Shown one piece after another: positions 1-64,000 of a stretch of 64,000 nucleotides of DNA. The notes under the pieces were generated by a model. The model made no database searches, had not been told where the DNA came from, and worked only from the letters and a program-made list of their open reading frames with translations. The stretch is from positions 1,116,001 through 1,180,000 of the forward strand of contig NZ_JAFBCS010000001.1 of the NCBI RefSeq assembly GCF_016907845.1, written 5' to 3'. Every line of letters starts with the position of its first letter. Within the stretch, counting starts at the first letter, position 1. The translations under genes and the position numbers were made by a program. The DNA comes from Arcanobacterium pluranimalium. Lineage in GTDB: Bacteria; Actinomycetota; Actinomycetes; Actinomycetales; Actinomycetaceae.

Positions 1-13
1 TGGAGTCATCACG

Positions 14-1267
14 ATGACCGCACCTCATATTGTCGACCCTGCCGGCCTTCTTGGCCAAGCCCTCGCCGACGCGTCGCCGGATCTGATGCGCGAGCTGTTG
101 CAGACCATGATCAACGCCTTGCTGTCCGCCGATGCCGATGCCGTCTGCGGGGCGCAGTGGAACGCTCGTTCTGCCGAGCGCACGAATTACCGCAATGGCT
201 ACCGCCACCGCCCGCTCGATACGCGGGTTGGCACCGTCGACGTGGCGGTGCCCAAGCTGGGGTCGGGGAGCTACTTTCCGGAGTGGCTGCTCGAGCGCCG
301 CAAGCGTGCTGAGTCCGCGCTGATCACCGTCGTGGCGGATTGCTATCTGGCCGTAGTGTCCACCCGCCGCATGGACAAGCTGGTCAAGACCCTGGGCATC
401 GACTCACTGTCGAAGTCGCAGGTCTCCCGCATGGCCGCCGACCTGGATGAGCAGGTCGCCGCGTTCCGGCACCGGCGTCTGGATGAGGCAGGGCCGTTTA
501 CTTTCGTCACCGCCGATGCGTTGACGAGCAAGGTTCGGGAAAACAAGCAGGTCGTCAAGGCCTCGGTGCTGCTGGCCACCGGGGTCAACGGCGACGGGCA
601 CCGCGAGGTGCTGGGCATGCAAGTGGCGACCAGTGAGACCAAGGCATCGCGGAACACATTCTTCGCCGACCTGGTCACCCGCGGCCTGGGCGGGGTACGG
701 CTGGTGACCTCTGATGCACACGCCGGCCTCGTGGATGCGATCTCGGCGAATCTGCCCGGAGCCGCCTGGCAGCGCTGCCGCACCCACTACGCGGCGAACC
801 TCATGGCGGTGTGCCCGAAGTCCATGTGGCCGGCCGTGAAGGCCATGCTGCACAGCGTCTATGACCAGCCCACCGCAGACGCCGTCAACGCCCAGTTCGA
901 CCGACTATTGGAGTACACCGAAGGCCGGCTGCCCGAGGTCGCCGACCACCTCGGTGACGCTCGAGAGGACCTGCTCGCCTTCACCACGTTCCCCGACGAC
1001 GTGTGGCGGCAGATCTGCTCCAACAACCCCACCGAGCGGCTCAACCGCGAGATCCGCCGCCGCACCGACGTTGTAGGGATCTTCCCCAACCGCGACGCCA
1101 TCGTCCGCCTCATCGGCGCCGTCCTGGCCGAGCAGACCGACGAATGGGCCGAAGGACGTCGCTACCTCGGCCTCGAAGTCCTGAGCCGATGCCGACTCAC
1201 CCTGACCACCGACACCAGCTCGCAGACGGAGGTGAACACCGACCCACTGATGCAACTACCCGCCTGA
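14..1267 (+). CDS. IS256-family (mutator-type) transposase
   Basis: A 417-residue DDE transposase of the IS256/Mutator family, which cuts and pastes its insertion sequence. The acidic triad is visible: an Asp in FVTADAL (about residue 175), an Asp in LVTSDAHAGL (about 236) and the Glu of NNPTERLNREI near residue 342, in the usual order and spacing. Length is normal for the family (about 400-420), so the enzyme looks intact. The left terminal repeat lies outside the window; the stretch at 1291-1319 (ttacaccactaccaggggcttgaccc) resembles the right end of such elements, but I cannot pair it with a left end. The element sits next to a broken defence locus on the opposite strand and may have contributed to its decay. 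Confidence 0.93.
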   Translation: MTAPHIVDPAGLLGQALADASPDLMRELLQTMINALLSADADAVCGAQWNARSAERTNYRNGYRHRPLDTRVGTVDVAVPKLGSGSYFPEWLLERRKRAESALITVVADCYLAVVSTRRMDKLVKTLGIDSLSKSQVSRMAADLDEQVAAFRHRRLDEAGPFTFVTADALTSKVRENKQVVKASVLLATGVNGDGHREVLGMQVATSETKASRNTFFADLVTRGLGGVRLVTSDAHAGLVDAISANLPGAAWQRCRTHYAANLMAVCPKSMWPAVKAMLHSVYDQPTADAVNAQFDRLLEYTEGRLPEVADHLGDAREDLLAFTTFPDDVWRQICSNNPTERLNREIRRRTDVVGIFPNRDAIVRLIGAVLAEQTDEWAEGRRYLGLEVLSRCRLTLTTDTSSQTEVNTDPLMQLPA

Positions 1268-1420
1268 CCACCAACGAAGGATCAAAAACCAGTTACACCA
1301 CTACCAGGGGCTTGACCCGGATGCTGCGCGCCGAGGGCCGCGATTCGCCCAAGAAACAAGAAAACCACTGGTCAACAGGGGTTAGGATGCGACGGCAGGT
1401 CTTATCAAATCCGAGGTCTT
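1268..1420. mobile_element. IS right flank / junction with truncated methyltransferase
   Basis: Non-coding stretch between the transposase stop and the point near 1420 where recognisable methyltransferase sequence begins. The probable IS terminus is at 1291-1319; the remaining ~100 bp matches neither element and may be a relic of a second insertion. Exact boundaries cannot be fixed without the left IS end. Confidence 0.4.
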
Positions 1421-1747
1421 TGGCTCAATGTAGATGAGCTTGACCTTACCTACGTACTTCTCGGCAAGCTCGGGCACGCGGGTGAGCGCTTCGAGCACGT
1501 CACCAGATTCGCCGAGGATGAGCAGGTTGTCATCCTGGGGCTCCAGGTCAGCGCGCTCGGAGTATTCAAATTCATCAGACTTCGGTGTCTGGCGGCCTTG
1601 CACATAGTCGTCCAGCACGAGGGTGTGGGTTTCGCAGTAGCGCGGATCAGAGGGGTCAACCCACGTGTAGCCGTACTTGCCGGTCTCAGTGGGGATGAGA
1701 GCCTTGTCCTTGTTGTGCCAGGTGAGCTGCAGGCGTTGAGCGGTCAT
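1382..1747 (-). pseudogene. Truncated type III restriction-modification DNA methyltransferase (Mod), N-terminal remnant
   Basis: The 121-residue frame begins like the methylation subunit of type III restriction-modification systems: a charged N-terminus, then DDNLLILGESGDVLEALTRVPELAEKYVGKVKLIYIEP. In intact relatives the segment ending in KLIYIDP continues into the catalytic PPFNT (DPPF motif). Here homology stops exactly at that point (about 1420) and 12 unrelated residues lead to a stop, so the catalytic domain is missing. The start codon directly follows the stop of the upstream HTH gene, showing they were one operon. It cannot be an active enzyme. The call rests on recognisable family sequence; the cause of the truncation is probably the adjoining IS. 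Confidence 0.75.
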
Positions 1748-1972
1748 CTAGTCGGTTTCTCCCTTCATGTCGGTGGGGACGACCTCGCAGATGTCAGCGA
1801 CGTCGCAGTCGAGTGCTTGGCAGATGCGTAGCAGGGTGTTGGTTTGGATGTTGGCGCCCTTGGAGAGTTTAGCCATTGATCCGGAACTGATGTCTGCTGC
1901 GGCCTGGAGATCTTGTTTTCGCATGCCGCGTTCTTTGAGGAGTCGCCACAGCTTGTCGTAGCTCAGCAACAC
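1748..1972 (-). CDS. Small Cro/CI (XRE)-family HTH transcriptional regulator
   Basis: A 74-residue protein made almost entirely of one helix-turn-helix: YDKLWRLLKERGMRKQDLQAAADIS..MAKLSKG..IQTNTLLRICQALDCDVADICEVV, the compact YozG-like XRE fold. GTG (or the following TTG) is the likely start. The stop abuts the ATG of the truncated methyltransferase, and the DUF2326 remnant lies upstream on the same strand, so the three probably formed one operon in which this protein set expression of the restriction or defence genes. Residues look intact, so it may still be made, but its targets are unknown. Confidence 0.8.
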   Translation of the reverse strand: MLLSYDKLWRLLKERGMRKQDLQAAADISSGSMAKLSKGANIQTNTLLRICQALDCDVADICEVVPTDMKGETD

Positions 1973-1989
1973 CTGGAAGTCGAGAGTAT

Positions 1990-2496
1990 CTAAAGTGGCC
2001 GCTGGTCTGACCTTAGCGTATCAGCAATGTCTTGGAGGTCTTCTTCATCTTGGCATTGTTCTTCTGGAGTTCTCGCGTTCTCGGGGTTCCAGGCGAACCC
2101 GTAGAGAGCATGCTTGTCTTCACCCAGCTGAATAACCGTGGTTTGTTCAACATGAGTCTGAGTGCGGGGCGTGTAGGCCTGCTCCTTGTCGAACGCGATG
2201 AACACCTGCTTCTTGGTGAACTGTTGGTACAGGTCGAGGATTTTCTCCACGGTTTCGTCTGCGATGTTCTTGATCAGCGGCGAGTCGTGGATCACGGCGG
2301 GTAGGTTGGTGAGTTCGAGGACGGCGAGGTCGAATAGGATCAGGTTCTTGTCTGAGGTGCCTGTGCCGTCATCGACTGGGGAGACGCCGTCATGTGGGGC
2401 CCATCGGTTATCGGCTTCGGCGAAAAGGGCGCCGTGTGCGCGAATGAAGTCGCGCTGGATGGTTTCGAAATCGGATTCCGGCGCCGCGGCACGCAC
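1990..2496 (-). pseudogene. C-terminal remnant of a DUF2326-domain protein
   Basis: The 168-residue frame carries the C-terminal signature of DUF2326 proteins (LFDLAVLELTNLPAVIHDSPLIKNI then QVFIAFDKEQAYTP). These are large SMC/ABC-like ATPases found in defence islands and normally more than 500 residues. The N-terminal ATPase part is absent: an in-frame TAG lies nine bases before the first usable start, and sequence beyond 2497 belongs to an unrelated fragment on the other strand. This looks like the tail of a deleted gene. It is co-oriented with the HTH regulator and methyltransferase remnant, consistent with a decayed defence locus. Confidence 0.7.
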
Positions 2497-2497
2497 C

Positions 2498-2670
2498 TTG
2501 TGCTAGTGCTGCGCCGTTACAACGACTACTACGCGCACATCCTCAGTAGGCTCGGTAGCGTGCCATTTGGGCATAATGCGATCGTGCTTCCGCCGTTGTC
2601 CGAGCTAGACAGGGGTGTCTTGCGCGAGCTGATCGAGACTGCCTGGCAGGATCGCACGCGAGCCGATTGA
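2498..2670 (+). pseudogene. Unidentified gene fragment (C-terminal ~57 residues)
   Basis: A plus-strand frame ending at 2670 has protein-like composition in its last ~57 codons (GTHLVLVLRRYNDYYAHILSRL then ELDRGVLRELIETAW), while its upstream part only shadows the DUF2326 remnant. It resembles the C-terminal half of a small alpha/beta protein such as the YjbR/MmcQ type, but I cannot name it. It is probably the tail of a gene whose front was deleted in the same event that truncated DUF2326. Confidence 0.35.
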
Positions 2671-2715
2671 CGTATTGACTTTAGGGTCACTCGGGCGTAC
2701 TCTTTTACCCGAAAG

Positions 2716-2734
2716 TTAGGTAAGGATAACCTAA
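2716..2734. promoter_or_regulatory. DtxR/IdeR-type iron box
   Basis: TTAGGTAAGGATAACCTAA is a 19-bp near-palindrome that agrees at 17 of 19 positions with the DtxR/IdeR operator consensus (TWAGGTTAGSCTAACCTWA). It lies 31 bp before the ATG of the ECF S component and just downstream of a possible promoter (TTGACT at 2675-2680, TACTCT at 2698-2703), a position that would block transcription. Iron-loaded DtxR-type repressors bind such sites, so the downstream transporter operon is probably induced by iron starvation. Confidence 0.85.
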
Positions 2735-2764
2735 CAAAAGTGACTGTGGAAAGATGTTGTCCTC

Positions 2765-3331
2765 ATGAAGACTAGAGATTTCATCAATATTGGCGTATTT
2801 TCGGCGATCTACTTCATCATCGTTTTTGCCTGCGGAATGCTCGGTGTCATAAACCCGCCCATGATGTTCGTCGGATACGCGCTTGGGATCATCGCCAACG
2901 GGGCAGTCATCTTCCTCTTCAAGGCACGCGTGCCAAAAATTGGCGCGTTGGCCATCTGCGGATTGTTGGTCAGCGCGATGATGCTGCTGACCGGTCACCC
3001 CTGGATCGTTATGGTACTGGCTCCGCTCTTCGGCCTTGCAGCCGACTTCCTCTTCGCCAAGAAGACCGTGGTGTCCAAGGTGTTCGGATACGCGGTTATG
3101 TCCCTGTGGTACGTCACGCCCTGGTTCCCCGTTTTCGTTGACGTCCAGGGCTACTACAACTACATCGCCGAGTCGATGGGCACGGCGTATGCAGATTCTA
3201 TGCGTTGGTTCCTCTCGCCGTGGATGATCGTCGGCTGGGGCGTTGCGGTCTTCATCATCGGCCTGATCGGCGGCGTGTTCGGCAACTCGGTGCTCAATAG
3301 GCACTTCCGTAAAGCCGGAATCGCTAAGTGA
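2765..3331 (+). CDS. MptD-family ECF transporter S component
   Basis: A 188-residue integral membrane protein with five to six hydrophobic segments. It begins MKTRDFINIGVFSAIYFIIVF, the N-terminal pattern of MptD-family substrate-binding (S) subunits of energy-coupling factor transporters. The S component gives substrate specificity and toggles in the membrane when the EcfT/EcfA module hydrolyses ATP. It is first in a five-gene operon, 31 bp after an iron box, and its stop overlaps the EcfT start (TGATG). MptD-type S components have been tied to haem or metal uptake in some Gram-positive bacteria; with this operator, haem or an iron chelate is the best guess. Substrate identity is inference. 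Confidence 0.85.
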   Translation: MKTRDFINIGVFSAIYFIIVFACGMLGVINPPMMFVGYALGIIANGAVIFLFKARVPKIGALAICGLLVSAMMLLTGHPWIVMVLAPLFGLAADFLFAKKTVVSKVFGYAVMSLWYVTPWFPVFVDVQGYYNYIAESMGTAYADSMRWFLSPWMIVGWGVAVFIIGLIGGVFGNSVLNRHFRKAGIAK

Positions 3332-4137
3332 TGGGGAATCGGCCAGATCTCCTTCTCAACGCGTCCGTCGGCCACCGAGGCGAAGGTGTGAGTGGCGCCG
3401 ATATTTTGGCAGACATTGAGCGGCGTCGTCGCCCTGATCCCCGAACGGTGCTCCTCGTTGTGCTCGTGCTCAACGCGTTGGCGATGTCGCGGGCTGGAAT
3501 GATGACCATCCTGGTGGTCAATCTCGTTGCTGTCGGAGCCTTGATGTACGCGCGGGCGTGGAGGTGGACGGCGTCGTTTGTGGGTGTGCAGATGCTGTGG
3601 CTGACGCTCGTGTTCGTCCTCCCGCAGCTGTGGACCAGCGCAGTATCCGCCTTCTTCGTGGTCATCGGATACTGGATGATCAAGCTCACGACGGCGGCCG
3701 GCGTCGCCGCATACGCGGTGAAGACGATCGTCCCTGGCGAGTTGATCGCCGCTTTTCGCCGCATGCGTATCCCCAACGCGATCACTGTTCCGACCGTGGT
3801 GCTCTTGCGTTTCATGCCTACCGTGGTCCGCGAGTATCAGGCGGTTCGTGAGGCAATGGCGCTGCGCGGCCTGCAGATGGGATGGAAGGCCGTCTTCCAA
3901 CCGCTGCGGTATTTGGAATACATGCTGGTTCCTTTGCTGACATCGTGCAGTCGGATCGCTGACGAGCTGACCGCTGCCGGCATGGTGCGGGGCTTGGGCT
4001 CGCCCATATCGCCGACGACCCTCAAGCGATTGCGTTTCGGCGTGCCCGACCTGGCGTTTTTGATAGTGGTGGCCGCTGTGCTTGGCGCGACGCCGCTGAC
4101 TAACAGCATTTCCTTGGTGGCGGGAGGCTTTAAGTGA
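3331..4137 (+). CDS. ECF transporter transmembrane (T) component, EcfT-like
   Basis: About 268 residues with the CbiQ/EcfT architecture: N-terminal hydrophobic helices, then a cytoplasmic coupling region containing the family Ala-x-x-x-Arg-Gly type motif (AMALRGLQMG near residue 180), which docks on the ATPases. The ATG at 3331 shares a base with the stop of the S-component gene; a GTG three bases earlier is also possible. The GTG start of the ATPase gene overlaps its stop by four bases, so the three are translationally coupled. It passes the force of ATP hydrolysis to the S component. Confidence 0.85.
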   Translation: MGNRPDLLLNASVGHRGEGVSGADILADIERRRRPDPRTVLLVVLVLNALAMSRAGMMTILVVNLVAVGALMYARAWRWTASFVGVQMLWLTLVFVLPQLWTSAVSAFFVVIGYWMIKLTTAAGVAAYAVKTIVPGELIAAFRRMRIPNAITVPTVVLLRFMPTVVREYQAVREAMALRGLQMGWKAVFQPLRYLEYMLVPLLTSCSRIADELTAAGMVRGLGSPISPTTLKRLRFGVPDLAFLIVVAAVLGATPLTNSISLVAGGFK

Positions 4138-5579
4138 GCGCTTCGATACAGGACGTGTCCTTCAGCTATCACAGCGATCCAGACGCCGTCGGCTCGGCTC
4201 ACGTGGTCGGCGTTGAGGGGATAACCCTCGATTTTCCCCCTGGGTCTTGTACGCTTGTCACCGGCGCGTCGGGCTCTGGCAAGTCGACCATATTGAAACT
4301 GCTCAACGGGCTTATTCCCGCCCTTTACAATGGCGAGCTCGCAGGCACGACGCTCGTGCTGGGGCAGGAAACGACGAAGACGGATATTCAACACCTGGGC
4401 CGATGCGCCGGGATGGTTTTTCAAAATCCCCGTTCGCAGTTCTTCACCTCTACTGTGCTTGAGGAGTTGGCTTTCGCCAGCGAAAACGCGGGAGATGAGC
4501 CTACGGTAATTGCCGATCGGATTGCCGACGTGCTCAGTCGGTGGGGTATCGGATCCTTGAAGGATCGAAAGCTCGCTGAACTCTCCGGCGGGGAGCTGCA
4601 ACTAGTGGCGTGTGGCGCGGCCATGGCCGGGCCACAGAAAATACTGCTGCTCGACGAGCCGACGTCGAACCTTTCTCCCGCAACCATTGACGCTTTCACG
4701 GACGTGATCCGCAAGCTCAAAGACGACGGCTGGACGTTGGTGATAGCCGAACATCGCGTCTATCCGCTCAATGGGATCGCAGATCGTGCCGTCGTTATGG
4801 CGGGAGGCCGTGTTGTCCGCGATGTGTCCGGTGCGCGATTCTTTGCGATGCCAGATGAGGAACGTCGCGCTTTGGGCCTGCGCACCTTGACGAAACCGGA
4901 GAGTCTTGCCGGGGCGTGCGGGGCGGAGAATCAGTCCGGTGTCCGCGCCACGAATCTGCGATTTAGCTACGGCAAACATCGGGTGCTGGACATTCCCGAG
5001 TTCGTGATACCCGCCGGGAGCGTGGTGGCCTTGACGGGCGCGAACGGCGCCGGGAAAAGCACACTAGCCAGGACGCTGATCGGGCTAGCCCAGGCGGAAA
5101 AGGGCAGCCAGCTCTGGTTCGGTGACAAGCAGTGTAACCGCGCCTGGCGGCAAAAACTGAGCCAACTCGTCATGCAAGACGTCAATCGGCAATTGTTCGC
5201 CGAATCGGTGGCAGCGGAAGTGACGCTGGGAAACGGCGTCGTCAGCGAAGAACGCGTGGCTGGATTGCTGGCAGATCTGGGGCTTGCGGGCCTGGAGGAT
5301 CGCCATCCTATGACGCTCTCTGGCGGCCAGAAACAACGTCTGGTCATCGCTAACGCGCTTGCCAGCGACGCCCAGCTGTACGTGTTCGATGAGCCAACGT
5401 CAGGTGTGGACTATCAGCACCTGATAGCGATTAGTAGCCAGATTCGTGCCCTTGCGGCGCTCGGCAAGAGTGTGCTGGTGATCAGCCATGATCTCGAATT
5501 TATCAACGAAGTTGCGGACCATCAGGCGTGCCTTGCACCCCTAGAGGCTGGTGGGGAGCAAGTCACCTGGATTCGTTAA
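4134..5579 (+). CDS. ECF transporter double ATPase (fused EcfA-EcfA')
   Basis: A 481-residue protein with two complete ABC ATPase domains in tandem. Domain 1 has Walker A GASGSGKST (about residues 42-50), signature LSGGELQLVACG and Walker B LLLDEPTSNLSP. Domain 2 has Walker A GANGAGKST (about 303-311), signature LSGGQKQRLVIA and Walker B VFDEPTSGVD. Such fused ATPases replace the separate EcfA and EcfA' pair. The GTG start overlaps the EcfT stop. Sixteen bases separate it from the next ABC gene, so all five genes probably share one iron-controlled transcript. All catalytic motifs look intact. Confidence 0.9.
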   Translation: MSASIQDVSFSYHSDPDAVGSAHVVGVEGITLDFPPGSCTLVTGASGSGKSTILKLLNGLIPALYNGELAGTTLVLGQETTKTDIQHLGRCAGMVFQNPRSQFFTSTVLEELAFASENAGDEPTVIADRIADVLSRWGIGSLKDRKLAELSGGELQLVACGAAMAGPQKILLLDEPTSNLSPATIDAFTDVIRKLKDDGWTLVIAEHRVYPLNGIADRAVVMAGGRVVRDVSGARFFAMPDEERRALGLRTLTKPESLAGACGAENQSGVRATNLRFSYGKHRVLDIPEFVIPAGSVVALTGANGAGKSTLARTLIGLAQAEKGSQLWFGDKQCNRAWRQKLSQLVMQDVNRQLFAESVAAEVTLGNGVVSEERVAGLLADLGLAGLEDRHPMTLSGGQKQRLVIANALASDAQLYVFDEPTSGVDYQHLIAISSQIRALAALGKSVLVISHDLEFINEVADHQACLAPLEAGGEQVTWIR

Positions 5580-5595
5580 CAGATGAGGAGTAGCG

Positions 5596-7392
5596 ATGGT
5601 GCACACAGCCGATAGCCCTACGCGGGGCAATGCGGACATGAAGCAAGCGAGTAAGCAGGGGCAGAAAGCGCTCAAAGAGCTGATGTCCCCGGTGCGGCCC
5701 GCGCTGATGGCGGGCAACGCGCTCGCCCTCGTCTCTGCGGCTTTGCGGGTGTTTCCTTTCGTTGCTCTGGTCGGCATCGGCAATGAACTCATGGGCGCGT
5801 TGAGTGCCGGGAGTATTGACCGGGCTGCGGTCAACTGGTGGGTAGTGGTGCTACTGGCTACGTTCTGCGGCGGCTTGCTGACGTACTTTGCTGGGCTGAT
5901 GATCACGCACATTGCGGACAATCGCCTGTCGGCGACCATTCAGCGTCGGATTATCGATTCCCTGGCCGCCACCCCACTGACGTGGTTTAGTGAAAACACG
6001 TCGGGGCACGTGCGTAAAGTACTTCAAGACGACGTGAGAAATTTGCATATGCTGGTCGCACACCGCCCGGTGGATTCGATCATCGCGATATTTTTGCCGC
6101 TGTTTAGCACCGCGTATGCGTTCTTTATCGACTGGCGGCTAGGGCTTTTGGTCATCTTGCCGATCGTGGTCTACGCCATTATCTATGCCGTTATGGTGCG
6201 GGACATGAATGCGAAAACGATGGAGCTCGACGCGAAGCTCGATACCGTATCCTCGGCCATGGTCGAATTCGTCAAAGGCATCCAGGTGGTCAAGACCTTC
6301 GGGATCACGGGTAAGGCTCACCGAAAGTATGCTGATAGCGCCAATAACGCCTGCGATTTTATGGAGGAGTGGAATCGGCCGATGGTCAATGCCGCTTCGG
6401 TGACGTCGGCGGTCGTCTCCACGCCCGTGATCGTTTTGTTGTTCTCCGCCGGGGGATTCTGGTTCGTATCTGGCGGATGGGTGACGCCGGTCGAGATCAT
6501 TGCCGGCTGCTTGATCGCCATCTCGCTTCCTAACTCCATCAATTTGCTGGCGCAGATGGCGTGGAATTATCAGTTGGCGGGCGCGGCCGCGAGACGTGTG
6601 CTGGAGGTGGTGGATGTGGTCACGCTCCCGTCTCCTGATCGCTCGGCGGCACAGCCGGCGCAGCCCAGCGTGGAGTTGCGCAACATCGTACTCGACTATG
6701 GGCACACGCGGGCTCTTGACGGGGTCTCGGTGACGTGCGAGCCGGGCACGACGACGGCGTTGATGGGCCCCTCGGGCGCCGGAAAGTCGACTCTGGCTAA
6801 GCTCGTTCCGCGCTTCCTTGACCCGGATGAGGGCCAGGTGTTGATCGGCGGCGTCGACGTGAAGGATCTCAGCCGCGACGACCTGTACCGTCAGGTGAGT
6901 TTTGTCCTCCAGGACGCCCAGCTGTTGCGTGCCACGGTCTTCGACAATATCGTTATGGGCAAGCCGCAGGCGACTTTTGCCGAGGTGGAGGAGGCGGCGC
7001 GGCGTGCCCGTATCCACGACGAGATCATGGAGTTCCCCGGCGGGTATGACACCGTTGTCGATGAGGACGTCAAGCTCTCCGGTGGCCAAGCCCAGCGAAT
7101 CGCGATTGCGCGGGCACTTTTGCGTGATACGCCAATTTTGATCCTGGATGAAGCGGCGGCGATGGTTGACCCGGAGTGCGAGGCCCAGATTCAGGCAGCG
7201 ATAAATGAGCTCACGATTGGCCGCACGGTCATCGTGATCGATCATCGGCCACAGTCGGTGCGCCACGTCGATCAGATTGTGCTTCTCGATGGCGGACACG
7301 TAGTCGCCTGTGGGCTGCACGAAGAGATTCTTAATCAGGACTTGTACGCGAGATTGCGGGCAGCAGCCGGTGCTGATCGGGAGGAGGAGTAA
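5596..7392 (+). CDS. ABC half transporter (type IV exporter fold; YbtP/IrtA-like), subunit 1
   Basis: 598 residues: an N-terminal six-helix ABC membrane domain (about 35-330) followed by an ATPase domain with Walker A GPSGAGKST, signature LSGGQAQRIAIARALL and a divergent Walker B/D-loop, LILDEAAAMVD in place of the usual DEATSALD. The divergent D-loop suggests an asymmetric heterodimer with the next gene product. The stop overlaps the partner start (TAATG). Iron-boxed heterodimers of this fold (YbtPQ, IrtAB) import siderophores in other bacteria although the fold is exporter-like. Operon position after an ECF module and an iron box points to iron-chelate or haem handling, but direction and substrate are not shown by sequence alone. 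Confidence 0.85.
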   Translation: MVHTADSPTRGNADMKQASKQGQKALKELMSPVRPALMAGNALALVSAALRVFPFVALVGIGNELMGALSAGSIDRAAVNWWVVVLLATFCGGLLTYFAGLMITHIADNRLSATIQRRIIDSLAATPLTWFSENTSGHVRKVLQDDVRNLHMLVAHRPVDSIIAIFLPLFSTAYAFFIDWRLGLLVILPIVVYAIIYAVMVRDMNAKTMELDAKLDTVSSAMVEFVKGIQVVKTFGITGKAHRKYADSANNACDFMEEWNRPMVNAASVTSAVVSTPVIVLLFSAGGFWFVSGGWVTPVEIIAGCLIAISLPNSINLLAQMAWNYQLAGAAARRVLEVVDVVTLPSPDRSAAQPAQPSVELRNIVLDYGHTRALDGVSVTCEPGTTTALMGPSGAGKSTLAKLVPRFLDPDEGQVLIGGVDVKDLSRDDLYRQVSFVLQDAQLLRATVFDNIVMGKPQATFAEVEEAARRARIHDEIMEFPGGYDTVVDEDVKLSGGQAQRIAIARALLRDTPILILDEAAAMVDPECEAQIQAAINELTIGRTVIVIDHRPQSVRHVDQIVLLDGGHVVACGLHEEILNQDLYARLRAAAGADREEE

Positions 7393-9146
7393 TGGCGAAG
7401 ACAATGGGTACCGTAGCGATGCTGCGGGCGAGCCGGCGGCTCGAGAATAAGCTTGAAGCACGCGGACGCGTGCTGGTCTGGATAGCGCGCCTCGTCAGCG
7501 GCGTGATACAGGGTGTAGGCCTGTTGGCGCTGCTCCAGCTCGCAGGCGTATGGGCGCGGCCTGACGGCGGCGACGCCAGCACCTATTGGATGTGGGTTCT
7601 CGTCGCGGTCGCGCTGTGTGGCATGGTCAGCATCTTTCTCCGAGACCGCTTCTCCTATGATTTGGCTTTCGGGGTTATGCGCAATACCCACCGCCTTGTG
7701 GGTGACAAGCTGGCAGTCCTCCCGCTCGGCTGGTTTTCCTCCACGGTAACGGGACGCCTATCCCGTTTGGGTGCAGCCACTGTGAACGACCTTGGCAACC
7801 TCAGTGCGCACATGGCCACGATGCTCGTCGTCTCATCGACCACGCTCGTGACCCTGCTTGCTGGCCTTTTGTGGTGGTATCCCAAACTAGGCCTGGTTTT
7901 CGCTATCTGCCTGCTCGCTTACGCGCTCTTGACGTGGGTTTTGACCTATGTGGATGCCGTTGCTCAAGCGTGTTCCGCACCCGCGGCCGTGGAACTCGCG
8001 GATCGAATCGTTGAGTTTTCCGCCTGCCAGGCGATGTTGCGTTCGTGCAACCGCGTGCCCTATTCGCAGTTGGATGACGCCGTGGCGGAGAACCGCCGGC
8101 GTGGTTTCAACAGCATGTGGGTAGAGGCAGTCGGCAACTTCTTTGCGGGCATGGCTTCGCAGATTATCTGCGTGGTGATGATCGTCGTCGGTGTTCAGCA
8201 GGCCTTCAGCGGTGACCTGTCCGCGCTGGAAGTGGTTGCCGTTATCGGTATTAGCTTGCAGATGGTGCAGTACCTGGTTGACATTTCGAATGCCCGCATG
8301 GCGCTTCACCTGATGGGGCCGACGATGGCGACGATCGTCGACGTCCTCGATGCGCAGCGCTTGACGGAGCCGGAGGCTTCTGCGCCCGTGGCCTCTCAGC
8401 AGGTCGAGCTGCGCGGAGTGGACTTCTCGTATGAGGACTCCCGCCGGGTTTTGGACGGCGTCTCCTTCGTCGTCCCGCCTAGGACGATGACGGCGCTGGT
8501 AGGCCCGTCGGGTGCCGGAAAGACGACGATCGCGCGGCTGATTTGCCGTTTCTGGGATGTCGACGCCGGTGCGGTACTCGTCGGAGACGCGGACGTGCGC
8601 GATTTGACGACCGAAGATCTGATGAAGCAGGTCTCCATGGTGTTCCAGGATGTCTACCTTTTCGATGACACCCTGGAGGCCAACATCAGGGTGGGAGACC
8701 CGGATGCGAGCGGGGATCGGGTGCGTTGGGCCGCCGAATTGGCCGGCGTGAGCGAGATCGTCGACCGACTCCCGGACGGCTGGCAAAGCCGAGTTGGCGA
8801 AGGCGGCACCTCGCTGTCCGGCGGTGAGCGGCAGCGCATCTCGGTGGCGCGGGCGATCTTGAAGAAGGCGCCGATTGTGCTCTTCGACGAGGCGACCTCC
8901 GCGCTGGATGCCGAGAACGAGGCTAATCTGACGCGCGCATTCGATTATCTGCGCCAGGAGTCCACGGTCTTGGTGATCGCGCACAAGCTCAACACAGTCA
9001 CCGCCGCCGACCAGATAGTTGTGCTCAATGACCGCGGGCAGGTTGCCCAGGTGGGCACGCATGAGGAGCTGGTGGGTGTCGATGGCATTTACCGAGAATT
9101 CTGGCAGAACCGGGAGCTCGCGTCGGGCTGGAAGATAACGCGCTAG
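7392..9146 (+). CDS. ABC half transporter (YbtQ/IrtB-like), subunit 2
   Basis: 584 residues with a membrane domain (about 25-330) and an ATPase domain carrying Walker A GPSGAGKTT, signature LSGGERQRISVARAIL and canonical DEATSALD. Together with the preceding subunit it should form a heterodimeric ABC transporter with one canonical and one slightly degenerate composite site. It is the last gene of the putative iron operon; the prophage begins about 470 bp further on. Codon and base use match the rest of the operon and are GC-richer than the chromosome at the right of the window, suggesting the operon was acquired as a unit. Confidence 0.85.
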   Translation: MAKTMGTVAMLRASRRLENKLEARGRVLVWIARLVSGVIQGVGLLALLQLAGVWARPDGGDASTYWMWVLVAVALCGMVSIFLRDRFSYDLAFGVMRNTHRLVGDKLAVLPLGWFSSTVTGRLSRLGAATVNDLGNLSAHMATMLVVSSTTLVTLLAGLLWWYPKLGLVFAICLLAYALLTWVLTYVDAVAQACSAPAAVELADRIVEFSACQAMLRSCNRVPYSQLDDAVAENRRRGFNSMWVEAVGNFFAGMASQIICVVMIVVGVQQAFSGDLSALEVVAVIGISLQMVQYLVDISNARMALHLMGPTMATIVDVLDAQRLTEPEASAPVASQQVELRGVDFSYEDSRRVLDGVSFVVPPRTMTALVGPSGAGKTTIARLICRFWDVDAGAVLVGDADVRDLTTEDLMKQVSMVFQDVYLFDDTLEANIRVGDPDASGDRVRWAAELAGVSEIVDRLPDGWQSRVGEGGTSLSGGERQRISVARAILKKAPIVLFDEATSALDAENEANLTRAFDYLRQESTVLVIAHKLNTVTAADQIVVLNDRGQVAQVGTHEELVGVDGIYREFWQNRELASGWKITR

Positions 9147-9618
9147 GCCTGCGGGTGACACCCAGGTCGGCATGTTGTGTTCAGTGGCGGATCATGAGAT
9201 ACAGACCCGTACTCCGCGCATTTGCCGGTACACATAACGAGACCTCTTAGCTGAAACCATGTCGTTCGACACGGGTTTTTGAGCTCTATCTGCCAAGATG
9301 GTTATGCGTCAGTGTGAGATCACTGTTGTTGGGTGCGGGAATTTGGTGTTCTTGCGCTGCGGGACTGAGGTGGGCTCAGGGGCGGGCTTCGTTTAACCCG
9401 CCTCCCGACAGTTCTTTTGAATATACCGGCCACCGATTCATATACGGGTCTGGTAGAGCCCATATTCATGTTTTGTGTCGGGCACCCGGCCGGCTGACAG
9501 CGTGCCTGGCTCACCCAGGCGGGCTTATCGAAACCGCATTAGGCTGCTTGGCGCTGTTCTCACCTCTTTAGCCACTTGTCAGCGACGGTAGTAATGCCCC
9601 TTAAGGTGGTGTAACTCG
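9147..9618. other. Gene-free junction between iron operon and prophage block
   Basis: About 470 bp with no convincing reading frame; the only plus-strand frame (9314-9571) has cysteine- and proline-rich content without a plausible ribosome site. A weak hairpin follows the last ABC gene near 9149-9168. This interval should contain the left edge of the prophage, but I could not find a repeat shared with the right side (39.05-39.75 kb). Confidence 0.5.
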
Positions 9619-10050
9619 GTGGCCGAGATCGCCGCCCTGCAGGATTACCCACTCATGGAACACGCCGCAGGAGACACCAGCCACGTGGCGGATCAGCTTC
9701 GGGAGGATCTCGTCCACCCGGCGTCACCCAGGTTGGATGGCCTGCCGCGCTATGTGAACCCGCACGGCAATGAGAACAGGATTGCTGCAACGTTGGACAA
9801 GATCGACCTGCTCGCCGAACGGCAACGCCAAGCACGCGAATACCTCGACTGGTTCCTCCCCGCCTGGGGCTTGCTGTCGGAGGATGACAGGTTTGTGCTC
9901 GAGGCATTCTTCCTCGGCGACGGCTCACAGGAGGATGCGGTGAACCTGGTGTGTGACCACTTCTACGTCGAACGCTCCACCGCGCACCAAAAGAAGTCGC
10001 GGGCGCTGGGGCGGTTGGCGACGGCGTTGTATGGGCCGAGTGGTTTATGA
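9619..10050 (+). CDS. Phage late-gene regulator, ArpU/sigma-like
   Basis: 143 residues resembling the ArpU/DUF1492 class of phage transcription regulators. The C-terminal part (SEDDRFVLEAFFLG..QEDAVNLVCDHFYVERSTAHQKKSRALGRLATALYG) has the form of a sigma-70 region 4 helix-turn-helix. These proteins switch on the late operon that follows. The GTG start has AAGGTGG about ten bases upstream. It is the first recognisable phage gene, directly before the HNH and terminase genes, which is the conserved place for this family. Confidence 0.75.
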   Translation: MAEIAALQDYPLMEHAAGDTSHVADQLREDLVHPASPRLDGLPRYVNPHGNENRIAATLDKIDLLAERQRQAREYLDWFLPAWGLLSEDDRFVLEAFFLGDGSQEDAVNLVCDHFYVERSTAHQKKSRALGRLATALYGPSGL

Positions 10051-10133
10051 ACCCACCCGCCAAAAGGTGTCGGCAAACGCGGATGACTTCCCCCAAACCA
10101 GCCCGTAACGTAGTAAGCGGTTGACAACTAGGC

Positions 10134-10174
10134 CAAGACCCCAGACGCATTCGGTAGCCCGTCTGGGGGTCTTG
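10134..10174 (+). terminator. Strong hairpin before the HNH gene
   Basis: CAAGACCCC-AGACG pairs with CGTCTGGGGGTCTTG around a 12-nt loop, with one bulged base. No T-run follows, so it may be a structured leader or RNA-processing site rather than an intrinsic terminator. It lies ~25 bp before the HNH start. Confidence 0.45.
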
Positions 10175-10198
10175 CCGTATTCGTGGGAGGTGGGTGTG

Positions 10199-10576
10199 GT
10201 GCCGAGGAAACCGAAACGCCCCTGCTCCCAACCCGGCTGCCCAGAACTCACCGACCACCGCTTCTGCCCGGCTCACGCTCGTGCAGAAGACGAGCGGTAC
10301 CGCAGGCATCAGCGGGACCCGAAGATCAACCGCAGATACGGTGCCCGCTGGCGCAAGATCCGCGCCGCCTACATCACCGCCCACCCCTTGTGTGAGGACT
10401 GCCTCGCGGCTAGCCGGTACACGCCGGCGCAGGAAGTCCACCACATCCTCCCTCTCGAACACGGCGGCACCCACGACACCAGCAACCTCCGGGCGCTGTG
10501 TAAGACGTGCCACTCGTCCAAGACCGCGCGCGAGGACGACCGCTGGAGGCAACAACCCAGGGTTTACAGCTACTGA
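10199..10576 (+). CDS. Phage HNH endonuclease
   Basis: About 125 residues from the GTG at 10199 (preceded by GGGAGGTGG); the open frame extends upstream to a TTG at 10121 but that part overlaps a hairpin. Two CxxC pairs (CSQPGC and CEDC) and the core VHHILPLEHGG followed by NLRALCKTCHSSKT make the beta-beta-alpha-metal HNH fold. Phage HNH nucleases of this size sit beside terminase and stimulate DNA packaging cleavage. Here the gene is separated from the small terminase by an inserted minus-strand gene, which is not usual. Confidence 0.88.
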   Translation: MPRKPKRPCSQPGCPELTDHRFCPAHARAEDERYRRHQRDPKINRRYGARWRKIRAAYITAHPLCEDCLAASRYTPAQEVHHILPLEHGGTHDTSNLRALCKTCHSSKTAREDDRWRQQPRVYSY

Positions 10577-10822
10577 GAACGCGCGTGCGCCCGCGTGACG
10601 CGCCGAGGTTTGCGACCCTCAACGATGCCCACCTGCACGGTGTTCGCCGTTCTCGGGCCAACCTCGCGGCGTTGTGCGAGGGGTAGGGGGATGTGAATCT
10701 CTACCGGGCGTTTGCTCCTCAGCGGGCGGGGCCAACCGCGCACAAAGTCACCGAATCAAACAAGGTATTGACCGCGGCAGGAAGACGATCCCGAACCGGT
10801 CCTGTAGGTTGGCTGAGGGATC
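10577..10822. other. Gene-free remnant between HNH gene and cargo gene
   Basis: About 245 GC-rich bases without a supported gene. Short plus-strand frames with phage-like composition run through it, so it may hold the broken end of a late gene displaced by the cargo insertion. Confidence 0.35.
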
Positions 10823-11782
10823 TTAGAGAAGATGTAAAAAATCGTGCCGGATCGTGAACATTGGCTCGTCCCAGTCAAAGCCAGTTATACGAAGATGCGT
10901 ATCGAGAAGGTTTGATACGTGCAACCGAGCTTTCTGCTCAGCATCTTGGCTTAGGCTGTTTTCTCCTGAGGGGAGAGAGTCCAATGCTCCACGGAAATCA
11001 TTCCACCATTGCGGAAAATTGGCTTGGGTATTTGCGTATCGCAATCTGCTTAAATCGAGTGGTCGTTTCTTGCCGGAATATCTCTCGTAGGCTGCACAGT
11101 AGGCCAGTTGTTTGAGAGCTATCAGCGTCTGGGAGCCAACATCGAATACAAGTTTTCCGACATCTAGGTGTTCCTGGTACTCAGTCACGACTCGAATGAG
11201 GGAATCTTCTAGCCAAATAACGCTTTCGGAAGGGTTCCAGTCGGCTTCTTGCGGGTCGATAAGACGCAGCGAGCCAAGTTCTGCTCGATATTCGTCGATA
11301 ATTGCCGCAGCTGATGAGATGAGATTTGTAGCTTTCCAGCTACCGTCTAGAGGCGGAGCACCAGATTCACCACGTTGGTACATGGAGACGTGGTTCATCT
11401 CGTGAGCGATGGTGCGTAAGAATACGACAGCAGGGTCAGGATTTGTTTGGTAATCAAGCGCAAGCTCGAATATGTCTGCGTGAAGAAGAACTGTCATGGT
11501 GTCGCCATCTTGAATCGTCTTCCCTCCGACGACACCAATACCTCGCAAAAGATCATAGGACTTCGCCGCTTCGGTGTCGCCCAACCTTGTTTTTGTTGAT
11601 TCCACAAAATCACCGGTAATCACAAGGTTTGTTTTGCTCGGATCTTCAGCGATTTCGGTGGCCAGATTGATGCAGATCATCAGAAACTCTGGGAGCGGCG
11701 ATGAGCTGCTAATGAATTCAGCTAGTTCTGGTTTGATCGATTCAAAATAAACATTTACAAGATTGGTTTCAGACTGGGGCAT
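10823..11782 (-). CDS. HExxH metallopeptidase-like cargo protein, unknown family
   Basis: 319 residues from the ATG at 11782; an in-frame extension to 11857 lacks support. The segment FLRTIAHEMNHVSMYQRG holds HEMNH at residues 127-131, a zincin active-site motif, and IIDEYRAELGSLR about 45 residues later could give a third ligand. No signal peptide or membrane segment is seen, so it is probably cytoplasmic. The gene is on the minus strand inside a plus-strand phage late operon, between HNH and small terminase, and is clearly AT-richer than its neighbours. That placement is typical of phage morons, including defence, toxin and lysogenic-conversion genes. I do not recognise the family beyond the motif; function unknown. 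Confidence 0.7.
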   Translation of the reverse strand: MPQSETNLVNVYFESIKPELAEFISSSSPLPEFLMICINLATEIAEDPSKTNLVITGDFVESTKTRLGDTEAAKSYDLLRGIGVVGGKTIQDGDTMTVLLHADIFELALDYQTNPDPAVVFLRTIAHEMNHVSMYQRGESGAPPLDGSWKATNLISSAAAIIDEYRAELGSLRLIDPQEADWNPSESVIWLEDSLIRVVTEYQEHLDVGKLVFDVGSQTLIALKQLAYCAAYERYSGKKRPLDLSRLRYANTQANFPQWWNDFRGALDSLPSGENSLSQDAEQKARLHVSNLLDTHLRITGFDWDEPMFTIRHDFLHLL

Positions 11783-11948
11783 GGGTGTCTTTCTCTTAGT
11801 TAGGTACGTGACGATGGGGGTATCGCACGAGAGCAGCATGCCCTGTCTGCGATGCATCCATACTTAAACGTATCAAGATGTTCCGACATCTCCGTTACTG
11901 CTTCCGGCACCCGACGCGACCCCCAAAACAAGCGTAAAAGAGGAAACG

Positions 11949-12524
11949 ATGGCCAAAGACGGCACCAACCGTGGCGGACGCCGCGTGCGAGCTGGCGCGA
12001 AACCTGAAGCACTCAACGAGAAGCTCGCTGCAGGTCGACCTGCCACCAGGCTCGCCACTCCAGTTGAGCTCGACGTGTTTGATCTGGATGGCACCGATAT
12101 CAGGGACGGCGCGGTGCTGGGTGGTGAGCCGATGCCAGAACCAGACGATTACCTAAGCGCGGAGCAGCGTGACGGTAAACCACTGGGTGCTGATCTGGTG
12201 TACAAGGAAACCTGGGAGTGGTTGGATGCGCGTGGTTGTACGGAGTTTGTTTCGAAGCGTCTGATTGAGCTGTATGCGCAGGCGTTTGCTCGGTATGTGC
12301 AGTGTGAGCAGGCGATCTCGAAGTTCGGTCTGCTCGGTAAGCACCCGACAACGGGCGCGGCGATCGCCTCCCCGTTCGTAGCCATGAGCCAGAGTTTCGG
12401 TAAGCAGGCGAATGTGTATTGGTACGAGATTTTCGACATCGTGCGTGCCACGTGTACCACTGATTATTCGGGTGCCACGCCCGGTGATGAGATCATGGAG
12501 CGGCTTTTGCAAGCCCGCTCCTAA
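11949..12524 (+). CDS. Phage terminase small subunit (P27 family)
   Basis: 191 residues with a basic, glycine-rich N-terminus (GTNRGGRRVRAGAKPEALNEKLAAGRPA) and a helical core (YKETWEWLDARGCTEFVSKRLIELYAQAFARYVQCE..SPFVAMSQSFGKQANVYWYEIF) typical of P27-family small terminases, which bind phage DNA and start packaging. RBS-like AAGAGGAAAC precedes the ATG. It follows the inverted cargo gene and precedes phage metK, so the original late order HNH, terS appears split by the insertion. Confidence 0.85.
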   Translation: MAKDGTNRGGRRVRAGAKPEALNEKLAAGRPATRLATPVELDVFDLDGTDIRDGAVLGGEPMPEPDDYLSAEQRDGKPLGADLVYKETWEWLDARGCTEFVSKRLIELYAQAFARYVQCEQAISKFGLLGKHPTTGAAIASPFVAMSQSFGKQANVYWYEIFDIVRATCTTDYSGATPGDEIMERLLQARS

Positions 12525-12607
12525 CCAGTTCATGTCTTTTCAGGTTTCGGCCTGCCCGGTTCTCGGGTGGGCCTTCTTCGTATTCGCGTGTTGAAAGGAG
12601 CCTTCGC

Positions 12608-13798
12608 GTGGGGGTTGTTCGAAGTGCTGAATCTGTGTGTATTGGCCATCCTGACAAGCTGTGTGACCTGATCGCTGATCAGATACTTGACGATATCCTC
12701 GCCGTCGATTCGAATGCGCGGGTGGCGGTTGAGGTGATGGCCACCGGCAGGCGCATTGTTGTCACGGGTGAGATCACCACCGCGATCAAGCCGAAGCTGC
12801 GCGCTTCGACCAGGGCGAAGCTGCGCAAGGCGGGCTATAACCCGAACAGGTTTGTGATCTATGTGTGGGTGCGCCGCCAATCAGCAGATATCGCAGCAGG
12901 GGTGACCACCTCTGTTGAGGCCCGTGCCGGTGACGAGTCGGCTTACGCCACGCTCGGTGCGGGCGATCAAGGCACCGTCTACGGGTATGCGACCAACGAG
13001 ACCGCTCAGCGTCTGCCGTTGCCGCTCGTGCTCGCCCACAATATCTGCCTTCGCCTCGACCAGGCACGCGGCGAGGGAACGATCGCAGGTATTGGCTCTG
13101 ATGGTAAATCCCAGGTCTCGGTGGTCTATGACGAGCTGGGTATCCCGGTGGGTATTGACACGGTGGTGGTCTCGATCCAGCATGATGCTCACAAAGACCC
13201 AGAGGTTCTTGAACGCGAGGTGCGCGCGCTGGTCGTTGCTCCCGCGATTGACAAATACCTGCCTGGAGCCACGCCTGAACGTGTGTTGGTCAACCCGTCG
13301 GGACGGTTTGTGACCGGTGGGCCCACCGCTGATACCGGGCTGACCGGGCGCAAGCTTATGGTCGATACCTACGGTGGGCTCGGCCCGCACGGCGGTGGCG
13401 CGTTCTCGGGTAAGGATCCCTCCAAGGTCGACCGGACGGGCGCGTACATGGCGCGCCTGATCGCGAAAACCGTGGTGGATGCGCGCCTGGCCGAAGAATG
13501 CCACGTCGCTATCTCCTATGCGATTGGTAAGGCTGACCCGGTCGCGTTCCACATCGACACCTTCGGCACCGGTGAGCACCCGGACTGGCTGCTCACCGAC
13601 GCCGCCCAGGCGATCTTCCCGCTGCGCCCGGCCGCGATCATCGAACGGCTCGGCCTTAGAGCCCCCATCTACGCGAAGCTTTCCACCTACGGGCACATGG
13701 GTCATGGCCTGAGCGAGTGGGAATGGACGCTGCCGTTTACCGACAAGCTCACCACGGAGGTGACCCGCCGTGCTCATCAAGCAGCTACCCATCAGTGA
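12608..13798 (+). CDS. metK: Phage-borne S-adenosylmethionine synthetase
   Basis: 396 residues with the hallmark motifs of methionine adenosyltransferase: GHPDKLCD near the N-terminus, GAGDQGTVYGYA near residue 118 and GGGAFSGKDPSKVDR near 264. It makes SAM from ATP and methionine. The GTG start follows GAAAGGAG. The last 29 bases overlap the start of a DNA methyltransferase gene, so enzyme and SAM consumer are translated together. Motifs look complete. Bacteria normally carry one chromosomal metK; this copy is divergent, high in GC and lies inside late phage genes, so it is a phage accessory gene. MetK-methyltransferase pairs occur in other Gram-positive prophages. Confidence 0.93.
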   Translation: MGVVRSAESVCIGHPDKLCDLIADQILDDILAVDSNARVAVEVMATGRRIVVTGEITTAIKPKLRASTRAKLRKAGYNPNRFVIYVWVRRQSADIAAGVTTSVEARAGDESAYATLGAGDQGTVYGYATNETAQRLPLPLVLAHNICLRLDQARGEGTIAGIGSDGKSQVSVVYDELGIPVGIDTVVVSIQHDAHKDPEVLEREVRALVVAPAIDKYLPGATPERVLVNPSGRFVTGGPTADTGLTGRKLMVDTYGGLGPHGGGAFSGKDPSKVDRTGAYMARLIAKTVVDARLAEECHVAISYAIGKADPVAFHIDTFGTGEHPDWLLTDAAQAIFPLRPAAIIERLGLRAPIYAKLSTYGHMGHGLSEWEWTLPFTDKLTTEVTRRAHQAATHQ

Positions 13799-15020
13799 GC
13801 TCAAGCCCGCCGACTACAACCCGCGTAAGGACCTGAAGCCCGGGGATGCGGACTACGAAAAACTCAAGCGGTCGCTCACCGAGTTCGGTTACGTCGAGCC
13901 GGTGATCTACAACCACACCACCGGCCACGTCGTCGGCGGCCACCAGCGCCTGAAAGTGCTCGCTGATCTTGGCCACACTGATGTTGACTGCGTGGTCGTC
14001 GAACTGGACGAGACCCGCGAGAAGGCGCTCAACGTCGCATTGAACAAGATCAACGGCGACTGGGATGAATCCAAGCTGGCCCTGCTCATCGCGGACCTGG
14101 ACGCGGCTGACTTTGATGCCGAGCTCACCGGCTTTGATGACGATGAAATCGCCCAAATGATTGGTTCCCTCGACGATGACGAGGTCACCGATGACGGCTT
14201 CGATCTCACGAAAGCGCTCGAGGCCGCATCATTCGTCCAGCGCGGGGACATTTGGACTGTCGGCAGGCACCGGCTGGTCTGCGGGGACGCTACCAACGCA
14301 GACGATGTCGCGGTGCTCATGGATGGCAAGAGCGCGAACCTGGTGCTCACCGACCCGCCCTACAACGTGGCCTTCGAGTCCTCCGATGGGCTCACGATCA
14401 AGAATGATGCGATGAAGGCCGACTCGTTCTACGAGTTCCTGCTCGCCGCGTTTACCAACATGGCGGGTGTTCTCGACAAGGGTGGGTCGGCGTATGTGTT
14501 CCACGCCGACATCGAAGGGCTGAACTTCCGCAAGGCGTTCATCGACGCCGGGTTCAAACTCTCCGGCTGCTGCATCTGGGTCAAAGACTCCCTTGTCCTG
14601 GGACGCTCGCCGTACCAGTGGCAGCACGAACCGGTGCTCTACGGGTGGAAGCAAGGTGCCAAGCACAAGTGGTTCGCTGATCGGAAACAGACTACGATCT
14701 GGAACTTCGCCAAGCCGCGAAAGAACTCCGACCACCCGACTTCTAAGCCGCTGGACCTGTTGGCCTATCCGATCCGCAACTCCACCCAGGCAGGCGCGAT
14801 CATCCTCGACACGTTTGCTGGCAGCGGTTCGACGCTGATGGCCGCCGAGCAGACCGACCGCATCGCGTATTGCATGGAGTTGGACGAGAAGTACGCCTCG
14901 GTGATTCTGCGCCGCTACGCCGAGGCGACCGGGGACGCGGCCGGGATCACCTGCCAGCGCGACGGCACCCAGTACACGTATCTGGATCTGGTCAAACAGG
15001 TTGACCGCAACCGCGAATAA
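13770..15020 (+). CDS. Phage DNA methyltransferase with N-terminal ParB domain
   Basis: 416 residues. Residues 1-110 form a ParB/Sulfiredoxin-like domain (VLIKQLPISELKPADYNPRK; VGGHQRLKVLADLG). The methyltransferase follows, with DPPY at 195-198 and the SAM-binding FAGSGST at 349-355. The order DPPY before FxGxG is that of beta-class N6-adenine or N4-cytosine methylases. No restriction enzyme is beside it, so it is probably an orphan phage methylase protecting phage DNA or marking packaging. It overlaps phage metK by 29 bp, which suggests coupled SAM supply. Confidence 0.92.
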   Translation: MLIKQLPISELKPADYNPRKDLKPGDADYEKLKRSLTEFGYVEPVIYNHTTGHVVGGHQRLKVLADLGHTDVDCVVVELDETREKALNVALNKINGDWDESKLALLIADLDAADFDAELTGFDDDEIAQMIGSLDDDEVTDDGFDLTKALEAASFVQRGDIWTVGRHRLVCGDATNADDVAVLMDGKSANLVLTDPPYNVAFESSDGLTIKNDAMKADSFYEFLLAAFTNMAGVLDKGGSAYVFHADIEGLNFRKAFIDAGFKLSGCCIWVKDSLVLGRSPYQWQHEPVLYGWKQGAKHKWFADRKQTTIWNFAKPRKNSDHPTSKPLDLLAYPIRNSTQAGAIILDTFAGSGSTLMAAEQTDRIAYCMELDEKYASVILRRYAEATGDAAGITCQRDGTQYTYLDLVKQVDRNRE

Positions 15021-15060
15021 AACCCCGCAATATGCAGGGAAAACAGGGGCGTGAAAATGA

Positions 15061-15122
15061 GCCGTTGATGAGGGCAAAAACGACTGGATAAGCGGAAAAA
15101 CGTATGGCTGTATGTACATGAC
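15061..15122 (+). promoter_or_regulatory. Phage intergenic repeat, copy 1 (promoter-like)
   Basis: CGACTGGATAAGCG (15081-15094), an 8-bp spacer, then TATGGCTGTATGTACATGAC (15103-15122), matching a second copy at 16140-16181 with identical spacing. TTGATG at 15065 and GATAAG at 15087 could serve as -35 and -10; ATGTACAT is a perfect palindrome. Each copy precedes a small gene. Confidence 0.6.
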
Positions 15123-15168
15123 CGAAAGCACCCCCACACCTGGGGGAACCGAGCGAAAAGGACTGGTC

Positions 15169-15354
15169 ATGAGTGAATTACACATCGAAATCAGCGAGCT
15201 CATCGCAGCCGGAGTCAACGTCTACGACCCCGAGGAAACCCTGCGGGTTGCCACGGCACGCGGCTACCAGCTGGTGGTGCGCGTGATCGAGTGTGACCCG
15301 ACGCGTTTCCTCAGCATGGTGGCCGCCTGGTTCGAGAAGGAGGTCGTGGCATGA
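15169..15354 (+). CDS. Small phage protein, unknown function
   Basis: 61 residues from ATG 15169, preceded by AAAAGGA; an in-frame ATG at 15112 lies inside the conserved repeat and is less likely. The sequence (HIEISELIAAGVNVYDPEETLRVATARGYQLVVRVIECDPTRFLSMVAAWFEKEVVA) is a compact alpha/beta protein with no motif I recognise. Its last four bases overlap the next start (ATGA), so the two are co-translated. It lies between the methylase and large terminase, in the accessory stretch driven by the repeated promoter-like element. Confidence 0.65.
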   Translation: MSELHIEISELIAAGVNVYDPEETLRVATARGYQLVVRVIECDPTRFLSMVAAWFEKEVVA

Positions 15355-16001
15355 GCATCCTCGCCTTCACCCCGCACAAAACGGGCAGGAAAAAGCTCGC
15401 CCAGCTTCTCGCCGATCACCTTGGCACCGAGGCCACCTATCTGGGCACGCCCTCGTTTGCCTACCAGATCGCAGACGCCACGCTGGATCGGGACTGGACC
15501 CTCTACCTGCCAGATGGTATCGAGGCGCAGGCCGTGCTCGAGTCCGCACACAAGGCGGGCTTTGAAACCGCCGACCCGGGCGAGGTGGCGTTGACGGTCA
15601 CGATGCCCACCACCGGGTGGAGTGAGCGCACTCGCGCCAACCTCGAAGCGCTCCTAGCGGCCAAAGGGCCACTGATCGCCAAGGCCCTGGGCATCCCGGC
15701 CACACCCGTGCAGTTCAACGATGACGAGACCGTCTCGTTCCCGTGGTGTGAGTCGATTACGCCGGAGACGGCACGCGAGGCGGTGATCCCGCTTGTGGCA
15801 AAGCTCTGCCAGCGCGCCCAGGAGGCAACCCGGATCCGATCCACGCCGCCTGCACCGGGCAATGACAAGTACACGATGCGCTGCTTCCTGCTCTCCCTGG
15901 GCTTCATCGGCCCCGAACACAAGCAGGCACGCCGCATCTTGCTGGCAGGCCTGGAAGGCGACGCCGCCTGGCGCACCCCGGCAAGCAGGAAGGAGAACTG
16001 A
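15351..16001 (+). CDS. Virulence-associated-protein-like prophage protein
   Basis: 216 residues. The C-terminal part (YTMRCFLLSLGFIGPEHKQARRILLAGLEGDAAWR) matches the conserved end of a protein family often labelled virulence-associated protein or virulence protein in Firmicute and actinobacterial prophages. Its biochemical role is unknown. There is no signal peptide or membrane helix. It overlaps the small gene before it by four bases. The N-terminal half (about 1-90) is a separate alpha/beta segment. The name reflects historic annotation rather than proven virulence. Confidence 0.7.
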   Translation: MSILAFTPHKTGRKKLAQLLADHLGTEATYLGTPSFAYQIADATLDRDWTLYLPDGIEAQAVLESAHKAGFETADPGEVALTVTMPTTGWSERTRANLEALLAAKGPLIAKALGIPATPVQFNDDETVSFPWCESITPETAREAVIPLVAKLCQRAQEATRIRSTPPAPGNDKYTMRCFLLSLGFIGPEHKQARRILLAGLEGDAAWRTPASRKEN

Positions 16002-16214
16002 CGCATCAATCGCAACGCCTGACCTGCTGGCACCCGGAAACCCTGCCACGAGCGGGGTTTCCCCTCGTCACAAGCCTTGATTCTCCACGGTCTCCGAGTG
16101 CTGTAGATCCCAAAAAATAGTGCCTGATCTGGGCAAATACGACTGGATAAGCGCCCGCACCTATGGCTGTATGTACATGACAAAAGAACAGCCCCTCAGG
16201 AAAGGACAACAGCC
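16002..16214. other. Intergenic spacer holding the second promoter-like repeat
   Basis: No gene is supported here. It contains the second copy of the phage intergenic repeat and a ribosome site (AGGAAAGGAC) for the gene at 16215. Confidence 0.6.
16121..16181 (+). promoter_or_regulatory. Phage intergenic repeat, copy 2 (promoter-like)
   Basis: CGACTGGATAAGCG at 16140-16153 and TATGGCTGTATGTACATGAC at 16162-16181, separated by 8 bp exactly as in copy 1. The flanking GGGCAAA before the first block is also shared. It lies 34 bp before the ATG of the gene at 16215. Confidence 0.6.
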
Positions 16215-16502
16215 ATGAACACCACCGAGAAGCTCACCACCGAAGCCCTGCAGATGCGCGTCGACTCCTACGGGGCGATCCTCGCACACGGCGACTACAC
16301 GCTGGCCACCTTCGCGACCTGGACCAAGAAAGACGGCTACGGCAACAGCGCCCAGGTCTACCGCCTCATCGAAGCCCCGATCGATGGCTTCGGCCCGAAC
16401 GCACGCGGCCGCAGCGAATGCGCCCTGGAGCTCATCGCCGAGGCCGACCACCTTTTCGCAGACGCCGGGCATGCTATCGCCTGGGCCCTGACCCAGGTCT
16501 AA
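16215..16502 (+). CDS. Small phage protein, unknown function
   Basis: 95 residues with a good ribosome site (AGGAAAGGAC) and a copy of the repeated promoter-like element just upstream. The sequence (EALQMRVDSYGAILAHGDYTLATFATWTKKDGYGNSAQVYRL...) is soluble and carries no motif I recognise. The next gene starts 34 bp later. Given the shared upstream element it is probably co-regulated with the gene pair at 15169-16001. Confidence 0.6.
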   Translation: MNTTEKLTTEALQMRVDSYGAILAHGDYTLATFATWTKKDGYGNSAQVYRLIEAPIDGFGPNARGRSECALELIAEADHLFADAGHAIAWALTQV

Positions 16503-16536
16503 CCCACGTACCAGACGGCCAAGGAGGACACGGACG

Positions 16537-16825
16537 ATGGACGCCACCCGGAACCTGATCACCAACCACTTAGAAATCCCCGCCGACGCCGCCCCGCACG
16601 GTGACATCCAGGCCACCGCCGAGATCCCCTTCAGCGTCCTCGACGAGCTCGCCGAGGAGGTCGGGGCTGAAGATCCCCGTCCGCACGCTCAGCCGCATCG
16701 GCTGGCACTACACCAAAGCCGAGCAGATCATCGCCCTGGCCAGGAAGCGCGGCCTGTCCGATTGGCGCTACGGCGGCTTCGACACCGACCAGGTCATCGC
16801 CGACTTCCGCGCCACCTACTGCTAA
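16537..16825 (+). pseudogene. Small phage gene broken by a +1 frameshift
   Basis: The frame from ATG 16537 (RBS AAGGAGGAC) reads well for ~43 codons (NLITNHLEIPADAAPHGD..FSVLDELAEEVG), then turns into arginine/proline/histidine-rich shadow. The next frame continues sensibly (LKIPVRTLSRIGWHYTKAEQIIALARKRGLSDWRYGGF) to a stop at 16823-16825. Removing one G from the GGGG run at 16663-16666 joins the two into a ~95-residue protein. This is a real frameshift, a programmed shift or a homopolymer sequencing error. The long frame running on into the terminase is an artefact. Confidence 0.6.
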
Positions 16826-16935
16826 CCCCACGCGCCGCCCCGACCACCCCAACGGGCAGAGCCTGGCCCTGCACGATTCGTTTCGCCCCATACGGTTGGG
16901 GCTTTTCTTATACCCCAGGAAGGAGCACGCCCGTC

Positions 16936-18534
16936 ATGGCCGCCAGTTACACGCCGACCCGGTTCATGGCAGACGGCTCCACCTACAACCAACGCAAAGC
17001 TGATTTCGCCGTGGCGTTCATTCAGGCGCTGCGCCACACCAAAGGCCGCTGGGCAGGCACACCGTTCACACTGCTGGGTTGGCAGGAACAGATCGTGCGT
17101 GACCTGTTCGGCACCATCAAGCCCGATGGCTACCGCCAGTTCACCACCGCGTATGTGGAGATCCCCAAGAAGCAGGGCAAGTCCGAGCTGGCCGCTGCGA
17201 TCGCGCTGCTGTTGACCTGCGGGGACGGGGAGCAAGCCGCCGAGGTGTACGGGTGCGCGGCCGACCGGCAGCAAGCCAGCATCGTCTTCGAGGTCGCCGC
17301 CGACATGATCCGCCAATCACCGGCCCTATCGAAGCGGGTGAAAATCCTCAGCAGTCAGAAGCGGATCATCTACAAGCCGACCAACAGCTTCTACCAGGTG
17401 CTCTCGGCGGAGGCGTACTCCAAGCACGGGTTCAACATATCCGGGGTCGTCTTTGATGAGCTGCACACTCAGCCCAACCGGGCCCTGTTCGACGTGATGA
17501 CCAAGGGCTCGGGTGATGCGCGCACCCAGCCGCTGTACTTCCTCATCACCACCGCAGGTACCGACACCCACAGCATCTGCTACGAGCAGCACCAAAAAGC
17601 GCGCGACATTCTCGCGGGCAAGAAACACGACCCCACCTTCTACCCGGTGATCTACGGCGCGGAGCTGGACGATGACTGGACGGATGAGGCGGTCTGGCAC
17701 AAAGCCAACCCCTCCCTTGGGGTCACCGTGCCGGTAGACAAGGTGCGGGCGGCGTGCAACTCGGCTCGCCAGAACCCCGCCGAGGAGAACTCGTTTCGCC
17801 AGCTGCGCCTCAACCAGTGGGTGAAACAGTCCGTGCGGTGGATGCCCATGCACATCTGGGACGCCTGCGCAGACCCGGTAGACCTAGACGAGCTGGAGGG
17901 CAGACCTTGCTACGGCGGGCTGGACTTGGCCTCCACGACGGATATCACCGCGTTCGTGCTCGTCTTCCCGCCCTACGGGGATGACGAGAAGTACCGGATC
18001 GTCCCGTGGTTTTGGATTCCCGAGGACAACCTCAAGCTGCGGGTGGCACGTGATCACGTGCCCTACGACCTGTGGCACAGCCAAGGGTTCCTGGAGACCA
18101 CGGAAGGCAACGTGGTCCACTACGCCCACATCGAACACCACATCCAGTCCCTTGGTGAACGCTTCGATATCCGGGAGATCGCGTTCGACCGATGGGGTGC
18201 CGTGCAAATGTCACAGAACCTGGAGGATGCCGGATTCACGGTCGTGCCGTTCGGGCAGGGCTTCAAAGACATGTCCCCACCAAGCAAGGAGCTGATGAAG
18301 CTGGCGTTGGAGGGCAGGTTGGCGCATGGCGGGCATCCGGTGCTCGCCTGGATGGTCGACAACATCCATGTGCGCACCGACCCGGCCGGCAACATCAAAC
18401 CCGACAAGCAGAAGTCCACCGAGAAGATCGACGGCGTGGTCGCCACGATCATGGCACTCGACCGCTCCATCCGACGCGCAGGCGACCACACCAGCGGCAG
18501 CGTCTACGACGAGCGCGGGCTACTCGTGCTCTGA
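16936..18534 (+). CDS. Phage terminase large subunit
   Basis: 532 residues from ATG 16936 (RBS AGGAAGGAG); the open frame extends further upstream only by chance. The packaging ATPase has a Walker A-like VEIPKKQGKSE (Lys82-Ser83) and Walker B VVFDE (Asp174-Glu175), followed by a TTAGTD coupling segment. The C-terminal RNase H-like nuclease has acidic residues in YGGLDLASTTD and FDRWGAVQM. This motor translocates DNA into the capsid and cuts it. The portal gene would normally follow, but here an arsenic cassette in the opposite orientation intervenes. Confidence 0.93.
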   Translation: MAASYTPTRFMADGSTYNQRKADFAVAFIQALRHTKGRWAGTPFTLLGWQEQIVRDLFGTIKPDGYRQFTTAYVEIPKKQGKSELAAAIALLLTCGDGEQAAEVYGCAADRQQASIVFEVAADMIRQSPALSKRVKILSSQKRIIYKPTNSFYQVLSAEAYSKHGFNISGVVFDELHTQPNRALFDVMTKGSGDARTQPLYFLITTAGTDTHSICYEQHQKARDILAGKKHDPTFYPVIYGAELDDDWTDEAVWHKANPSLGVTVPVDKVRAACNSARQNPAEENSFRQLRLNQWVKQSVRWMPMHIWDACADPVDLDELEGRPCYGGLDLASTTDITAFVLVFPPYGDDEKYRIVPWFWIPEDNLKLRVARDHVPYDLWHSQGFLETTEGNVVHYAHIEHHIQSLGERFDIREIAFDRWGAVQMSQNLEDAGFTVVPFGQGFKDMSPPSKELMKLALEGRLAHGGHPVLAWMVDNIHVRTDPAGNIKPDKQKSTEKIDGVVATIMALDRSIRRAGDHTSGSVYDERGLLVL

Positions 18535-18539
18535 TCTGT

Positions 18540-18776
18540 TTAGCGGTTCGTGAGTAGTTGGGCAATTTCGTTTGCTTTAGGGACTCGTCCGGAGACGACG
18601 ACCTCGCCGTTGATGACCAGTCCTGGTGTTGACATGATGCCATAGGACATGATGTCTGCATAGTCGGTGACGTGCTCGATATCGGCATCGAGGTTCAGAT
18701 CAGCGATTGCTTTACGGGTTTGCTTCTCGAGGTTGACGCAGTTCCTGCATCCGGGACCGAGGATTTTGATGTTCAT
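18540..18776 (-). CDS. Small thioredoxin-like redox protein of the arsenic cassette
   Basis: 78 residues of the redox-active-disulfide protein 2 type: a minimal thioredoxin fold with C10-R-N-C13 (GPGCRNCVNLEKQ) and a cis-proline segment STPGLVING. Such proteins are regularly encoded beside ArsP-like permeases and ArsR regulators, and may supply electrons to arsenate reductase or act on the permease cysteines. It is the last gene of the minus-strand cassette and ends six bases from the terminase stop, marking a sharp insertion edge. Confidence 0.88.
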   Translation of the reverse strand: MNIKILGPGCRNCVNLEKQTRKAIADLNLDADIEHVTDYADIMSYGIMSTPGLVINGEVVVSGRVPKANEIAQLLTNR

Positions 18777-18794
18777 TGTTTCACCTTTCGTTGT

Positions 18795-19190
18795 CTATGA
18801 ATGAATGCGTTTGAGTAAATCGTCGACACGCTGCTGGATGTCATCGCGAATCCGACGCACCACGTCAAGAGGTTGACCAGAAGGGTCGTCAACTGGCCAG
18901 TCCTCATAGTGTTTTCCGGGGAAGATGGCGCAAGTTTCCCCACATCCCATGGTGATCACCCAGTCAGATGCTTGCACGTCGTGAGGTTCTAGACGTTTCG
19001 GTTTCCCGTCGGGTTCTAAACCCATTTCGCTTAGAACCGTGAGTACTTCCGTATGGAGTTTGTCAGCGGGCTCTGTTCCGGCGGACAATACCGTGATGTT
19101 TGGGTCGGCCTTGGCGCGGGTGATCGCGGCTGCTAGTTGTGAGCGTCCCGCGTTTTGCCGGCAGGCGAACATTATTGTTACGGGTTTCAT
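18795..19190 (-). CDS. arsC: Arsenate reductase, low-molecular-weight phosphatase type
   Basis: 131 residues from ATG 19190, which has AAGGAAG upstream; the longer frame to 19256 overlaps the permease and lacks a site. The catalytic loop FACRQNAGRS has Cys10 and Arg16 (CX5R). Further cysteines in MGCGETC (about residues 80-86) match the Cys relay of thioredoxin-coupled ArsC, and DWPVDDPSG carries the general-acid aspartate. It reduces arsenate to arsenite. Downstream is a thioredoxin-like gene and upstream the efflux permease, giving a complete reduce-and-export pathway. Confidence 0.9.
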   Translation of the reverse strand: MKPVTIMFACRQNAGRSQLAAAITRAKADPNITVLSAGTEPADKLHTEVLTVLSEMGLEPDGKPKRLEPHDVQASDWVITMGCGETCAIFPGKHYEDWPVDDPSGQPLDVVRRIRDDIQQRVDDLLKRIHS

Positions 19191-19200
19191 GAGACTTCCT

Positions 19201-20379
19201 TTAGGCATAGATGATGTTGAAGAGGTAGCCGACGATGATGATGCCGACAGTGACACTTCCGAAAAAGAGTGCCAGCAGCTGGGGCTTCATGACGCGACGT
19301 AGCATGATTCCCTCGGGGATAGACAGTGCGATTGCTCCCATCATGAGTGACATGACGGTACCGAGCGGCATGCCTTTCGCCCAGAGTGCCTCTCCGATGG
19401 GAACAACTCCACCGCCGTTGGCGTAGAGCGGGACTCCCAATATGGTTGCCAATGGCACGCCGAGTGGATTATCTGGTCCCACATATGTGGCGAAGAAGTC
19501 GGCGGGAATCCAGCCGTGGATCGCGGCACCGATTCCTACGCCAACGATGACCCAGATCCACACTTTGCTGAATATGTCTTTGGCTTCTCCCATAGCCGCG
19601 TTGACACGTTCTTGCAGTGTTGGGACGTGGCCGCCAGCTCGGAGCTTGGCGACTTTGGTGTCGAATACTGACTGGTTGACCCATTTATCAAGCTTGAAAA
19701 GGCTCAATACCCAGCCAATGGCGATCGCGATGAGGGAGCCTGCGATGAGATAGGCAACAGCGATGTCCCATCCGAATTGAGCTCCGATAAGAATCGCAGC
19801 GGTTTCGCTCACCAGTGGTGATGCGATCAGGAAGGTCAGTGTGATGGATAGCGGAATCCCGGCTGCTACGAACCCGATGAACAGTGGAATTGAAGAGCAG
19901 GAGCAAAATGGGGTGATGACTCCTAAGGCGACAGCCGTCACCAAGCCAAAGAATAGGCCCTTGCCTTCGAGGAAGTCGCGCGCCTTGTCCATATTGAAAC
20001 TGGCGCGCAGCATTCCGATGACAAACATCAATCCGGTCAGCAGCAGCAGGATCTTGACCGTGTCATAGAAGAAGAAGTGCAATGATCCCGCTAGGCGCTC
20101 CTCGAGGTTCATTCCCAGGAGTGAACCGAAGAACCAGTTCCACCACGGCTCATTAGCAAAGTACAGGCCAACCCACACAAGTGCGGCAACGAGAAGCTTG
20201 CCCCACAGTAGCGCATTCGGCTGACGTCTACCCAGCGGGGTGAGAGTCGCTGCATCTTCGCGAGGCTGCTCGGAGTCTATCGACGCCGCATCTTGATTGG
20301 ATGGTTGTGAACAGCGCGAGATTGCGATGTTTTTCTGCTGAGAGTTGCTCTCGCCTGCGTTGCAACCTTGCTCGCTCAT
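19201..20379 (-). CDS. ArsP/DUF318-type permease (arsenical export)
   Basis: 392 residues. After a ~60-residue polar N-terminus come about eight to ten membrane helices. The core FCSCSSIPLFIGFVAAGIPLS (around residue 155) is the signature of the DUF318/UPF0718 permeases, whose cysteine pair is implicated in binding trivalent arsenic. Members export methylated or inorganic arsenite. The ATG overlaps the arsR stop (ATGA on the minus strand), and arsC begins 10 bases after its stop. Specificity (inorganic versus organic arsenic) cannot be told from sequence. Confidence 0.85.
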   Translation of the reverse strand: MSEQGCNAGESNSQQKNIAISRCSQPSNQDAASIDSEQPREDAATLTPLGRRQPNALLWGKLLVAALVWVGLYFANEPWWNWFFGSLLGMNLEERLAGSLHFFFYDTVKILLLLTGLMFVIGMLRASFNMDKARDFLEGKGLFFGLVTAVALGVITPFCSCSSIPLFIGFVAAGIPLSITLTFLIASPLVSETAAILIGAQFGWDIAVAYLIAGSLIAIAIGWVLSLFKLDKWVNQSVFDTKVAKLRAGGHVPTLQERVNAAMGEAKDIFSKVWIWVIVGVGIGAAIHGWIPADFFATYVGPDNPLGVPLATILGVPLYANGGGVVPIGEALWAKGMPLGTVMSLMMGAIALSIPEGIMLRRVMKPQLLALFFGSVTVGIIIVGYLFNIIYA

Positions 20380-20678
20380 TTATCTTCTCCTCCTTGAGTC
20401 TGAGGGTTTGGCAGTGCCTGGTGCAGCCGCTCAATCGCGTCAGGCGTGAGCGAGTAGTCCACCCACCGGCCCCGTCGTTCACCGATGACCAACCCGCAAT
20501 CACGCAGAACCTTCAAGTGGTAGCTCAACAGGTTGTCAGGGATCGGTGGCTGGGTTTGAAAATCGCAGACACACGAACTGCCCTTGTCAGCAAGTTGTTG
20601 CAGCAGGGCTAGCCGGATCGGATCAGCTGCTGCGCTGAGCAGTGCAGCAGCCTCCCCAACTTGTTCTGCGTTGTTCAC
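20376..20678 (-). CDS. arsR: ArsR-family metalloregulator
   Basis: 100 residues with the winged-helix ArsR fold: AADPIRLALLQQLADKG, the metal-site segment SSCVCDFQ, then NLLSYHLKVLRDCGLVIGERRGRWVDYSL. The CVC pair plus Cys in LRDCG could form the arsenite site. Without metal it should repress the four-gene cassette; arsenite releases it. It is the first gene of the minus-strand unit and overlaps the permease start by four bases. A TCAATATTGA palindrome lies about 20 bp upstream. Confidence 0.92.
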   Translation of the reverse strand: MNNAEQVGEAAALLSAAADPIRLALLQQLADKGSSCVCDFQTQPPIPDNLLSYHLKVLRDCGLVIGERRGRWVDYSLTPDAIERLHQALPNPQTQGGEDK

Positions 20679-20689
20679 AATCTCACACT

Positions 20690-20726
20690 CACTTCAGTCA
20701 ATATTGAACCAATACGGTTTGAAGTG
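20690..20726 (-). promoter_or_regulatory. Candidate ArsR operator/promoter
   Basis: Contains the perfect palindrome TCAATATTGA (20698-20707) followed by the imperfect inverted pair TTGAACC/GGTTTGAA (20705-20722). AT-rich palindromes of this sort upstream of arsR are usual ArsR binding sites. TTGACT on the minus strand within it could be a -35 box. Confidence 0.5.
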
Positions 20727-20797
20727 TACGCCTAGCGGGGAGCCAGTGCAAAGCAACGAACCATCCTCATCGTCGTTCACTCGCAGGAGGTGTCCCT

Positions 20798-22153
20798 ATG
20801 GGTTTTCTTGATTGGCTGCGTGGCACGAACAACCGGCCTGTGGAGGATCATGCGATCAGCTCGGGCTATGGCTTCTTCTTCGGTGGCACCACGTCGGGCC
20901 GTCCGGTGACGGAGCGCTCGGCGATGCAGATGACGGCCGTCTACTCGTGCGTGCGCATCCTGGCGGAGGCGATCGCCGGGTTGCCGTTGCATGTCTACCG
21001 GCAGGGCGCGGACGGGTCGAAGGTGAAGGCTCTCGACCATCCGCTCTACCGACTGCTGCATGACGAGCCGAACCCGGAGATGACCAGCTTCGTGTTCCGG
21101 GAAACGCTCATGACCCACCTGCTGCTGTGGGGCAACGCCTTCGCCCAAGTGCTCAGGAACGGGCTGGATGAGGTGATCGGCCTGTATCCGTTGATGCCGA
21201 ACCGCATGACCGTCGTACGCGACGAGCAAGGCCGCCTCTACTACGAGTATCAGCGCACCTGGGATGAACCGGCGGGCCGCTTCGAAACCGTGCGCCTGTC
21301 GCCGCATGAGGTGTTGCATATTCCCGGCCTGGGCTTTGACGGCCTGGTCGGCTACAGCCCGATTGCAATGGCGAAAAACGCCATCGGGCTGGCGCAGGCC
21401 ACCGAAGACTACGGCGCGTCCTTCTTCGCCAACGGTGCCGCCCCTGGTGGGGTGTTGGAGCATCCGGGCACGATCAAAGACCCCGCCCGGGTGCGCGAGT
21501 CGTGGCAGGCGACGTTCGGCGGGGCAAGGAACGGCAACAAGATCGCTGTGTTGGAGGAGGGTATGAAGTACACGCCGATCTCCGTTTCGCCAGAGCAGGC
21601 GCAGTTCTTGGAGACGAGGAAGTTTCAGATCAACGAGATCGCCCGCATCTTCCGCATCCCGCCCCACATGATCGGCGACTTGGAGAAGTCCTCGTTCTCG
21701 AATATTGAGCAGCAGTCGTTGGAGTTCGTGAAGTACACGCTCGACCCGTGGGTGATCCGCTTCGAACAAGCCATCACCAAAACCCTCCTCGCGCAACGCG
21801 AGAAGCCGACGTTGTTCGTGAAGTTCAACGTCGAAGGGCTGCTACGCGGCGACTATGTGTCCCGCATGAACGGGTATGCGGTCGCCCGCCAGAACGGCTG
21901 GATGTCCGCGAACGACATCCGCGAGCTTGAAAACCTCGACCGGATCGACCCCGAGGCCGGCGGTGACCTGTACTTGGTCAACGGCAACATGCTGCCACTC
22001 GGCCTCGCCGGAGCCTACGCCACCACCCAACCCACCGACGAAGGCGAGCCCGACCCACCGGAGCCTGACGAGGCCGACCCACCTGACGGGCAGCCGCCAC
22101 CTGATTCTGTACCTGCGTCTGATGAGCGATTTTTGAGGAGGACACGATTGTGA
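20798..22153 (+). CDS. Phage portal protein (HK97 family)
   Basis: 451 residues starting MGFLDWLRG with RBS CAGGAGGTG. The motifs ERSAMQMTAVYSCVRILAEAIAGLPLHVYR and FEIARIFRIPPHMIGDLE-like segment (INEIARIFRIPPHMIGDLEKSSFSNIEQQ) are diagnostic of HK97-type portals, the dodecameric ring through which DNA enters the head. The C-terminus is proline/acid-rich. The stop overlaps the GTG start of the protease. The arsenic cassette lies directly upstream, so transcription from the terminase side must pass 2.1 kb of inverted cargo or restart near 20750. Confidence 0.93.
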   Translation: MGFLDWLRGTNNRPVEDHAISSGYGFFFGGTTSGRPVTERSAMQMTAVYSCVRILAEAIAGLPLHVYRQGADGSKVKALDHPLYRLLHDEPNPEMTSFVFRETLMTHLLLWGNAFAQVLRNGLDEVIGLYPLMPNRMTVVRDEQGRLYYEYQRTWDEPAGRFETVRLSPHEVLHIPGLGFDGLVGYSPIAMAKNAIGLAQATEDYGASFFANGAAPGGVLEHPGTIKDPARVRESWQATFGGARNGNKIAVLEEGMKYTPISVSPEQAQFLETRKFQINEIARIFRIPPHMIGDLEKSSFSNIEQQSLEFVKYTLDPWVIRFEQAITKTLLAQREKPTLFVKFNVEGLLRGDYVSRMNGYAVARQNGWMSANDIRELENLDRIDPEAGGDLYLVNGNMLPLGLAGAYATTQPTDEGEPDPPEPDEADPPDGQPPPDSVPASDERFLRRTRL

Positions 22154-23064
22154 GACGTTTCTGGAACTGGCTCCCACCCGAGCCAACTACCGATGACCCG
22201 GATGCTGGCAGTGTCCGGGTTTTGCGTATTAACGGGCAGATCGCCGACGAATCCTGGTTCGACGACGACATCACCCCGAACCTGTTCGCCCGAGAACTCA
22301 ACGCTGGCACTGGGCCGGTGACGATCTGGCTCAATTCGCCTGGCGGGGACGTGGTGGCCGCCGCCCAGATCTACAACATGCTGCTCGACTATCCCGGACC
22401 GGTCACCGTCAACATCGACGGGATCGCCGCCTCCGCCGCGTCTGTGATTGCGATGGCCGCCGGAACGGTGGCGATGACACCCGTGAGCATGTTGACGATC
22501 CACAACCCCGCCACGCTGGCTGTGGGTGACAAGGACGAACTCGCCAAAGCCCTGTCCATGCTGGAGTCCGTCAAAGAATCCATCGTGAACGCCTATCAGC
22601 TCAAGACCGGCCTGAGCCGGGCGAAGCTGAGCAAGTTGATGGATCAAGAGACGTGGATGGACGCCCGCGCCGCCATCGACCTTGGTTTCGCCGACGAGCT
22701 GCTCACCGGTAGCCGCGATCCCATCTTCGACGCCGACAAGAAGCCCGACGAGGACGACGAACCCGAGTCCGACACGCCTGACACCGAGCCTGACGAGCCG
22801 GATGAAGACAAGCCCGACGCTGAGCCGGATGAGGACGACGGCAAGCCTGCCAAGAAGGGGCCGCCGTTCCCACCCAAGAAGAACCGCACGGGCGGTGTGG
22901 TGTTTGCCCGACGCACCTCGGAGCAGCAGCTCGTCGCCGCCTGCACCCACCACCAACCGGACAACCTGCCTGGTGTGCCCGTTCCTGTTTCTGTTCTGCC
23001 TGCTGGCTCTCGTGGTCGGCGGGTTGCTGATTTGTACGCCCAACTGACCAACCGAGTCCACTGA
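22150..23064 (+). CDS. Phage head maturation protease (ClpP/S14 type)
   Basis: 304 residues from a GTG that overlaps the portal stop. A ClpP-like serine protease domain fills residues 20-200, with the nucleophile Ser95 in GIAAS and His118 in MLTIHNP. A long acidic, proline-rich tail (about 197-235) may act as a scaffold or delta-domain-like segment. It cleaves the capsid precursor during head assembly. Gene order portal-protease-capsid is the HK97 standard. Confidence 0.9.
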   Translation: MRRFWNWLPPEPTTDDPDAGSVRVLRINGQIADESWFDDDITPNLFARELNAGTGPVTIWLNSPGGDVVAAAQIYNMLLDYPGPVTVNIDGIAASAASVIAMAAGTVAMTPVSMLTIHNPATLAVGDKDELAKALSMLESVKESIVNAYQLKTGLSRAKLSKLMDQETWMDARAAIDLGFADELLTGSRDPIFDADKKPDEDDEPESDTPDTEPDEPDEDKPDAEPDEDDGKPAKKGPPFPPKKNRTGGVVFARRTSEQQLVAACTHHQPDNLPGVPVPVSVLPAGSRGRRVADLYAQLTNRVH

Positions 23065-23081
23065 ATGAAGGAGAACCTCTT

Positions 23082-24305
23082 ATGTCCACGATGACGATTT
23101 CTGACCTGCGCACCAGGCGCGCCCACATTTGGGATCAGGCCAAGGCGTTCCTTGACGAACGCCGCGACACCGCCACCGGCTGCCTGTCCGCCGAGGACGA
23201 CCAGACCTACGCACGCATGGAAGCCGACATTGAACGGCTGACCGGCGAGATTGCTCGCGCTGAGCGCGCTCAGCGTCTGGATGCTGATCTTGCCCGGGCT
23301 ACGAATGCGCCGCTGATCTCGATGCCCGGCCAGACCGGAGATGAGAGCGAAACGTCCAAGATGGGTCGCGCTTCCGCGTCCTACAAGCGCGCCTTTTGGG
23401 ATGCGATGCGGCTCAACGCCTCGCCTATGGAGGTGCGTAATGCCTTGTCGGAAGGGGTTGATTCTGAGGGCGGCTACCTGGTGCCGGACGAGTTCGAGCA
23501 CACCCTCGTGCAGTCCCTGGCTGAGCAGAACATCATGCGAGGCCTGGCTAACGTCATTCAGACCACCTCGGGTGATCGTAAGATCCCGGTCGTGTCCACC
23601 CACGGCAGCGCTGGCTGGCTCGATGAGGGCAAGCCCTACACCGAATCCGACGAGACCTTCTCCCAGATCACGCTCTCGGCGTTCAAGCTCGGCACGTTTT
23701 TGAAGATCAGCGAGGAACTGCTCGGCGATTCGGTCTTCGACGTCGAGGCCTACCTCGCCGCCGAGTTCGCTCGCCGCATCGGTGCCGCTGAAGAGGAGGC
23801 GTTCTTGGTCGGTGACGGCAAGGGCAAGCCGACCGGCATTTTCGATGCCACCGGTGGTGGCATCTCGGATGTGACTACCGCGAAGGCCGCCGACATCACC
23901 GCCGATGAGCTCATCGACCTGCACTACAGCCTGCGCGCACCGTATCGGGCTCGGGCGGTGTGGCTGATGAACGATGCCACCGTCAAGACCGTGCGCAAGC
24001 TCAAGGACAACCAGGGCCAGTACCTGTGGCAGCCAGCACTGACCGCTGGTGCTCCGGACATGATCCTGGGCAAGCCGGTGCACACCTCCACGTTCGCCCC
24101 CGGGATCAAGGCGGGCGCGAAGACCGTGGCGTTTGGTGACCTGTCCTACTACTGGATCGCTGACCGGCAGGGACGCTCGTTTAAGCGCTTGAACGAACTG
24201 TTCGCCACATCCGGCCAGGTCGGTTTCCTCGCCTCCCAGCGTCTGGACGGAAAGCTCGTCCTGCCCGAGGCCGTCAAGATCCTCACACAGAAGGCCGGAG
24301 CCTAA
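23082..24305 (+). CDS. Phage major capsid protein (HK97 fold)
   Basis: 407 residues with RBS AAGGAGAA. The N-terminal ~105 residues form a coiled scaffold (delta) domain. The HK97 capsid domain then starts at about ALSEGVDSEGGYLVPDEFE, with FLVGDGKGKPTGIF and the C-terminal GDLSYYWIADRQGRSFKRLNE segment. It forms the head shell. The scaffold domain is probably removed by the protease encoded just upstream. Confidence 0.95.
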   Translation: MSTMTISDLRTRRAHIWDQAKAFLDERRDTATGCLSAEDDQTYARMEADIERLTGEIARAERAQRLDADLARATNAPLISMPGQTGDESETSKMGRASASYKRAFWDAMRLNASPMEVRNALSEGVDSEGGYLVPDEFEHTLVQSLAEQNIMRGLANVIQTTSGDRKIPVVSTHGSAGWLDEGKPYTESDETFSQITLSAFKLGTFLKISEELLGDSVFDVEAYLAAEFARRIGAAEEEAFLVGDGKGKPTGIFDATGGGISDVTTAKAADITADELIDLHYSLRAPYRARAVWLMNDATVKTVRKLKDNQGQYLWQPALTAGAPDMILGKPVHTSTFAPGIKAGAKTVAFGDLSYYWIADRQGRSFKRLNELFATSGQVGFLASQRLDGKLVLPEAVKILTQKAGA

Positions 24306-24339
24306 AACCCCCGCACGCAACGAATAGGAGGTGGCAGCC

Positions 24340-24654
24340 ATGAACCACTGGCTCATCGACCAGGTCAAAGCCAACCTCATTCTCGACCACGACGCCGACG
24401 ATGAGCTGATCGCCAACCTGGTGGATGCTGCCACCTCCTATGCTTGCAGCTTCCAGCACCTACGAGGCGACTACTACGAGACTCACGAGATGCCCGGTTC
24501 GACCCGGCAGGCGATCGTGATGCTCGCCAGTCACTTCTACGAGTCGCGTGACGGGTCCACGGCCGGGTTCTGGTCCGACAAACCCGATGCCGCCAAGGCC
24601 ATGTGGGCCGCGGTGAACACGCTGCTGCGCCTTGAGCGCGAATGGAAGGTCTAA
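24340..24654 (+). CDS. Phage head-tail connector (gp6-like)
   Basis: 104 residues from ATG 24340, with TAGGAGGTGG at the right distance; the earlier GTG at 24331 lies inside that site. The pattern LIDQVKANLILDHDADDELIANLVDAATSYA..STRQAIVMLASHFYESRDG is that of gp6-type connectors that extend the portal ring. It follows the capsid gene and precedes the head-closure gene by three bases. Confidence 0.85.
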   Translation: MNHWLIDQVKANLILDHDADDELIANLVDAATSYACSFQHLRGDYYETHEMPGSTRQAIVMLASHFYESRDGSTAGFWSDKPDAAKAMWAAVNTLLRLEREWKV

Positions 24655-24657
24655 CCC

Positions 24658-25020
24658 ATGGCAGGTATCGGCAGTATGCGAGAAACCATCGACCTCATCA
24701 CCTCAGTGGCCCGCAGGGATACTGCGGGATTCACGGGCAGTAGCGAGCAGGTGGTCGCCTCGGTGCGCGCCTACCGGGAGATGAGGCACGCCAGCTCAGC
24801 GTGGGTCAACCGTGCCGCCTACACGCAGGCCACCGTCTTATTTCGTATCCGCGTGATCCCCGGGCTCACCGTCTCGGAGGTCATGCACATCGCCGCTGCC
24901 GATGGCCGCTACGTCATCGACACCGTCGAGCCCATCGGCGGCTACATCGAGATCCTTGCCCACCGTCTGCAACCGGAAGGAACCCACCATGGCACGCGTC
25001 CAGATCCGACTCCCCAATAA
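24658..25020 (+). CDS. Phage head closure protein
   Basis: 120 residues starting MAGIGSMRETIDLI. The small beta-rich sequence with RAYREMRHASSAWVNRAAYTQATVLFRIRVIPGLT fits the SPP1 gp16/HK97 head-tail adaptor class that closes the head after packaging. The position between connector and gp10-like gene supports this. The 3' end overlaps the next gene by ~32 bases. Confidence 0.8.
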   Translation: MAGIGSMRETIDLITSVARRDTAGFTGSSEQVVASVRAYREMRHASSAWVNRAAYTQATVLFRIRVIPGLTVSEVMHIAAADGRYVIDTVEPIGGYIEILAHRLQPEGTHHGTRPDPTPQ

Positions 25021-25426
25021 GTACATCGACAAACTCGAGGCCACCTCACGCCTGCTGGACACTGCAGCCGACGAAGTGCTGACAGCTGGCGCGAACGTGG
25101 TCGAACCACGCATGAAAGCCAACCTCGCATCCGCGATCGGGCGGGCGACCACGATGCCGTCCCGCTCAACCGGCCAGCTCATCGGAGCCCTGGGTGCCAC
25201 CAGCGTGAAAGTCAACTCACGAGGCGACCACAACGTCAAAGTCGGTTTCGCCGAAAACCGCCGCGACGGCAGATCGAATGCGCTGATTGCCAACGTGTTA
25301 GAGCACGGCAGAAGCAACCAGCCCGCCCGCCCGTTTCTGGCACCGACACGCTCTCAGACCAGACGGAGTGTGGTGGAGGCGATGAAAACCGTGCTGGCAT
25401 CCAAACTCGACGGGATCAGACCATGA
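24989..25426 (+). CDS. HK97 gp10-like phage tail completion protein
   Basis: 145 residues from ATG 24989 (RBS GGAAGGAAC); the reading frame is open further upstream but overlaps the head-closure gene. The sequence (IDKLEATSRLLDTAADEVLTAGANVVEPRMKANL...VGFAENRRDG..ALIANVLEHGRSNQPARPFLAPT) is typical of the gp10 family, ending with the conserved G-x-x-x-x-P-A-R-P-F segment. It joins head and tail. The last four bases overlap the next start. Confidence 0.85.
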   Translation: MARVQIRLPNKYIDKLEATSRLLDTAADEVLTAGANVVEPRMKANLASAIGRATTMPSRSTGQLIGALGATSVKVNSRGDHNVKVGFAENRRDGRSNALIANVLEHGRSNQPARPFLAPTRSQTRRSVVEAMKTVLASKLDGIRP

Positions 25427-25767
25427 CCGTCCAGCTGCTGGAAACCCTCACCATGATTGCTGACCGGCTTGATCTGCCGATCGCGGTGAGCTTGTTTAGC
25501 GCCTCGCCCGCACCAGTGACCTATCTGGTTGCCACCCCGATCGGCGACACGCTGGAGGTGTTCGCCGACAACACCCCGAGCGTCGAAGTCGAAGAAGTCC
25601 GCCTCTCCCTGTTCACAACTGGCAACTACCTGCCCTGGCGCGACACGCTCACCCACGCGCTCGTCGACGCGGGGCTGGTGGTCACCGCCAGGCGCTACAT
25701 CGGCTTCGAGGACGATACGGGCTACCACCACTACAGCTTCGATATCAGCTGCCACCACCCGTTTTAA
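25423..25767 (+). CDS. Phage tail completion/minor tail protein
   Basis: 114 residues overlapping the gp10-like gene by ATGA. The conserved organisation of HK97-like tails places a tail-terminator-type protein here, between gp10 and major tail protein. The alpha/beta sequence (LETLTMIADRLDLPIAVSLFS..PVTYLVATPIGDTLEVFADN) fits in size and in its mention of a YHHYSFDISCHHPF end. Assignment is mainly by synteny. Confidence 0.7.
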   Translation: MTVQLLETLTMIADRLDLPIAVSLFSASPAPVTYLVATPIGDTLEVFADNTPSVEVEEVRLSLFTTGNYLPWRDTLTHALVDAGLVVTARRYIGFEDDTGYHHYSFDISCHHPF

Positions 25768-25785
25768 CGAAAGGACGCAATCCCC

Positions 25786-26382
25786 ATGGCCACGATTGGT
25801 CTTGACAAGCTCTACTACGCCACGATTACCGAAAACCCCACCACCGGCGAGGAAACCTACGCCAGCCCGAAACCACTGGCCAAAGCGATCTCAGCGGAAC
25901 TGTCCGTCGAGGTCGCCGAGGCGATCTTGTATGCCGACGATGGGCCCAGCGAGATCGTCAAGGAGTTCAAATCCGGCACGCTCACCCTCGGCGTGGACGA
26001 CCTGGGAGCAGAAGCCGCAGCGGCACTGACCGGTGCCACCCTGGATGCCAACGGGGTGCTCATCTCGTCCTCGGAAGACGGCGGCACACCGGTAGCGATC
26101 GGGTTCCGTGCCGCCCGCTCCAACGGCACCTTCCAGTACTTCTGGCTCTACCGCGTTAAGTTCGCCCTGCCAAGCACCACGCTTGCCACCAAGGCCGACT
26201 CGATCACGTTCTCCACCCCGAGCATCGAGGGCACGATCCTGCGCCGCAACAAGCCAGACGCGAAGGGCCGCCACCCGTGGAAAGCCGAAGCCACCGAAGG
26301 TGACCCCAAGGTTAAGGCCGAGATCATCACCGGCTGGTACAAGTCCGTCTACGAGCCCGCCGCCACCAGCCCCGGCAAGTAA
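25786..26382 (+). CDS. Phage major tail protein (phi13 family)
   Basis: 198 residues starting MATIGLDKLYYATITENPTTGEETY, the typical opening of phi13-type major tail proteins, with ADDGPSEIVKEFKSGTLTLGVDDLG and FWLYRVKFALPSTTLATKADSITFSTPSIEGTI further on. It polymerises into the tail tube. RBS AACGAAAGGA precedes the ATG. The tail chaperone gene follows after 12 bp. Confidence 0.9.
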   Translation: MATIGLDKLYYATITENPTTGEETYASPKPLAKAISAELSVEVAEAILYADDGPSEIVKEFKSGTLTLGVDDLGAEAAAALTGATLDANGVLISSSEDGGTPVAIGFRAARSNGTFQYFWLYRVKFALPSTTLATKADSITFSTPSIEGTILRRNKPDAKGRHPWKAEATEGDPKVKAEIITGWYKSVYEPAATSPGK

Positions 26383-26394
26383 AGGAGCACCTCC

Positions 26395-26805
26395 ATGACT
26401 GACACACCATCGATTGATGCTGCCGGGCGCAGTGCGACCGTGACGATTGGTGGGAGCGAGTACGAGCTGGTGCTCACCACCAAGGCCACCCGGCTAATCG
26501 CCGAACGCTACGGCGGGCTGGACAAGCTCGGAGCCGCGTTGGAGACCTCCGAGGACCTCGGCCAGACACTGACCGAGGTGATCTGGCTGATCACGCTGCT
26601 GGCCAACCAGTCGGTGCAGATCCACAACCTCACCCACCGTGACAACCCGCGCCCGCAGTTGACGGAGGACGAGGTGGAGTTGCTGACGGTTCCTGCCGAT
26701 ATCGCCGACTATCGCGGTGCGATCGCCGAGGCACTGCAACGCGGGACCCGCCGTGACATCCTCACCGAGCCAGCCCCAAAAGCGAGCCCGGCAGCGGACG
26801 GATAG
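26395..26805 (+). CDS. Phage tail assembly chaperone (G protein)
   Basis: 136 residues with RBS AAAGGAGCAC. Its small helical form (ATVTIGGSEYELVLTTKATRLIAERYGGLDKL) and position between major tail protein and tape measure identify the G-type tail assembly chaperone. Near the 3' end a slippery heptamer allows a -1 frameshift into a downstream frame, giving a G-T fusion, as in lambda and many other siphophages. Confidence 0.85.
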   Translation: MTDTPSIDAAGRSATVTIGGSEYELVLTTKATRLIAERYGGLDKLGAALETSEDLGQTLTEVIWLITLLANQSVQIHNLTHRDNPRPQLTEDEVELLTVPADIADYRGAIAEALQRGTRRDILTEPAPKASPAADG

Positions 26806-26999
26806 TCGAATCCGACCGGGCAGTGTTCACCCGCCTGACCTACATCGGTTTAGCCCACCTCGGCCTTCGACAGGACGAGGTGGGCCTGATGGTCTTTGGT
26901 GAGCTCCTGGACCTGGTGGACTGCTGGCGGATCGAGACAGGACGAGCGAAACCAGCACGGGTGTGGTTCATCGACGACATCATCCCGCCCGGCATCTAA
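26395..26999 (+). CDS. Tail assembly chaperone G-T fusion made by -1 frameshift
   Basis: The slippery heptamer C CCA AAA at 26775-26781 precedes the G stop (26803-26805). Slipping back one base there continues into a ~72-codon frame ending at 26997-26999 (KSEPGSGRIVESDRAVFTRLTYIGL..QDEVGLMVFGELLDLVDCW), giving a ~201-residue product. The T part has no start codon of its own. The heptamer, the frame relation (-1) and the location before the tape measure are all canonical. The T domain binds tape measure while G binds tail protein. Confidence 0.85.
26775..26781 (+). promoter_or_regulatory. Programmed -1 frameshift slippery site
   Basis: CCCAAAA read as C-CCA-AAA in the zero frame; both tRNAs can re-pair after slipping to CCC-AAA. 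It is 21 bases before the zero-frame stop. Confidence 0.8.
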
Positions 27000-27025
27000 C
27001 CCCACTGACAGGCAGGTGAATCCTC

Positions 27026-29713
27026 ATGGCTGACTCATCGTTTGGTCTCAAGATCGGTCTGGAAGGTGAACGCGAGTTCAAGCGGGCCATCACCGACATC
27101 AACCGTGAGATGCGGGTGCTGGGCTCGGAGATGAAACTGGTGGCCTCCCAGTTCGACAAGAACGACAAGTCCACCCAGGCACTGGCCTCCCGCAACCAGG
27201 TGCTGACCAAAGAGATCGAGACCCAAAAGTCCAAGATCGAAACACTCAAGGTCGCGCTGGAGAACTCGGCTGCGTCGTTTGGGGAGAACGATTCGCGAAC
27301 GAAGAACTGGCAGATCCAGCTCAACAACGCCGGAGCTGAGCTCAACGAGCTGGAAAAAGAGCTCAAGGCCAACAATGATGCGCTCGGCGAGTTCGGGGAC
27401 GAGGCCGACGGGGCAGGCGATGATGCGAAAGACGCCGCCAAGGATGCCGGGCATTTGGAGGACGCGGTCGATGATCTCGGCGACGAGATGGACGACACCG
27501 GGGATAAGACCCGGATCTTCGGGGACGTGCTCAAAGCGAACCTGGCCGCCGAGGCGATCGTCGCTGGTGTCAAGGGCATCGGCAGGGCGATCGCGAGTAT
27601 CGGTCGGGGTATGGCCGATGCGTTGAAGGACGGGGTGGAGTACAACGCCCGCATGGAGCAGTACACCACCAGCTTCACCACGATGCTCGGCGATCAGGCA
27701 AAAGCCCAACAGCTGGTCAACGACCTGAAAGCTCAGGCCGCGAAGACCCCGTTCGGCATGGAGGATTTGGCGAAGAACACCCAGACCCTCATGGCGTTCG
27801 GTATCAGCGCTGACGAAGCTACCCGCAGACTAGGCCAGCTCGGTGATATCTCCCAAGGTGACGCGCAGAAGATGGAGTCACTGACGTTGGCGTTCGCCCA
27901 GATGTCCTCGACGGGCAAGCTGACAGGCCAGGACCTCAACCAGATGATCAACGCCGGGTTCAACCCGCTGGAGGAGATCTCCCGCAAGACGGGCAAGTCC
28001 ATCGGCGAGCTGAAAGAGGAGATGGCCAAGGGCGCGATCAGCGCGGACATGGTCGCTGACGCGTTCGCTTCGGCAACGGAAGAAGGCGGCCGTTTCCACG
28101 GGGCGATGGAAGCCCAGTCGAAAACCTTCACCGGCCAGCTCTCTACCATGCGCGACGGCATCGACAACCTCAAAGGCCTGCTCGCCCAAGGGCTGACCGA
28201 CGCGCTGGCTGGCACGGTCATGCCGATGGTCAACGGGTGGATCGATGAGCTCACGACAGCCTTCGAGCAAGGCGGAGCCCCAGCGTTGATCGACAAGCTC
28301 GGCGAGATCCTACAAGAAGCACTCGCGTTCATCGCAGAGCAACTGCCGATGGTCGTCGAGACCGGCATGTCGATCCTGACCGCGCTGCTGGAAGGCATCA
28401 TCGAGGTGTTGCCGTCGGTTGCTGAGACAGCGGTGATGCTCATCGTCGCACTAGTGGAGGCGATCATCGAGGCGCTGCCGTCACTGTTGGAAGCAGCCCT
28501 GCAGATCATCACCACCTTGGTCACCGGTATCGGTGAGGCACTCCCGGAGCTCATCCCTGCGGCCGTGGAGATGATTGTCGCCCTGGTCCAAGGGTTGGTT
28601 GACTCTTTGCCGATGATCCTGGAAGCCGCGTTGCAGCTCATCCTCGGGCTCGCACAGGGCCTGCTGGAAGCGATCCCGGTGCTCATTGAGGCACTGCCGC
28701 AGATCATCACCTCGATCGTGGAGTTCCTGGTCGGCGCGATCCCGCAGATCATCGAGACCGGTATCGCGTTGTTGACCTCCCTGGTCGAAGCACTCCCGGA
28801 GATCATCACCGCGATCGTGACGGTGCTGCCACAAATCATCACCGGCATCATCACCACGCTGCTGTCGGCCCTGCCGCAGCTGATTGAGGCTGGCGTCAAG
28901 CTACTCACCGCGCTCATTGGGGCGCTGCCGCAGATCATCAGCACGATCGTGGCCGCGCTGCCGCAGATTATCGCAGCGATCGTCTCGGCGATCGGTGGGG
29001 CGATCCCGCAACTGGTCATGGCAGGCGTTGAGCTGTTGACCGCGTTGATTACGAACCTGCCGCAGATCATCTCGACCATCGTGGCGGCGATCCCGCAGAT
29101 CATCACCGGGATCGTGGGCGCGGTCGGTCAAGGGGTCGGCCAGATGGCCTCTGCAGGCAGCGACCTGGTGCGGGGCTTGTGGAACGGCATCCAGTCGCTG
29201 GCGGGCTGGCTCTGGGACAGGGTCACGAGCTGGTGCTCCGACATTTGGGACGGCATCACCGGCTTTTTCGGCATCAACTCGCCGTCCAAGGAAATGGCGT
29301 GGGTCGGTGACATGCTCACCCGAGGCCTGGCCGGAGGTATCGAAGACACCGGAAGCCGAGCAGTTGCAGCCGCCGAGGACGTTGCCGCCGACACCCTGGA
29401 GGCCATGAGCAGGCTCACCAGCGGTATCGACGTGCCGATCACCGCCAGCCTGGACCCGGTCGATCTGACCCCAACCCACCTGCAACCACCGCCTGCAACC
29501 ACCACCAGCAGCGCTGTCGGCCAGGAGGCAGGGCGCGGGCTCGAGGTGGCGGGCATCGTCGACCAGACCGCCCGGGCACTGCTGGAGGCCATGGACATCA
29601 AGGTCGTGCTCAACGACGGCACGCTGGTGGGCAAACTCGCCCCAGGCATCAACCGCCAGCTGGCCCGTATCAACTCCCACCACACGGTGCTGGCCACAGG
29701 AGGAGGCGTTTGA
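27026..29713 (+). CDS. Phage tape measure protein
   Basis: 895 residues. Order: N-terminal helical coiled coil (1-150), a tape-measure core (MEQYTTSFTTMLGDQAKAQQLVNDLKAQAAKTPFGMEDLAKNTQTLMAFG), then a long repetitive hydrophobic region (about 420-710) built of ~20-residue units such as LPQIITAIV and ALPQIIETG. A C-terminal segment (WDGITGFFGINSPSKEMAWVGDMLTRGLAGGI) carries the conserved SPSK motif. It sets tail length and is ejected into the host membrane. The longest gene of the tail block, as expected. Confidence 0.95.
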   Translation: MADSSFGLKIGLEGEREFKRAITDINREMRVLGSEMKLVASQFDKNDKSTQALASRNQVLTKEIETQKSKIETLKVALENSAASFGENDSRTKNWQIQLNNAGAELNELEKELKANNDALGEFGDEADGAGDDAKDAAKDAGHLEDAVDDLGDEMDDTGDKTRIFGDVLKANLAAEAIVAGVKGIGRAIASIGRGMADALKDGVEYNARMEQYTTSFTTMLGDQAKAQQLVNDLKAQAAKTPFGMEDLAKNTQTLMAFGISADEATRRLGQLGDISQGDAQKMESLTLAFAQMSSTGKLTGQDLNQMINAGFNPLEEISRKTGKSIGELKEEMAKGAISADMVADAFASATEEGGRFHGAMEAQSKTFTGQLSTMRDGIDNLKGLLAQGLTDALAGTVMPMVNGWIDELTTAFEQGGAPALIDKLGEILQEALAFIAEQLPMVVETGMSILTALLEGIIEVLPSVAETAVMLIVALVEAIIEALPSLLEAALQIITTLVTGIGEALPELIPAAVEMIVALVQGLVDSLPMILEAALQLILGLAQGLLEAIPVLIEALPQIITSIVEFLVGAIPQIIETGIALLTSLVEALPEIITAIVTVLPQIITGIITTLLSALPQLIEAGVKLLTALIGALPQIISTIVAALPQIIAAIVSAIGGAIPQLVMAGVELLTALITNLPQIISTIVAAIPQIITGIVGAVGQGVGQMASAGSDLVRGLWNGIQSLAGWLWDRVTSWCSDIWDGITGFFGINSPSKEMAWVGDMLTRGLAGGIEDTGSRAVAAAEDVAADTLEAMSRLTSGIDVPITASLDPVDLTPTHLQPPPATTTSSAVGQEAGRGLEVAGIVDQTARALLEAMDIKVVLNDGTLVGKLAPGINRQLARINSHHTVLATGGGV

Positions 29714-30399
29714 TGCACGGTTTCACACTCGACAAGACAGTGTCCTCAACGTCGCTGGGCCTGAGGCTCACCGGCCCGGTCGACCTACCGGTGGCCGAGC
29801 GGGCCGCCGACGATATTGAGGTGGCGGGCAGGGCCGGGACGCTGACCCGCCTCGGCGGCTGGCACGACACGTCGATCACGTTGCCGCTCGCCATCACAGG
29901 CGGCCTGGCCGCCTACCACAAGGCCACACTGGCGCTGACCCGGGCGGCAACCATTCACCTGTCCCACCAGCCCGGGGCGTTCCACAAGATCAAACACGCC
30001 TCCATCAGCCCACTGCGCACGGACATGTCCTCGTGGGGATTCTTCGAGGCACACCTGGCGTGTGAGCCGTTTAGCTACCTCGACTCCGGGCTTGTCACCC
30101 ACACGCTCACCGCCTCCGGGCAGATCACCAACCCCGGGCTCGTGGATGCAGCCCCGATCATCACGATCAAGGGCACCGGGGCGCTAACGCTGACGATCAA
30201 CGCAGCCACCTACCGTGTCCAGTCACCGGCAGGGCAGATCACCCTGGACTCGGCCCGGCTTGTCGCACACGTCGCGGGCCGGGTGCAAACCGACGCGGTC
30301 ACCGGCACGTTCCCGATCCTCACCCCAGGGGTCAACCGGGTCAGTCTCGGTAGTGGCATCTCCAAAGTCGAGATCACCGGGAACTGGCGAAACCCCTAA
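29713..30399 (+). CDS. Phage distal tail (Dit-like) protein
   Basis: About 228 residues; ATG 29713 shares a base with the tape-measure stop and follows AGGAGG. The sequence (MHGFTLDKTVSSTSLGLRLTGPVDLPVAERAADDIEVAGRAGTLTRLGGWHDTSI) has the form of Siphovirus tail-component/Dit proteins that form the hub below the tail tube. The second half (LTASGQITNPGLVDAAPIITIKGTGALTLTIN) is the usual galectin-like beta domain. It precedes the tail endopeptidase/fibre gene. Confidence 0.85.
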   Translation: MHGFTLDKTVSSTSLGLRLTGPVDLPVAERAADDIEVAGRAGTLTRLGGWHDTSITLPLAITGGLAAYHKATLALTRAATIHLSHQPGAFHKIKHASISPLRTDMSSWGFFEAHLACEPFSYLDSGLVTHTLTASGQITNPGLVDAAPIITIKGTGALTLTINAATYRVQSPAGQITLDSARLVAHVAGRVQTDAVTGTFPILTPGVNRVSLGSGISKVEITGNWRNP

Positions 30400-30422
30400 C
30401 CAGGCCCATCTCTTTGCTCCCA

Positions 30423-30460
30423 GTGCGCCCGTAGCCGATTGTTTTCGGCTGCGGGCGCAC
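30423..30460 (+). terminator. Long hairpin between Dit and tail-tip genes
   Basis: GTGCGCCCG...CGGGCGCAC with inner pairing AGCCGA/TTCGGCT gives a ~16-bp stem around a short T-rich loop. No T-run follows. It ends five bases before the tail-tip ribosome site, so it may block or meter translation, or partly terminate transcription. Confidence 0.5.
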
Positions 30461-30482
30461 GTCTGTGAAAGGAACCCCACCG

Positions 30483-33404
30483 ATGCTCACCGTGCATGCC
30501 CCGACTGCCACCACGTTCACCGCCACCGGCGAGGGTGTCCTCGACCCTGAACTCATCGACGCCCGTGTCGTTGAGGAGCTCGGCGGAGCCTACCAACTGA
30601 CCGTCACCTACCCAGCAGACGGGCCGCTGGCATCACAGCTCGCAGTCGAGGCGATCATCGCAGCCCCTGTGCCCGGCACCACCATCCGGCAAGGGTTCCG
30701 TATCCACGAGGTCACCACGAGCCTGGACGGGATGTTGGAGGTCACGGCCTTCCACCTGTTCTACGACCTGGCAGGAAACTTCATCGCCGACACCTTCGTC
30801 GTCAATAAGACCCCGAAGGCGGCCCTCGACCAGCTCCTGGGTGCTGCGACCACGAAGCACCGGTTCACCGCCACCAGCTCCGATACCGCCACCAGGGCCT
30901 CTGCGCGTGTGGTGCGGATGAACCTGGCCGCAGCGATCATGGACCAGGGGTCGGACAACACGTTCGCCTCCCGGTGGGCCGGAGAGCTCACGCGCGATAA
31001 CTGGCACATCCACCACGCCGCCACACGCGGCACAGATCGTGGGGTCGTGATCCGCGATCGCAAGAACCTCACCGGCTACACCGCCACTGTCGATCTGACG
31101 AGCGTGGTCACCCGGATCGTGCCGGTCGGGTTTGATGGGATCACCCTGCCCGAGCTCTACGTCGACTCGCCACACCTGAATGCCTACGCGATCCCGAATA
31201 TCAAGGTGATGCGCTACCCGCACATCAAAGCGATCGCCGACGCCGACAACCCCCGCGAGGACGAAGTACCTCTGCCGCAGGCACACGCCCTTCTGCGTCA
31301 AGCCGCCAAGGCCGAGTACGCCACCAACCACATCGATACGCCTGCCGCGAGCTACACCATCTCCTTCGTTGACCTTGCCTCCACGAGCGAGTACGCCGAC
31401 CTTGCTGAGCTGGAGACCGTCCTGCTGGGAGACACGGTGACGGTGCAGCACGCCGACCTGGGCGTGTCCCTATCCGCCCGGGTCGTCGGCTACGAATACG
31501 ACCCGCTCCGACAGGCATATATTTCGGTGGAGTTGGGGTCGGTTGCAGGGAAGTTCACCTCGATCACCCGCCAGATCACCACCGCGCAGACAGCCGCCCA
31601 GATGGCCGCTGATCTCGCTGGCGTAGCGCTGGCATCAGCGGACGGGAAATCCACCAACCACTACGGCCCGAAACAACCCGCTGCCGCCCGCCTGGGCGAC
31701 ACGTGGTTCAAGGACAACGGCGAGACGATTGAGATCTGGATCTACCAGCTCACCGACACCGGCGAGCCCGGCTGGGTCGCCCTTGCCACGGACCTCAACC
31801 ATGCCCAAGTCAGTGCTGAACTTGCCGAGGCTCGCGCTGAGGTGGCGGCCGCGAAAACCGCTGCTGCAGATGCCCAAGCTGCCGCTGCCGCTGTCGCTGC
31901 TCGCCTCACCGAAGCCGAAACCGAGATCAGTCAGGCACGCGAGGCAGCCAGCCAGGCCGAAACCACAGCACGGGACGCTGAGGCTGTAGCCGGAGAGGCC
32001 GGCGTGAAGGTAGCCGGGCTTGAGAGCTCAGTTTTCCAAGCGCAACACCGTGCCGATACGGCCTACGAGACGGCACGGCAGGTTCAAACCAGTAGTGAGG
32101 CCCGGTTCACTGAGCTGGCGAACGCGGATAACAGCCTCGCCTCGTCGCTTTCAATGATGGCCAGCGACCTGAACCTGCGTGTGCGCTCGGGCGAGATCAT
32201 CTCCCAGATCAACATCTCACCCGAAACCATCTTGATCGCCGGTGAGCGCATACACATCACCGGCCAAACCAGTATCGATAACGCCACGATCACCACCGCA
32301 ATGATCGCTAATGCGGCGATTACCGACGCGAAGATCGCCAACCTGTCGGCAGCCAAGATCACCACCGGCACACTCGCGGCTGCCCGGATCGCGGCCGGAT
32401 CGATCACCAGTGACAAGCTCACGATCTCCAACGGGTTCATCACAACAGCGATGATCGCCAACGCCGCAATCACCGACGCGAAAATCGGTTCGTTGTCGGC
32501 CTCGAAGATCACCACCGGCGCCCTGTCTGCTGCGCGGATCGCGGCAGGCTCTATCACCAGCGACAAGCTCACCATCAAGGACGGGTTTATTGCAACCGCG
32601 ATGATTGCGAACGCGGCGATCACGAACGCGAAAATCGCCAACCTTGACGCAGGCAAAATCACCACCGGCACGCTGGGTGCTGGCCGGATCGGGGCGCGTA
32701 GTATTACTGCCGATAAGCTTGCCACCAACGCAATCCAAGTAGGTTTGGCTGGATGGAACCAGTCCATCCGTATCAGCCCCACCCAGATCTCGTGGTACAA
32801 CGGATCCACACTCGAAGGCAGCATCACCTCATCAGGGATGAGTTTCTACTATGGTGCCCGGTTCATTGGCAGAACAGGCCAGCAATACAAAAGTGGTAAC
32901 ACGTCTGTGCGGGGAATCTCGAACTCTCTCGATGTTCAAGGTGATTACATCACCTGGTCGTATATGAAGTCATCGGCCGATGATTCCTACACGACGATGC
33001 TGACGTTGGATCCGCGAGGAAAGTTTTACGGCACCACCGGTATTCATCTGGGTGCAGATTTTCGTACCCATGGGCATGATTTCTACACGGCAGGAAACCG
33101 CTCGATCGTTCTCCAAGACTGCACCCTAACAGGGAAAGGCACTTTTCCTGGCTGGTCAAGTAGCAACAACTTATCCAAAGTTGTCTTCCACACCTACGAC
33201 TTGATGGTGGTCACCAACGGATCGTTTTACAACATGTCTCGCCTGTTTGACAGGGTTGGTGACCTGATGAGCCGCGTCAACTCCTTGATCCGTTCGTTGA
33301 ATCAAGGCTGGGTCAAAAACATTAGTGATGCCGGTGGTGGGCGAATCACCTGGAACTATTTTTCCAACACCGGCCTGCAACCCATGTCCACCAACCTTTC
33401 CTAA
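30483..33404 (+). CDS. Phage tail-tip endopeptidase/fibre protein
   Basis: 973 residues from ATG 30483 (RBS GAAAGGAAC); a GTG at 30465 is in frame but overlaps the ribosome site. Residues 1-360 match the N-terminal domain of prophage tail endopeptidase proteins (baseplate hub). An alanine-rich coiled coil spans about 438-550, and three near-identical 50-residue repeats (604-753) of the type AMIANAAITDAKI..KITTGTL..RIAAGSITSDKL form a fibrous shaft. The C-terminal ~220 residues, AT-richer at DNA level, are probably the receptor-binding tip. The change of base composition suggests the tip was swapped in from another phage. Confidence 0.88.
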   Translation: MLTVHAPTATTFTATGEGVLDPELIDARVVEELGGAYQLTVTYPADGPLASQLAVEAIIAAPVPGTTIRQGFRIHEVTTSLDGMLEVTAFHLFYDLAGNFIADTFVVNKTPKAALDQLLGAATTKHRFTATSSDTATRASARVVRMNLAAAIMDQGSDNTFASRWAGELTRDNWHIHHAATRGTDRGVVIRDRKNLTGYTATVDLTSVVTRIVPVGFDGITLPELYVDSPHLNAYAIPNIKVMRYPHIKAIADADNPREDEVPLPQAHALLRQAAKAEYATNHIDTPAASYTISFVDLASTSEYADLAELETVLLGDTVTVQHADLGVSLSARVVGYEYDPLRQAYISVELGSVAGKFTSITRQITTAQTAAQMAADLAGVALASADGKSTNHYGPKQPAAARLGDTWFKDNGETIEIWIYQLTDTGEPGWVALATDLNHAQVSAELAEARAEVAAAKTAAADAQAAAAAVAARLTEAETEISQAREAASQAETTARDAEAVAGEAGVKVAGLESSVFQAQHRADTAYETARQVQTSSEARFTELANADNSLASSLSMMASDLNLRVRSGEIISQINISPETILIAGERIHITGQTSIDNATITTAMIANAAITDAKIANLSAAKITTGTLAAARIAAGSITSDKLTISNGFITTAMIANAAITDAKIGSLSASKITTGALSAARIAAGSITSDKLTIKDGFIATAMIANAAITNAKIANLDAGKITTGTLGAGRIGARSITADKLATNAIQVGLAGWNQSIRISPTQISWYNGSTLEGSITSSGMSFYYGARFIGRTGQQYKSGNTSVRGISNSLDVQGDYITWSYMKSSADDSYTTMLTLDPRGKFYGTTGIHLGADFRTHGHDFYTAGNRSIVLQDCTLTGKGTFPGWSSSNNLSKVVFHTYDLMVVTNGSFYNMSRLFDRVGDLMSRVNSLIRSLNQGWVKNISDAGGGRITWNYFSNTGLQPMSTNLS
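32292..32741 (+). repeat. Three 150-bp in-frame repeats in the tail-fibre gene
   Basis: Units begin at 32292, 32442 and 32592, each encoding 50 residues opening T/A-TAMIANAAIT. The DNA copies differ mostly at third positions, so the repeat is under protein-level selection. Confidence 0.85.
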
Positions 33405-33429
33405 ACCCTAATTTATGAAAGGAGGCCCG

Positions 33430-33870
33430 ATGCGGTTTCTTCTCCCACCGATCTATCTCAAACCCGCAATCGAGCTACTTCAAACGATGCCGCTTGCTGG
33501 ACCAGCGTCTAGGGCTCGCACCAAACTCATCCACCTTCTCCAGGGCGCCTATGCCAGCTTCGCTGAAGATGAATACGCCCTCGTTACCCAATACGCCACC
33601 ACCAGTGACGACGGCACACCAGTGTTTGATAGTGATGGCACGTTCACTCTCAAAGACCCCCAGATGGCCAAAGAGTTTCACGACCAACATCAAGCCTTGT
33701 TTAATCGGCGTATCGAAGTAGCAGGCCCGACCTATGAACAGCACGCCAGTGACATACAAGCCTTCCTTGATGCCTCACCAATGGAACTTACCGGCATACA
33801 AGCTGAGGCCTATAACGTCCTCTACGACGCCATCATCGAAACCCTCGATGAGGATAAGGACAGGCAATGA
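33430..33870 (+). CDS. Phage protein of unknown function downstream of tail fibre
   Basis: 146 residues from ATG 33430, which has AAAGGAGG at ideal distance; the ATG at 33415 is part of that site. The soluble sequence (PAIELLQTMPLAGPASRARTKLIHLLQGAYASFAEDEYALVTQYATTSDDG...) resembles small proteins of unknown role encoded just after tail fibres in Gram-positive siphophages (possible fibre chaperone or baseplate accessory). The stop overlaps the next small gene by ATGA. Confidence 0.65.
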   Translation: MRFLLPPIYLKPAIELLQTMPLAGPASRARTKLIHLLQGAYASFAEDEYALVTQYATTSDDGTPVFDSDGTFTLKDPQMAKEFHDQHQALFNRRIEVAGPTYEQHASDIQAFLDASPMELTGIQAEAYNVLYDAIIETLDEDKDRQ

Positions 33871-34031
33871 GCCAGCACATGATTGAGATTCTCCCTGCTG
33901 GCACACATACCGCTGATACTACCGGGCCGCCACCCCCACCACAGGAGACTGCGATAGTGGTTGAGCCCATCGAAGCACACCTGGATTTAACAGTCCCGAT
34001 CCTCGATATTCTCACCAGCCCCGACCTCTAA
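33867..34031 (+). CDS. 54-residue small phage protein
   Basis: ATG at 33867 overlaps the preceding stop (ATGA). The product starts MSQHMIEILPAG, has a run of five prolines (TTGPPPPPQE) in the middle and ends in a hydrophobic-acidic stretch (HLDLTVPILDILTSPDL). A strong terminator follows eight bases after the stop. Translational coupling and position support a real gene; function unknown. Confidence 0.55.
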   Translation: MSQHMIEILPAGTHTADTTGPPPPPQETAIVVEPIEAHLDLTVPILDILTSPDL

Positions 34032-34038
34032 CCCTGTT

Positions 34039-34070
34039 ACCCGCGCCAAGGATGGTGCGGGTTTTCTTTT
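34039..34070 (+). terminator. Intrinsic terminator after tail module
   Basis: ACCCGCGCCA / TGGTGCGGGT stem (one G-T pair), AGGA loop, followed by TTTTCTTTT. Separates the tail genes from the lysis genes. Confidence 0.85.
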
Positions 34071-34102
34071 GTCAACTATCTTCGTAAGAAAGGGACACTG
34101 TT

Positions 34103-34558
34103 ATGCCTGTGAAAGCCCTATGGGTTGTCACCCAAACCAGTATCGCCACACTCGCGGCGGGAATCGCTGCGTTTCTCGGAGGCCTCGACGGCCTCATCTA
34201 TGCGCTTATTGCCTTCGTTGTCGCCGATTACATCACCGGAGTGCTTGCCGCGATCTCGGAGCGGCGCGTCTCTAGCGCGATTGGGTTTAAAGGAATCAGC
34301 CGTAAGGTCGTGCTCTTTGCTCTCATTGGTCTTGCTCATCTCCTTGACGTTCACGTTATCGGCACGCCCGGTGTATTACGCACTGCCACCATCGTCTTCT
34401 ACCTGTCCAACGAAGGCATCTCCCTTGTGGAAAACGCTACCCGGCTTGGACTACCCGTACCTCAGCAAATCCGTGACGCTCTCGAGCTGATCGCTAACCG
34501 TCGTGAGCAACGACCACCACTAACCGACCCTGCACAATTGAAGGAGAACAACAAATGA
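34103..34558 (+). CDS. Phage holin (TIGR01593-type)
   Basis: 151 residues with three to four hydrophobic helices and the pattern LDGLIYALIAFVVADYITGVLAAISERRVSSAIGFKGISRKVVLFALIGLAHLLD, typical of the toxin-secretion/phage-lysis holin family. It forms membrane lesions that release the endolysin. RBS AGAAAGGGA precedes the ATG; its stop overlaps the amidase start (ATGA), giving coupled synthesis of the lysis pair. Confidence 0.92.
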   Translation: MPVKALWVVTQTSIATLAAGIAAFLGGLDGLIYALIAFVVADYITGVLAAISERRVSSAIGFKGISRKVVLFALIGLAHLLDVHVIGTPGVLRTATIVFYLSNEGISLVENATRLGLPVPQQIRDALELIANRREQRPPLTDPAQLKENNK

Positions 34559-35388
34559 AAAATTGGGACACTCTTGACGCTGACGAGAACCAGATCCTTG
34601 CTACACATTTCACGCCCGGCCGGTCAGGACGGCGCATCGACAAGATCATCATCCACCACAACGCTGGCAACCTCACCATCGCTGGCTGCTACCAGGTGTG
34701 GCAGACCCGGCCTGCTTCCGCTCACTATCAAGTCGATAGCAATGGGCGCATCGGACAGCTCGTGTGGGACCGGAACACCGCCTGGCATGCAGGGAACTGG
34801 GAAGCCAACACCACCAGTATTGGTATCGAGCACGCCGATATCTCCTCTAACCCGTGGCGCATCTCGGATGCCTGTCTCGACAACGGCGCACACCTCGTCG
34901 CAGCATTATGCAAGTTCTACCAGCTCGGCCGTCCCACGTGGGGTAAGAACGTGTTCGGGCACAAGAACTTCTCCGCTACCCAATGCCCAGCATCGCTGGC
35001 CGGCACTCAGCATGCTGCATATATGGCGCGAGCCCAGTACTGGTACGACCAGATGACCGGCAAAGATCCCGTGCCGAAGCAGCCTGCGAAGCCTGCGCCG
35101 ACACCCGCACCGTCAGTGAACATCGACGCGCTCGCTGACGCTGTGATTCGTGGCGAGTACGGCAACGGTAATGAGCGCAAGCGCCGCCTCGGGGCGAACT
35201 ATGCCGCCGTCCAGAAGCGCGTGAACGAGAAACTCGCAGGCAACACCTCCAAGCCGAGCGTGAATATTGATGCGCTGGCGGATGCGGTAATCCGTGGCGA
35301 GTACGGCAACGGCGAGGAACGTAAACGCCGTCTTGGTGCGAACTATGCCGTCGTCCAGGCGCGTGTGAATCAGAAACTCGGCTACTAA
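34555..35388 (+). CDS. Phage endolysin: N-acetylmuramoyl-L-alanine amidase with two CW_7 repeats
   Basis: 277 residues. Residues 15-160 are an Amidase_2 zinc domain (IIHHNAG; AWHAGNW; GHKNFSATQCP give the His/His/Cys ligands). After a lysine/proline linker, two ~40-residue CW_7 (Cpl-7-type) cell-wall-binding repeats follow (about 188-228 and 235-276), each reading VNIDALADAVIRGEYGNG..RKRRLGANYA. It cleaves the amide between muramic acid and the stem peptide. A strong terminator follows. Confidence 0.93.
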   Translation: MKNWDTLDADENQILATHFTPGRSGRRIDKIIIHHNAGNLTIAGCYQVWQTRPASAHYQVDSNGRIGQLVWDRNTAWHAGNWEANTTSIGIEHADISSNPWRISDACLDNGAHLVAALCKFYQLGRPTWGKNVFGHKNFSATQCPASLAGTQHAAYMARAQYWYDQMTGKDPVPKQPAKPAPTPAPSVNIDALADAVIRGEYGNGNERKRRLGANYAAVQKRVNEKLAGNTSKPSVNIDALADAVIRGEYGNGEERKRRLGANYAVVQARVNQKLGY

Positions 35389-35415
35389 CCCCAACCAGCG
35401 ATCTGCTGACTACAT

Positions 35416-35460
35416 GGCCCCGCTGCTGCCTCGCTTCGAGGTGGTGGCGGGGCCATTTTT
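35416..35460 (+). terminator. Intrinsic terminator after endolysin
   Basis: GGCCCCGC...GCGGGGCC with inner CCTCG/CGAGG pairing and a TTTTT run at 35456-35460. End of the late transcript. Confidence 0.9.
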
Positions 35461-35548
35461 CGTTTTCCTGGCCAAGGGGGAGTGGGTGGTTATAAATCGG
35501 TGTGGCTCGAAGCCCTGTCAGTAGAGACCTACTGATGAGGAGAGCGCC

Positions 35549-35956
35549 GTGGCGAGTGAGATTACCCGTGAGCAAGTGATGGAGCTACGCCGCCGAGGCG
35601 CATCGTATGGGCAGATCGCCACCAGTTTGGGCATGTCACGCAACACGGTGAAGTCAATCTGCCGCAGAGCCAACATCACCACCGCCCCGGCAGTCGAGTC
35701 TGAGCCTGCAAAGGTATGCGAACACTGCAACGGCCATATCGAGCCAGCGGTAGCAGGGCAAAGGTTCTGCTGCGATGTGTGCCGCCTGGCGTGGTGGCAT
35801 GCCCACCCGGAGCGGCTCAACCGGCAAGCGATCTACACCTTCACCTGCGCCGCCTGCGGTGAGGGTTTCGATGCCTACGGAAACAAGCACCGCAAGTACT
35901 GCTCGCACCCGTGCTATATCCGCCACCGCTTCAACACCCGAGGTGGCAGACCATGA
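35549..35956 (+). CDS. HTH plus zinc-finger DNA-binding protein
   Basis: 135 residues from GTG 35549 (RBS GAGGAGAG). The N-terminus is a sigma-like or resolvase-like helix-turn-helix (REQVMELRRRGASYGQIATSLGMSRNTVKSICRRA). The C-terminal two thirds holds two zinc-ribbon-like sites, CEHCNG...CCDVC and CAACGEGF...YCSHPC. Such proteins commonly precede paired serine recombinases in mobile elements and are candidates for recombination directionality factor or regulator. Next gene overlaps by four bases. Confidence 0.75.
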   Translation: MASEITREQVMELRRRGASYGQIATSLGMSRNTVKSICRRANITTAPAVESEPAKVCEHCNGHIEPAVAGQRFCCDVCRLAWWHAHPERLNRQAIYTFTCAACGEGFDAYGNKHRKYCSHPCYIRHRFNTRGGRP

Positions 35957-36141
35957 CCAGCGAGATCTTCGATGCCGAAGTCGACCTCACCCGCCAGGTC
36001 GCCTTCATCGATCAACTTGCTCAGGCCGGTGCGCTCACCGAACAGGAAGCGAACACTGTTCTTGCCCGAATCGCAGACGAGTCGGCAGCTGTGGTGGGGG
36101 CGCTGATTGTGCGGGTTCGACTGGATAAAACGCGGGTTTAG
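35953..36141 (+). CDS. SHOCT-like small protein of the recombinase operon
   Basis: 62 residues from ATG 35953, overlapping the HTH/Zn gene stop (ATGA). The central part (RQVAFIDQLAQAGALTEQEANTVLARIADESA) has the short helix-turn-helix form of SHOCT domains (LxxLxxxGxITxxEFxxxKxxLL), which recur next to recombinase genes in Gram-positive elements. Role unknown; it may modulate the recombinases encoded just downstream. Confidence 0.6.
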   Translation: MTSEIFDAEVDLTRQVAFIDQLAQAGALTEQEANTVLARIADESAAVVGALIVRVRLDKTRV

Positions 36142-36207
36142 AGCGTACATGGATACAACCACTAAACCCCTAGCCAACAAAGGAAAACGAAGGGCGAAAG
36201 GAGATTG

Positions 36208-37461
36208 ATGCACGTGGGTGAGATGAGGGTGATCCCAGCAAAACTAGTCCGGCCACAGCGGTTGAAGGTTGCGGCCTATGCGCGGGTGTCCACCGAGCAA
36301 GAACGCCAGTTGTCGTCGATCGCCGCCCAAGTCTCGCACTACTCTCATCTGATTCAATCCACTCCTGGTTGGGATTATGTGGGTGTGTTCATCGACGAAG
36401 GCATCACCGGCACCTCCACCAAACATCGCGACGGATTCAATGACCTCATGGACACTGCCCGGGCGGGTGGCATCGATGTGATTTTGACGAAGTCGATCTC
36501 CCGGCTCGCCCGCAACACCGTTGACCTGCTCGGCACTGTGCGTGAACTGAAAGCCCTCGGGGTGGCGGTGCGGTTTGAGCGTGAACAGATCGACACCGCC
36601 ACCGCTGACGGTGAACTCCTGCTCACCCTGTTGGCATCGTTTGCGCAGGAAGAATCCCGATCCATGTCAAAGAACGTCAAATGGGGGATCAGGAAGAAAT
36701 ACGCCGACGGATTCATGCACTCGCGCCAACCCTACGGCTACCAATACGTCGACGGCGACCTAGAAATCATCGAGGCCGAAGCCGAGATCATCAGAAGGAT
36801 ATTTGCGGAGTTCCTGGCGGGCATCTCACCCGAAGCCACAGCCGCCCAGCTGAATGCTGAAGGGATCACGCCCAGGCGCGGAGCCAAGTTTCGTGGGAAG
36901 ACGATCCGTAAATGGCTCGAAAACGAACTCTACACCGGCCGCGTGATTCTGCAAAAGTACTATCGGCCAAAAGTGTCAGAATCGAACTGTCATACCAACA
37001 CTGGCGAGCTGCCACGCTACCTCGTCGAGGAATCCCACCCGGCGATCATCGACCAAGCCACGTTCGATGCCGTCCAAGCCGAGTTTGCCCGGCGCAGACA
37101 TCTTGGACGTGGAGCCACACCCTCAGGTGGAACTACCGGGCTCACATCTCGGATCGAATGCTCTGTCTGTGGCAGGTTCTATCACCGTCGCACCAAGAAA
37201 CGCCGCGCGTCGACATACAAGTTCTGGTGGTGCGAAACCGCCACCAAAGGCAAAGGCAACCCCTGCCGGGCACCACAAATCCGAGAAACCCACCTCACCC
37301 GGATCTGTACCCGCGTGCTCGGCCTCGACGACTGGGACGACGAGCACGCGCTCACGCACCTGACAAAGATCGTCGTTAACCCCGACCGCACACTCACCAT
37401 CCACACCACCAACCGCGAAACACCGGTGACGGTGAGCCTGGACGCGGGGAGCACACGATGA
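36208..37461 (+). CDS. Large serine recombinase 1
   Basis: 417 residues from ATG 36208 (RBS GAAAGGAG). Resolvase catalytic domain: nucleophile Ser in AYARVSTEQE (about residue 28) and later arginines in SISRLARNTVD. A Recombinase domain (RRIFAEFLAGISPEATAAQLNAEGI) and a zinc ribbon (CSVCGRFYHRRTKKR..CETATKGKGNPCRAP) follow. It should cut att sites by a Ser-linked mechanism. It is shorter than recombinase 2 and lacks the long C-terminal coiled coil. The stop overlaps the next start (ATGA). Confidence 0.93.
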   Translation: MHVGEMRVIPAKLVRPQRLKVAAYARVSTEQERQLSSIAAQVSHYSHLIQSTPGWDYVGVFIDEGITGTSTKHRDGFNDLMDTARAGGIDVILTKSISRLARNTVDLLGTVRELKALGVAVRFEREQIDTATADGELLLTLLASFAQEESRSMSKNVKWGIRKKYADGFMHSRQPYGYQYVDGDLEIIEAEAEIIRRIFAEFLAGISPEATAAQLNAEGITPRRGAKFRGKTIRKWLENELYTGRVILQKYYRPKVSESNCHTNTGELPRYLVEESHPAIIDQATFDAVQAEFARRRHLGRGATPSGGTTGLTSRIECSVCGRFYHRRTKKRRASTYKFWWCETATKGKGNPCRAPQIRETHLTRICTRVLGLDDWDDEHALTHLTKIVVNPDRTLTIHTTNRETPVTVSLDAGSTR

Positions 37462-39044
37462 CCACGACGCAGATCAGGCGCAAGCGAGTCACCGCGATCC
37501 CCGCCACGAAAACACCCGGACACAATGCGGCGCCGGGTCTGGCTCGTCGGCGTAGAGTGGCGGCCTACGCTAGGGTCTCCACCGAAGCCGAGGAACAAGC
37601 CTCCTCCTATGCGGCGCAAATCGACTATTACACCCGCCACATTCAATCGCGTAGCGAGTGGGAATTCGCAGGCATGTATGCCGACGAAGGCATCACCGGC
37701 ACCACCACCAGACACCGCGAGGGCTTCAAAAGCATGATCGCTGACGCCCTTGCCGGAAAAATCGATTTGATCCTCACCAAGAGCGTGTCCCGGTTTGCCC
37801 GCAACACCGTCGATACCCTCACCCACGTCCGCCAGCTCAAAGACGCAGGCGTGGAGGTCTACTTCGAAAAAGAAAACATCTGGACCTTGGACTCTAAAGG
37901 CGAACTACTCATCACCATCATGAGTTCACTTGCCCAAGAAGAATCCCGCTCCATTTCTGAGAACGTCACTTGGGGTCACCGGAAACGCTTCGCCGACGGA
38001 AAAATCATGGTTCCCTACGCCTCACTGCTCGGATACAAGAAAGGCGAAGACGGAAACCTTGCCATCGACGAAACTGAGGCTCCGATCGTGCGGCGCATCT
38101 ACGCCCGCTTCCTTCAAGGTGCAACCTCACAAACCATCGCCAAAGAACTCACAGCCGATGGCATTGCCACTCCGCGCGGCAAAACTGTGTGGCCGCCGTC
38201 CACTGTGCGTTCGATCCTGGCCAACGAGAAATACAAAGGCGACGCGCTCCTACAGAAGAGCTTCACCACCGACTTCCTAACCAAAACCATCAAAGTCAAC
38301 GAAGGTGAAGTACCCCAATACTACGTTACCGGAAACCACGAACCCATCATCAACCCCGCCACCTGGGATGCCGTGCAAGCAGAACTCGCACGCCGCCAAG
38401 GCCGTGGCACCTCCAACACCTACCCCTTTGCCAACAAGATCAAATGCTCCGATTGTGGAGGCTGGTTTGGACGGAAAGTCTGGCACTCCACCAGCAAATA
38501 CCGCCGCCACATCTGGCGCTGCAACAACAAATACAACAAGACCCACTGCTGCGCCACGCCCCACGTCACCGAGGAGAAGATCAAGAACGCGTTCGTCGCA
38601 GCTCTGACCGAGCGCGTCACCGACAACAACGCGCTCGATGACACCATGCGTCTGCTTGATGAAACGGTCTACAACACCCGCGAGCTCGAAACTCAGCAGG
38701 CTGAGTTGGGGGAGCGGATCGAAGAAACCATCATGCTGATGAACCAACTCATCACCACCGCAGCATCCACCGCCCATGACCCCGACGACTACGACCGCCG
38801 CTACCACGAGCTCGAAAACCGACACCAGCAACTCGAAAACGAGCACCAGCAGATCACTAGCCAGATCGACGACCGGCGCAACCGCCGAGCCCAAGCCATC
38901 AAAGTCCGCGACTACCTCGTCACCCAGCCACCCCTCGCATACAGCGACCAAGCCTGGAACACCCTCGTCGACCACGCCACCGTCACCGCTGACGGAGTCA
39001 TCACCATTCTCATGAAAGATGAGATCAGTACTAGCAAGGACTGA
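37458..39044 (+). CDS. Large serine recombinase 2
   Basis: 528 residues: catalytic Ser in AYARVSTEAEEQ (about residue 41), LTKSVSRFARNTVDTL, Recombinase domain (RRIYARFLQGATSQTIAKELTADGI), zinc ribbon (CSDCGGWFGRKVW..WRCNNKY..CCATPHV) and a C-terminal coiled coil (about 405-490) that in such enzymes controls synapsis and direction. Both recombinases of the pair keep the nucleophile, so both could be active; they may work as a heteromer or on different sites. Last clear phage gene. Confidence 0.93.
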   Translation: MTTTQIRRKRVTAIPATKTPGHNAAPGLARRRRVAAYARVSTEAEEQASSYAAQIDYYTRHIQSRSEWEFAGMYADEGITGTTTRHREGFKSMIADALAGKIDLILTKSVSRFARNTVDTLTHVRQLKDAGVEVYFEKENIWTLDSKGELLITIMSSLAQEESRSISENVTWGHRKRFADGKIMVPYASLLGYKKGEDGNLAIDETEAPIVRRIYARFLQGATSQTIAKELTADGIATPRGKTVWPPSTVRSILANEKYKGDALLQKSFTTDFLTKTIKVNEGEVPQYYVTGNHEPIINPATWDAVQAELARRQGRGTSNTYPFANKIKCSDCGGWFGRKVWHSTSKYRRHIWRCNNKYNKTHCCATPHVTEEKIKNAFVAALTERVTDNNALDDTMRLLDETVYNTRELETQQAELGERIEETIMLMNQLITTAASTAHDPDDYDRRYHELENRHQQLENEHQQITSQIDDRRNRRAQAIKVRDYLVTQPPLAYSDQAWNTLVDHATVTADGVITILMKDEISTSKD

Positions 39045-39092
39045 GCCGGACACACCGAGAATTCTGTCGGTGCGCGACCTTAAAATTGGTGC

Positions 39093-39647
39093 ATGGATGT
39101 TGCATCATGGATTTCCGCTGGCGCTGCAATCGTCTCAATCCTTGGCGGCGCATTTGCTTACTATCAGGCGAATCTGTCCAAGAAGGCGAAAACCGAAGCG
39201 ATAGAAGAACGAGAGCGGGCACAACGTGCCGAACAGCGAGCAATCGAAGCAGCTGCAACTGCAGAAAACCACCTGAAAGCGGCGCAGCAACAAGTTCATG
39301 TTCTCGAACAGCACCTGCCCGCAATCGCGACGGCAGTCGAGAAATCTGGAACTGACCTTCAGAACTCACTAACTACTGGAGCGACTCATCAGCCTCGAAT
39401 CGAATGGATCACCGGTAGCCAGTACGCCATCGTCAATCCCAAAGCGACCACGCTGCGAATCGAGAACATCCTCAACAAGGACGCATTCGTCAGACTGGAC
39501 TTGCGGGCCCCCTTTGAAGTACCGCCATCTTCTCAGGCGACATTCCTTGCTCTTGGAGCATGGCAACAACCGCTACCTGACAATCTCATCCTTGATGAAG
39601 TTGGATGTGACGAACCGCTTTACCTAGCGATTCCTCCAAAACGCTGA
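39093..39647 (+). CDS. Membrane-anchored coiled-coil protein, unknown
   Basis: 184 residues: one N-terminal membrane helix (SWISAGAAIVSILGGAFAYYQ), an alanine/glutamate-rich coiled coil (about 30-90) and a beta-rich C-terminal domain (HQPRIEWITGSQYAIVNPKATTLRIENI...). It starts 49 bp after recombinase 2 on the same strand. No family recognised. Base composition lies between prophage and chromosome. It may be the element's last cargo gene or the first host gene. Confidence 0.6.
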   Translation: MDVASWISAGAAIVSILGGAFAYYQANLSKKAKTEAIEERERAQRAEQRAIEAAATAENHLKAAQQQVHVLEQHLPAIATAVEKSGTDLQNSLTTGATHQPRIEWITGSQYAIVNPKATTLRIENILNKDAFVRLDLRAPFEVPPSSQATFLALGAWQQPLPDNLILDEVGCDEPLYLAIPPKR

Positions 39648-39655
39648 AACCAGAA

Positions 39656-39717
39656 GCACCCAGGATGCACCCACCGCGCGTCGTTATGCACCCACCCTCA
39701 CGACTTTTGCACCCACC
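39656..39717. repeat. Direct repeats TGCACCCACC at 21-bp spacing
   Basis: GCACCCACC starts at 39667, 39688 and 39709, exactly 21 bp apart, with a partial copy GCACCCA at 39656. Intervening bases differ. It could be an operator array, a recombinase or plasmid-type iteron site, or the end of an IS21-like element, whose termini carry multiple repeats. Confidence 0.7.
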
Positions 39718-39758
39718 TAGAGCCTTGTATCAAAATGAACGTCTAAGTAACAGTAACG

Positions 39759-39790
39759 AAAGCCGAACGGTGAACAAGCCGTTCGGCTTT
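39759..39790 (+). terminator. Hairpin terminator
   Basis: AAAGCCGAACGG / CCGTTCGGCTTT, a perfect 12-bp stem with an 8-nt loop. A/T-rich ends would let it act on either strand. Confidence 0.75.
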
Positions 39791-39957
39791 CTCATTCGTG
39801 AGGCTGAGTAAGTTGTGCTGGTAAGCTTGCTATGCATACTTACCGGCACTTGAAGGGCACTCATTTTGATATAAAGTGGGCGTCCTTTTTGCTGTCTTGG
39901 GAAGCGTGTTCTGGCTTGTGAACGCAATAATCTGAGCGTTCTCGAGCACAGAAGTTA

Positions 39958-40200
39958 CTAATCTACTGGCCAGACGATTGTAGAAAGGACTCTCAAGAGG
40001 ATGAGCGCGACGATGACGGAGGCTATCGATGCGGCAACAATACCGAGCACGCTTGGCCACTTGACGTCAGGGTTTTTGCGCAGCTCATCTTGGCAGATAT
40101 AAAGCGTAGCAATCTGCGGGACGATAAGGGCGAAGAAAGGGATGCTCAAAAGGCCGACGATCATCCCCGTCCAATACATTCGTTTTGGTTCAATACTCAA
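39958..40200 (-). CDS. Small two-helix membrane protein, unknown
   Basis: 80 residues, start ATG 40200 with GAGGTGAATTTTG upstream. Two hydrophobic helices (GMIVGLLSIPFFALIVPQIATLYI and VLGIVAASIASVIVALILLRVL) flank a charged loop (CQDELRKNPDVKWP). It resembles small membrane proteins of unknown role in actinobacteria. A perfect 14-bp tandem duplication (GTTATGGCACTGTT, 40216-40243) sits in its upstream region. It is the first gene with chromosomal base composition after the prophage. Confidence 0.55.
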   Translation of the reverse strand: MSIEPKRMYWTGMIVGLLSIPFFALIVPQIATLYICQDELRKNPDVKWPSVLGIVAASIASVIVALILLRVLSTIVWPVD

Positions 40201-40516
40201 AATTCACCTCACGACGTTATGGCACTGTTGTTATGGCACTGTTCACCTCTAAAGGCTCTTTGACGAAGAGCCTAGCACAGTGATATTCGGGCTTCATATG
40301 CCGGGGATGTTTAATGTCCTAGTTGTACTCATCATCTGACCCCATCTCTATAAATTGGGGATTATAATCGCCACAAATTTAGGATTATCGCTGCCGAAAT
40401 TTTAGGACTTGACTCGAAAAAGCAACCCTTTTCCTTTGTAAGAAATATTGCAAAATCGTAACGTTACGAGAGTCTGGGTATCTTGGCTTCAACCATATTA
40501 CGTATAGTGAGCAGTG
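40201..40516. other. Intergenic region with duplicated and periodic repeats
   Basis: No gene. It holds the 14-bp tandem duplication at 40216-40243 and three direct repeats of the form AAATTTAGGATTAT at 40352, 40375 and 40397 (22-23 bp apart). The latter begin just after TGACCCC, as in some IS21-family ends. Confidence 0.6.
40352..40410. repeat. Three imperfect direct repeats, 22-23 bp period
   Basis: AAATTGGGGATTAT (40352), AAATTTAGGATTAT (40375) and AAATTTTAGGACTT (40397). They lie about 110 bp upstream of the polysaccharide deacetylase start. Confidence 0.6.
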
Positions 40517-41713
40517 ATGAAACGCCGATATGTTATCGCCTTAGTAGGTGCCGCAATCTTAGTACTGGTGGCGGTGCTACTCGCCGTCGTTAATCCGCTG
40601 CGTGTACGCGTAGAACTTCACGGCGAAGCGGATATCAAGCTTGGCGTGGGGCAGCAGTTCAGCGATCCTGGTGCTTCTGCTCATATCGGGGCGAAACATT
40701 TTCCGGAGTCAATCGCTGAGCTACCGGTGTCGGTCTCAGGAAATGTGCGCACTGATCAGGTAGGGGATACAACGCTCACCTATTCGGCAAACTGGGGCTG
40801 GTGGCATGCCGATGCTACCCGCACTGTGCATGTGGTCGATATGACTCCGCCAGAGTTGAAGTTGAACGGCGAAGCTGTGCTGACGCTGATCGCTGGATCA
40901 AATTTTGTTGATCCGGGCGCGAGCGCGCACGACGACGTCGACGGCGATTTATCCTCGCAGGTGAAAGTTTCTGGTGCGGTTGATTCGCATACGCCAGGGA
41001 AATACGTGCTCACGTATGAAGTTGCGAATAAGTCTGGACAATCTGCTCGCCTCACCCGTGAGGTCACGGTGCTATCGCCGCAATCTGCGCAGGTGGCTCA
41101 CAAGATTGTGTATTTGACTTTCGACGACGGGCCCAGTAATCAAACTGCACGGCTACTTGACGTGCTCAAAGCACACAATGTGAAAGCGACGTTCTTCGTC
41201 ACCGGCTTTGGCGATCCGTCACTCATGGCACGCGAAGCCCAAGAGGGGCATACGGTGGGGATTCATACCTTAACGCACAATTATCGGCAGATATACAGCA
41301 GTTTAGATGCGTACATGGCGGATTTGAACGCGATTAATAACGTGATCGAGGCACAAACGGGCAAGCGGTCGAATTTGGTTCGATTGCCAGGCGGTAGCTC
41401 CAATACTGTGAGTCGCTTTAATCCGGGCATTATGACGACGATTACCAGCGAATTAACCAAGCGCGGCTTTTATTATTTCGATTGGAACGTTTCCAGTGGT
41501 GATGCTGGTGGCGTGCATACGGCCGATCAAGTGTTCAGCAATGTAATTCAAGGTATTTCCCAACATGATGTATCGATGATCCTTCAGCATGACACCAAAC
41601 CTTACAGTGTGGATGCAGTGGCTCGAATCATTGAATGGTGTTTGGCGAACGGCTACACATTCTTGCCTATTGACGCAACGAGTCCAGGCATGCATCATCC
41701 GCTCGCAAACTAG
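40517..41713 (+). CDS. Membrane-anchored polysaccharide deacetylase with two Ig-like domains
   Basis: 398 residues from ATG 40517. An N-terminal signal/anchor helix (YVIALVGAAILVLVAVLLAVV) is followed by two DUF5011/HYR-type Ig-like domains (about 34-115 and 116-190), each with the motif F-x-DPGASAH. A NodB deacetylase domain then carries TFDDGPS (about 206-212) and HTLTHNY, giving the Asp-His-His metal site. It probably removes N-acetyl groups from peptidoglycan or another surface glycan outside the cell, which in pathogens lowers lysozyme sensitivity. Substrate is inferred. Single gene. Confidence 0.88.
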   Translation: MKRRYVIALVGAAILVLVAVLLAVVNPLRVRVELHGEADIKLGVGQQFSDPGASAHIGAKHFPESIAELPVSVSGNVRTDQVGDTTLTYSANWGWWHADATRTVHVVDMTPPELKLNGEAVLTLIAGSNFVDPGASAHDDVDGDLSSQVKVSGAVDSHTPGKYVLTYEVANKSGQSARLTREVTVLSPQSAQVAHKIVYLTFDDGPSNQTARLLDVLKAHNVKATFFVTGFGDPSLMAREAQEGHTVGIHTLTHNYRQIYSSLDAYMADLNAINNVIEAQTGKRSNLVRLPGGSSNTVSRFNPGIMTTITSELTKRGFYYFDWNVSSGDAGGVHTADQVFSNVIQGISQHDVSMILQHDTKPYSVDAVARIIEWCLANGYTFLPIDATSPGMHHPLAN

Positions 41714-41989
41714 AATTGCATGAGCCTCGCTTGAGCTTTTTAGCATACCTAGACGACGTCGCTAGATAATTAGGCGGCTATCGTCTGGATAATTAGGCGG
41801 TTACGTTCTGGATCATCATCAGATCATATTGTTCCGCATGTTGTCTATCTCCGTGTTCTTCTGAGTGCGAAACTGAAAACGTGAAAGCCCGCATACTCTT
41901 CCGGTAGGGTCACAACGTGCCCAAAGTGCACCAAGGCGCCGTCGTCGGGATAAAACCCAGTGGCGAAGCCTCCGTCTACCAGATAAAGA
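41714..41989. other. Intergenic region upstream of BCCT operon
   Basis: No gene supported. It carries two tandem 23-bp direct repeats and weak promoter-like sequence before the BCCT start. Confidence 0.5.
41765..41810. repeat. Two tandem 23-bp repeats upstream of the BCCT operon
   Basis: GATAATTAGGCGG at 41765-41777 and again at 41788-41800; the full 23-bp units differ at only about three positions, and a degenerate third begins GATCATCA at 41811. A two-turn period suggests binding of a regulator as tandem dimers, or a transposon-end array. Confidence 0.65.
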
Positions 41990-44344
41990 ATGATGAAAGA
42001 AACTGCGAAACGCTTACACGACCTGCTGGGACTACGAACTTCACCTGGAATCTTTTTCGGATCTGCTTTTGTGGTAATCCTATTTACCGCGCTCATGGCG
42101 ATCTTCCCAGGGCCGATGCAAAAATTCTTTGGGCAGCTCGCCGCCTTTATCCGCTACGATCTCGGCTGGTTTTTCACACTTTCGGTGACGCTCCTGGTGA
42201 TTTTTTCCCTGTTACTAGCCACGTCGCGATACGGTCGTATCAAGATTGGCGACGACGATTCCACCCCTGAGTATTCAGGCGTGGCATGGTTTGGCATGCT
42301 TTTCGCAGCAGGAGTCGGTGCGGTTCTCATGTTCTGGGGTATTGCCGAGCCGATGACTCACTACGCAAAACCGCCGCTTGAGGGCACGACTGCGTTCAGT
42401 GATCGGGCGTTATCAGATGCTATGGCGATTGCGAATTTCCATTTCACTGTGCATATGTGGGCAATTTTCGTGGTTCCAGGCTTGGCGTTTGGATACTTCA
42501 CGTACAAACGCAAGCTTCCGCCGCGCGTTTCCTCGGCCTTTCAGCCGCTCCTCGGCGATGGCATCCATGGCCCCATAGGCAAGATAATCGATATTCTTGC
42601 GATTGTTGCTACCGTGTTTGGCCTGTCGGTGTCGGTAGGTTTTGGTGCGCTACAGATCAATTCGGGCGCAAATTACGTGCTCGGAGTGCCAATCGCGCCG
42701 TGGGTGCAAGCTCTGATTTTGGCTATTATCACTGGTGTAGCGCTTGGGTCTGTGATCGCGGGTATGGACAAAGGCGTCAAGCGCCTGTCGTACATCAATA
42801 TCGTACTGGCCACCATTTTGATGGTCTTTGTGCTGCTCTTTGGCTCCACAATGGGCACGATGCGGGCGATTGTGGAGTCTATCGGTGGATATATTTCGCA
42901 TTTACCCACGATGTCTTTCTTTAACGATTTGGGTGGCAATGGGCAATGGTCTGGCAATTGGACGGTTTTCTACTGGGCATGGACTGTTACCTGGGCGCCT
43001 TTCGTAGGAATGTTTGTGGCCAAGATTTCTAAAGGGCGCACGATTCGAGAGTTTGTGCTGGGCACAATGGGCGTGCCGAGCATCTTCGTGATGATTTGGA
43101 TGGCTATCTACGGCTATAACGCCGTCGTGCAGGATCGTGCTTCAGCTTCTGCTCCCGGCACAGGTGGTGCGCTCGCGAAGACGATTGTTGACGAGGGAAA
43201 CGTTCAAGCAGCGCTGTTCCAGTTTTTGCACGGCTTTCCGTGGTATCAGGCGACGGCGGTGCTCGCGCTCGTCGTCGTGGTGCTGTTCTTTATCACCTCG
43301 ATTGATTCGGGCGCATTAGTGATGGATGCGATGGCGAATGGTCATGAAGATTTGTCGCCACTGAAGCAGCGCGTGTTCTGGGGACTTTCCATCGGTGGCG
43401 TATGCGCCTCGATCCTGCTCACCGCTGGAGAGAATGGTCTCACCGCACTTCAAGAAGTGATTATTGTGGTCGGTTTCCCAGTGGTTCTCATGACGTTCGT
43501 GCAGATGCTGATGGTTATTCAAGCATTGCGGGAAGACGCAGGTGCAGCGAAGCCGATTCGTACCCGCCAGTGGAAGCGCGTTCTTCCTGCTGAAGAGTAT
43601 GCACGACGCGCGGAGGATCCCGATGAGGACATAGAAGGTTTCGTTATTTCCCCTGAGTTCGAGCCGGGCACCGAGCCTGAATTTGAAACTCATACTCCGA
43701 CGACGGCCGCGGTGCTCGAAGCGCAGGCAGGCATGCCTAAACTGCGAATCGCCGTCACTGGAGGTGCAGCAGCCGGAGCTTCGTTGGTTGCTGATGAGTT
43801 TGCAAAGCTGGGCGCGGTAGTCATTGATGCAGATGAAATTTCGCGAAATGTTTTAACGCACGACGAGCAAGTGCAAGATGAAATCGGAACAGTCTTTGGT
43901 GAAGACATTATCTCAGCCAGTGGTGAAGTGGATCGCAGCACACTTGGCCGGATTGTATTTGCGTCACGTGAGGCGCGTTTGCGACTTGAAGAAATCATGC
44001 ACCCGCGCATTATTGAAGAAATCGATCGTATTTCGCGCGAAATCGGCGAAGAAAGTGTTGTGGTGGTGACCGTGCCGCTCCTCGTCGAATCAGGGTTGGC
44101 GAGCCGTTTTGACCAAGTGATTACGGTGTCCGCGCCGGTAGAACGGCGTGTTGAGCGCCTGATGGAGGAGAAGGGACTCTCCCGAGAAGACGCCTGGGCA
44201 CGCCTTGACGCTCGGATTACTGATGAGGAACGCGAAGAGGTGGCAGACCACGTATTGCGTAATGACGACGACATCGACTCTTTGCGCGCTGCTACCCGCG
44301 AGTATTGGGATGAGTTTGTGGCGCCGTCTTTGAGCGAAGCTTGA
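41990..44344 (+). CDS. BCCT-family transporter fused to a P-loop-dead dephospho-CoA kinase domain
   Basis: 784 residues. Residues 1-515 are a betaine/choline/carnitine transporter with about 12 helices and MLFAAGVGAVLMFWGIAEPMTHY (103-125) plus the YYWAWTVTWAPFVGMFVAKISKGRTIREF segment. A ~65-residue acidic linker leads to residues 582-784, which match full-length CoaE: IDADEISRNVL, HPRIIEEI and VPLLVESGLASRFDQVITV are conserved. The P-loop reads GGAAAGASL in place of GGIGSGKST, so the ATP-binding lysine is gone. The domain probably senses or scaffolds rather than phosphorylates. The frame is continuous with no sign of an assembly join. An internal ATG at 43733 has only a weak ribosome site. 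First gene of a three-gene operon; the start is uncertain (ATG 41990 or 41993). Confidence 0.88.
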   Translation: MMKETAKRLHDLLGLRTSPGIFFGSAFVVILFTALMAIFPGPMQKFFGQLAAFIRYDLGWFFTLSVTLLVIFSLLLATSRYGRIKIGDDDSTPEYSGVAWFGMLFAAGVGAVLMFWGIAEPMTHYAKPPLEGTTAFSDRALSDAMAIANFHFTVHMWAIFVVPGLAFGYFTYKRKLPPRVSSAFQPLLGDGIHGPIGKIIDILAIVATVFGLSVSVGFGALQINSGANYVLGVPIAPWVQALILAIITGVALGSVIAGMDKGVKRLSYINIVLATILMVFVLLFGSTMGTMRAIVESIGGYISHLPTMSFFNDLGGNGQWSGNWTVFYWAWTVTWAPFVGMFVAKISKGRTIREFVLGTMGVPSIFVMIWMAIYGYNAVVQDRASASAPGTGGALAKTIVDEGNVQAALFQFLHGFPWYQATAVLALVVVVLFFITSIDSGALVMDAMANGHEDLSPLKQRVFWGLSIGGVCASILLTAGENGLTALQEVIIVVGFPVVLMTFVQMLMVIQALREDAGAAKPIRTRQWKRVLPAEEYARRAEDPDEDIEGFVISPEFEPGTEPEFETHTPTTAAVLEAQAGMPKLRIAVTGGAAAGASLVADEFAKLGAVVIDADEISRNVLTHDEQVQDEIGTVFGEDIISASGEVDRSTLGRIVFASREARLRLEEIMHPRIIEEIDRISREIGEESVVVVTVPLLVESGLASRFDQVITVSAPVERRVERLMEEKGLSREDAWARLDARITDEEREEVADHVLRNDDDIDSLRAATREYWDEFVAPSLSEA

Positions 44345-44443
44345 GGGGAACGTCGTCTTAGGCACCTAGTTTATGCGAAGGCTGTGAACGAACGCGCGGC
44401 TGTGGGAGAATATGAACGAACGATCTGACCGAGGGAGTGGACA

Positions 44444-45670
44444 ATGAATACCGAAGCGGTACGCCGCATTTTGCGAGACGTTGAGGCCACTCGCTCGCAG
44501 CGTGAAGACCTCTATAAGTTCTTTCATCAGCATGCAGAGCTGTCGATGCAAGAGGTTATCACCAGCCAGAAAATTGTGGAAGAGCTGGAATCTTACGAGA
44601 TTCCGTATCAGCGTGTAGGCCGTACTGGCGTTGTTGCGGTTATTAAAAATGGCGACGGCGCAGTGGTTGCTTTTCGGGCGGACATCGACGGCTTGCCAAT
44701 TGAGGAAGCTTCAGGAAAAGAATATGCATCGCATGCAGCCCAAGTAGACGAAGTCACAGGTGAGACGGTTAAAACCTCTCATGCCTGTGGGCACGATTTT
44801 CACATCATGAGTTTGCTCGGTGCGCTGCAAGCATTTAATTCCCATCGAAGCGATTGGAATGGTACGCTCATTGGGATTTTCCAACCTGCGGAAGAGATAG
44901 CAGCTGGTGCTCGGGATATGATCGACAATGGCCTGGGCGAAAAGATTCCTCACCCTGATGTGTATCTTGGGCAGCATGTTTTGGCGAATCTGCCCGGTGG
45001 GCATCTGGGTACGAGAGTTGGTTCGGTTTTATCTGCGGCTTTCTCTGTGAAAGTCGAGCTCACTGGCAGGGGATCGCACGGCTCGATGCCCGAACTCAGT
45101 GTGGATACGGTAGTTCTTGCAGCAAATATCGTCACCCGCTTGCAGCAGATTGTTTCGCGTGAGATTGCGGCCGCGCAGTCGGCGGTGCTCACGGTAGGTT
45201 CAATCCATGCGGGCACGAAGTCCAATATTATTCCTCAAACTGCCGAGTTGCTGATCAATACGCGGGCTTTCAATCAAGATGTGGCCAATCATCTCAAAGA
45301 AGCAATTGAACGGGTTGTGAATGCCGAATGCGAAGCTGCGCGTTGCCCTGAACCTGCTCGATTTACGTATTACGATGAGTATCCTTTGACCAGCAATGAC
45401 GCCGAAGTCACTCATCGGGTGCGCGCGGCTTTTGACGAGTATTTTCCGGGCGAAACCCACGATCTGGATCAAGTTCTGGCATCGGAAGATTTCTCGATTA
45501 TTCCGTCAGCCTTGGGAGTTCCTTACACTTTCTGGGGCTTGGGAGGATTTGCTGATCCAGATTCAGCACCGGGTAATCACAACCCAGCATTTGCTCCCGA
45601 TCTTCAGCCGACTTTGGATCGCGGGCTAGAAGCTGTCGTGGTGGCGGCCTCGGCGTGGCTAGTTCCGTAA
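44444..45670 (+). CDS. M20-family amidohydrolase (hippurate hydrolase/IAA-amino-acid hydrolase type)
   Basis: 408 residues, RBS GAGGGAG. M20D architecture: RADIDGLPIEE, the metal motif SHACGHDFH (about residues 108-116), FQPAEEIAAGA, LGQHVLANLPGGHLGTRVG, and a dimerisation/lid domain in the middle (FSVKVELTGRGSHGSMPELSVD). Metal-binding and catalytic residues look intact. Relatives cleave N-acyl-amino acids or amide conjugates in the cytoplasm. It lies 99 bp after the BCCT fusion gene and 50 bp before the DUF7916 gene, so it may hydrolyse the compound the transporter imports. Substrate unknown. Confidence 0.88.
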   Translation: MNTEAVRRILRDVEATRSQREDLYKFFHQHAELSMQEVITSQKIVEELESYEIPYQRVGRTGVVAVIKNGDGAVVAFRADIDGLPIEEASGKEYASHAAQVDEVTGETVKTSHACGHDFHIMSLLGALQAFNSHRSDWNGTLIGIFQPAEEIAAGARDMIDNGLGEKIPHPDVYLGQHVLANLPGGHLGTRVGSVLSAAFSVKVELTGRGSHGSMPELSVDTVVLAANIVTRLQQIVSREIAAAQSAVLTVGSIHAGTKSNIIPQTAELLINTRAFNQDVANHLKEAIERVVNAECEAARCPEPARFTYYDEYPLTSNDAEVTHRVRAAFDEYFPGETHDLDQVLASEDFSIIPSALGVPYTFWGLGGFADPDSAPGNHNPAFAPDLQPTLDRGLEAVVVAASAWLVP

Positions 45671-45720
45671 ACTATAAACTGTTCACGGTATCTTGCTCAC
45701 CACAAGAGAGAGGTTTTCTC

Positions 45721-46617
45721 ATGGTTACTCGGCTTATTAGTGCAAATTCTTCGGAAATCTTGCGAATGAATGCTCAGCAGCTCAAGCAGAGCATCAAGGC
45801 TTCTGAAGGGCGTGTGGTGTTATCGGAAAACATCGTGGTGCATCAGCCGAGCCTGCCCGATATTACTAATGCGGAAATTGCGCATGCTTTCGGTGCGGAT
45901 TTGATTCTGTTGAATCTCGTGGATGTGTTTGCGCCGCAGATTCAGGGTATTAGCGATCAAGCAAATTTTGTGCAGGAAATGCATAAGCTCGTGGGCTGTC
46001 CGATTGGTGTCAATCTTGAACCAATTGATGAGGGCGCGGCCATGTTGGAAGAACGCACCGTGATTGCGCAGGGGCGCAGAGCGAGTGTGCAGACTTTGCA
46101 ACGTTTGGAACAACTCGGTGCTGATTTCGTGTGTTTTACAGGTAATCCGGGAAGCGGAGTGTCTAATACGGCGATTATCAGCGCTGCAAAAATCGCGAAA
46201 GAGCATTTCAGTGGTCTTATCATTGCTGGCAAGATGCACGGTGCAGGTGTGGACGAGCCGGTGATTGATGCTCCGACCGTGCAAGCATTGGTCGACGTCG
46301 GTACAGACGTTATTCTCGTACCTGCCGTTGGCACTGTGCCTGGCTTTACCGACGCCGAATTGCGCGACGCCGTTCGGGCGGCACACAGCGCGGGCGCACT
46401 CGTGATGTCCACGATGGGCACGAGCCAAGAGAGCTCCCAGCCTGAAGTCATCATTGATATTGCTCTTCGCAACAAGATTTGCGGAGTCGATATTCAGCAT
46501 ATTGGCGACTCTGGCTATGGTGGTTTAGCCCCGGTTGAAAATATCTTTGCACTCAGTAAAGCAATTCGCGGGCAACGGCATACGGTTTCGCGAATGGCGC
46601 GTTCGATTAATCGCTGA
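45721..46617 (+). CDS. DUF7916-type TIM-barrel protein
   Basis: 298 residues from ATG 45721, preceded by AGAGAGAGG; the earlier frame overlaps the amidohydrolase. It opens LISANSSEILRMNAQQLKQSIKASEGRVVLSE and has alternating beta-alpha units (ADLILLNLVDVF, GCPIGVNLEP, GADFVCFTGNPGSGVSN, GLIIAGKMHGAG, DVILVPAVGTVPGF), as in (beta/alpha)8 barrels of the PEP-mutase or HisA/TrpA style. I recognise the family as DUF7916, often mislabelled haloacid dehalogenase-like. GNPGSGVSN may bind phosphate. It ends the BCCT operon at a strong hairpin. Role unknown. Confidence 0.75.
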   Translation: MVTRLISANSSEILRMNAQQLKQSIKASEGRVVLSENIVVHQPSLPDITNAEIAHAFGADLILLNLVDVFAPQIQGISDQANFVQEMHKLVGCPIGVNLEPIDEGAAMLEERTVIAQGRRASVQTLQRLEQLGADFVCFTGNPGSGVSNTAIISAAKIAKEHFSGLIIAGKMHGAGVDEPVIDAPTVQALVDVGTDVILVPAVGTVPGFTDAELRDAVRAAHSAGALVMSTMGTSQESSQPEVIIDIALRNKICGVDIQHIGDSGYGGLAPVENIFALSKAIRGQRHTVSRMARSINR

Positions 46618-46636
46618 GTTTTACAATGCTAAATTG

Positions 46637-46674
46637 AGATCGGCTCAATAGGCTTTCACCTATTGAGCCGATCT
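46637..46674. terminator. Bidirectional hairpin terminator
   Basis: AGATCGGCTCAATAGG and its exact complement around loop CTTTCA: a perfect 16-bp stem between convergent genes (DUF7916 and DedA). Confidence 0.85.
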
Positions 46675-46735
46675 AAGTATGTACTCGCCATACCTAAGAT
46701 GCGTACTGGCTATCTCAGTATGTACTGGCTAAAGA

Positions 46736-47437
46736 TCAGCGAACGAGCTGAGATTCCTCGCTGTGTGCTGGTTCAGCGATGATCGTTTGTGGAGCTAGTG
46801 GAGCTAATTGTTCGGCAGGTTTGGATTTCTTGCCGTTTTTCCAGATCCCTATAATGACTGGGATTCCAGTAACCACCACGAATACGAGCATGATGCGTTC
46901 GATTGATTGGGTAACTCCGGGGATCTGACCGATGAGCACTCCGATCGTGACCATGGAAAATACCCAGGTTATTGCTCCTGCGATATTCCAGAACGCAAAG
47001 TGTCGGTAACGCATCGAGGAAATACCAGCTCCGAGCGGCACATAAGTGCGGACGAATGCCAAGTAACGTCCGAGCACCAATGCGAGCGGTCCATATTTAG
47101 CGAAGAAAGCTTCGGCTTGATCGAGTCGCTCGGTTTTGAGAATTTTGGCATCGGGGGAGAAGAGTTTCCTGCCATAGTGGCGTCCGAGCCAAAAACCAAC
47201 CTGATCACCAGCAATAGCAGCAAGGCAAGCCACCAACACCATCACCCACAACGGATACCCTAAGGAGTGGTGCAATACCGCAATCGTGATCAGTAGTGAA
47301 TCGCCGGGCAAGAATGGGAAGAGTACGCCTGACTCGATGAAGATGATGATGGCGATTCCGAGTAGTGCGTATGTGCCAAAGTGCGATATGAGTGCGGTTG
47401 GATCAGAAAGCTGGTGTATCCAATCGATAATCCCCAT
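46736..47437 (-). CDS. DedA-family membrane protein
   Basis: 233 residues with about five hydrophobic segments. The DedA marks are FLPGDSLLITIAVL, GDQVGFWLGRHYGRKLF and GRYLAFVRTYVPLGAGISSMRYRHF, carrying the conserved Glu/Asp and Arg residues. DedA proteins are membrane lipid flippases (undecaprenyl phosphate or phosphatidylethanolamine) needed for envelope homeostasis. It is monocistronic and convergent with the BCCT operon. A polar C-terminus (EQLAPLAPQTIIAEPAHSEESQ) is cytoplasmic. Confidence 0.9.
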   Translation of the reverse strand: MGIIDWIHQLSDPTALISHFGTYALLGIAIIIFIESGVLFPFLPGDSLLITIAVLHHSLGYPLWVMVLVACLAAIAGDQVGFWLGRHYGRKLFSPDAKILKTERLDQAEAFFAKYGPLALVLGRYLAFVRTYVPLGAGISSMRYRHFAFWNIAGAITWVFSMVTIGVLIGQIPGVTQSIERIMLVFVVVTGIPVIIGIWKNGKKSKPAEQLAPLAPQTIIAEPAHSEESQLVR

Positions 47438-47867
47438 AAGTACCTCTTGCTATTGATGTGTCCAAAAGCGCCAGTGGCTTTTGGCTGTTACAGCTGGTTG
47501 TAATCTGAGTAGATATTTACAACCAAGAGCCATTCTAATTCACAATGGTTCTTGGTTAGTTCAGTTTTTGTACTCCTGTGGTATGAAAAATTTCGATTCG
47601 TGCGGGCGGGAAAATACGACATCGCAGCTATGCATTGTGCCTCACCTCGCGTGAGGGTCAAATACGTGGCACGACGCCGCCGAAAACCGCGCATTAAAAC
47701 ACCAGTTCTGTCCTATAAGCCCAAAAGACGGAGACGGACGGAATGGAGCTCTGCGAAAACGGATTGTGGTGTTTTCGCAGAGCTCCACGATGGGTTCATT
47801 TTATAGATGAAGCAACCTAGAAGTGGTGTACTTCGTCATTAGTGAGTGTTAACTTGGTCCGAACTCC
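47438..47867. other. Intergenic region between DedA and cytolysin
   Basis: About 430 bp. Contains the cytolysin terminator hairpin (47744-47787) and the DedA promoter region. A plus-strand frame at 47552-47806 is rich in arginine and crosses the hairpin, so I do not accept it as a gene. Confidence 0.5.
47744..47787 (-). terminator. Terminator hairpin of the cytolysin gene
   Basis: TGGAGCTCTGCGAAAAC pairs perfectly with GTTTTCGCAGAGCTCCA (17 bp, 10-nt loop), 80 bases after the toxin stop on the minus strand. Confidence 0.75.
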
Positions 47868-49439
47868 TTACTTGACCTGGTTCTCGACCCAAGGGTTGAG
47901 AGTGGTCCCTTTGAGGACGATCTCGCGATGAGGTACGAGTGGAAGATCCTTTTGGTTGATGATCGTCCACCACGGATCCCAGGCTAGCCCGGTGCCTTCA
48001 CCTGCGATGACTCTGATGTTCCGTGCATTTGCCGGAAGTTGAATAGTCTCGCGGAATCCGGCAGTTCGGGCTTTCCAGTTTCCACTCCACTTCATTGGCT
48101 TGCGGATTTCATTGCCTTTGGAATCAAAGCTGATCTCATCCCAGGTCACATCGATCTTGGCAACGTATCCGCCAGCGTGACGGAGAGTGATTGACCCTGA
48201 CGTGTACGTGGTTGCGGTAGTTTCGATGTAATCTCCACTGTTCTGGATGCTCGCCTGCTGATTGTCCTTAAGGAAGTTCACCGCGTAGGACACTGGCACA
48301 GCTGGCACCTTGGTTGAGAAGGTGCTCTCTTCTTTAATGATCCGTTTGAGATCGGCGATAGAACCGGTGACTACTTCGACGCCGCTCTTAGCGCTCCCGC
48401 CAAGGACGTAAACAGTGGCGCGCGTATTCTTCAAAATATTTGCATACTTTGTATCCACATCGGTTTTCACATTGCCGAAGCTGGCTTTGAATACGCCGCT
48501 GAACGCTGCTTTAACATCGTTGGAGGTGGAGTTGGTTTCGAGCTTGACGAAAATTTGCCTACCGTAGCTCACGCTGGAGACGTAGCCAAGAGGATTCTTG
48601 TTGTTGACTCCGCGTGCAATCAGATCTTCAGTAGTGACGTTCGGGGCAAATACGCTGTGCGGATTTGTCGGGGTGTCCATTGCCACTGTGTAGTAGATCT
48701 GCTTGAACGAAGCAATAGCTACTTGGCGTTCGTGCTTGTGGATAGCTTCGAAGTTCACGTTGAGTTTAGCTGCGATCTTCTCAAACCCAAGTCCGAACTT
48801 TGCCTTTAGCTGCTCTTTGGAGTTAACCATAGACTCGTCGTATGAAATCTTGGCTGCGTGCTCGGGGTACTTGTCATGGCGATCCGTCCACCGTTGTAGG
48901 AGATCGTTAACTCCTTGGTCAACGGTGCTCTTCGAAGGATTTGGTACGGTCACGCGGTTGGTGCCGTGCGTCAATCCTGGTAGATCAACACTGATAACTT
49001 CTGGAGCACGATCGATTCCCACTGGGATTGGACTTCCCTTAGCGAGATTCTGATTGGCGAACACTAGTGCACCGGGGAAGATCGTGGCGTTATTGGCTTC
49101 GAGCGCTGCAATATCTGCACGCAGATTATTGAAGCTCTTACGTTCGTGCTTAAATACGGTGTAAGTTCCGTCTTTGAATTGATCACGAGTTACGGGAACG
49201 GTCTTGATGGGTTCGCCTTCTACGGCAAGTACTCCGCGAGGATCGTAATTGAGGCCGCGTACGTACTGATCAATTGTGTTTTGAGTCAGCATTGTTGGAG
49301 CCATCGATACGATAAGACCGGAGGTCATCGGAGTGAATATGCCGTTCTTTCCTAAGGATTCGGCGAATGATGTTGTAGGCAGCATGACAGTTGCCAAGAC
49401 TGCACCACCAGCTACTGTTGCAAATATTTTCCTTTTCAT
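47868..49439 (-). CDS. Cholesterol-dependent cytolysin (pyolysin-like pore-forming toxin)
   Basis: 523 residues with a Sec signal peptide (MKRKIFATVAGGAVLATVMLPTTSFA). The body matches the thiol-activated cytolysin family: domains 1-3 with two transmembrane-hairpin regions, and a C-terminal domain 4. The undecapeptide is EGTGLAWDPWW (residues 481-491, bases 47967-47999): Gly482 replaces the usual cysteine, and Asp-Pro replaces Glu-Trp, as in pyolysin-type toxins, so it should be active without thiol reduction. The cholesterol-recognition Thr513-Leu514 pair (KGTTLNP) is kept. Secreted monomers bind cholesterol and form large pores in host membranes. Monocistronic, with its own terminator and a CRP/GlxR-like palindrome upstream. 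Confidence 0.96.
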   Translation of the reverse strand: MKRKIFATVAGGAVLATVMLPTTSFAESLGKNGIFTPMTSGLIVSMAPTMLTQNTIDQYVRGLNYDPRGVLAVEGEPIKTVPVTRDQFKDGTYTVFKHERKSFNNLRADIAALEANNATIFPGALVFANQNLAKGSPIPVGIDRAPEVISVDLPGLTHGTNRVTVPNPSKSTVDQGVNDLLQRWTDRHDKYPEHAAKISYDESMVNSKEQLKAKFGLGFEKIAAKLNVNFEAIHKHERQVAIASFKQIYYTVAMDTPTNPHSVFAPNVTTEDLIARGVNNKNPLGYVSSVSYGRQIFVKLETNSTSNDVKAAFSGVFKASFGNVKTDVDTKYANILKNTRATVYVLGGSAKSGVEVVTGSIADLKRIIKEESTFSTKVPAVPVSYAVNFLKDNQQASIQNSGDYIETTATTYTSGSITLRHAGGYVAKIDVTWDEISFDSKGNEIRKPMKWSGNWKARTAGFRETIQLPANARNIRVIAGEGTGLAWDPWWTIINQKDLPLVPHREIVLKGTTLNPWVENQVK

Positions 49440-49511
49440 GATCTCGCCTGCCTAAGTAGTGACAAACTGTTAAATTGTATGATCCATGTCACTTTGTGGT
49501 CATGTCTTTAT

Positions 49512-49527
49512 TGTGTACCATGACACA
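49512..49527. promoter_or_regulatory. CRP/GlxR-like palindrome upstream of cytolysin
   Basis: TGTGTACCATGACACA: TGTG-N8-CACA half sites as in the GlxR/CRP consensus TGTGANNTANNTCACA, extended by one more matching base on each side (TTGTGT/ACACAA). It lies 73 bp before the toxin ATG and 205 bp before the divergent phosphatase gene. Confidence 0.55.
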
Positions 49528-49731
49528 AAATAACACAAATTCGATTTAAGATTTGACCACTCTAACCTGTGTTGATGTGGAATTTTGCAAAAACACCAGG
49601 CGTTATGCTATTCTTATTTCATATGTGTGCTTTAATGTGATTATGGAAAAAGAATTGCTAGTGATCCAAAAATTGCACGTTGGTAGCGCAAAAGTCACCT
49701 TTTCGACACTTCCTTGTGGTAAGTATTGAAT

Positions 49732-50493
49732 ATGAAATCATGGTTAATAGATATGGATGGAGTCCTCGTTCATGAGGGCAAAGCTATCCCAGGTGCAGCT
49801 GATTTTCTCTCACGACTGCAAGAAAAAGAAATCCCTTACCTCATTTTGACTAATAATTCGATCTTCACTGGACGCGATCTTTCGGCGCGCTTGGAAGCTT
49901 CCGGTTTGGAAGTGCCAGAGGATCGGATCTGGACTTCTGCTTTAGCTACCGCCCGTTTCCTATCGCAACAAACGGAAACTCGCCGCGCATATGTGGTGGG
50001 CGAGGCTGGCCTGACGACTGCTCTCTACGAAGAGGGTTTTATAATGACGACGACGGTTCCAGAGTTCGTAGTGTTGGGTGAGACGCGTACGTATTCCTTT
50101 GACGCCATTACTCAAGCTATTCGACTCATCCAAAAAGGCGCTCGTTTTATTGCAACGAATCCTGATAATTCAGGTCCGTCTGAACACGGCGATATTCCAG
50201 CTACTGGTGCAGTTGCGGCGCTGATTGAAAAAGCCACTGGTCGCTCACCGTTCTTTGTGGGGAAGCCTAATCCGGTGATGCTGCGCAATGGTCTGAATAA
50301 GATCGGCGCCCATTCGGAAGAGACGTCAATTGTTGGAGATCGCATGGATACTGATGTGCTAGCCGGAGTAGAAACTGGTCTCGATACTCATTTGGTACTC
50401 ACAGGCTCGACTCGCCGTGAGGATATTCAAAAGTATCCATTCCGCCCGCACTATGTGCATAACTCTATTGCGGACGTCGTTGAGCTGGTCTAG
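49732..50493 (+). CDS. HAD-IIA (NagD-type) sugar phosphatase
   Basis: 253 residues from ATG 49732. HAD motifs: [14 protein letters not shown] (nucleophile and acid/base Asp), ILTNNS (motif II), a lysine near [12 protein letters not shown] (motif III) and [13 protein letters not shown] (motif IV). The cap between motifs II and III is of the IIA type (NagD/PNPase-like). Such enzymes dephosphorylate nucleotide or sugar monophosphates. It is divergent from the cytolysin gene across a 290-bp AT-rich region and ends at a perfect hairpin. Confidence 0.88.
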
Positions 50494-50516
50494 TACATTA
50501 GAAATGTCGCGTCAAG

Positions 50517-50558
50517 GTTCTCCGGTGGAATGAAAATATGTTCATTCCACCGGAGAAC
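50517..50558 (+). terminator. Hairpin terminator after NagD-type gene
   Basis: GTTCTCCGGTGGAATGAA with its exact complement: 18-bp perfect stem, 6-nt loop AATATG. Confidence 0.85.
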
Positions 50559-50690
50559 TATTACATATATGCGATTTGTTCGATATTATGAACCTTTCGT
50601 TAGCAAACTCTTGCAGATGATAGTTTTTATAGTGCTTTGGCAAGTCTTTTCCAGCTAATGAAGCCAGTTGTAGCCTAATGAAGGGGTCGT

Positions 50691-52217
50691 ATGGATATCG
50701 CTGATACCGAAAATAACGGAAAAAGCGCACTCACCAAAAAATCCAAAGATTTTGACGAGTCAGCAGCTAACAAAGGCCGAACGTTCTTTGGCCAACCGTG
50801 GGGACTTGCAAACCTTTTCGGTGTTGAAATGTGGGAACGATTCAGTTTCTACGGTATGCAAGGAATTCTCCTCTACTACATGTACTATGCGGTTACAGCA
50901 GGTGGCCTCGGTATCGATCGGGGCGCGGCTACATCGGTTATGGGCGCTTACGGCGGCTTGGTGTATATGGCAGCTCTTGTTGCTTCCTTGGTAGCTGATC
51001 GCCTCCTCGGATCAGAACGCACGCTCTTTTATTCGGCCATCTTGGTCATGCTTGGTCATATTTCCTTGGCAGTGGTGCCAGGGGTAACTGGACTGGCAAT
51101 CGGACTTACCTGCATCGCCGTCGGCTCTGGCGGAGTCAAAACAAATGCTCAAGTAGTGCTCGGACAGTTGTATGAACGCACTGATCCGCGCCGCGACGCC
51201 GGTTTTTCAATCTTCTACATGGGCGTCAATATCGGCGCTCTCTTTGGCCCACTTCTCACCGGATGGATGTGGGGAATAAAAGGTTTCCACTGGGGATTTG
51301 GACTCGCTGCGGTTGGTATGGCAGCAGGCATAATACAATACGTGCTCATGCGTAACGCCACGATTGGTGCAGCTGGCCACGATATCCCTAATCCGCTTCC
51401 TCGATCCAAGTATTTGCAATGGATCGGAACTGCTCTCGCCACTGTTGGCGGCGCCGTCGCCCTCATTGCGACGGGTATTATTCCACTCGAATACTTGGCT
51501 GTCGTCGTCTCGGGACTCGCATTGGTAGCTGCGGTTGTGATGTGGCTGCATATGTATCGTTCACCGCTCACGACGACGCACGAAAAGTCGCGTCTGATAG
51601 GTTTCGTTCCGCTGTTTATGTCTGCCGTAGTGTTTTTTGGGATATTCCAGCAGCAATTTACGGTTTTGGCGATTTATTCTGATGTGCGGCTCAATCGGCA
51701 CGTGCTGGGTTTTGAGCTTTCACCGGCGTGGGTTCAGGCTATCAATCCGCTGTTCATTATCGTCTTTGCTGGTGTATTTGCCTCAGTGTGGACGAAGCTG
51801 GGCGAAAGACAGTGGTCAACGCCGATCAAATTTGCGGTAGCCAATATCGTGATTGGGATTTCGTTGTTTTTCTTCATTCCGTTTTCGGGTGGCGAAGAGA
51901 ATTCCACACCGCTGTTTGCGATCGTATGGATTCTATTCATCTTCACACTCGGTGAACTGCTTTTGAGCCCAGTAGGCAATGCACTTGCTACTAAAGTTGC
52001 GCCGCAAGCATTCCCGTCTACGATGATGGCGGTATGGCTGATGGCGATTGCGATGGGAACTTCACTAGCTGGCACTTTGGCTGGATACTACAATCCTGAA
52101 GACCTGCGTGCGGAAAATACGTTCTTTATCGTGCTTGGAAGTGCTTCAATCCTACTCGGATTTGCGCTCCTAGCTGTACATAAGTGGATTGAGAAGAAAT
52201 TCGTCGACGTTCGCTGA
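50691..52217 (+). CDS. POT/PTR-family proton-coupled di-/tripeptide transporter
   Basis: 508 residues, RBS AAGGGG, about 14 membrane helices. Helix 1 carries the ExxERFxxYG motif (EMWERFSFYGMQG), essential for proton coupling. The PTR2 signature appears as GGVKTNAQVVLGQLYERTDPRRDAGFSIFYMGVNIGALFGPLLTGW. It imports short peptides by proton symport. Monocistronic. In a host-associated actinomycete it would feed on peptides released by proteolysis or by cytolysin-lysed cells. Confidence 0.93.
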   Translation: MDIADTENNGKSALTKKSKDFDESAANKGRTFFGQPWGLANLFGVEMWERFSFYGMQGILLYYMYYAVTAGGLGIDRGAATSVMGAYGGLVYMAALVASLVADRLLGSERTLFYSAILVMLGHISLAVVPGVTGLAIGLTCIAVGSGGVKTNAQVVLGQLYERTDPRRDAGFSIFYMGVNIGALFGPLLTGWMWGIKGFHWGFGLAAVGMAAGIIQYVLMRNATIGAAGHDIPNPLPRSKYLQWIGTALATVGGAVALIATGIIPLEYLAVVVSGLALVAAVVMWLHMYRSPLTTTHEKSRLIGFVPLFMSAVVFFGIFQQQFTVLAIYSDVRLNRHVLGFELSPAWVQAINPLFIIVFAGVFASVWTKLGERQWSTPIKFAVANIVIGISLFFFIPFSGGEENSTPLFAIVWILFIFTLGELLLSPVGNALATKVAPQAFPSTMMAVWLMAIAMGTSLAGTLAGYYNPEDLRAENTFFIVLGSASILLGFALLAVHKWIEKKFVDVR

Positions 52218-52327
52218 TCTCACGTTCGTTGAGCCTATCTGTGGGAGATTTAGCTTTCGTGAGTTCTCAGGGGTCACCTATAACGTATAGTTGATATGTT
52301 GCCAGTGACTTACAGAGAGGTTCTCAC

Positions 52328-52888
52328 ATGGGGCTGTTCAGTTTTTTCAAGAAAAATGATGCCGATCGCAAGACAAAACACACGTTTAAGGATAAAGCCG
52401 GTTGGCATTTTGACAGCGCCATGGAAGAATACCTCGATGAAACTGGCAAGAATGAAAACGAGCTCAGTGAATCTGACCTCGACGACGTCTGGGCGCGTGC
52501 TCATGGTCATATGGTGTATCCGTTGATGTGGGCAATTGACGTTCACAAGATTTCCGACGAACTCATTGAATCTGCAAGCGAGGACATCGAAAAGATCAAA
52601 TCCCGCACTCTTTCACCGGATATGTTCTTTAGTGAGCATTGCGATGAGATATTGTGCGATTACGATTTCAACGATGAGACCTCGGAGTTTTTGAGTCAGT
52701 TCTACGCTGAATATGTGGAACGTTTTACGAATAGCATCGAAATGAGCAGCACAGAAACAAGTGATGCAGAAATAAGCACCACGAAAACTCAAGCCTATCG
52801 CCCGTTTTCGTGGGATATCTACGACGAAGCTGCTAAGCCGATTTTAGATGAGATGTACTCGCACTGGATCAATGGCCGCCCGGTGTAG
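52328..52888 (+). CDS. Acidic cytoplasmic protein, unknown
   Basis: 186 residues, RBS AGAGAGG. No membrane helix or signal. The sequence is rich in Asp, Glu and aromatic residues (GWHFDSAMEEYLDETGKNENELSESDLDDVWARAHGHMVYPLMWAID; YRPFSWDIYDEAAKPILDEMYSHW). The form resembles small actinobacterial or immunity-type proteins, but no family is recognised. Monocistronic between the peptide transporter and the sialidase. Confidence 0.7.
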   Translation: MGLFSFFKKNDADRKTKHTFKDKAGWHFDSAMEEYLDETGKNENELSESDLDDVWARAHGHMVYPLMWAIDVHKISDELIESASEDIEKIKSRTLSPDMFFSEHCDEILCDYDFNDETSEFLSQFYAEYVERFTNSIEMSSTETSDAEISTTKTQAYRPFSWDIYDEAAKPILDEMYSHWINGRPV

Positions 52889-52964
52889 AGTATTTCGTCG
52901 GAAATGAATGAATTCAATCATTTTGCTCAAATCATTGGCATGAGCAGGTAATACGTCGAAGGTT

Positions 52965-54047
52965 GTGACTGTGTTTTTTCAAACCGTCGCTCAGCGCGGG
53001 CAGAAGTTTTCTGGTAGCGCGTTTTCTGATCCGATTTATCGGATTCCGGCGCTCACCACCACCGCGTCGGGGCGAATCATTCTTGCCTATGATGTGCGCT
53101 CTGATTGGCGCGATCTTCCGGCGGATTTCGATATCGCTTATCGGTATTCCGACGACGGCGGCCGCACCTGGAGCGAAGCAGCAGCTCTCCGTCGTCACTC
53201 GACAGGGCATGGATTTGGTGACGCCTCGCTTCTTACAGATCCGGGCACGGGTAACGTGCTCTGCTGGTATGTGGGATCAACTGGGGAATCCTATTTCTCA
53301 GCGAAAGCCGGTGGTGCTGGGCTTGAACTGTGGCTCGCAGTTTCTTCAGACGACGGTTTAACCTGGCAGCACCATGATCACAGCGATCTTCGTCCGGCAA
53401 ATGTGGCGGGAATGTTTACTTCTTCAGGCACCGGAGCAGCACTAGGCGACGGCACATTACTACAGACGTTTGTAGCGCGAATTGATGAGCAAAACTACGC
53501 TATTTGCGGTCGCTCAACCGATCAGGGTGCCACATGGGTGCTGGGCGAACCGGTAGGTCCCGATTGTGATGAGAATAAGGTGGTGGAGCTTGACGATGGA
53601 GCAGTTTTGCTTCATGCACGGGCAATGCCGCAGCGGCGTCAGGCTATTTCTCGTGATCACGGGCAGACTTTCACTACGCCTGTACCGGTTCAAGAGCTGC
53701 GCGATCCTGCATGCAACGGGGGTTTGGTGCGGTGCGGCTCGATACTTGTGGCATCTATGTGCGATGACGCTCGCTACCGGCGGCGTCTTTCCCTACACAT
53801 TTCTTCCGACGACGGTGCAACCTGGAGCGCTCCTATTTTGATCGACGACGGCGCCAGCGCATATTCGGCACTGACTCTCGTGGATGCTTCTACGGTAGGA
53901 ATCGCGTGGGAAGCGGACGATTATCAGAGTATCGTCTTTGGTACGGTTGGGATAAATGAACTGGTCGAACACGTCAATGGTGGAGCTGCCCTCAAGGCAC
54001 GGCAGGGGAGAGCTGGCTGGGCAAAACCGCCAGTCGTCAACAGCTAG
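52965..54047 (+). CDS. Exo-alpha-sialidase-like protein (BNR repeats), cytoplasmic type
   Basis: 360 residues from GTG 52965. The sialidase signature Y/F-RIP is present as YRIPALTT (Arg26). At least four Asp boxes follow (SDDGGRTW at 62-69, SDDGLTW, STDQGATW, SSDDGATW), giving the six-bladed propeller of GH33 enzymes. There is no signal peptide, so the enzyme acts on imported sialosides or is released by lysis. It lies near a POT transporter and other nutrient genes, with no nan catabolic genes in the window. Activity on sialic acid is likely but other 2-keto sugars are possible. Confidence 0.85.
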   Translation: MTVFFQTVAQRGQKFSGSAFSDPIYRIPALTTTASGRIILAYDVRSDWRDLPADFDIAYRYSDDGGRTWSEAAALRRHSTGHGFGDASLLTDPGTGNVLCWYVGSTGESYFSAKAGGAGLELWLAVSSDDGLTWQHHDHSDLRPANVAGMFTSSGTGAALGDGTLLQTFVARIDEQNYAICGRSTDQGATWVLGEPVGPDCDENKVVELDDGAVLLHARAMPQRRQAISRDHGQTFTTPVPVQELRDPACNGGLVRCGSILVASMCDDARYRRRLSLHISSDDGATWSAPILIDDGASAYSALTLVDASTVGIAWEADDYQSIVFGTVGINELVEHVNGGAALKARQGRAGWAKPPVVNS

Positions 54048-54321
54048 CTGCTTTATGAAAACTCATTCTGTGGATGGCTTTTTCCTGAAAATTTCTGGTA
54101 GGTAAGAAATTTACTTATCGGCTTACACACAAAAATGCGTATTGGATACTCAGCTGTTGTGTATCGGATGGACTCTTGGTTGGATGGAGTTATGTACTCC
54201 AATAAGACGCAGCCCAATGAGATAACCGTTGATAGCTTTCTGCAAACTCTCGATGTGAAACGGTGTGAGGAGTCTCGGTGGTTGAGTTTCATACGTCGTG
54301 TAGTTAAGGCTTTGGTTGCTT
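54048..54321. other. Intergenic region upstream of copper-oxidase pair
   Basis: About 270 bp. A 64-codon frame (54135-54329) overlaps the next start by eight bases but has no ribosome site or recognisable motif; I do not call it. Confidence 0.4.
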
Positions 54322-55644
54322 ATGTCTAAACCTCGGATGCGCCGTTTGCGCGATTTTGTAGCGATATTTTGGATGCTTTGCGCAGTCGGTGTTGTGCTTG
54401 GTCGGTCGCTTTTTCCGGCTTACGATTGGCTTGCAATTCATGTGATTTTACTCGGTGCCGTGAGCCATTCAGTGCTGGTGTGGTCCGAGTATTTTGCCCA
54501 CACACTGCTCAAATCTCCACCCACCGCTGTAGACAACCGATACCAAGACGTGCGTATTGTGATGTTTGTGCTTGGGGCACTGTGCATTTTTGTTGGTTAT
54601 CCGGCAAAAATATGGCCGAGTGTGGTTGTTGGTGCCTCATTTGTAGCAGTTGCAGCGATCTGGCATATCATGCACATCGAAAGAAAAGTCCGGGCGGCTT
54701 TACCAGGGAGATTCTTGATCGTCGTGCGTTACTACGAGGTTTCTGGGCTGATGCTTCCGATAGGAGCGAGTTTTGGTGCGATACTTGCCTGGGGTGTGAA
54801 TGATGAGTGGCGAGGTAGGCTACTCATCGCTCATATGGCCTGTAACGTATTGGGATGGGTAGGTTTGACGGTAATCGGCACTCTCGTCACTTTCTGGCCC
54901 ACCGTTTTAAGAACGCGCATGCACGAGGCTGGTCCAAAATGGGCAAAACAGGCGCTCCTACCGCTATGCGCAGGGATCTTAGTGATCATTTCAGGTGCAC
55001 TCAGTGGCTATCAGCTACTCTCAATGGGCGGATTGGCACTCTACCTAGCTGGCATGATCTGGTGGGGGCGCAGCCTCATATCTCCAATGCTTAGCAAAGG
55101 TATCCGTGAATATGCACCTGCCGCAGTAGGATTTGCTTCGCTGTGGGCACTCATCGCCCTTGCAATGATGGGGTGGGCGCTCGCGATCTCCTCTACCTGG
55201 GCTGACGTGACGCAGTATCTGCCCTTCGTAGGCATACTATTTGCCGCCGGATTTGGTATCCAAATTCTTATCGGAGCATTGAGTTACCTTGTGCCAAGTC
55301 TGATTGGGCGCGGTCCTAAAACTGTGCGAGCAGTGCAGAATAAAATGAATATGGCGGCAAGTTTCCGCTTTGTTACGCCAAATCTGGCCTTGGCATTGTG
55401 GATTTCTCCGATCGGTGAATCGGCGCGCTCAATGCTCATTATCTTGATAGTGCTGGTGTATCTCGCATTTATCCCGATTATGGTTTCGGCAATAGTTACT
55501 GGGGTGAAAGTGCGGCGTGCCGTGGGTGAGAACCAAGAGTTCTTCGTCGATCCTGATCCGGGGCGCAAGCGAAACTTACTTACAATGAGTGGAAGTATGA
55601 GCGGCAGAAATGTACCTGGTCAGAAAACTGAAGTAGGGGAGTAA
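54322..55644 (+). CDS. Polytopic membrane protein of the copper-oxidase operon (NnrS/cytochrome-like)
   Basis: 440 residues with about 11-12 hydrophobic helices and several histidines in or near them (IHVILLGAVSHSVLVW, WHIMHIERK, IAHMACNVLGWVGL). It corresponds to the N-terminal membrane half of large actinobacterial multicopper oxidase proteins in which this domain is fused to a NirK-like oxidase. Here the two halves are separate genes, five bases apart. It may bind haem or pass electrons from quinol to the oxidase. The start at ATG 54322 is preferred over the TTG at 54316. Confidence 0.7.
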   Translation: MSKPRMRRLRDFVAIFWMLCAVGVVLGRSLFPAYDWLAIHVILLGAVSHSVLVWSEYFAHTLLKSPPTAVDNRYQDVRIVMFVLGALCIFVGYPAKIWPSVVVGASFVAVAAIWHIMHIERKVRAALPGRFLIVVRYYEVSGLMLPIGASFGAILAWGVNDEWRGRLLIAHMACNVLGWVGLTVIGTLVTFWPTVLRTRMHEAGPKWAKQALLPLCAGILVIISGALSGYQLLSMGGLALYLAGMIWWGRSLISPMLSKGIREYAPAAVGFASLWALIALAMMGWALAISSTWADVTQYLPFVGILFAAGFGIQILIGALSYLVPSLIGRGPKTVRAVQNKMNMAASFRFVTPNLALALWISPIGESARSMLIILIVLVYLAFIPIMVSAIVTGVKVRRAVGENQEFFVDPDPGRKRNLLTMSGSMSGRNVPGQKTEVGE

Positions 55645-55648
55645 CACG

Positions 55649-57205
55649 GTGGAGCCGATAACTGAATCTCGCGATCAAGAACGCGATGGGCAAAGCCATG
55701 AGCAACGCAATGGTCAAGACAACGAACGACCCAGCGTCCGGCACGGTGGGCACGGCACAGTGAAATCAGTGTGGAACAATGCTGGCGCAATGTGGGCGGT
55801 TATTGCGGTGCTCGGTGCCGTAGTGCTGGGCATGGCCTTTAACAACGCGACTGGAGTTTCGTCGTCGTCATCCAATGGCGATACTGGAATCGCGAGTAAC
55901 TCCGCCGTCGTTTCTACTGGTGAGACCACGAATGTTGAGGTCGAAGCCCGTGCGGATATGACTTTCTATCCCAGCCGCATTGACGTGCCCGCTGGTAACG
56001 AGCTCGTTATTACGTTAGTGAACAAAGATCCAGTATCGGGGCACGACCTAGTGATCGGTGAAGCCGCAACGCCGCGCGTACAGCCTGGGCAGTCGGCACA
56101 ATTACACGCTGGTGTTATGCGTGAATCAACAGTTGGCCACTGCTCGGTTGCAGGGCATGAGCAGATGGGAATGAGGCTCGAGATTCACGTGAGTGGGGCG
56201 GCGTCGGAAAATACTGGAAATCACGGCACGCAACACTCGAGCGAAAACAGCCAAGCAGGGCAGCATATGATGCCAATGAGCATTGCGGACGTGCCCGGAG
56301 CAAAGCTTGGCCACAGCATTGATCCGATCTTGCAGCCGCTCGAACCGGCGGCCGGTCCGGTAACCAGACGAGTAACTCTGCGGGCACAGGAAGTGAGCCT
56401 TGAGGTCTCACCAGGTATTTACCAGCGCAGATGGACCTTTAATGGAGAGTCGGTCGCTCCAACATTGCACGGGCGCGTTGGGGATACTTTTGTGGTCACG
56501 CTTATTAATGAAGGCTCGATGGGGCATTCTATTGATTTCCACGCAGGGGCTGTGGCACCTGATGAGCCTATGCGCACGATCAAACCCGGCGAGTCGCTTG
56601 AATACGTTTTCAAAGCTGATCGTGCTGGTATTTGGATGTATCACTGCTCGACGATGCCGATGTCTGCACATATTGCCGCAGGTATGCATGGTGCAGTGGT
56701 GATCGAGCCGCGGGATTTAGAGCCGGTGGATGCTTCATACGTGCTGGTGCAATCAGAGATTTATCTTGCCAATGCAGCGCACGATGCCGAGACGGCGAAA
56801 GAGCTCGATGCGCGCAAGATTTTTGCTGGTACCCCTGATCGCGTGGTGTTTAATGGGATTTCGGATCAATATCTGCAAAATCCTCTTCGAGTTAAGACTA
56901 ACCAACGAGTGCGGTTCTGGGTACTCAATGCCGGACCAGATCAAGATTTTGCTTTCCACGTGGTGGGAGGCCAATTTGATACCACATGGACTGAGGGTGC
57001 TTATTTGATCCATCACGGTGTGGCCAGTAGCGCGGGCTCGGCGCCGGTTTTGCACGACGTCGGTGCCCAAGTTTTGCCCTTGCAACCGGCTCAGGGTGGC
57101 TTTGTGGAACTCTCCTTTGCACAAGCTGGGCATTATAAGGCGGTTAATCATGTGATGTCGCTGGCAGAACGCGGTGCGCGAGCAATCATCGAAGTGCAGG
57201 ATTAG
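55649..57205 (+). CDS. Membrane-anchored multicopper oxidase / NirK-like nitrite reductase with extra cupredoxin domain
   Basis: 518 residues. One membrane helix (about 48-66) anchors an extracellular enzyme. An extra cupredoxin domain follows (about 90-175; a GHCSVAGHEQMGM copper site). The NirK-type pair of cupredoxin domains comes next: HSIDFHAG supplies His ligands, and WMYHCSTMPMSAHIAAGM holds the type 1 Cys-His-Met set. The C-terminal domain contains FAFHVVGGQF (type 2 His). Actinobacterial relatives act as nitrite reductase or copper oxidase. The GTG start lies five bases after the membrane-protein gene, so the pair works together, probably as a quinol-fed periplasmic-side reductase. 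Confidence 0.85.
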   Translation: MEPITESRDQERDGQSHEQRNGQDNERPSVRHGGHGTVKSVWNNAGAMWAVIAVLGAVVLGMAFNNATGVSSSSSNGDTGIASNSAVVSTGETTNVEVEARADMTFYPSRIDVPAGNELVITLVNKDPVSGHDLVIGEAATPRVQPGQSAQLHAGVMRESTVGHCSVAGHEQMGMRLEIHVSGAASENTGNHGTQHSSENSQAGQHMMPMSIADVPGAKLGHSIDPILQPLEPAAGPVTRRVTLRAQEVSLEVSPGIYQRRWTFNGESVAPTLHGRVGDTFVVTLINEGSMGHSIDFHAGAVAPDEPMRTIKPGESLEYVFKADRAGIWMYHCSTMPMSAHIAAGMHGAVVIEPRDLEPVDASYVLVQSEIYLANAAHDAETAKELDARKIFAGTPDRVVFNGISDQYLQNPLRVKTNQRVRFWVLNAGPDQDFAFHVVGGQFDTTWTEGAYLIHHGVASSAGSAPVLHDVGAQVLPLQPAQGGFVELSFAQAGHYKAVNHVMSLAERGARAIIEVQD

Positions 57206-57614
57206 CATCGTCTGCATGCAAGATTAGCGTCGACTGTGTTTAGCACGAGCACTGCTTAAGTGTAGGATCAGCGTTTTGGTATGCGATCTTAACACTACGC
57301 TTCGTGCTCACGACGCTTCGTGCTCACGCCGCTTAGGCGCTGGCGAGGCTTTGGCGCTGGCGAGGTTCAGCCACGGATTTTGCGCATCTACACGGCAGCC
57401 TCGCTTGTGTTTCCTACCACAGGTTTTGAGTAAGTTGCCTGAAGCAGGCCTGGTTTTCGCTCATAACATGCGTATTTGCGCTGAAGTAGAGCCATGTGGC
57501 TATCTCACAATATGTGAACCCGCTTGTTCGAATCTGGTCTTGTGTTATAAATGATCACGGTTTGCATCACTGCTCATACGCCAGATAATGGATGAGCCTT
57601 GTTAAAGGGATCTT
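57206..57614. other. Intergenic region with short tandem duplications
   Basis: No gene. ACGCTTCGTGCTCACG occurs twice in tandem at 57297-57328, and GGCGCTGGCGAGG twice at 57336-57348 and 57353-57365. The brnQ ribosome site (AAAGGGATC) is at its end. Confidence 0.6.
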
Positions 57615-58952
57615 ATGAAAACGAAATTGAATGCTGGAGAACTCGCACTGGTTTCCAGCACGCTGTTCGGCTTGTTTTTCGGAGCTGGCAATCTCATTTT
57701 CCCAGTTCATTTGGGGCAACTTGCTGGCGCTAATGTGGCTTGGGCGCTGCTCGGCTTCATTGTGAGTGCCGTCGGTTTGCCGATTCTTGGCGTGGTAGTG
57801 ATCGGAGCTACTCATTCGAGTGGCCTGCAAGAGCTTTCTTCGCGTATCGATCCGCGTTATGCAAAGATATTCACTGCGCTGTTGTATTTGACGATTGGTC
57901 CTTTTTTCGCAATTCCGCGCACTGCTACTACGTCTTTTACAATCGGCGTTGAACCCTTAGTGAATGATGCTTCAAATAAGAATCTGGCTTTGTTGCTCTT
58001 TACTGCCGTTTTCTTTGCGGCGGCTCTGTTCTTCTCACTGCGTCCATCAGGGATAATGACGTGGATCGGTAAGATCCTCAATCCGATTTTCCTCGTTTTC
58101 CTCGCGATACTCGTCGTCGCGGCACTATGGAACCCAACGACGTCGGTGGCGAACGTAACCCCGGACGTAACGTATCAATCCGGCGTCTTCTTCAAAGGCC
58201 TGCTCGACGGTTACAACACGATGGACGGAATTGCTTCCTTGGCTTTCGGCATCGTCATTATCAACGTGATTACGTCGGCTGGAATCACTCATGACCGTGC
58301 GATTGCCAAGTCCACCTTGAAAGCTGGAATTTTTGCCGGACTGCTGATGGCGTTTATCTATGTGCTCATTACTATTGTGGGTGTGCAAAGTAGGGGACTT
58401 TTCGAAACTTCGGAAAATGGTGGGATTGCTCTTGCACAAATTTCGAATCACTACCTCGGCAATGCGGGCGCGCTGGTACTGGCGCTGACGATCACTTTTG
58501 CATGTTTCAAGACGGCGATCGGGCTAGTCACCGCTTGTGGCCAGGCTTTTGAACCGCTGCTCAAGGGTAAGATTAGCTATAACACCTTGGTGATTGTTTT
58601 TTCTGTGTTCTCATTCTTGATGGCAAATGTTGGGCTCACTGCGCTTATCGCCTATGCAATTCCCATGTTGATGCTGCTTTATCCATTAGCGATCTCGTTG
58701 ATCCTCTTGGCATTTGTAGACGTTTACGCTTCGGTGCCACGTATGGTGTATGTGAGCGTGACTATTGGTGCAGCGTTCGGTGCATTTTTCGACTTCGTTA
58801 AGACTCTCCCGTGGGGGATTGACGTGAGCTGGGCTGGCCGTTTCTTGCCGATGTTCGATCTTGGTTTGGGCTGGGTTGTTCCAGCTGCTATTGGTGCCGT
58901 GGTCGGTGCAGCATTGTTCGCACTGAGTGGTTCAAAGCGCGTGCATGCGTAA
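57615..58952 (+). CDS. brnQ: Branched-chain amino acid transporter, LIVCS family
   Basis: 445 residues with about 12 helices. The N-terminal LFGLFFGAGNLIFPVHLGQLAG and the segment TIGPFFAIPRTATTSFTIGVEPLV are diagnostic of BrnQ (LIVCS) sodium- or proton-coupled importers of leucine, isoleucine and valine. RBS AAAGGG. Monocistronic, convergent with the alpha-galactosidase operon across a shared hairpin. Confidence 0.95.
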   Translation: MKTKLNAGELALVSSTLFGLFFGAGNLIFPVHLGQLAGANVAWALLGFIVSAVGLPILGVVVIGATHSSGLQELSSRIDPRYAKIFTALLYLTIGPFFAIPRTATTSFTIGVEPLVNDASNKNLALLLFTAVFFAAALFFSLRPSGIMTWIGKILNPIFLVFLAILVVAALWNPTTSVANVTPDVTYQSGVFFKGLLDGYNTMDGIASLAFGIVIINVITSAGITHDRAIAKSTLKAGIFAGLLMAFIYVLITIVGVQSRGLFETSENGGIALAQISNHYLGNAGALVLALTITFACFKTAIGLVTACGQAFEPLLKGKISYNTLVIVFSVFSFLMANVGLTALIAYAIPMLMLLYPLAISLILLAFVDVYASVPRMVYVSVTIGAAFGAFFDFVKTLPWGIDVSWAGRFLPMFDLGLGWVVPAAIGAVVGAALFALSGSKRVHA

Positions 58953-58963
58953 TGTACACATAT

Positions 58964-59010
58964 TGTTCGAGAGAGCTAGCGATTTAAAAGCGAGCTAGCT
59001 CCCTCGAACA
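58964..59010. terminator. Bidirectional hairpin terminator
   Basis: TGTTCGAG(A)GAGCTAGC pairs with GAGCTAGCTC-CCTCGAACA with one mismatch, between convergent brnQ and the alpha-galactosidase gene. Confidence 0.8.
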
Positions 59011-59033
59011 TTTAATCAGCTAATTTAACCAGT

Positions 59034-60671
59034 TTATTTAACGAGAATGCGATCTGAAATTCGGCCATCTGGATAGATCCACGGTTCGAAATCAACGTTT
59101 CTGCCAGCTATGGTGAACACATAGCGGCTAAGGTGTTCAATCTCGGGTCGATTGTTAGTTTGCGAAAATTCCTCGCACAGTGAGCGAATTTCAGTGCGTT
59201 GCTCATCAGTGAGCCATTGAGCTGGATCGGAACAACCGAGTACGCCACAAACGCGCGCTAGATCGTGTGTGATGTGGTTGACTTCAGGAGAAAGTAACGA
59301 TCCATGCGTGCGGGCGAAAACGACGTCGGGATCAATATGGGCAACGCCGTGTAGCCAGTAGCGTGCCATCACATTGCGTAAGGCATTGCGGACGGCGGGA
59401 CCAGTCGGATCTCGAAAACGATCAGTATTGTCCCAGTAAGGGGCGGTATCAGGGCCAATACGCATACCATCAACGAGTCCAAGTGACGGTGCGATCACGG
59501 CACCCGAAGCCATAATGTAGCAATCGTCGAGTTCTTCGCGCACAATGTCAAGACCAGTACGGTAGGCCATTTCTCGGTCGATATTGTCCAAGCGTGTACC
59601 CTCAATTGCTGCGGCATTAAGGAAATCGAGCTTGAAATAGGAGTAACCCCAGCTCCGTACTTTGCGAAGAAGTTGGCGAAGCCATTCTTGCGCGCCTGGA
59701 TGTGTACAGTCTAGACCGTAATAGTACTGCCCCCAGTTGTACCCGGCTGGTTTGAGGGCGCCGTCGTCGTCATGAACAAAATATTCGGGATGCTGGGCAA
59801 CAAGTGGCGTATCTTCCATGGCTATGAAAGGCGCGATCCACAGGCCTGGGATCAGATCTTGGTCAGATATTTCTGAGGCAATTTCGGACATACCGCCAGG
59901 GAAGTCTTGGTTAGCTTCCCAATCGCCCACTGCACGTTCCCAGCCGTCGTCAATCTGAAGGATTGTGTAGCCAAGCTCAGCTGCTGGTTTAATCTCTTGC
60001 TGGATATGCTCGGCGGTGATTTCTTCGAACCAGGAATACCAAGATGACCACACTGCGCCGAAGTATTCTTCGGGTAGGTTGTGTTGTGGAAATAGCGTTC
60101 TAAGCTCGTGGGTGTAGGCAGAAAGGCACTCATTTTCAGTGCCGATTGCGAGGAACCAGTTCAATTCGAGATCTGGGTTGCAATCGAGTGAAGTAGCACG
60201 AATTGCGCCTTCTTCAAAACGAATGAGGGCAGTAGTAGGGCTGAGGCAGCCAATCAGAAGTGAAGTTCTTTCATCGAGCTTGAGGCAACTCATCATATAG
60301 GACTGGTGGATTGTCTGAGAATCTGTGCTCGCATCTTCAGCGGTGAGGGTGCGGCTTGGATTGTTCCATACGCGCCACGGATCGCGGTCAAGCCACCACC
60401 ATGAGGAAGCAGACCACGAGGTCCAGCCATTTCGCAGGTATTGAGTCTGGGTTGGGAGAGAGTGCGTGATTGCCACGCAAGGAGAGCAGAAATGTGCTGT
60501 GCGAGTGGGGGAGTCACTGCTGATCACAACGGTATTGCTGGCAGCACGTGGCACGCTTGGAGTGAGTGCAACCTGCTGCGTGCTTGTAGGGGGATCCTCA
60601 GGGGCATCGCTTGTTGAATACTTCTCAAGCAGTTGCCAAGTATTGTCGACGTGTTCTAAAGAGAGCTGCAT
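59034..60671 (-). CDS. Alpha-galactosidase, GH36 family
   Basis: 545 residues from ATG 60671 (RBS GAGGAAAA); a longer frame to 60815 lacks support. The barrel shows WSSWYSWFEEITAEHI, YTILQIDDGWE, the nucleophile Asp in YFKLDFLNAAA and the acid/base Asp in GMRIGPDTAPYWDN, all standard for GH36 melibiases. It hydrolyses alpha-1,6-galactosides such as melibiose, raffinose or host glycan fragments in the cytoplasm (no signal peptide). It is the last gene of a minus-strand operon with an ABC sugar importer; a strong hairpin separates it from the binding-protein gene. Confidence 0.92.
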   Translation of the reverse strand: MQLSLEHVDNTWQLLEKYSTSDAPEDPPTSTQQVALTPSVPRAASNTVVISSDSPTRTAHFCSPCVAITHSLPTQTQYLRNGWTSWSASSWWWLDRDPWRVWNNPSRTLTAEDASTDSQTIHQSYMMSCLKLDERTSLLIGCLSPTTALIRFEEGAIRATSLDCNPDLELNWFLAIGTENECLSAYTHELRTLFPQHNLPEEYFGAVWSSWYSWFEEITAEHIQQEIKPAAELGYTILQIDDGWERAVGDWEANQDFPGGMSEIASEISDQDLIPGLWIAPFIAMEDTPLVAQHPEYFVHDDDGALKPAGYNWGQYYYGLDCTHPGAQEWLRQLLRKVRSWGYSYFKLDFLNAAAIEGTRLDNIDREMAYRTGLDIVREELDDCYIMASGAVIAPSLGLVDGMRIGPDTAPYWDNTDRFRDPTGPAVRNALRNVMARYWLHGVAHIDPDVVFARTHGSLLSPEVNHITHDLARVCGVLGCSDPAQWLTDEQRTEIRSLCEEFSQTNNRPEIEHLSRYVFTIAGRNVDFEPWIYPDGRISDRILVK

Positions 60672-60783
60672 TTTTCCTCGTTGATGGGCTAGTGATGAGC
60701 AGAAAGTTGGTGATATAGGCGTGATTGGCGAATATTTCTCTGCGCCGTTGCCAATATTATGTGCTGTGAATAATGCTTGGTTT

Positions 60784-60832
60784 GCTTTGGTTGGGGCGGT
60801 GGCCGTGGAAGCCACACCGCCCCAACCAAAGC
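60784..60832 (-). terminator. Intercistronic hairpin between binding-protein and alpha-galactosidase genes
   Basis: GCTTTGGTTGGGGCGGTG and its exact complement: 18-bp perfect stem with a further inner pairing. It starts 22 bases after the binding-protein stop and lies ~110 bases before the GH36 start. It may protect the upstream mRNA or attenuate read-through, giving more binding protein than enzyme. Confidence 0.8.
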
Positions 60833-60853
60833 TGTAATCTATTTCTTTAGCGA

Positions 60854-62218
60854 TTACTTGGCGCCAAGAATCTCGTTGATCTTAGTGTTTAGTGCCGGCA
60901 GTGCTTCATGTGGAGACACTTCGCCGCGTTCGATTTTCTCAATCACAATTTGTGCTTCGGAGTTGATTTCTTCTGCTTTGAAGGTGATTGGATAGTAGGC
61001 GAGTGACTTAGGATCCTTGGCGATTTCGGTGAATGCCGAAACATCAATACCCTTCTCCTTGTGTGTTTGAGCAGCTACTTCAGACTGTGCCTTGATTGAT
61101 GGGAACACAACTGCTTCTTTCGCAACGAGTGACTGGCACTCTTCGGAGGTGAGGAACTTGACCCACTTCCAAGCTGCGTCTGGATTCTTGGATCCCTTGG
61201 TGATCGATGGCGCCAGACCGTTGATGATTGTCTTGCGTCCCTCTGGTCCCTTTGGAAGCGGAGCGAATCCAAATTTCTGTGTCTTGGAGTTTGCCCAAGT
61301 GTTGATACGCCATGAACCATCCGGAACAATAGCCGCGTGGTTCTGTTCCATCATAGGCTCCAAGCCGAGGTTTCCGGCCCGTTCAATTGGGGTGACGTAT
61401 CCAGCCTTGATCTGCTCTTGCCACCAAGTGAGAGCTTCAGCGAGCTTTGGATTGTCGAGCAAGTACTTGGTGCCGAATGGGTTCTTGTCGGTGTAGGTAA
61501 ATCCGTTCGACATTGCTAGCCACGACCACTGGCCTTGTCCGACGACGCCGCCGCCAGATTCGAGTCCCCACCCGTAAGTTTTCACATTGTTCTTGTCGAA
61601 TCCTGGCTCGTCGCCGCGCTTACCATTCTTGTCGACTGTGAGGTGAGCGATGAGCTTGCCGAAGGATCCGCCGTCGCGCGGATTCCAGTCCAGATCCTTG
61701 AGAGATTCAGGTGTGAGACCGGCGTCGGTAACATCCTTGGCGTTGTAGACGAGTGCGATGGTGTCCCAGTCTTGTGGAATGCCAAATCGCTTGCCTTCGA
61801 ACTCCCACAGTGAAGTGAGCTCACCGGTGTATTGGGAGAAGTCTACCTTGTCTTTCTCAAGGTACTTATTGAGGTCAAGTAGCACACCCTTGGAAGCAAG
61901 CTCTGGATAATGTGCCACGTGGTTGGTGATAACGTCTGGAGCAGTGCCCGAATTGAGCGATACCGTGAGGTTCTTCCAGTAATCATCCCAGCCAGACTGT
62001 TCAATCTTGACGCTAACACCCGATTTCTCAGTGAACTTAGCGGCGCATTTTTCGTAGGCAGGCTTTTGGTTCGGATCCCACAGGGCGTAGGTGATTGACT
62101 TACCGTCGCCTCCTTCTGATCCCTTATTTTTGACTTCATCTGGGGCACACGCAGACATTCCTGCGACGACGAGTGCGCAGGTTGCTGCCGACGCCGCGAA
62201 TTTCAGATTTCTTTTCAT
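60854..62218 (-). CDS. Sugar ABC transporter substrate-binding lipoprotein
   Basis: 454 residues from ATG 62218 (RBS AAAGGAGAG); the longer frame runs into the permease gene. A lipobox (LVVAGMSAC) ends the signal peptide, so Cys22 or so is lipidated. The body is a family 1 solute-binding protein (SITYALWDPNQKPAYEKCAAKFTEKSGVSVKIEQ; GTAPDVITNH). It captures the sugar outside the cell for the two permeases encoded upstream. The neighbouring alpha-galactosidase points to alpha-galactosides (raffinose, melibiose). The ATPase subunit is not in the window; MsmK-like shared ATPases are usual. Confidence 0.92.
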   Translation of the reverse strand: MKRNLKFAASAATCALVVAGMSACAPDEVKNKGSEGGDGKSITYALWDPNQKPAYEKCAAKFTEKSGVSVKIEQSGWDDYWKNLTVSLNSGTAPDVITNHVAHYPELASKGVLLDLNKYLEKDKVDFSQYTGELTSLWEFEGKRFGIPQDWDTIALVYNAKDVTDAGLTPESLKDLDWNPRDGGSFGKLIAHLTVDKNGKRGDEPGFDKNNVKTYGWGLESGGGVVGQGQWSWLAMSNGFTYTDKNPFGTKYLLDNPKLAEALTWWQEQIKAGYVTPIERAGNLGLEPMMEQNHAAIVPDGSWRINTWANSKTQKFGFAPLPKGPEGRKTIINGLAPSITKGSKNPDAAWKWVKFLTSEECQSLVAKEAVVFPSIKAQSEVAAQTHKEKGIDVSAFTEIAKDPKSLAYYPITFKAEEINSEAQIVIEKIERGEVSPHEALPALNTKINEILGAK

Positions 62219-62250
62219 GTTTAACTCTCCTTTGAGCGTTAAGTGTTTTA

Positions 62251-63132
62251 TTACTTGGCTGAAGTGAGACCGATAGATCCGACTAACTTCTTTCCAAAAA
62301 TGAGGATGACTAGCAGCATCGGAAGCATCTGCAAGGTTGCAGCTGCCATAAGACCTGCCCAGTCCGGTTTTGTAGAGGGAGACGCCTGCTGGAAAGCGGC
62401 GAGTGCCACATTGAGGAGTCGAACGGTGTGTTCTTTTCCAACAAGCTGTGGCCACAGATATTCGTTCCATGCAAATACTGCTTGGATAATGGCGATGGTT
62501 GTGATCGGAGTGGCGCTCATGGGTACCACAATTTTGCGGAAAGTATACCAATAACCTGCGCCGTCAAGCTTTGCTGCTTCTTCTACTTCGCGTGGAATCG
62601 AGAGGAAGAATTGCCGCAGGAAGAAGATTGCGAACGGACTCACAAAGAAGTAGGGAGCGAGCAAACCTGTAAACGTATTGAGCAAACCAGCGTTCTTAAT
62701 CAATACAAAGTTTGGCAAGACGATGAAAATTGGGGGAATCATCATGCCAGTGAGCAAGATTGCGAACAGTGCTTCGCGACCTGGAAAACGAAGGCGAGCA
62801 AAAGCGTAGCCTGCCATGCTTGACGTAATAACTTGGCCGATCACGAGCAACGCAGTGAAAATAATCGAGTTGCGCAGATAAAGCCAGAAGTACATCTGTG
62901 CACCCGAACCACCCGCAGCGAGATCTTCTTCGATGCTCACGAGACCTAAAACTCGTTTGAAGTTTATCCATGTGGCATCAGGGGGAATCAGAGAATAGTC
63001 GCCACTGAAAATTTGTGAATTTGGGGTTAGTGCAGTTCGTATCGTCCACACAAACGGAATGATCGTAATGAGGATGATAAAGACGAGCGTGCACCAGCCT
63101 AGGACGCGATTTAGTCGTAATTTCTTTCTCAT
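62251..63132 (-). CDS. Sugar ABC transporter permease (MalG-type)
   Basis: 293 residues with six membrane helices and the conserved EAA loop (EVEEAAKLDGAGYWYTFRKIVVPMSATPI), which contacts the ATPase. It ends 32 bases before the binding-protein start and begins three bases after the stop of the partner permease. MalG-type subunits pair with MalF-type subunits to form the channel. An N-terminal arginine/lysine-rich stretch (MRKKLRLNR) is cytoplasmic. Confidence 0.93.
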   Translation of the reverse strand: MRKKLRLNRVLGWCTLVFIILITIIPFVWTIRTALTPNSQIFSGDYSLIPPDATWINFKRVLGLVSIEEDLAAGGSGAQMYFWLYLRNSIIFTALLVIGQVITSSMAGYAFARLRFPGREALFAILLTGMMIPPIFIVLPNFVLIKNAGLLNTFTGLLAPYFFVSPFAIFFLRQFFLSIPREVEEAAKLDGAGYWYTFRKIVVPMSATPITTIAIIQAVFAWNEYLWPQLVGKEHTVRLLNVALAAFQQASPSTKPDWAGLMAAATLQMLPMLLVILIFGKKLVGSIGLTSAK

Positions 63133-63135
63133 GAT

Positions 63136-64000
63136 TTAATCCAAGTCTGTTTCCGCTGCTCGAGTCAGGCGTAGCTGTAGAAGAGTCATAAACAAAATGA
63201 TGATCAGGAGCACTACAGCCATAGCCGCTGCGTATCCCATCTGACCTTGCTGGAATGCCTTTTCATAGATGTAGAAGTAGATCACGCGGGTGCTTCCAAC
63301 CGGACCACCTTTTGTTGCCACTGCAACGGTGTCGAAGATTTGGAAGGAACCGATCATCGACACGATTACGACCATCACTAATACTGGGCGTAGTAGTGGC
63401 AAGGTGATCGATCGCATTGTTCGCCACGCCGAAGCTCCATCCATCTCCGCCGCTTCATACACCATTTTTGGAATGGTTTGCATGCCAGCAAATATCAGCA
63501 AAGCTGTGTATCCCATGTTTCGCCAGCTGTTTACTAATGCCACGGTGTAGATTGCAAGATCGGGGTTTCCGTAGAAGCTGATCGGCCCGACGCCTAGGTA
63601 GGACAGTGCATGGTTGAGTAAGCCAACGTTGGGGTCGAGTATGAATAGGGTGATGACGGCGATCGTGACGTTTGGTACCAGCCACGGCACGAGGAGGAGT
63701 GATCTCACCACGGTTGACTGCGAGATACGTTGCATGAGCACGGCAATACCGAGACCAGCAATTGTTTGGGTGGTGATATTAACCATCACATAGATTGCGG
63801 TAGTGCCGAGTGCTGATAGGAACGTGCGATCGGTCATCAGGGTGCGGTAATTGTTAAAGCCAACCCACTGAGGGTCAGTAAGCAGATCCCAGTTTGTGAA
63901 ACTGATCTGTATTCCCCGAAGCATGGGAATGAAATAAAAGACGATAAATCCGATGATCGCTGGTGCTATGAACCCCATCGCCACGATTTTTTCGCGTCTT
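63136..64000 (-). CDS. Sugar ABC transporter permease (MalF-type), 5' end beyond window
   Basis: The frame is still open at the window edge: codons before the first ATG/GTG read RREKIV, typical of the N-terminus of such permeases, so the true start lies beyond 64000. At least 288 residues are visible with six helices and the EAA loop (MVYEAAEMDGASAWRTMRSITLPLLRPVLV). It forms the sugar channel with the MalG-type subunit. It is the most upstream gene of the alpha-galactoside operon seen here; a regulator probably lies further out. Confidence 0.92.
   Translation of the reverse strand, partial: RREKIVAMGFIAPAIIGFIVFYFIPMLRGIQISFTNWDLLTDPQWVGFNNYRTLMTDRTFLSALGTTAIYVMVNITTQTIAGLGIAVLMQRISQSTVVRSLLLVPWLVPNVTIAVITLFILDPNVGLLNHALSYLGVGPISFYGNPDLAIYTVALVNSWRNMGYTALLIFAGMQTIPKMVYEAAEMDGASAWRTMRSITLPLLRPVLVMVVIVSMIGSFQIFDTVAVATKGGPVGSTRVIYFYIYEKAFQQGQMGYAAAMAVVLLIIILFMTLLQLRLTRAAETDLD

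Follow-up and report, generated by a model that had tools for sequence, protein, structure and literature searches.

A BCCT transporter fused to a CoaE-type domain in Arcanobacterium pluranimalium and other actinobacteria: a candidate nucleotide-binding regulatory module

The stretch of Arcanobacterium pluranimalium DNA that was analysed (64,000 nucleotides, in the following the window) contains a single frame of 784 residues, in which ORF translation and Pfam recognized two complete parts, a BCCT transporter followed by a CoaE (dephospho-CoA kinase) domain. The following features were located:

41990..44344, + strand: BCCT-CoaE fusion gene, 784 aa (783 aa from the second ATG), open frame without stop
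42050..43537, + strand: BCCT transporter domain, residues 21-516 (PF02028, TIGR00842, model match)
42437..42469, + strand: TM4 substrate-box segment FHFTVHMWAIF, residues 150-160 (alignment to BetP 3p03)
42968..43003, + strand: TM8 segment FYWAWTVTWAPF, residues 327-338, with T332 (alignment to BetP 3p03)
43538..43732, + strand: linker, residues 517-581, RTRQWKRVLPAEEY...GTEPEFETHTPTT (alignment; residues 562-574 of low pLDDT)
43733..44341, + strand: CoaE domain, residues 582-784, Pfam match 587-762 (PF01121, TIGR00152, pLDDT)
43760..43786, + strand: P-loop GGAAAGASL, residues 591-599, lysine replaced by A597 (aligned to 6n39)
43826..43846, + strand: DADEISR, residues 613-619, containing D615, equivalent to D32 of Mycobacterium tuberculosis CoaE (alignment)
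44000..44011, + strand: HPRI, residues 671-674 (motif table)
44075..44092, + strand: PLLVES, residues 696-701, L697 being equivalent to M. tuberculosis L114 (alignment)
44156..44158, + strand: R723, equivalent to R140 of M. tuberculosis CoaE (R in 81/81 fused rows)
44195..44197, + strand: W736, signature of the fused domains (81/81 fused, 0/22 single CoaEs)

A preliminary description of this DNA had read the frame as a BCCT transporter with a CoaE domain of complete length, and both the Pfam matches and the conservation of the frame corroborate this. The same frame was found in two further Arcanobacterium genomes (G008 and G009; 95% and 71% identity). Since it recurs there and in 62 database clusters, chance and assembly error are excluded, and the fusion is genuine. 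For an assembly or sequencing error merging two genes nothing was found in favour in the window, and independent genomes of several genera carry the same frame; this practically negligible explanation was rejected. Broken frames were seen in the draft contig of Kocuria atrinae (L005), the pieces of which were read separately, one of them being a row in the motif table and in the CoaE tree. The promoter and terminator scan gave nothing exceeding shuffles. An M20 amidohydrolase gene and a DUF7916 gene are located downstream of the fusion in the window and in A. bovis. As A. ihumii lacks them at this place, they were not used for a guess on the substrate.

The 62 clusters resulted from the proposed database check for BCCT plus CoaE architectures (8, 30 and 24 new ones, two of the 30 being short or partial), with about 7994 candidates scored in each protein search; the genome scan comprised at least 80 loci. 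Within Arcanobacterium, three of ten genomes carry the fusion (the window genome, A. bovis and A. ihumii). It was present in all 11 Micrococcus genomes searched, including Micrococcus luteus, in both genomes of genus g58, and also in Kocuria and Luteococcus. A count of 6/396 is to be read as at least six among the matches listed. In 15/15 loci read (Kocuria 2, g58 2, Micrococcus 11) the next gene after the fusion, in the same orientation, is an intact single coaE. Close BCCTs without CoaE domain, placed outside the fused group in the tree, occur in K. palustris and as one Micrococcus gene copy. Most named database entries label the BCCT-CoaE transporters 'dephospho-CoA kinase' (one M. luteus cluster comprises 565 sequences), and automatic annotation thereby hides the transporter in M. 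luteus, a widely used laboratory species. At the level of search results no description of such a fusion was found in the literature, in agreement with the preliminary description.

The transporter part matched PF02028 over profile positions 1-485 of 485 (residues 21-516, 544.5 bits, E 2.4e-163), far above the cut-off, and exceeded that of TIGR00842 (481.2 bits, cut-off 407.55). In the AlphaFold model (mean pLDDT 80.9) the BCCT fold spans residues 26-516. TmaT (8zxk) was the best Foldseek match with a TMt of 0.95, BetP was matched as well, and all 50 matches listed of 1124 were BCCT chains, none of them matching the CoaE part on its own. An old BCCT tail, which unfused BCCTs of Rothia and K. 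palustris possess as well, makes up the first part of the linker; residues 562-574 were modelled with pLDDT below 50.

Residues 189, 194, 197 and 374 of BetP, which we take to be the betaine aromatic box, are W, W, Y and W. In the 3p03 alignment the window protein has F152, W157, F160 and T332 instead, so that three of four positions differ. The comparison was extended to 107 locus rows, among them two fused loci, and to 26 fused rows with the query counted in. All four BetP residues (W, W, Y, W) were found in 43/107 locus rows, and T332 is common to 59/107, actinobacterial and proteobacterial ones without assigned substrate. The betaine-type model NF047988 scored 476.5 bits with a cut-off of 650. 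Osmolyte or carnitine transport, mentioned in the preliminary description, is therefore unproven, and in view of T332, the altered box and the missed betaine equivalog cut-off it was not adopted.

PF01121 matched residues 587-762 of the CoaE part with 165 bits (E 1.8e-48), far above the cut-off, and residues 581-780 form a block with pLDDT 76-94. With TIGR00152 the fused domain reached 130.2 bits and the native CoaE of the genome 129.0 (cut-off 65.55); with PRK03333 both remained below the cut-off of 215 (181.7 and 208.4). The motifs named before, DAD (residues 613-615), HPR, PLLVES and the P-loop GGAAAGASL, were all located in the motif table. Loss of the P-loop lysine and of two glycines had been stated as well. 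The former is correct, the window deviating from G-x-x-x-x-G-K-S/T with A597 where K stands in 22/22 single CoaEs, but only one glycine is lost compared to GGIGSGKST. Many ordinary CoaEs, the native one of this genome (GGIAAGKSH) among them, have Ala at the fourth P-loop position anyway. At position 742 Gln was found in 22/22 single CoaEs and Arg in the window. It is the lysine (A597) and Q742 whose loss is telling.

For M. tuberculosis CoaE, the available text of PMC3019153 reports no reaction with R140A, 5% efficiency with D32A and, with K14A, a kcat reduced by 19% and an about twofold lower kcat/Km. The equivalents of the two residues with severe loss, D615 and R723, are kept in the window; the equivalence was taken from the 6n39 alignment, with an offset of 8 set by the P-loop numbering of that paper. 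As K14A stays active and these equivalents are kept, the designation 'catalytically dead' of the preliminary description goes beyond observation. The window domain may thus still be a kinase, and by analogy the P-loop lysine alone would not decide on the loss of catalysis.

The motif table covered 81 fused rows, among which are near-copies, namely some 14 proteins from Kocuria and a number of protein-locus duplicates; P0047 (partial) and P0059, P0076 and P0077 (no BCCT) were omitted. Position 597 is K in 47, R in 23, A in 6 and T in 5 of the 81 rows. With Lys or Arg at this position in 70/81 and D615 kept in 53/81, the 'decay' of the fused active site is partial. His 671, H in 22/22 single CoaEs, is kept in 19/81 fused rows; this residue of HP and Pro 696 of PLL are lost in the same 62/62 Kocuria and Micrococcus/g58 rows. 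The window clade lost the P-loop lysine and kept HPR and PLL, and the Arcanobacterium and Luteococcus fusions are lysine-less. Two metagenomic fusions (P0048 and P0049) keep every tabulated motif and look intact. R665, G686, R723 and N758 were invariant in every fused domain examined, with the ATP-site arginine R723 and N758 kept in 81/81 rows; of the ligand-site motifs, only two P-loop glycines, R723 and N758 are common to all fusions. W736 separated fused from single domains in a further set, too (49/49 versus 0/46). Catalytic residues lost with the fold kept, as in a pseudoenzyme, were found across the fused family, the fold being modelled for the window only.

The fused CoaE domain is under purifying selection. 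Between the window and A. bovis, dN/dS was 0.076 (NG86) and 0.199 (YN00) for the CoaE part and 0.033 and 0.048 for the BCCT part; YN00 values refer to this and few other pairs, and NG86 was saturated for window versus A. ihumii. All pairs giving a value were below 1. The earlier claim that catalytic motifs were altered while the domain was kept is borne out by the low value of the CoaE part. In six Micrococcus pairs NG86 gave 0.18-0.54 for the fused domain and 0.13-0.26 for the neighbouring coaE; this faster evolution also suits slow loss.

A separate intact coaE, for which a check had been suggested, is present in the genome. This second, ordinary gene at C1:1422099, 262 kb from the fusion, encodes the intact P-loop GGIAAGKSH and sits between genes common to relatives, recognizable from their sequence as rpsA and uvrB. 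In A. bovis and A. ihumii coaE was located on other contigs than the fusion. The native CoaE of the window genome stands on a very long branch (1.59) in the CoaE tree.

In this tree, computed with 42 fused and 41 single domains (13 further rows dropped), the fused domains form one side of a branch with 99/94 support, which was recovered in 98% of 200 bootstrap trees; an earlier CoaE tree contained 49 fused rows after dropping near-duplicates. The fused BCCTs likewise form one group (SH-aLRT 99) beside the unfused BCCTs of K. palustris and Rothia in a tree that took in part of the locus rows. As both parts form single groups, one ancient fusion event is likely, and independent fusion in each genus is disfavoured. 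The fusion probably originated in Micrococcaceae, where unfused relatives of the fused BCCT adjoin coaE. The GC content of the fusion gene is unremarkable; a transfer into Arcanobacterium is hence suggested by the trees and the patchy presence (3/10).

With a probability of about one half, we regard the CoaE domain of the window as a nucleotide-binding regulatory module that would tune transport and is not the CoA kinase of the cell. Three other roles were considered. It is unlikely that the domain still phosphorylates dephospho-CoA, as an active second CoaE that is anchored to the membrane and coupled to the transporter. The window retains D615 and R723, loss of the lysine costs 19% of kcat in M. 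tuberculosis according to the available text (PMC3019153), the TIGR00152 score lies above the cut-off, and P0048 and P0049 have all tabulated motifs. However, 62/62 Kocuria and Micrococcus/g58 rows have lost the HP histidine and the PLL proline, so that activity is unlikely to be the reason for keeping the fusion in all lineages; moreover, the window has also lost Q742, and an ordinary coaE is present in its genome and adjoins the fusion in 15/15 Kocuria, g58 and Micrococcus loci.

The same neighbourhood, with the intact coaE directly downstream, would suit a pseudo-subunit to which the genuine CoaE attaches and by which it is recruited or restrained, tying CoA synthesis to the transporter. 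As M. tuberculosis CoaE is reported to form trimers in the available part of PMC3123319, mixing is conceivable. This role is nevertheless quite improbable considering that the coaE of the window genome is 262 kb distant, that those of A. bovis and A. ihumii are on other contigs and that the long native branch (1.59) speaks against a conserved interface. Very unlikely is also a passenger of an accidental fusion, kept only since its removal would disturb the transporter C-terminus and drifting to loss. Motifs changed differently between the clades, evolution in the Micrococcus pairs is faster in the fused domain than in the adjacent coaE, and the close BCCTs of K. palustris and the one Micrococcus copy (outside the fused group) lack the domain. 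Against drift stand the full length kept in the fused domains, W736 in 81/81 rows and absent from the compared singles, dN/dS below 1 in all computable pairs, and the fusion kept in 11/11 Micrococcus genomes and occurring as one unit in both Arcanobacterium and Luteococcus.

For the regulatory module, the following course is proposed. In Micrococcaceae a BCCT gene may have been joined to the coaE next to it, and the CoaE part of this fusion would initially have been an intact kinase. The dedicated coaE would have continued CoA synthesis, leaving catalysis of the fused copy free to decay, and fold, nucleotide-side arginine and docking surface would have been retained during this decay. As a possible rather than likely mode of action of this CoaE-derived sensor, three CoaE-like domains beneath one BCCT trimer could clamp or separate with the ligand and thus switch the transporter from restrained to active and back. 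The uptake rate would then be set directly by a nucleotide or a CoA precursor. This clamp was deduced by analogy from two separate families: BetP, the best-studied BCCT, is described as trimeric and under the control of a C-terminal domain in the cytoplasm (PMC6400524, PMC10710835), and for mycobacterial CoaE a trimer-monomer switch dependent on dephospho-CoA and CTP is reported (PMC3123319). W736 in the lid would be a likely docking residue. The ligand would most likely be an adenine or cytidine nucleotide; the window clade keeps D615, HP and PLL, and binding of dephospho-CoA or CoA may also be possible there. A sensor for CoA or dephospho-CoA, suggested in the preliminary description, is unsupported as a role common to all fusions and was lowered, since the acceptor-side motifs (His 671, Pro 696) are lost in 62/62 Kocuria and Micrococcus/g58 rows. 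One shared ligand is uncertain, as the ligand-site motifs are mostly not common to all fusions.

An essential metabolic enzyme was apparently attached once to a transporter, and its motifs then changed by lineage-specific routes with the dedicated coaE persisting. The intact P0048 and P0049, the altered Kocuria and Micrococcus domains and the lysine-less ones of Arcanobacterium and Luteococcus may represent a natural series from enzyme to sensor. If the ligand-gated clamp is true, it would be a previously undescribed class of transporter control in several actinobacterial genera including M. luteus, with the steps from enzyme to sensor readable in living intermediates. The fusion would further hint that solute uptake is linked to CoA or nucleotide state.

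The BCCT fold (window residues 26-516) is common to the fusion and to BetP, the glycine betaine BCCT transporter of C. glutamicum, but BetP ends in a tail and the window protein in an enzyme-like domain. With CoaE (PF01121, TIGR00152) it shares the whole domain including DAD, HPRI, PLLVES, R723 and N758. In contrast to an ordinary CoaE, the domain lacks the P-loop lysine and Q742, is tied to a transporter, carries W736 and is not encoded by the only coaE of the genome. Other CoaE fusions are the bifunctional coenzyme A synthase 2f6r, the Sua5-type P0010, the S1-type P0011 and CoaE with a GrpB-type tail, none of them with a membrane transporter. Transporters with fused regulatory domains are known; the examples named in the available part of PMC10710835 are ligand-binding modules, e.g. 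CBS and UspA. Transporters with fused CBS, UspA or the C2 domain of MetNI (PMC10710835) and SSS transporters with kinase domains (PMC7918813) likewise are reported to possess an extra cytoplasmic domain, usually C-terminal and possibly binding a small ligand. Compared to these known regulatory domains, the domain of the window is derived from an enzyme of cofactor biosynthesis, the motifs of which changed within the fused group.

The open frame at 41990-44344 (+) was read without internal stop over 784 residues, which agrees with the single 784-codon frame of the preliminary description. In Pfam profile searches the BCCT transporter family was matched end to end by residues 21-516 and the CoaE (dephospho-CoA kinase) family by residues 587-762; TIGR00842 and TIGR00152 both passed their cut-offs. 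The motifs reported for the CoaE part (P-loop GGAAAGASL, DAD, HPRI and PLLVESGL) are all present. Two lost P-loop glycines had been claimed, but the comparison with the textbook P-loop shows the loss of just one glycine, at a place where ordinary CoaEs commonly have alanine. An AlphaFold2 model with 38 fused sequences reached a mean pLDDT of 80.9 and a pTM of 0.65 (CoaE part 76-94 per block). Because the pLDDT of the linker 562-574 is under 50, the model leaves the CoaE position against the membrane part unpredicted.

The best solved relatives of the BCCT part are TmaT, BetT and BetP. F152, W157, F160 and T332 stand at the sites of the betaine box, where BetP has W, W, Y and W. The full W, W, Y, W box was found in 43 of 107 locus rows, T332 in 26/26 fused rows and 59/107 locus rows. 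The following genes surround the fusion:

37458-39044, +, large serine recombinase (Resolvase, Recombinase and zinc ribbon)
44444-45670, +, M20 amidohydrolase (TIGR01891)
45655-46617, +, DUF7916 protein
47868-49439, -, 523-aa protein, presumably resembling a cholesterol-dependent cytolysin (recognised from the sequence)

The amidohydrolase and DUF7916 genes follow about 100 bases downstream, the same as in A. bovis and not as in A. ihumii. For the 523-aa protein, part of a relative is likewise encoded close to the fusion in the A. bovis stretch. The recombinase, about 3 kb upstream, coincides with higher GC, and the stretch of A. bovis that was read has no counterpart of it; this region is possibly the end of an integrated element.

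The genome (a single contig of 2,095,799 bases) holds a second CoaE match 262 kb from the fusion, an ordinary gene with P-loop GGIAAGKSH. Thus, the separate intact coaE considered in the preliminary description is present:

1422054-1422971 of contig C1 (7055-7972 of locus L148), native coaE

This gene is itself unusual: PLLKGS replaces PLLVE, the sequence DYD is present, and its branch in the careful tree is very long (1.59). PLL[KR]GS is common to A. bovis and A. ihumii; the P-loop Lys and HP are retained.

Among 59 relatives the full fusion frame was found in three genomes of one genus, the window's, A. bovis (95%) and A. ihumii (71%), and the other seven genomes of this genus gave no full-frame match. 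A linker-plus-CoaE query against 396 genomes of the order gave at least six matches starting in its first 7 residues (frames of 785-846 aa); two of those listed belong to genus g58 and one to Micrococcus. The fusion occurs in 2/2 genomes of g58, in 11/11 of Micrococcus (two with a tandem pair), in several Kocuria species and in Luteococcus; 62 database clusters have this architecture. In the Micrococcus loci L161 and L162 a tandem pair precedes one intact coaE, and L163 holds one fused and one unfused BCCT. On a K. atrinae draft contig (L005:3956-6966) the fusion is in broken frames, which may be sequencing errors. Named database entries such as P0058 label the fused transporters 'dephospho-CoA kinase' in M. 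luteus (565 clustered sequences) as well as in Kocuria, Arcanobacterium and Luteococcus, a likely origin of wrong annotation; exceptions are one M. lylae entry named for the transport part and one Kocuria 'hypothetical protein'. Further CoaE fusions (P0010, P0011, P0013, P0059, P0077) carry Pfam domains that include PF01300, PF00575, PF00884 and PF13344 (Sua5/YrdC, S1 RNA-binding, sulfatase and hydrolase domains).

Fused and single CoaE domains were split by one branch (SH-aLRT 96; 49 vs 47 rows), also in the careful tree (support 99/94, 98% of 200 bootstrap trees; 42 vs 41 rows). The fused BCCTs (34 rows) form one group (99). Next to it stand the unfused BCCTs of K. palustris and of a single Micrococcus gene copy (98), followed by those of Rothia (100). 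In Rothia coaE lies directly upstream of the related BCCT (5/5 loci), and an intact coaE directly follows the fusion in 15/15 fusion-bearing loci of Kocuria, g58 and Micrococcus. The linker begins with an old BCCT tail, which the unfused proteins of Rothia and K. palustris also have. The simplest reading is a single fusion at the coaE locus in Micrococcaceae with coaE duplication, then transfer to Arcanobacterium and Luteococcus, a direction inferred from the nesting in the trees.

All 22 single CoaEs retain the P-loop Lys, both DAD Asp and the His and Pro of HP. Over the redundant set of 81 fused rows, position 597 (numbering of the 784-residue protein) is K in 47, R in 23, A in 6 and T in 5; 53 rows retain D615, 19 retain His 671 and all 81 retain Pro 672. 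The Arcanobacterium/Luteococcus clade (11 rows, including P0003, P0004 and P0007) is without Lys 597 (A 6, T 5) and has Arg for Gln 742, while D615, H671 and P696-L697-L698 are retained in 11/11. Kocuria (29 rows) has K 28 or R 1 at position 597 and D615 in only four rows; no row has H671 or P696. In the 33 rows of Micrococcus and g58, position 597 is K (17) or R (16), Glu replaces D613 in 24 and D615 stays in 30, while H671 and P696 are again absent throughout. P0070-P0075 have R597 and H671 and are without D613 (6 rows), and P0048 and P0049 retain every tabulated motif. Invariant positions of the fused rows include G591, G596, R665, P672, G686, R723, A735, W736 and N758. W736, in the helix following the lid arginine (732-740 in the model), was found in 81/81 fused rows vs 0/22 single CoaEs (49/49 vs 0/46 in less redundant sets). 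As P0048 and P0049 also carry it, W736 likely predates the loss of the catalytic motifs.

For M. tuberculosis CoaE, one report (PMC3019153) describes a 19% lower kcat, about twofold lower kcat/Km and some loss of secondary structure for K14A, no reaction for R140A, 5% efficiency for D32A according to its text, and a mild effect for L114A. By alignment to 6n39, with the offset set from the P-loop numbering, K14, R140, D32 and L114 correspond to A597, R723, D615 and L697. Both severe positions (R723, D615) are kept, therefore kinase activity may remain in the window's domain; on the other hand, Q742 is lost in addition to the lysine. Hence, we term the domain altered, and not catalytically dead as had been stated. 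Between the window and A. bovis, dN/dS was 0.033 (BCCT), 0.021 (linker) and 0.076 (CoaE) by NG86, and 0.048, 0.082 and 0.199 by YN00. Six Micrococcus pairs gave NG86 values of 0.18-0.54 for the fused CoaE, 0.13-0.26 for the adjoining single coaE and 0.11-0.42 for BCCT. These ratios indicate purifying selection on the fused domain, yet relaxed compared with a working CoaE.

The preliminary description knew of no account of such a fusion, and our literature search, with most subscription papers outside its reach, also found no report that combines BCCT with CoaE, or BCCT and dephospho-CoA kinase with fusion. Further searches, judged on titles and abstract starts, gave nothing on it; papers pairing dephospho-CoA kinase with pseudokinase had, by title, other subjects, and the one pairing it with Micrococcus luteus was, by title, on Saccharopolyspora.

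We give about even odds (roughly 0.5) to a regulatory, nucleotide-binding role of the fused CoaE domain. The invariance of R723 and N758 suggests that the nucleotide side of the site would be the part still in use. BetP is reported to be a trimer whose osmotic-stress response requires the trimer and the terminal domains (PMC6400524, PMC10710835), and M. tuberculosis CoaE to alternate between an inactive trimer, held by CTP, and an active monomer, favoured by dephospho-CoA (PMC3123319). By analogy, and with less certainty than the regulatory role, a BCCT trimer with three CoaE-like domains beneath could form a ready ligand-gated clamp.
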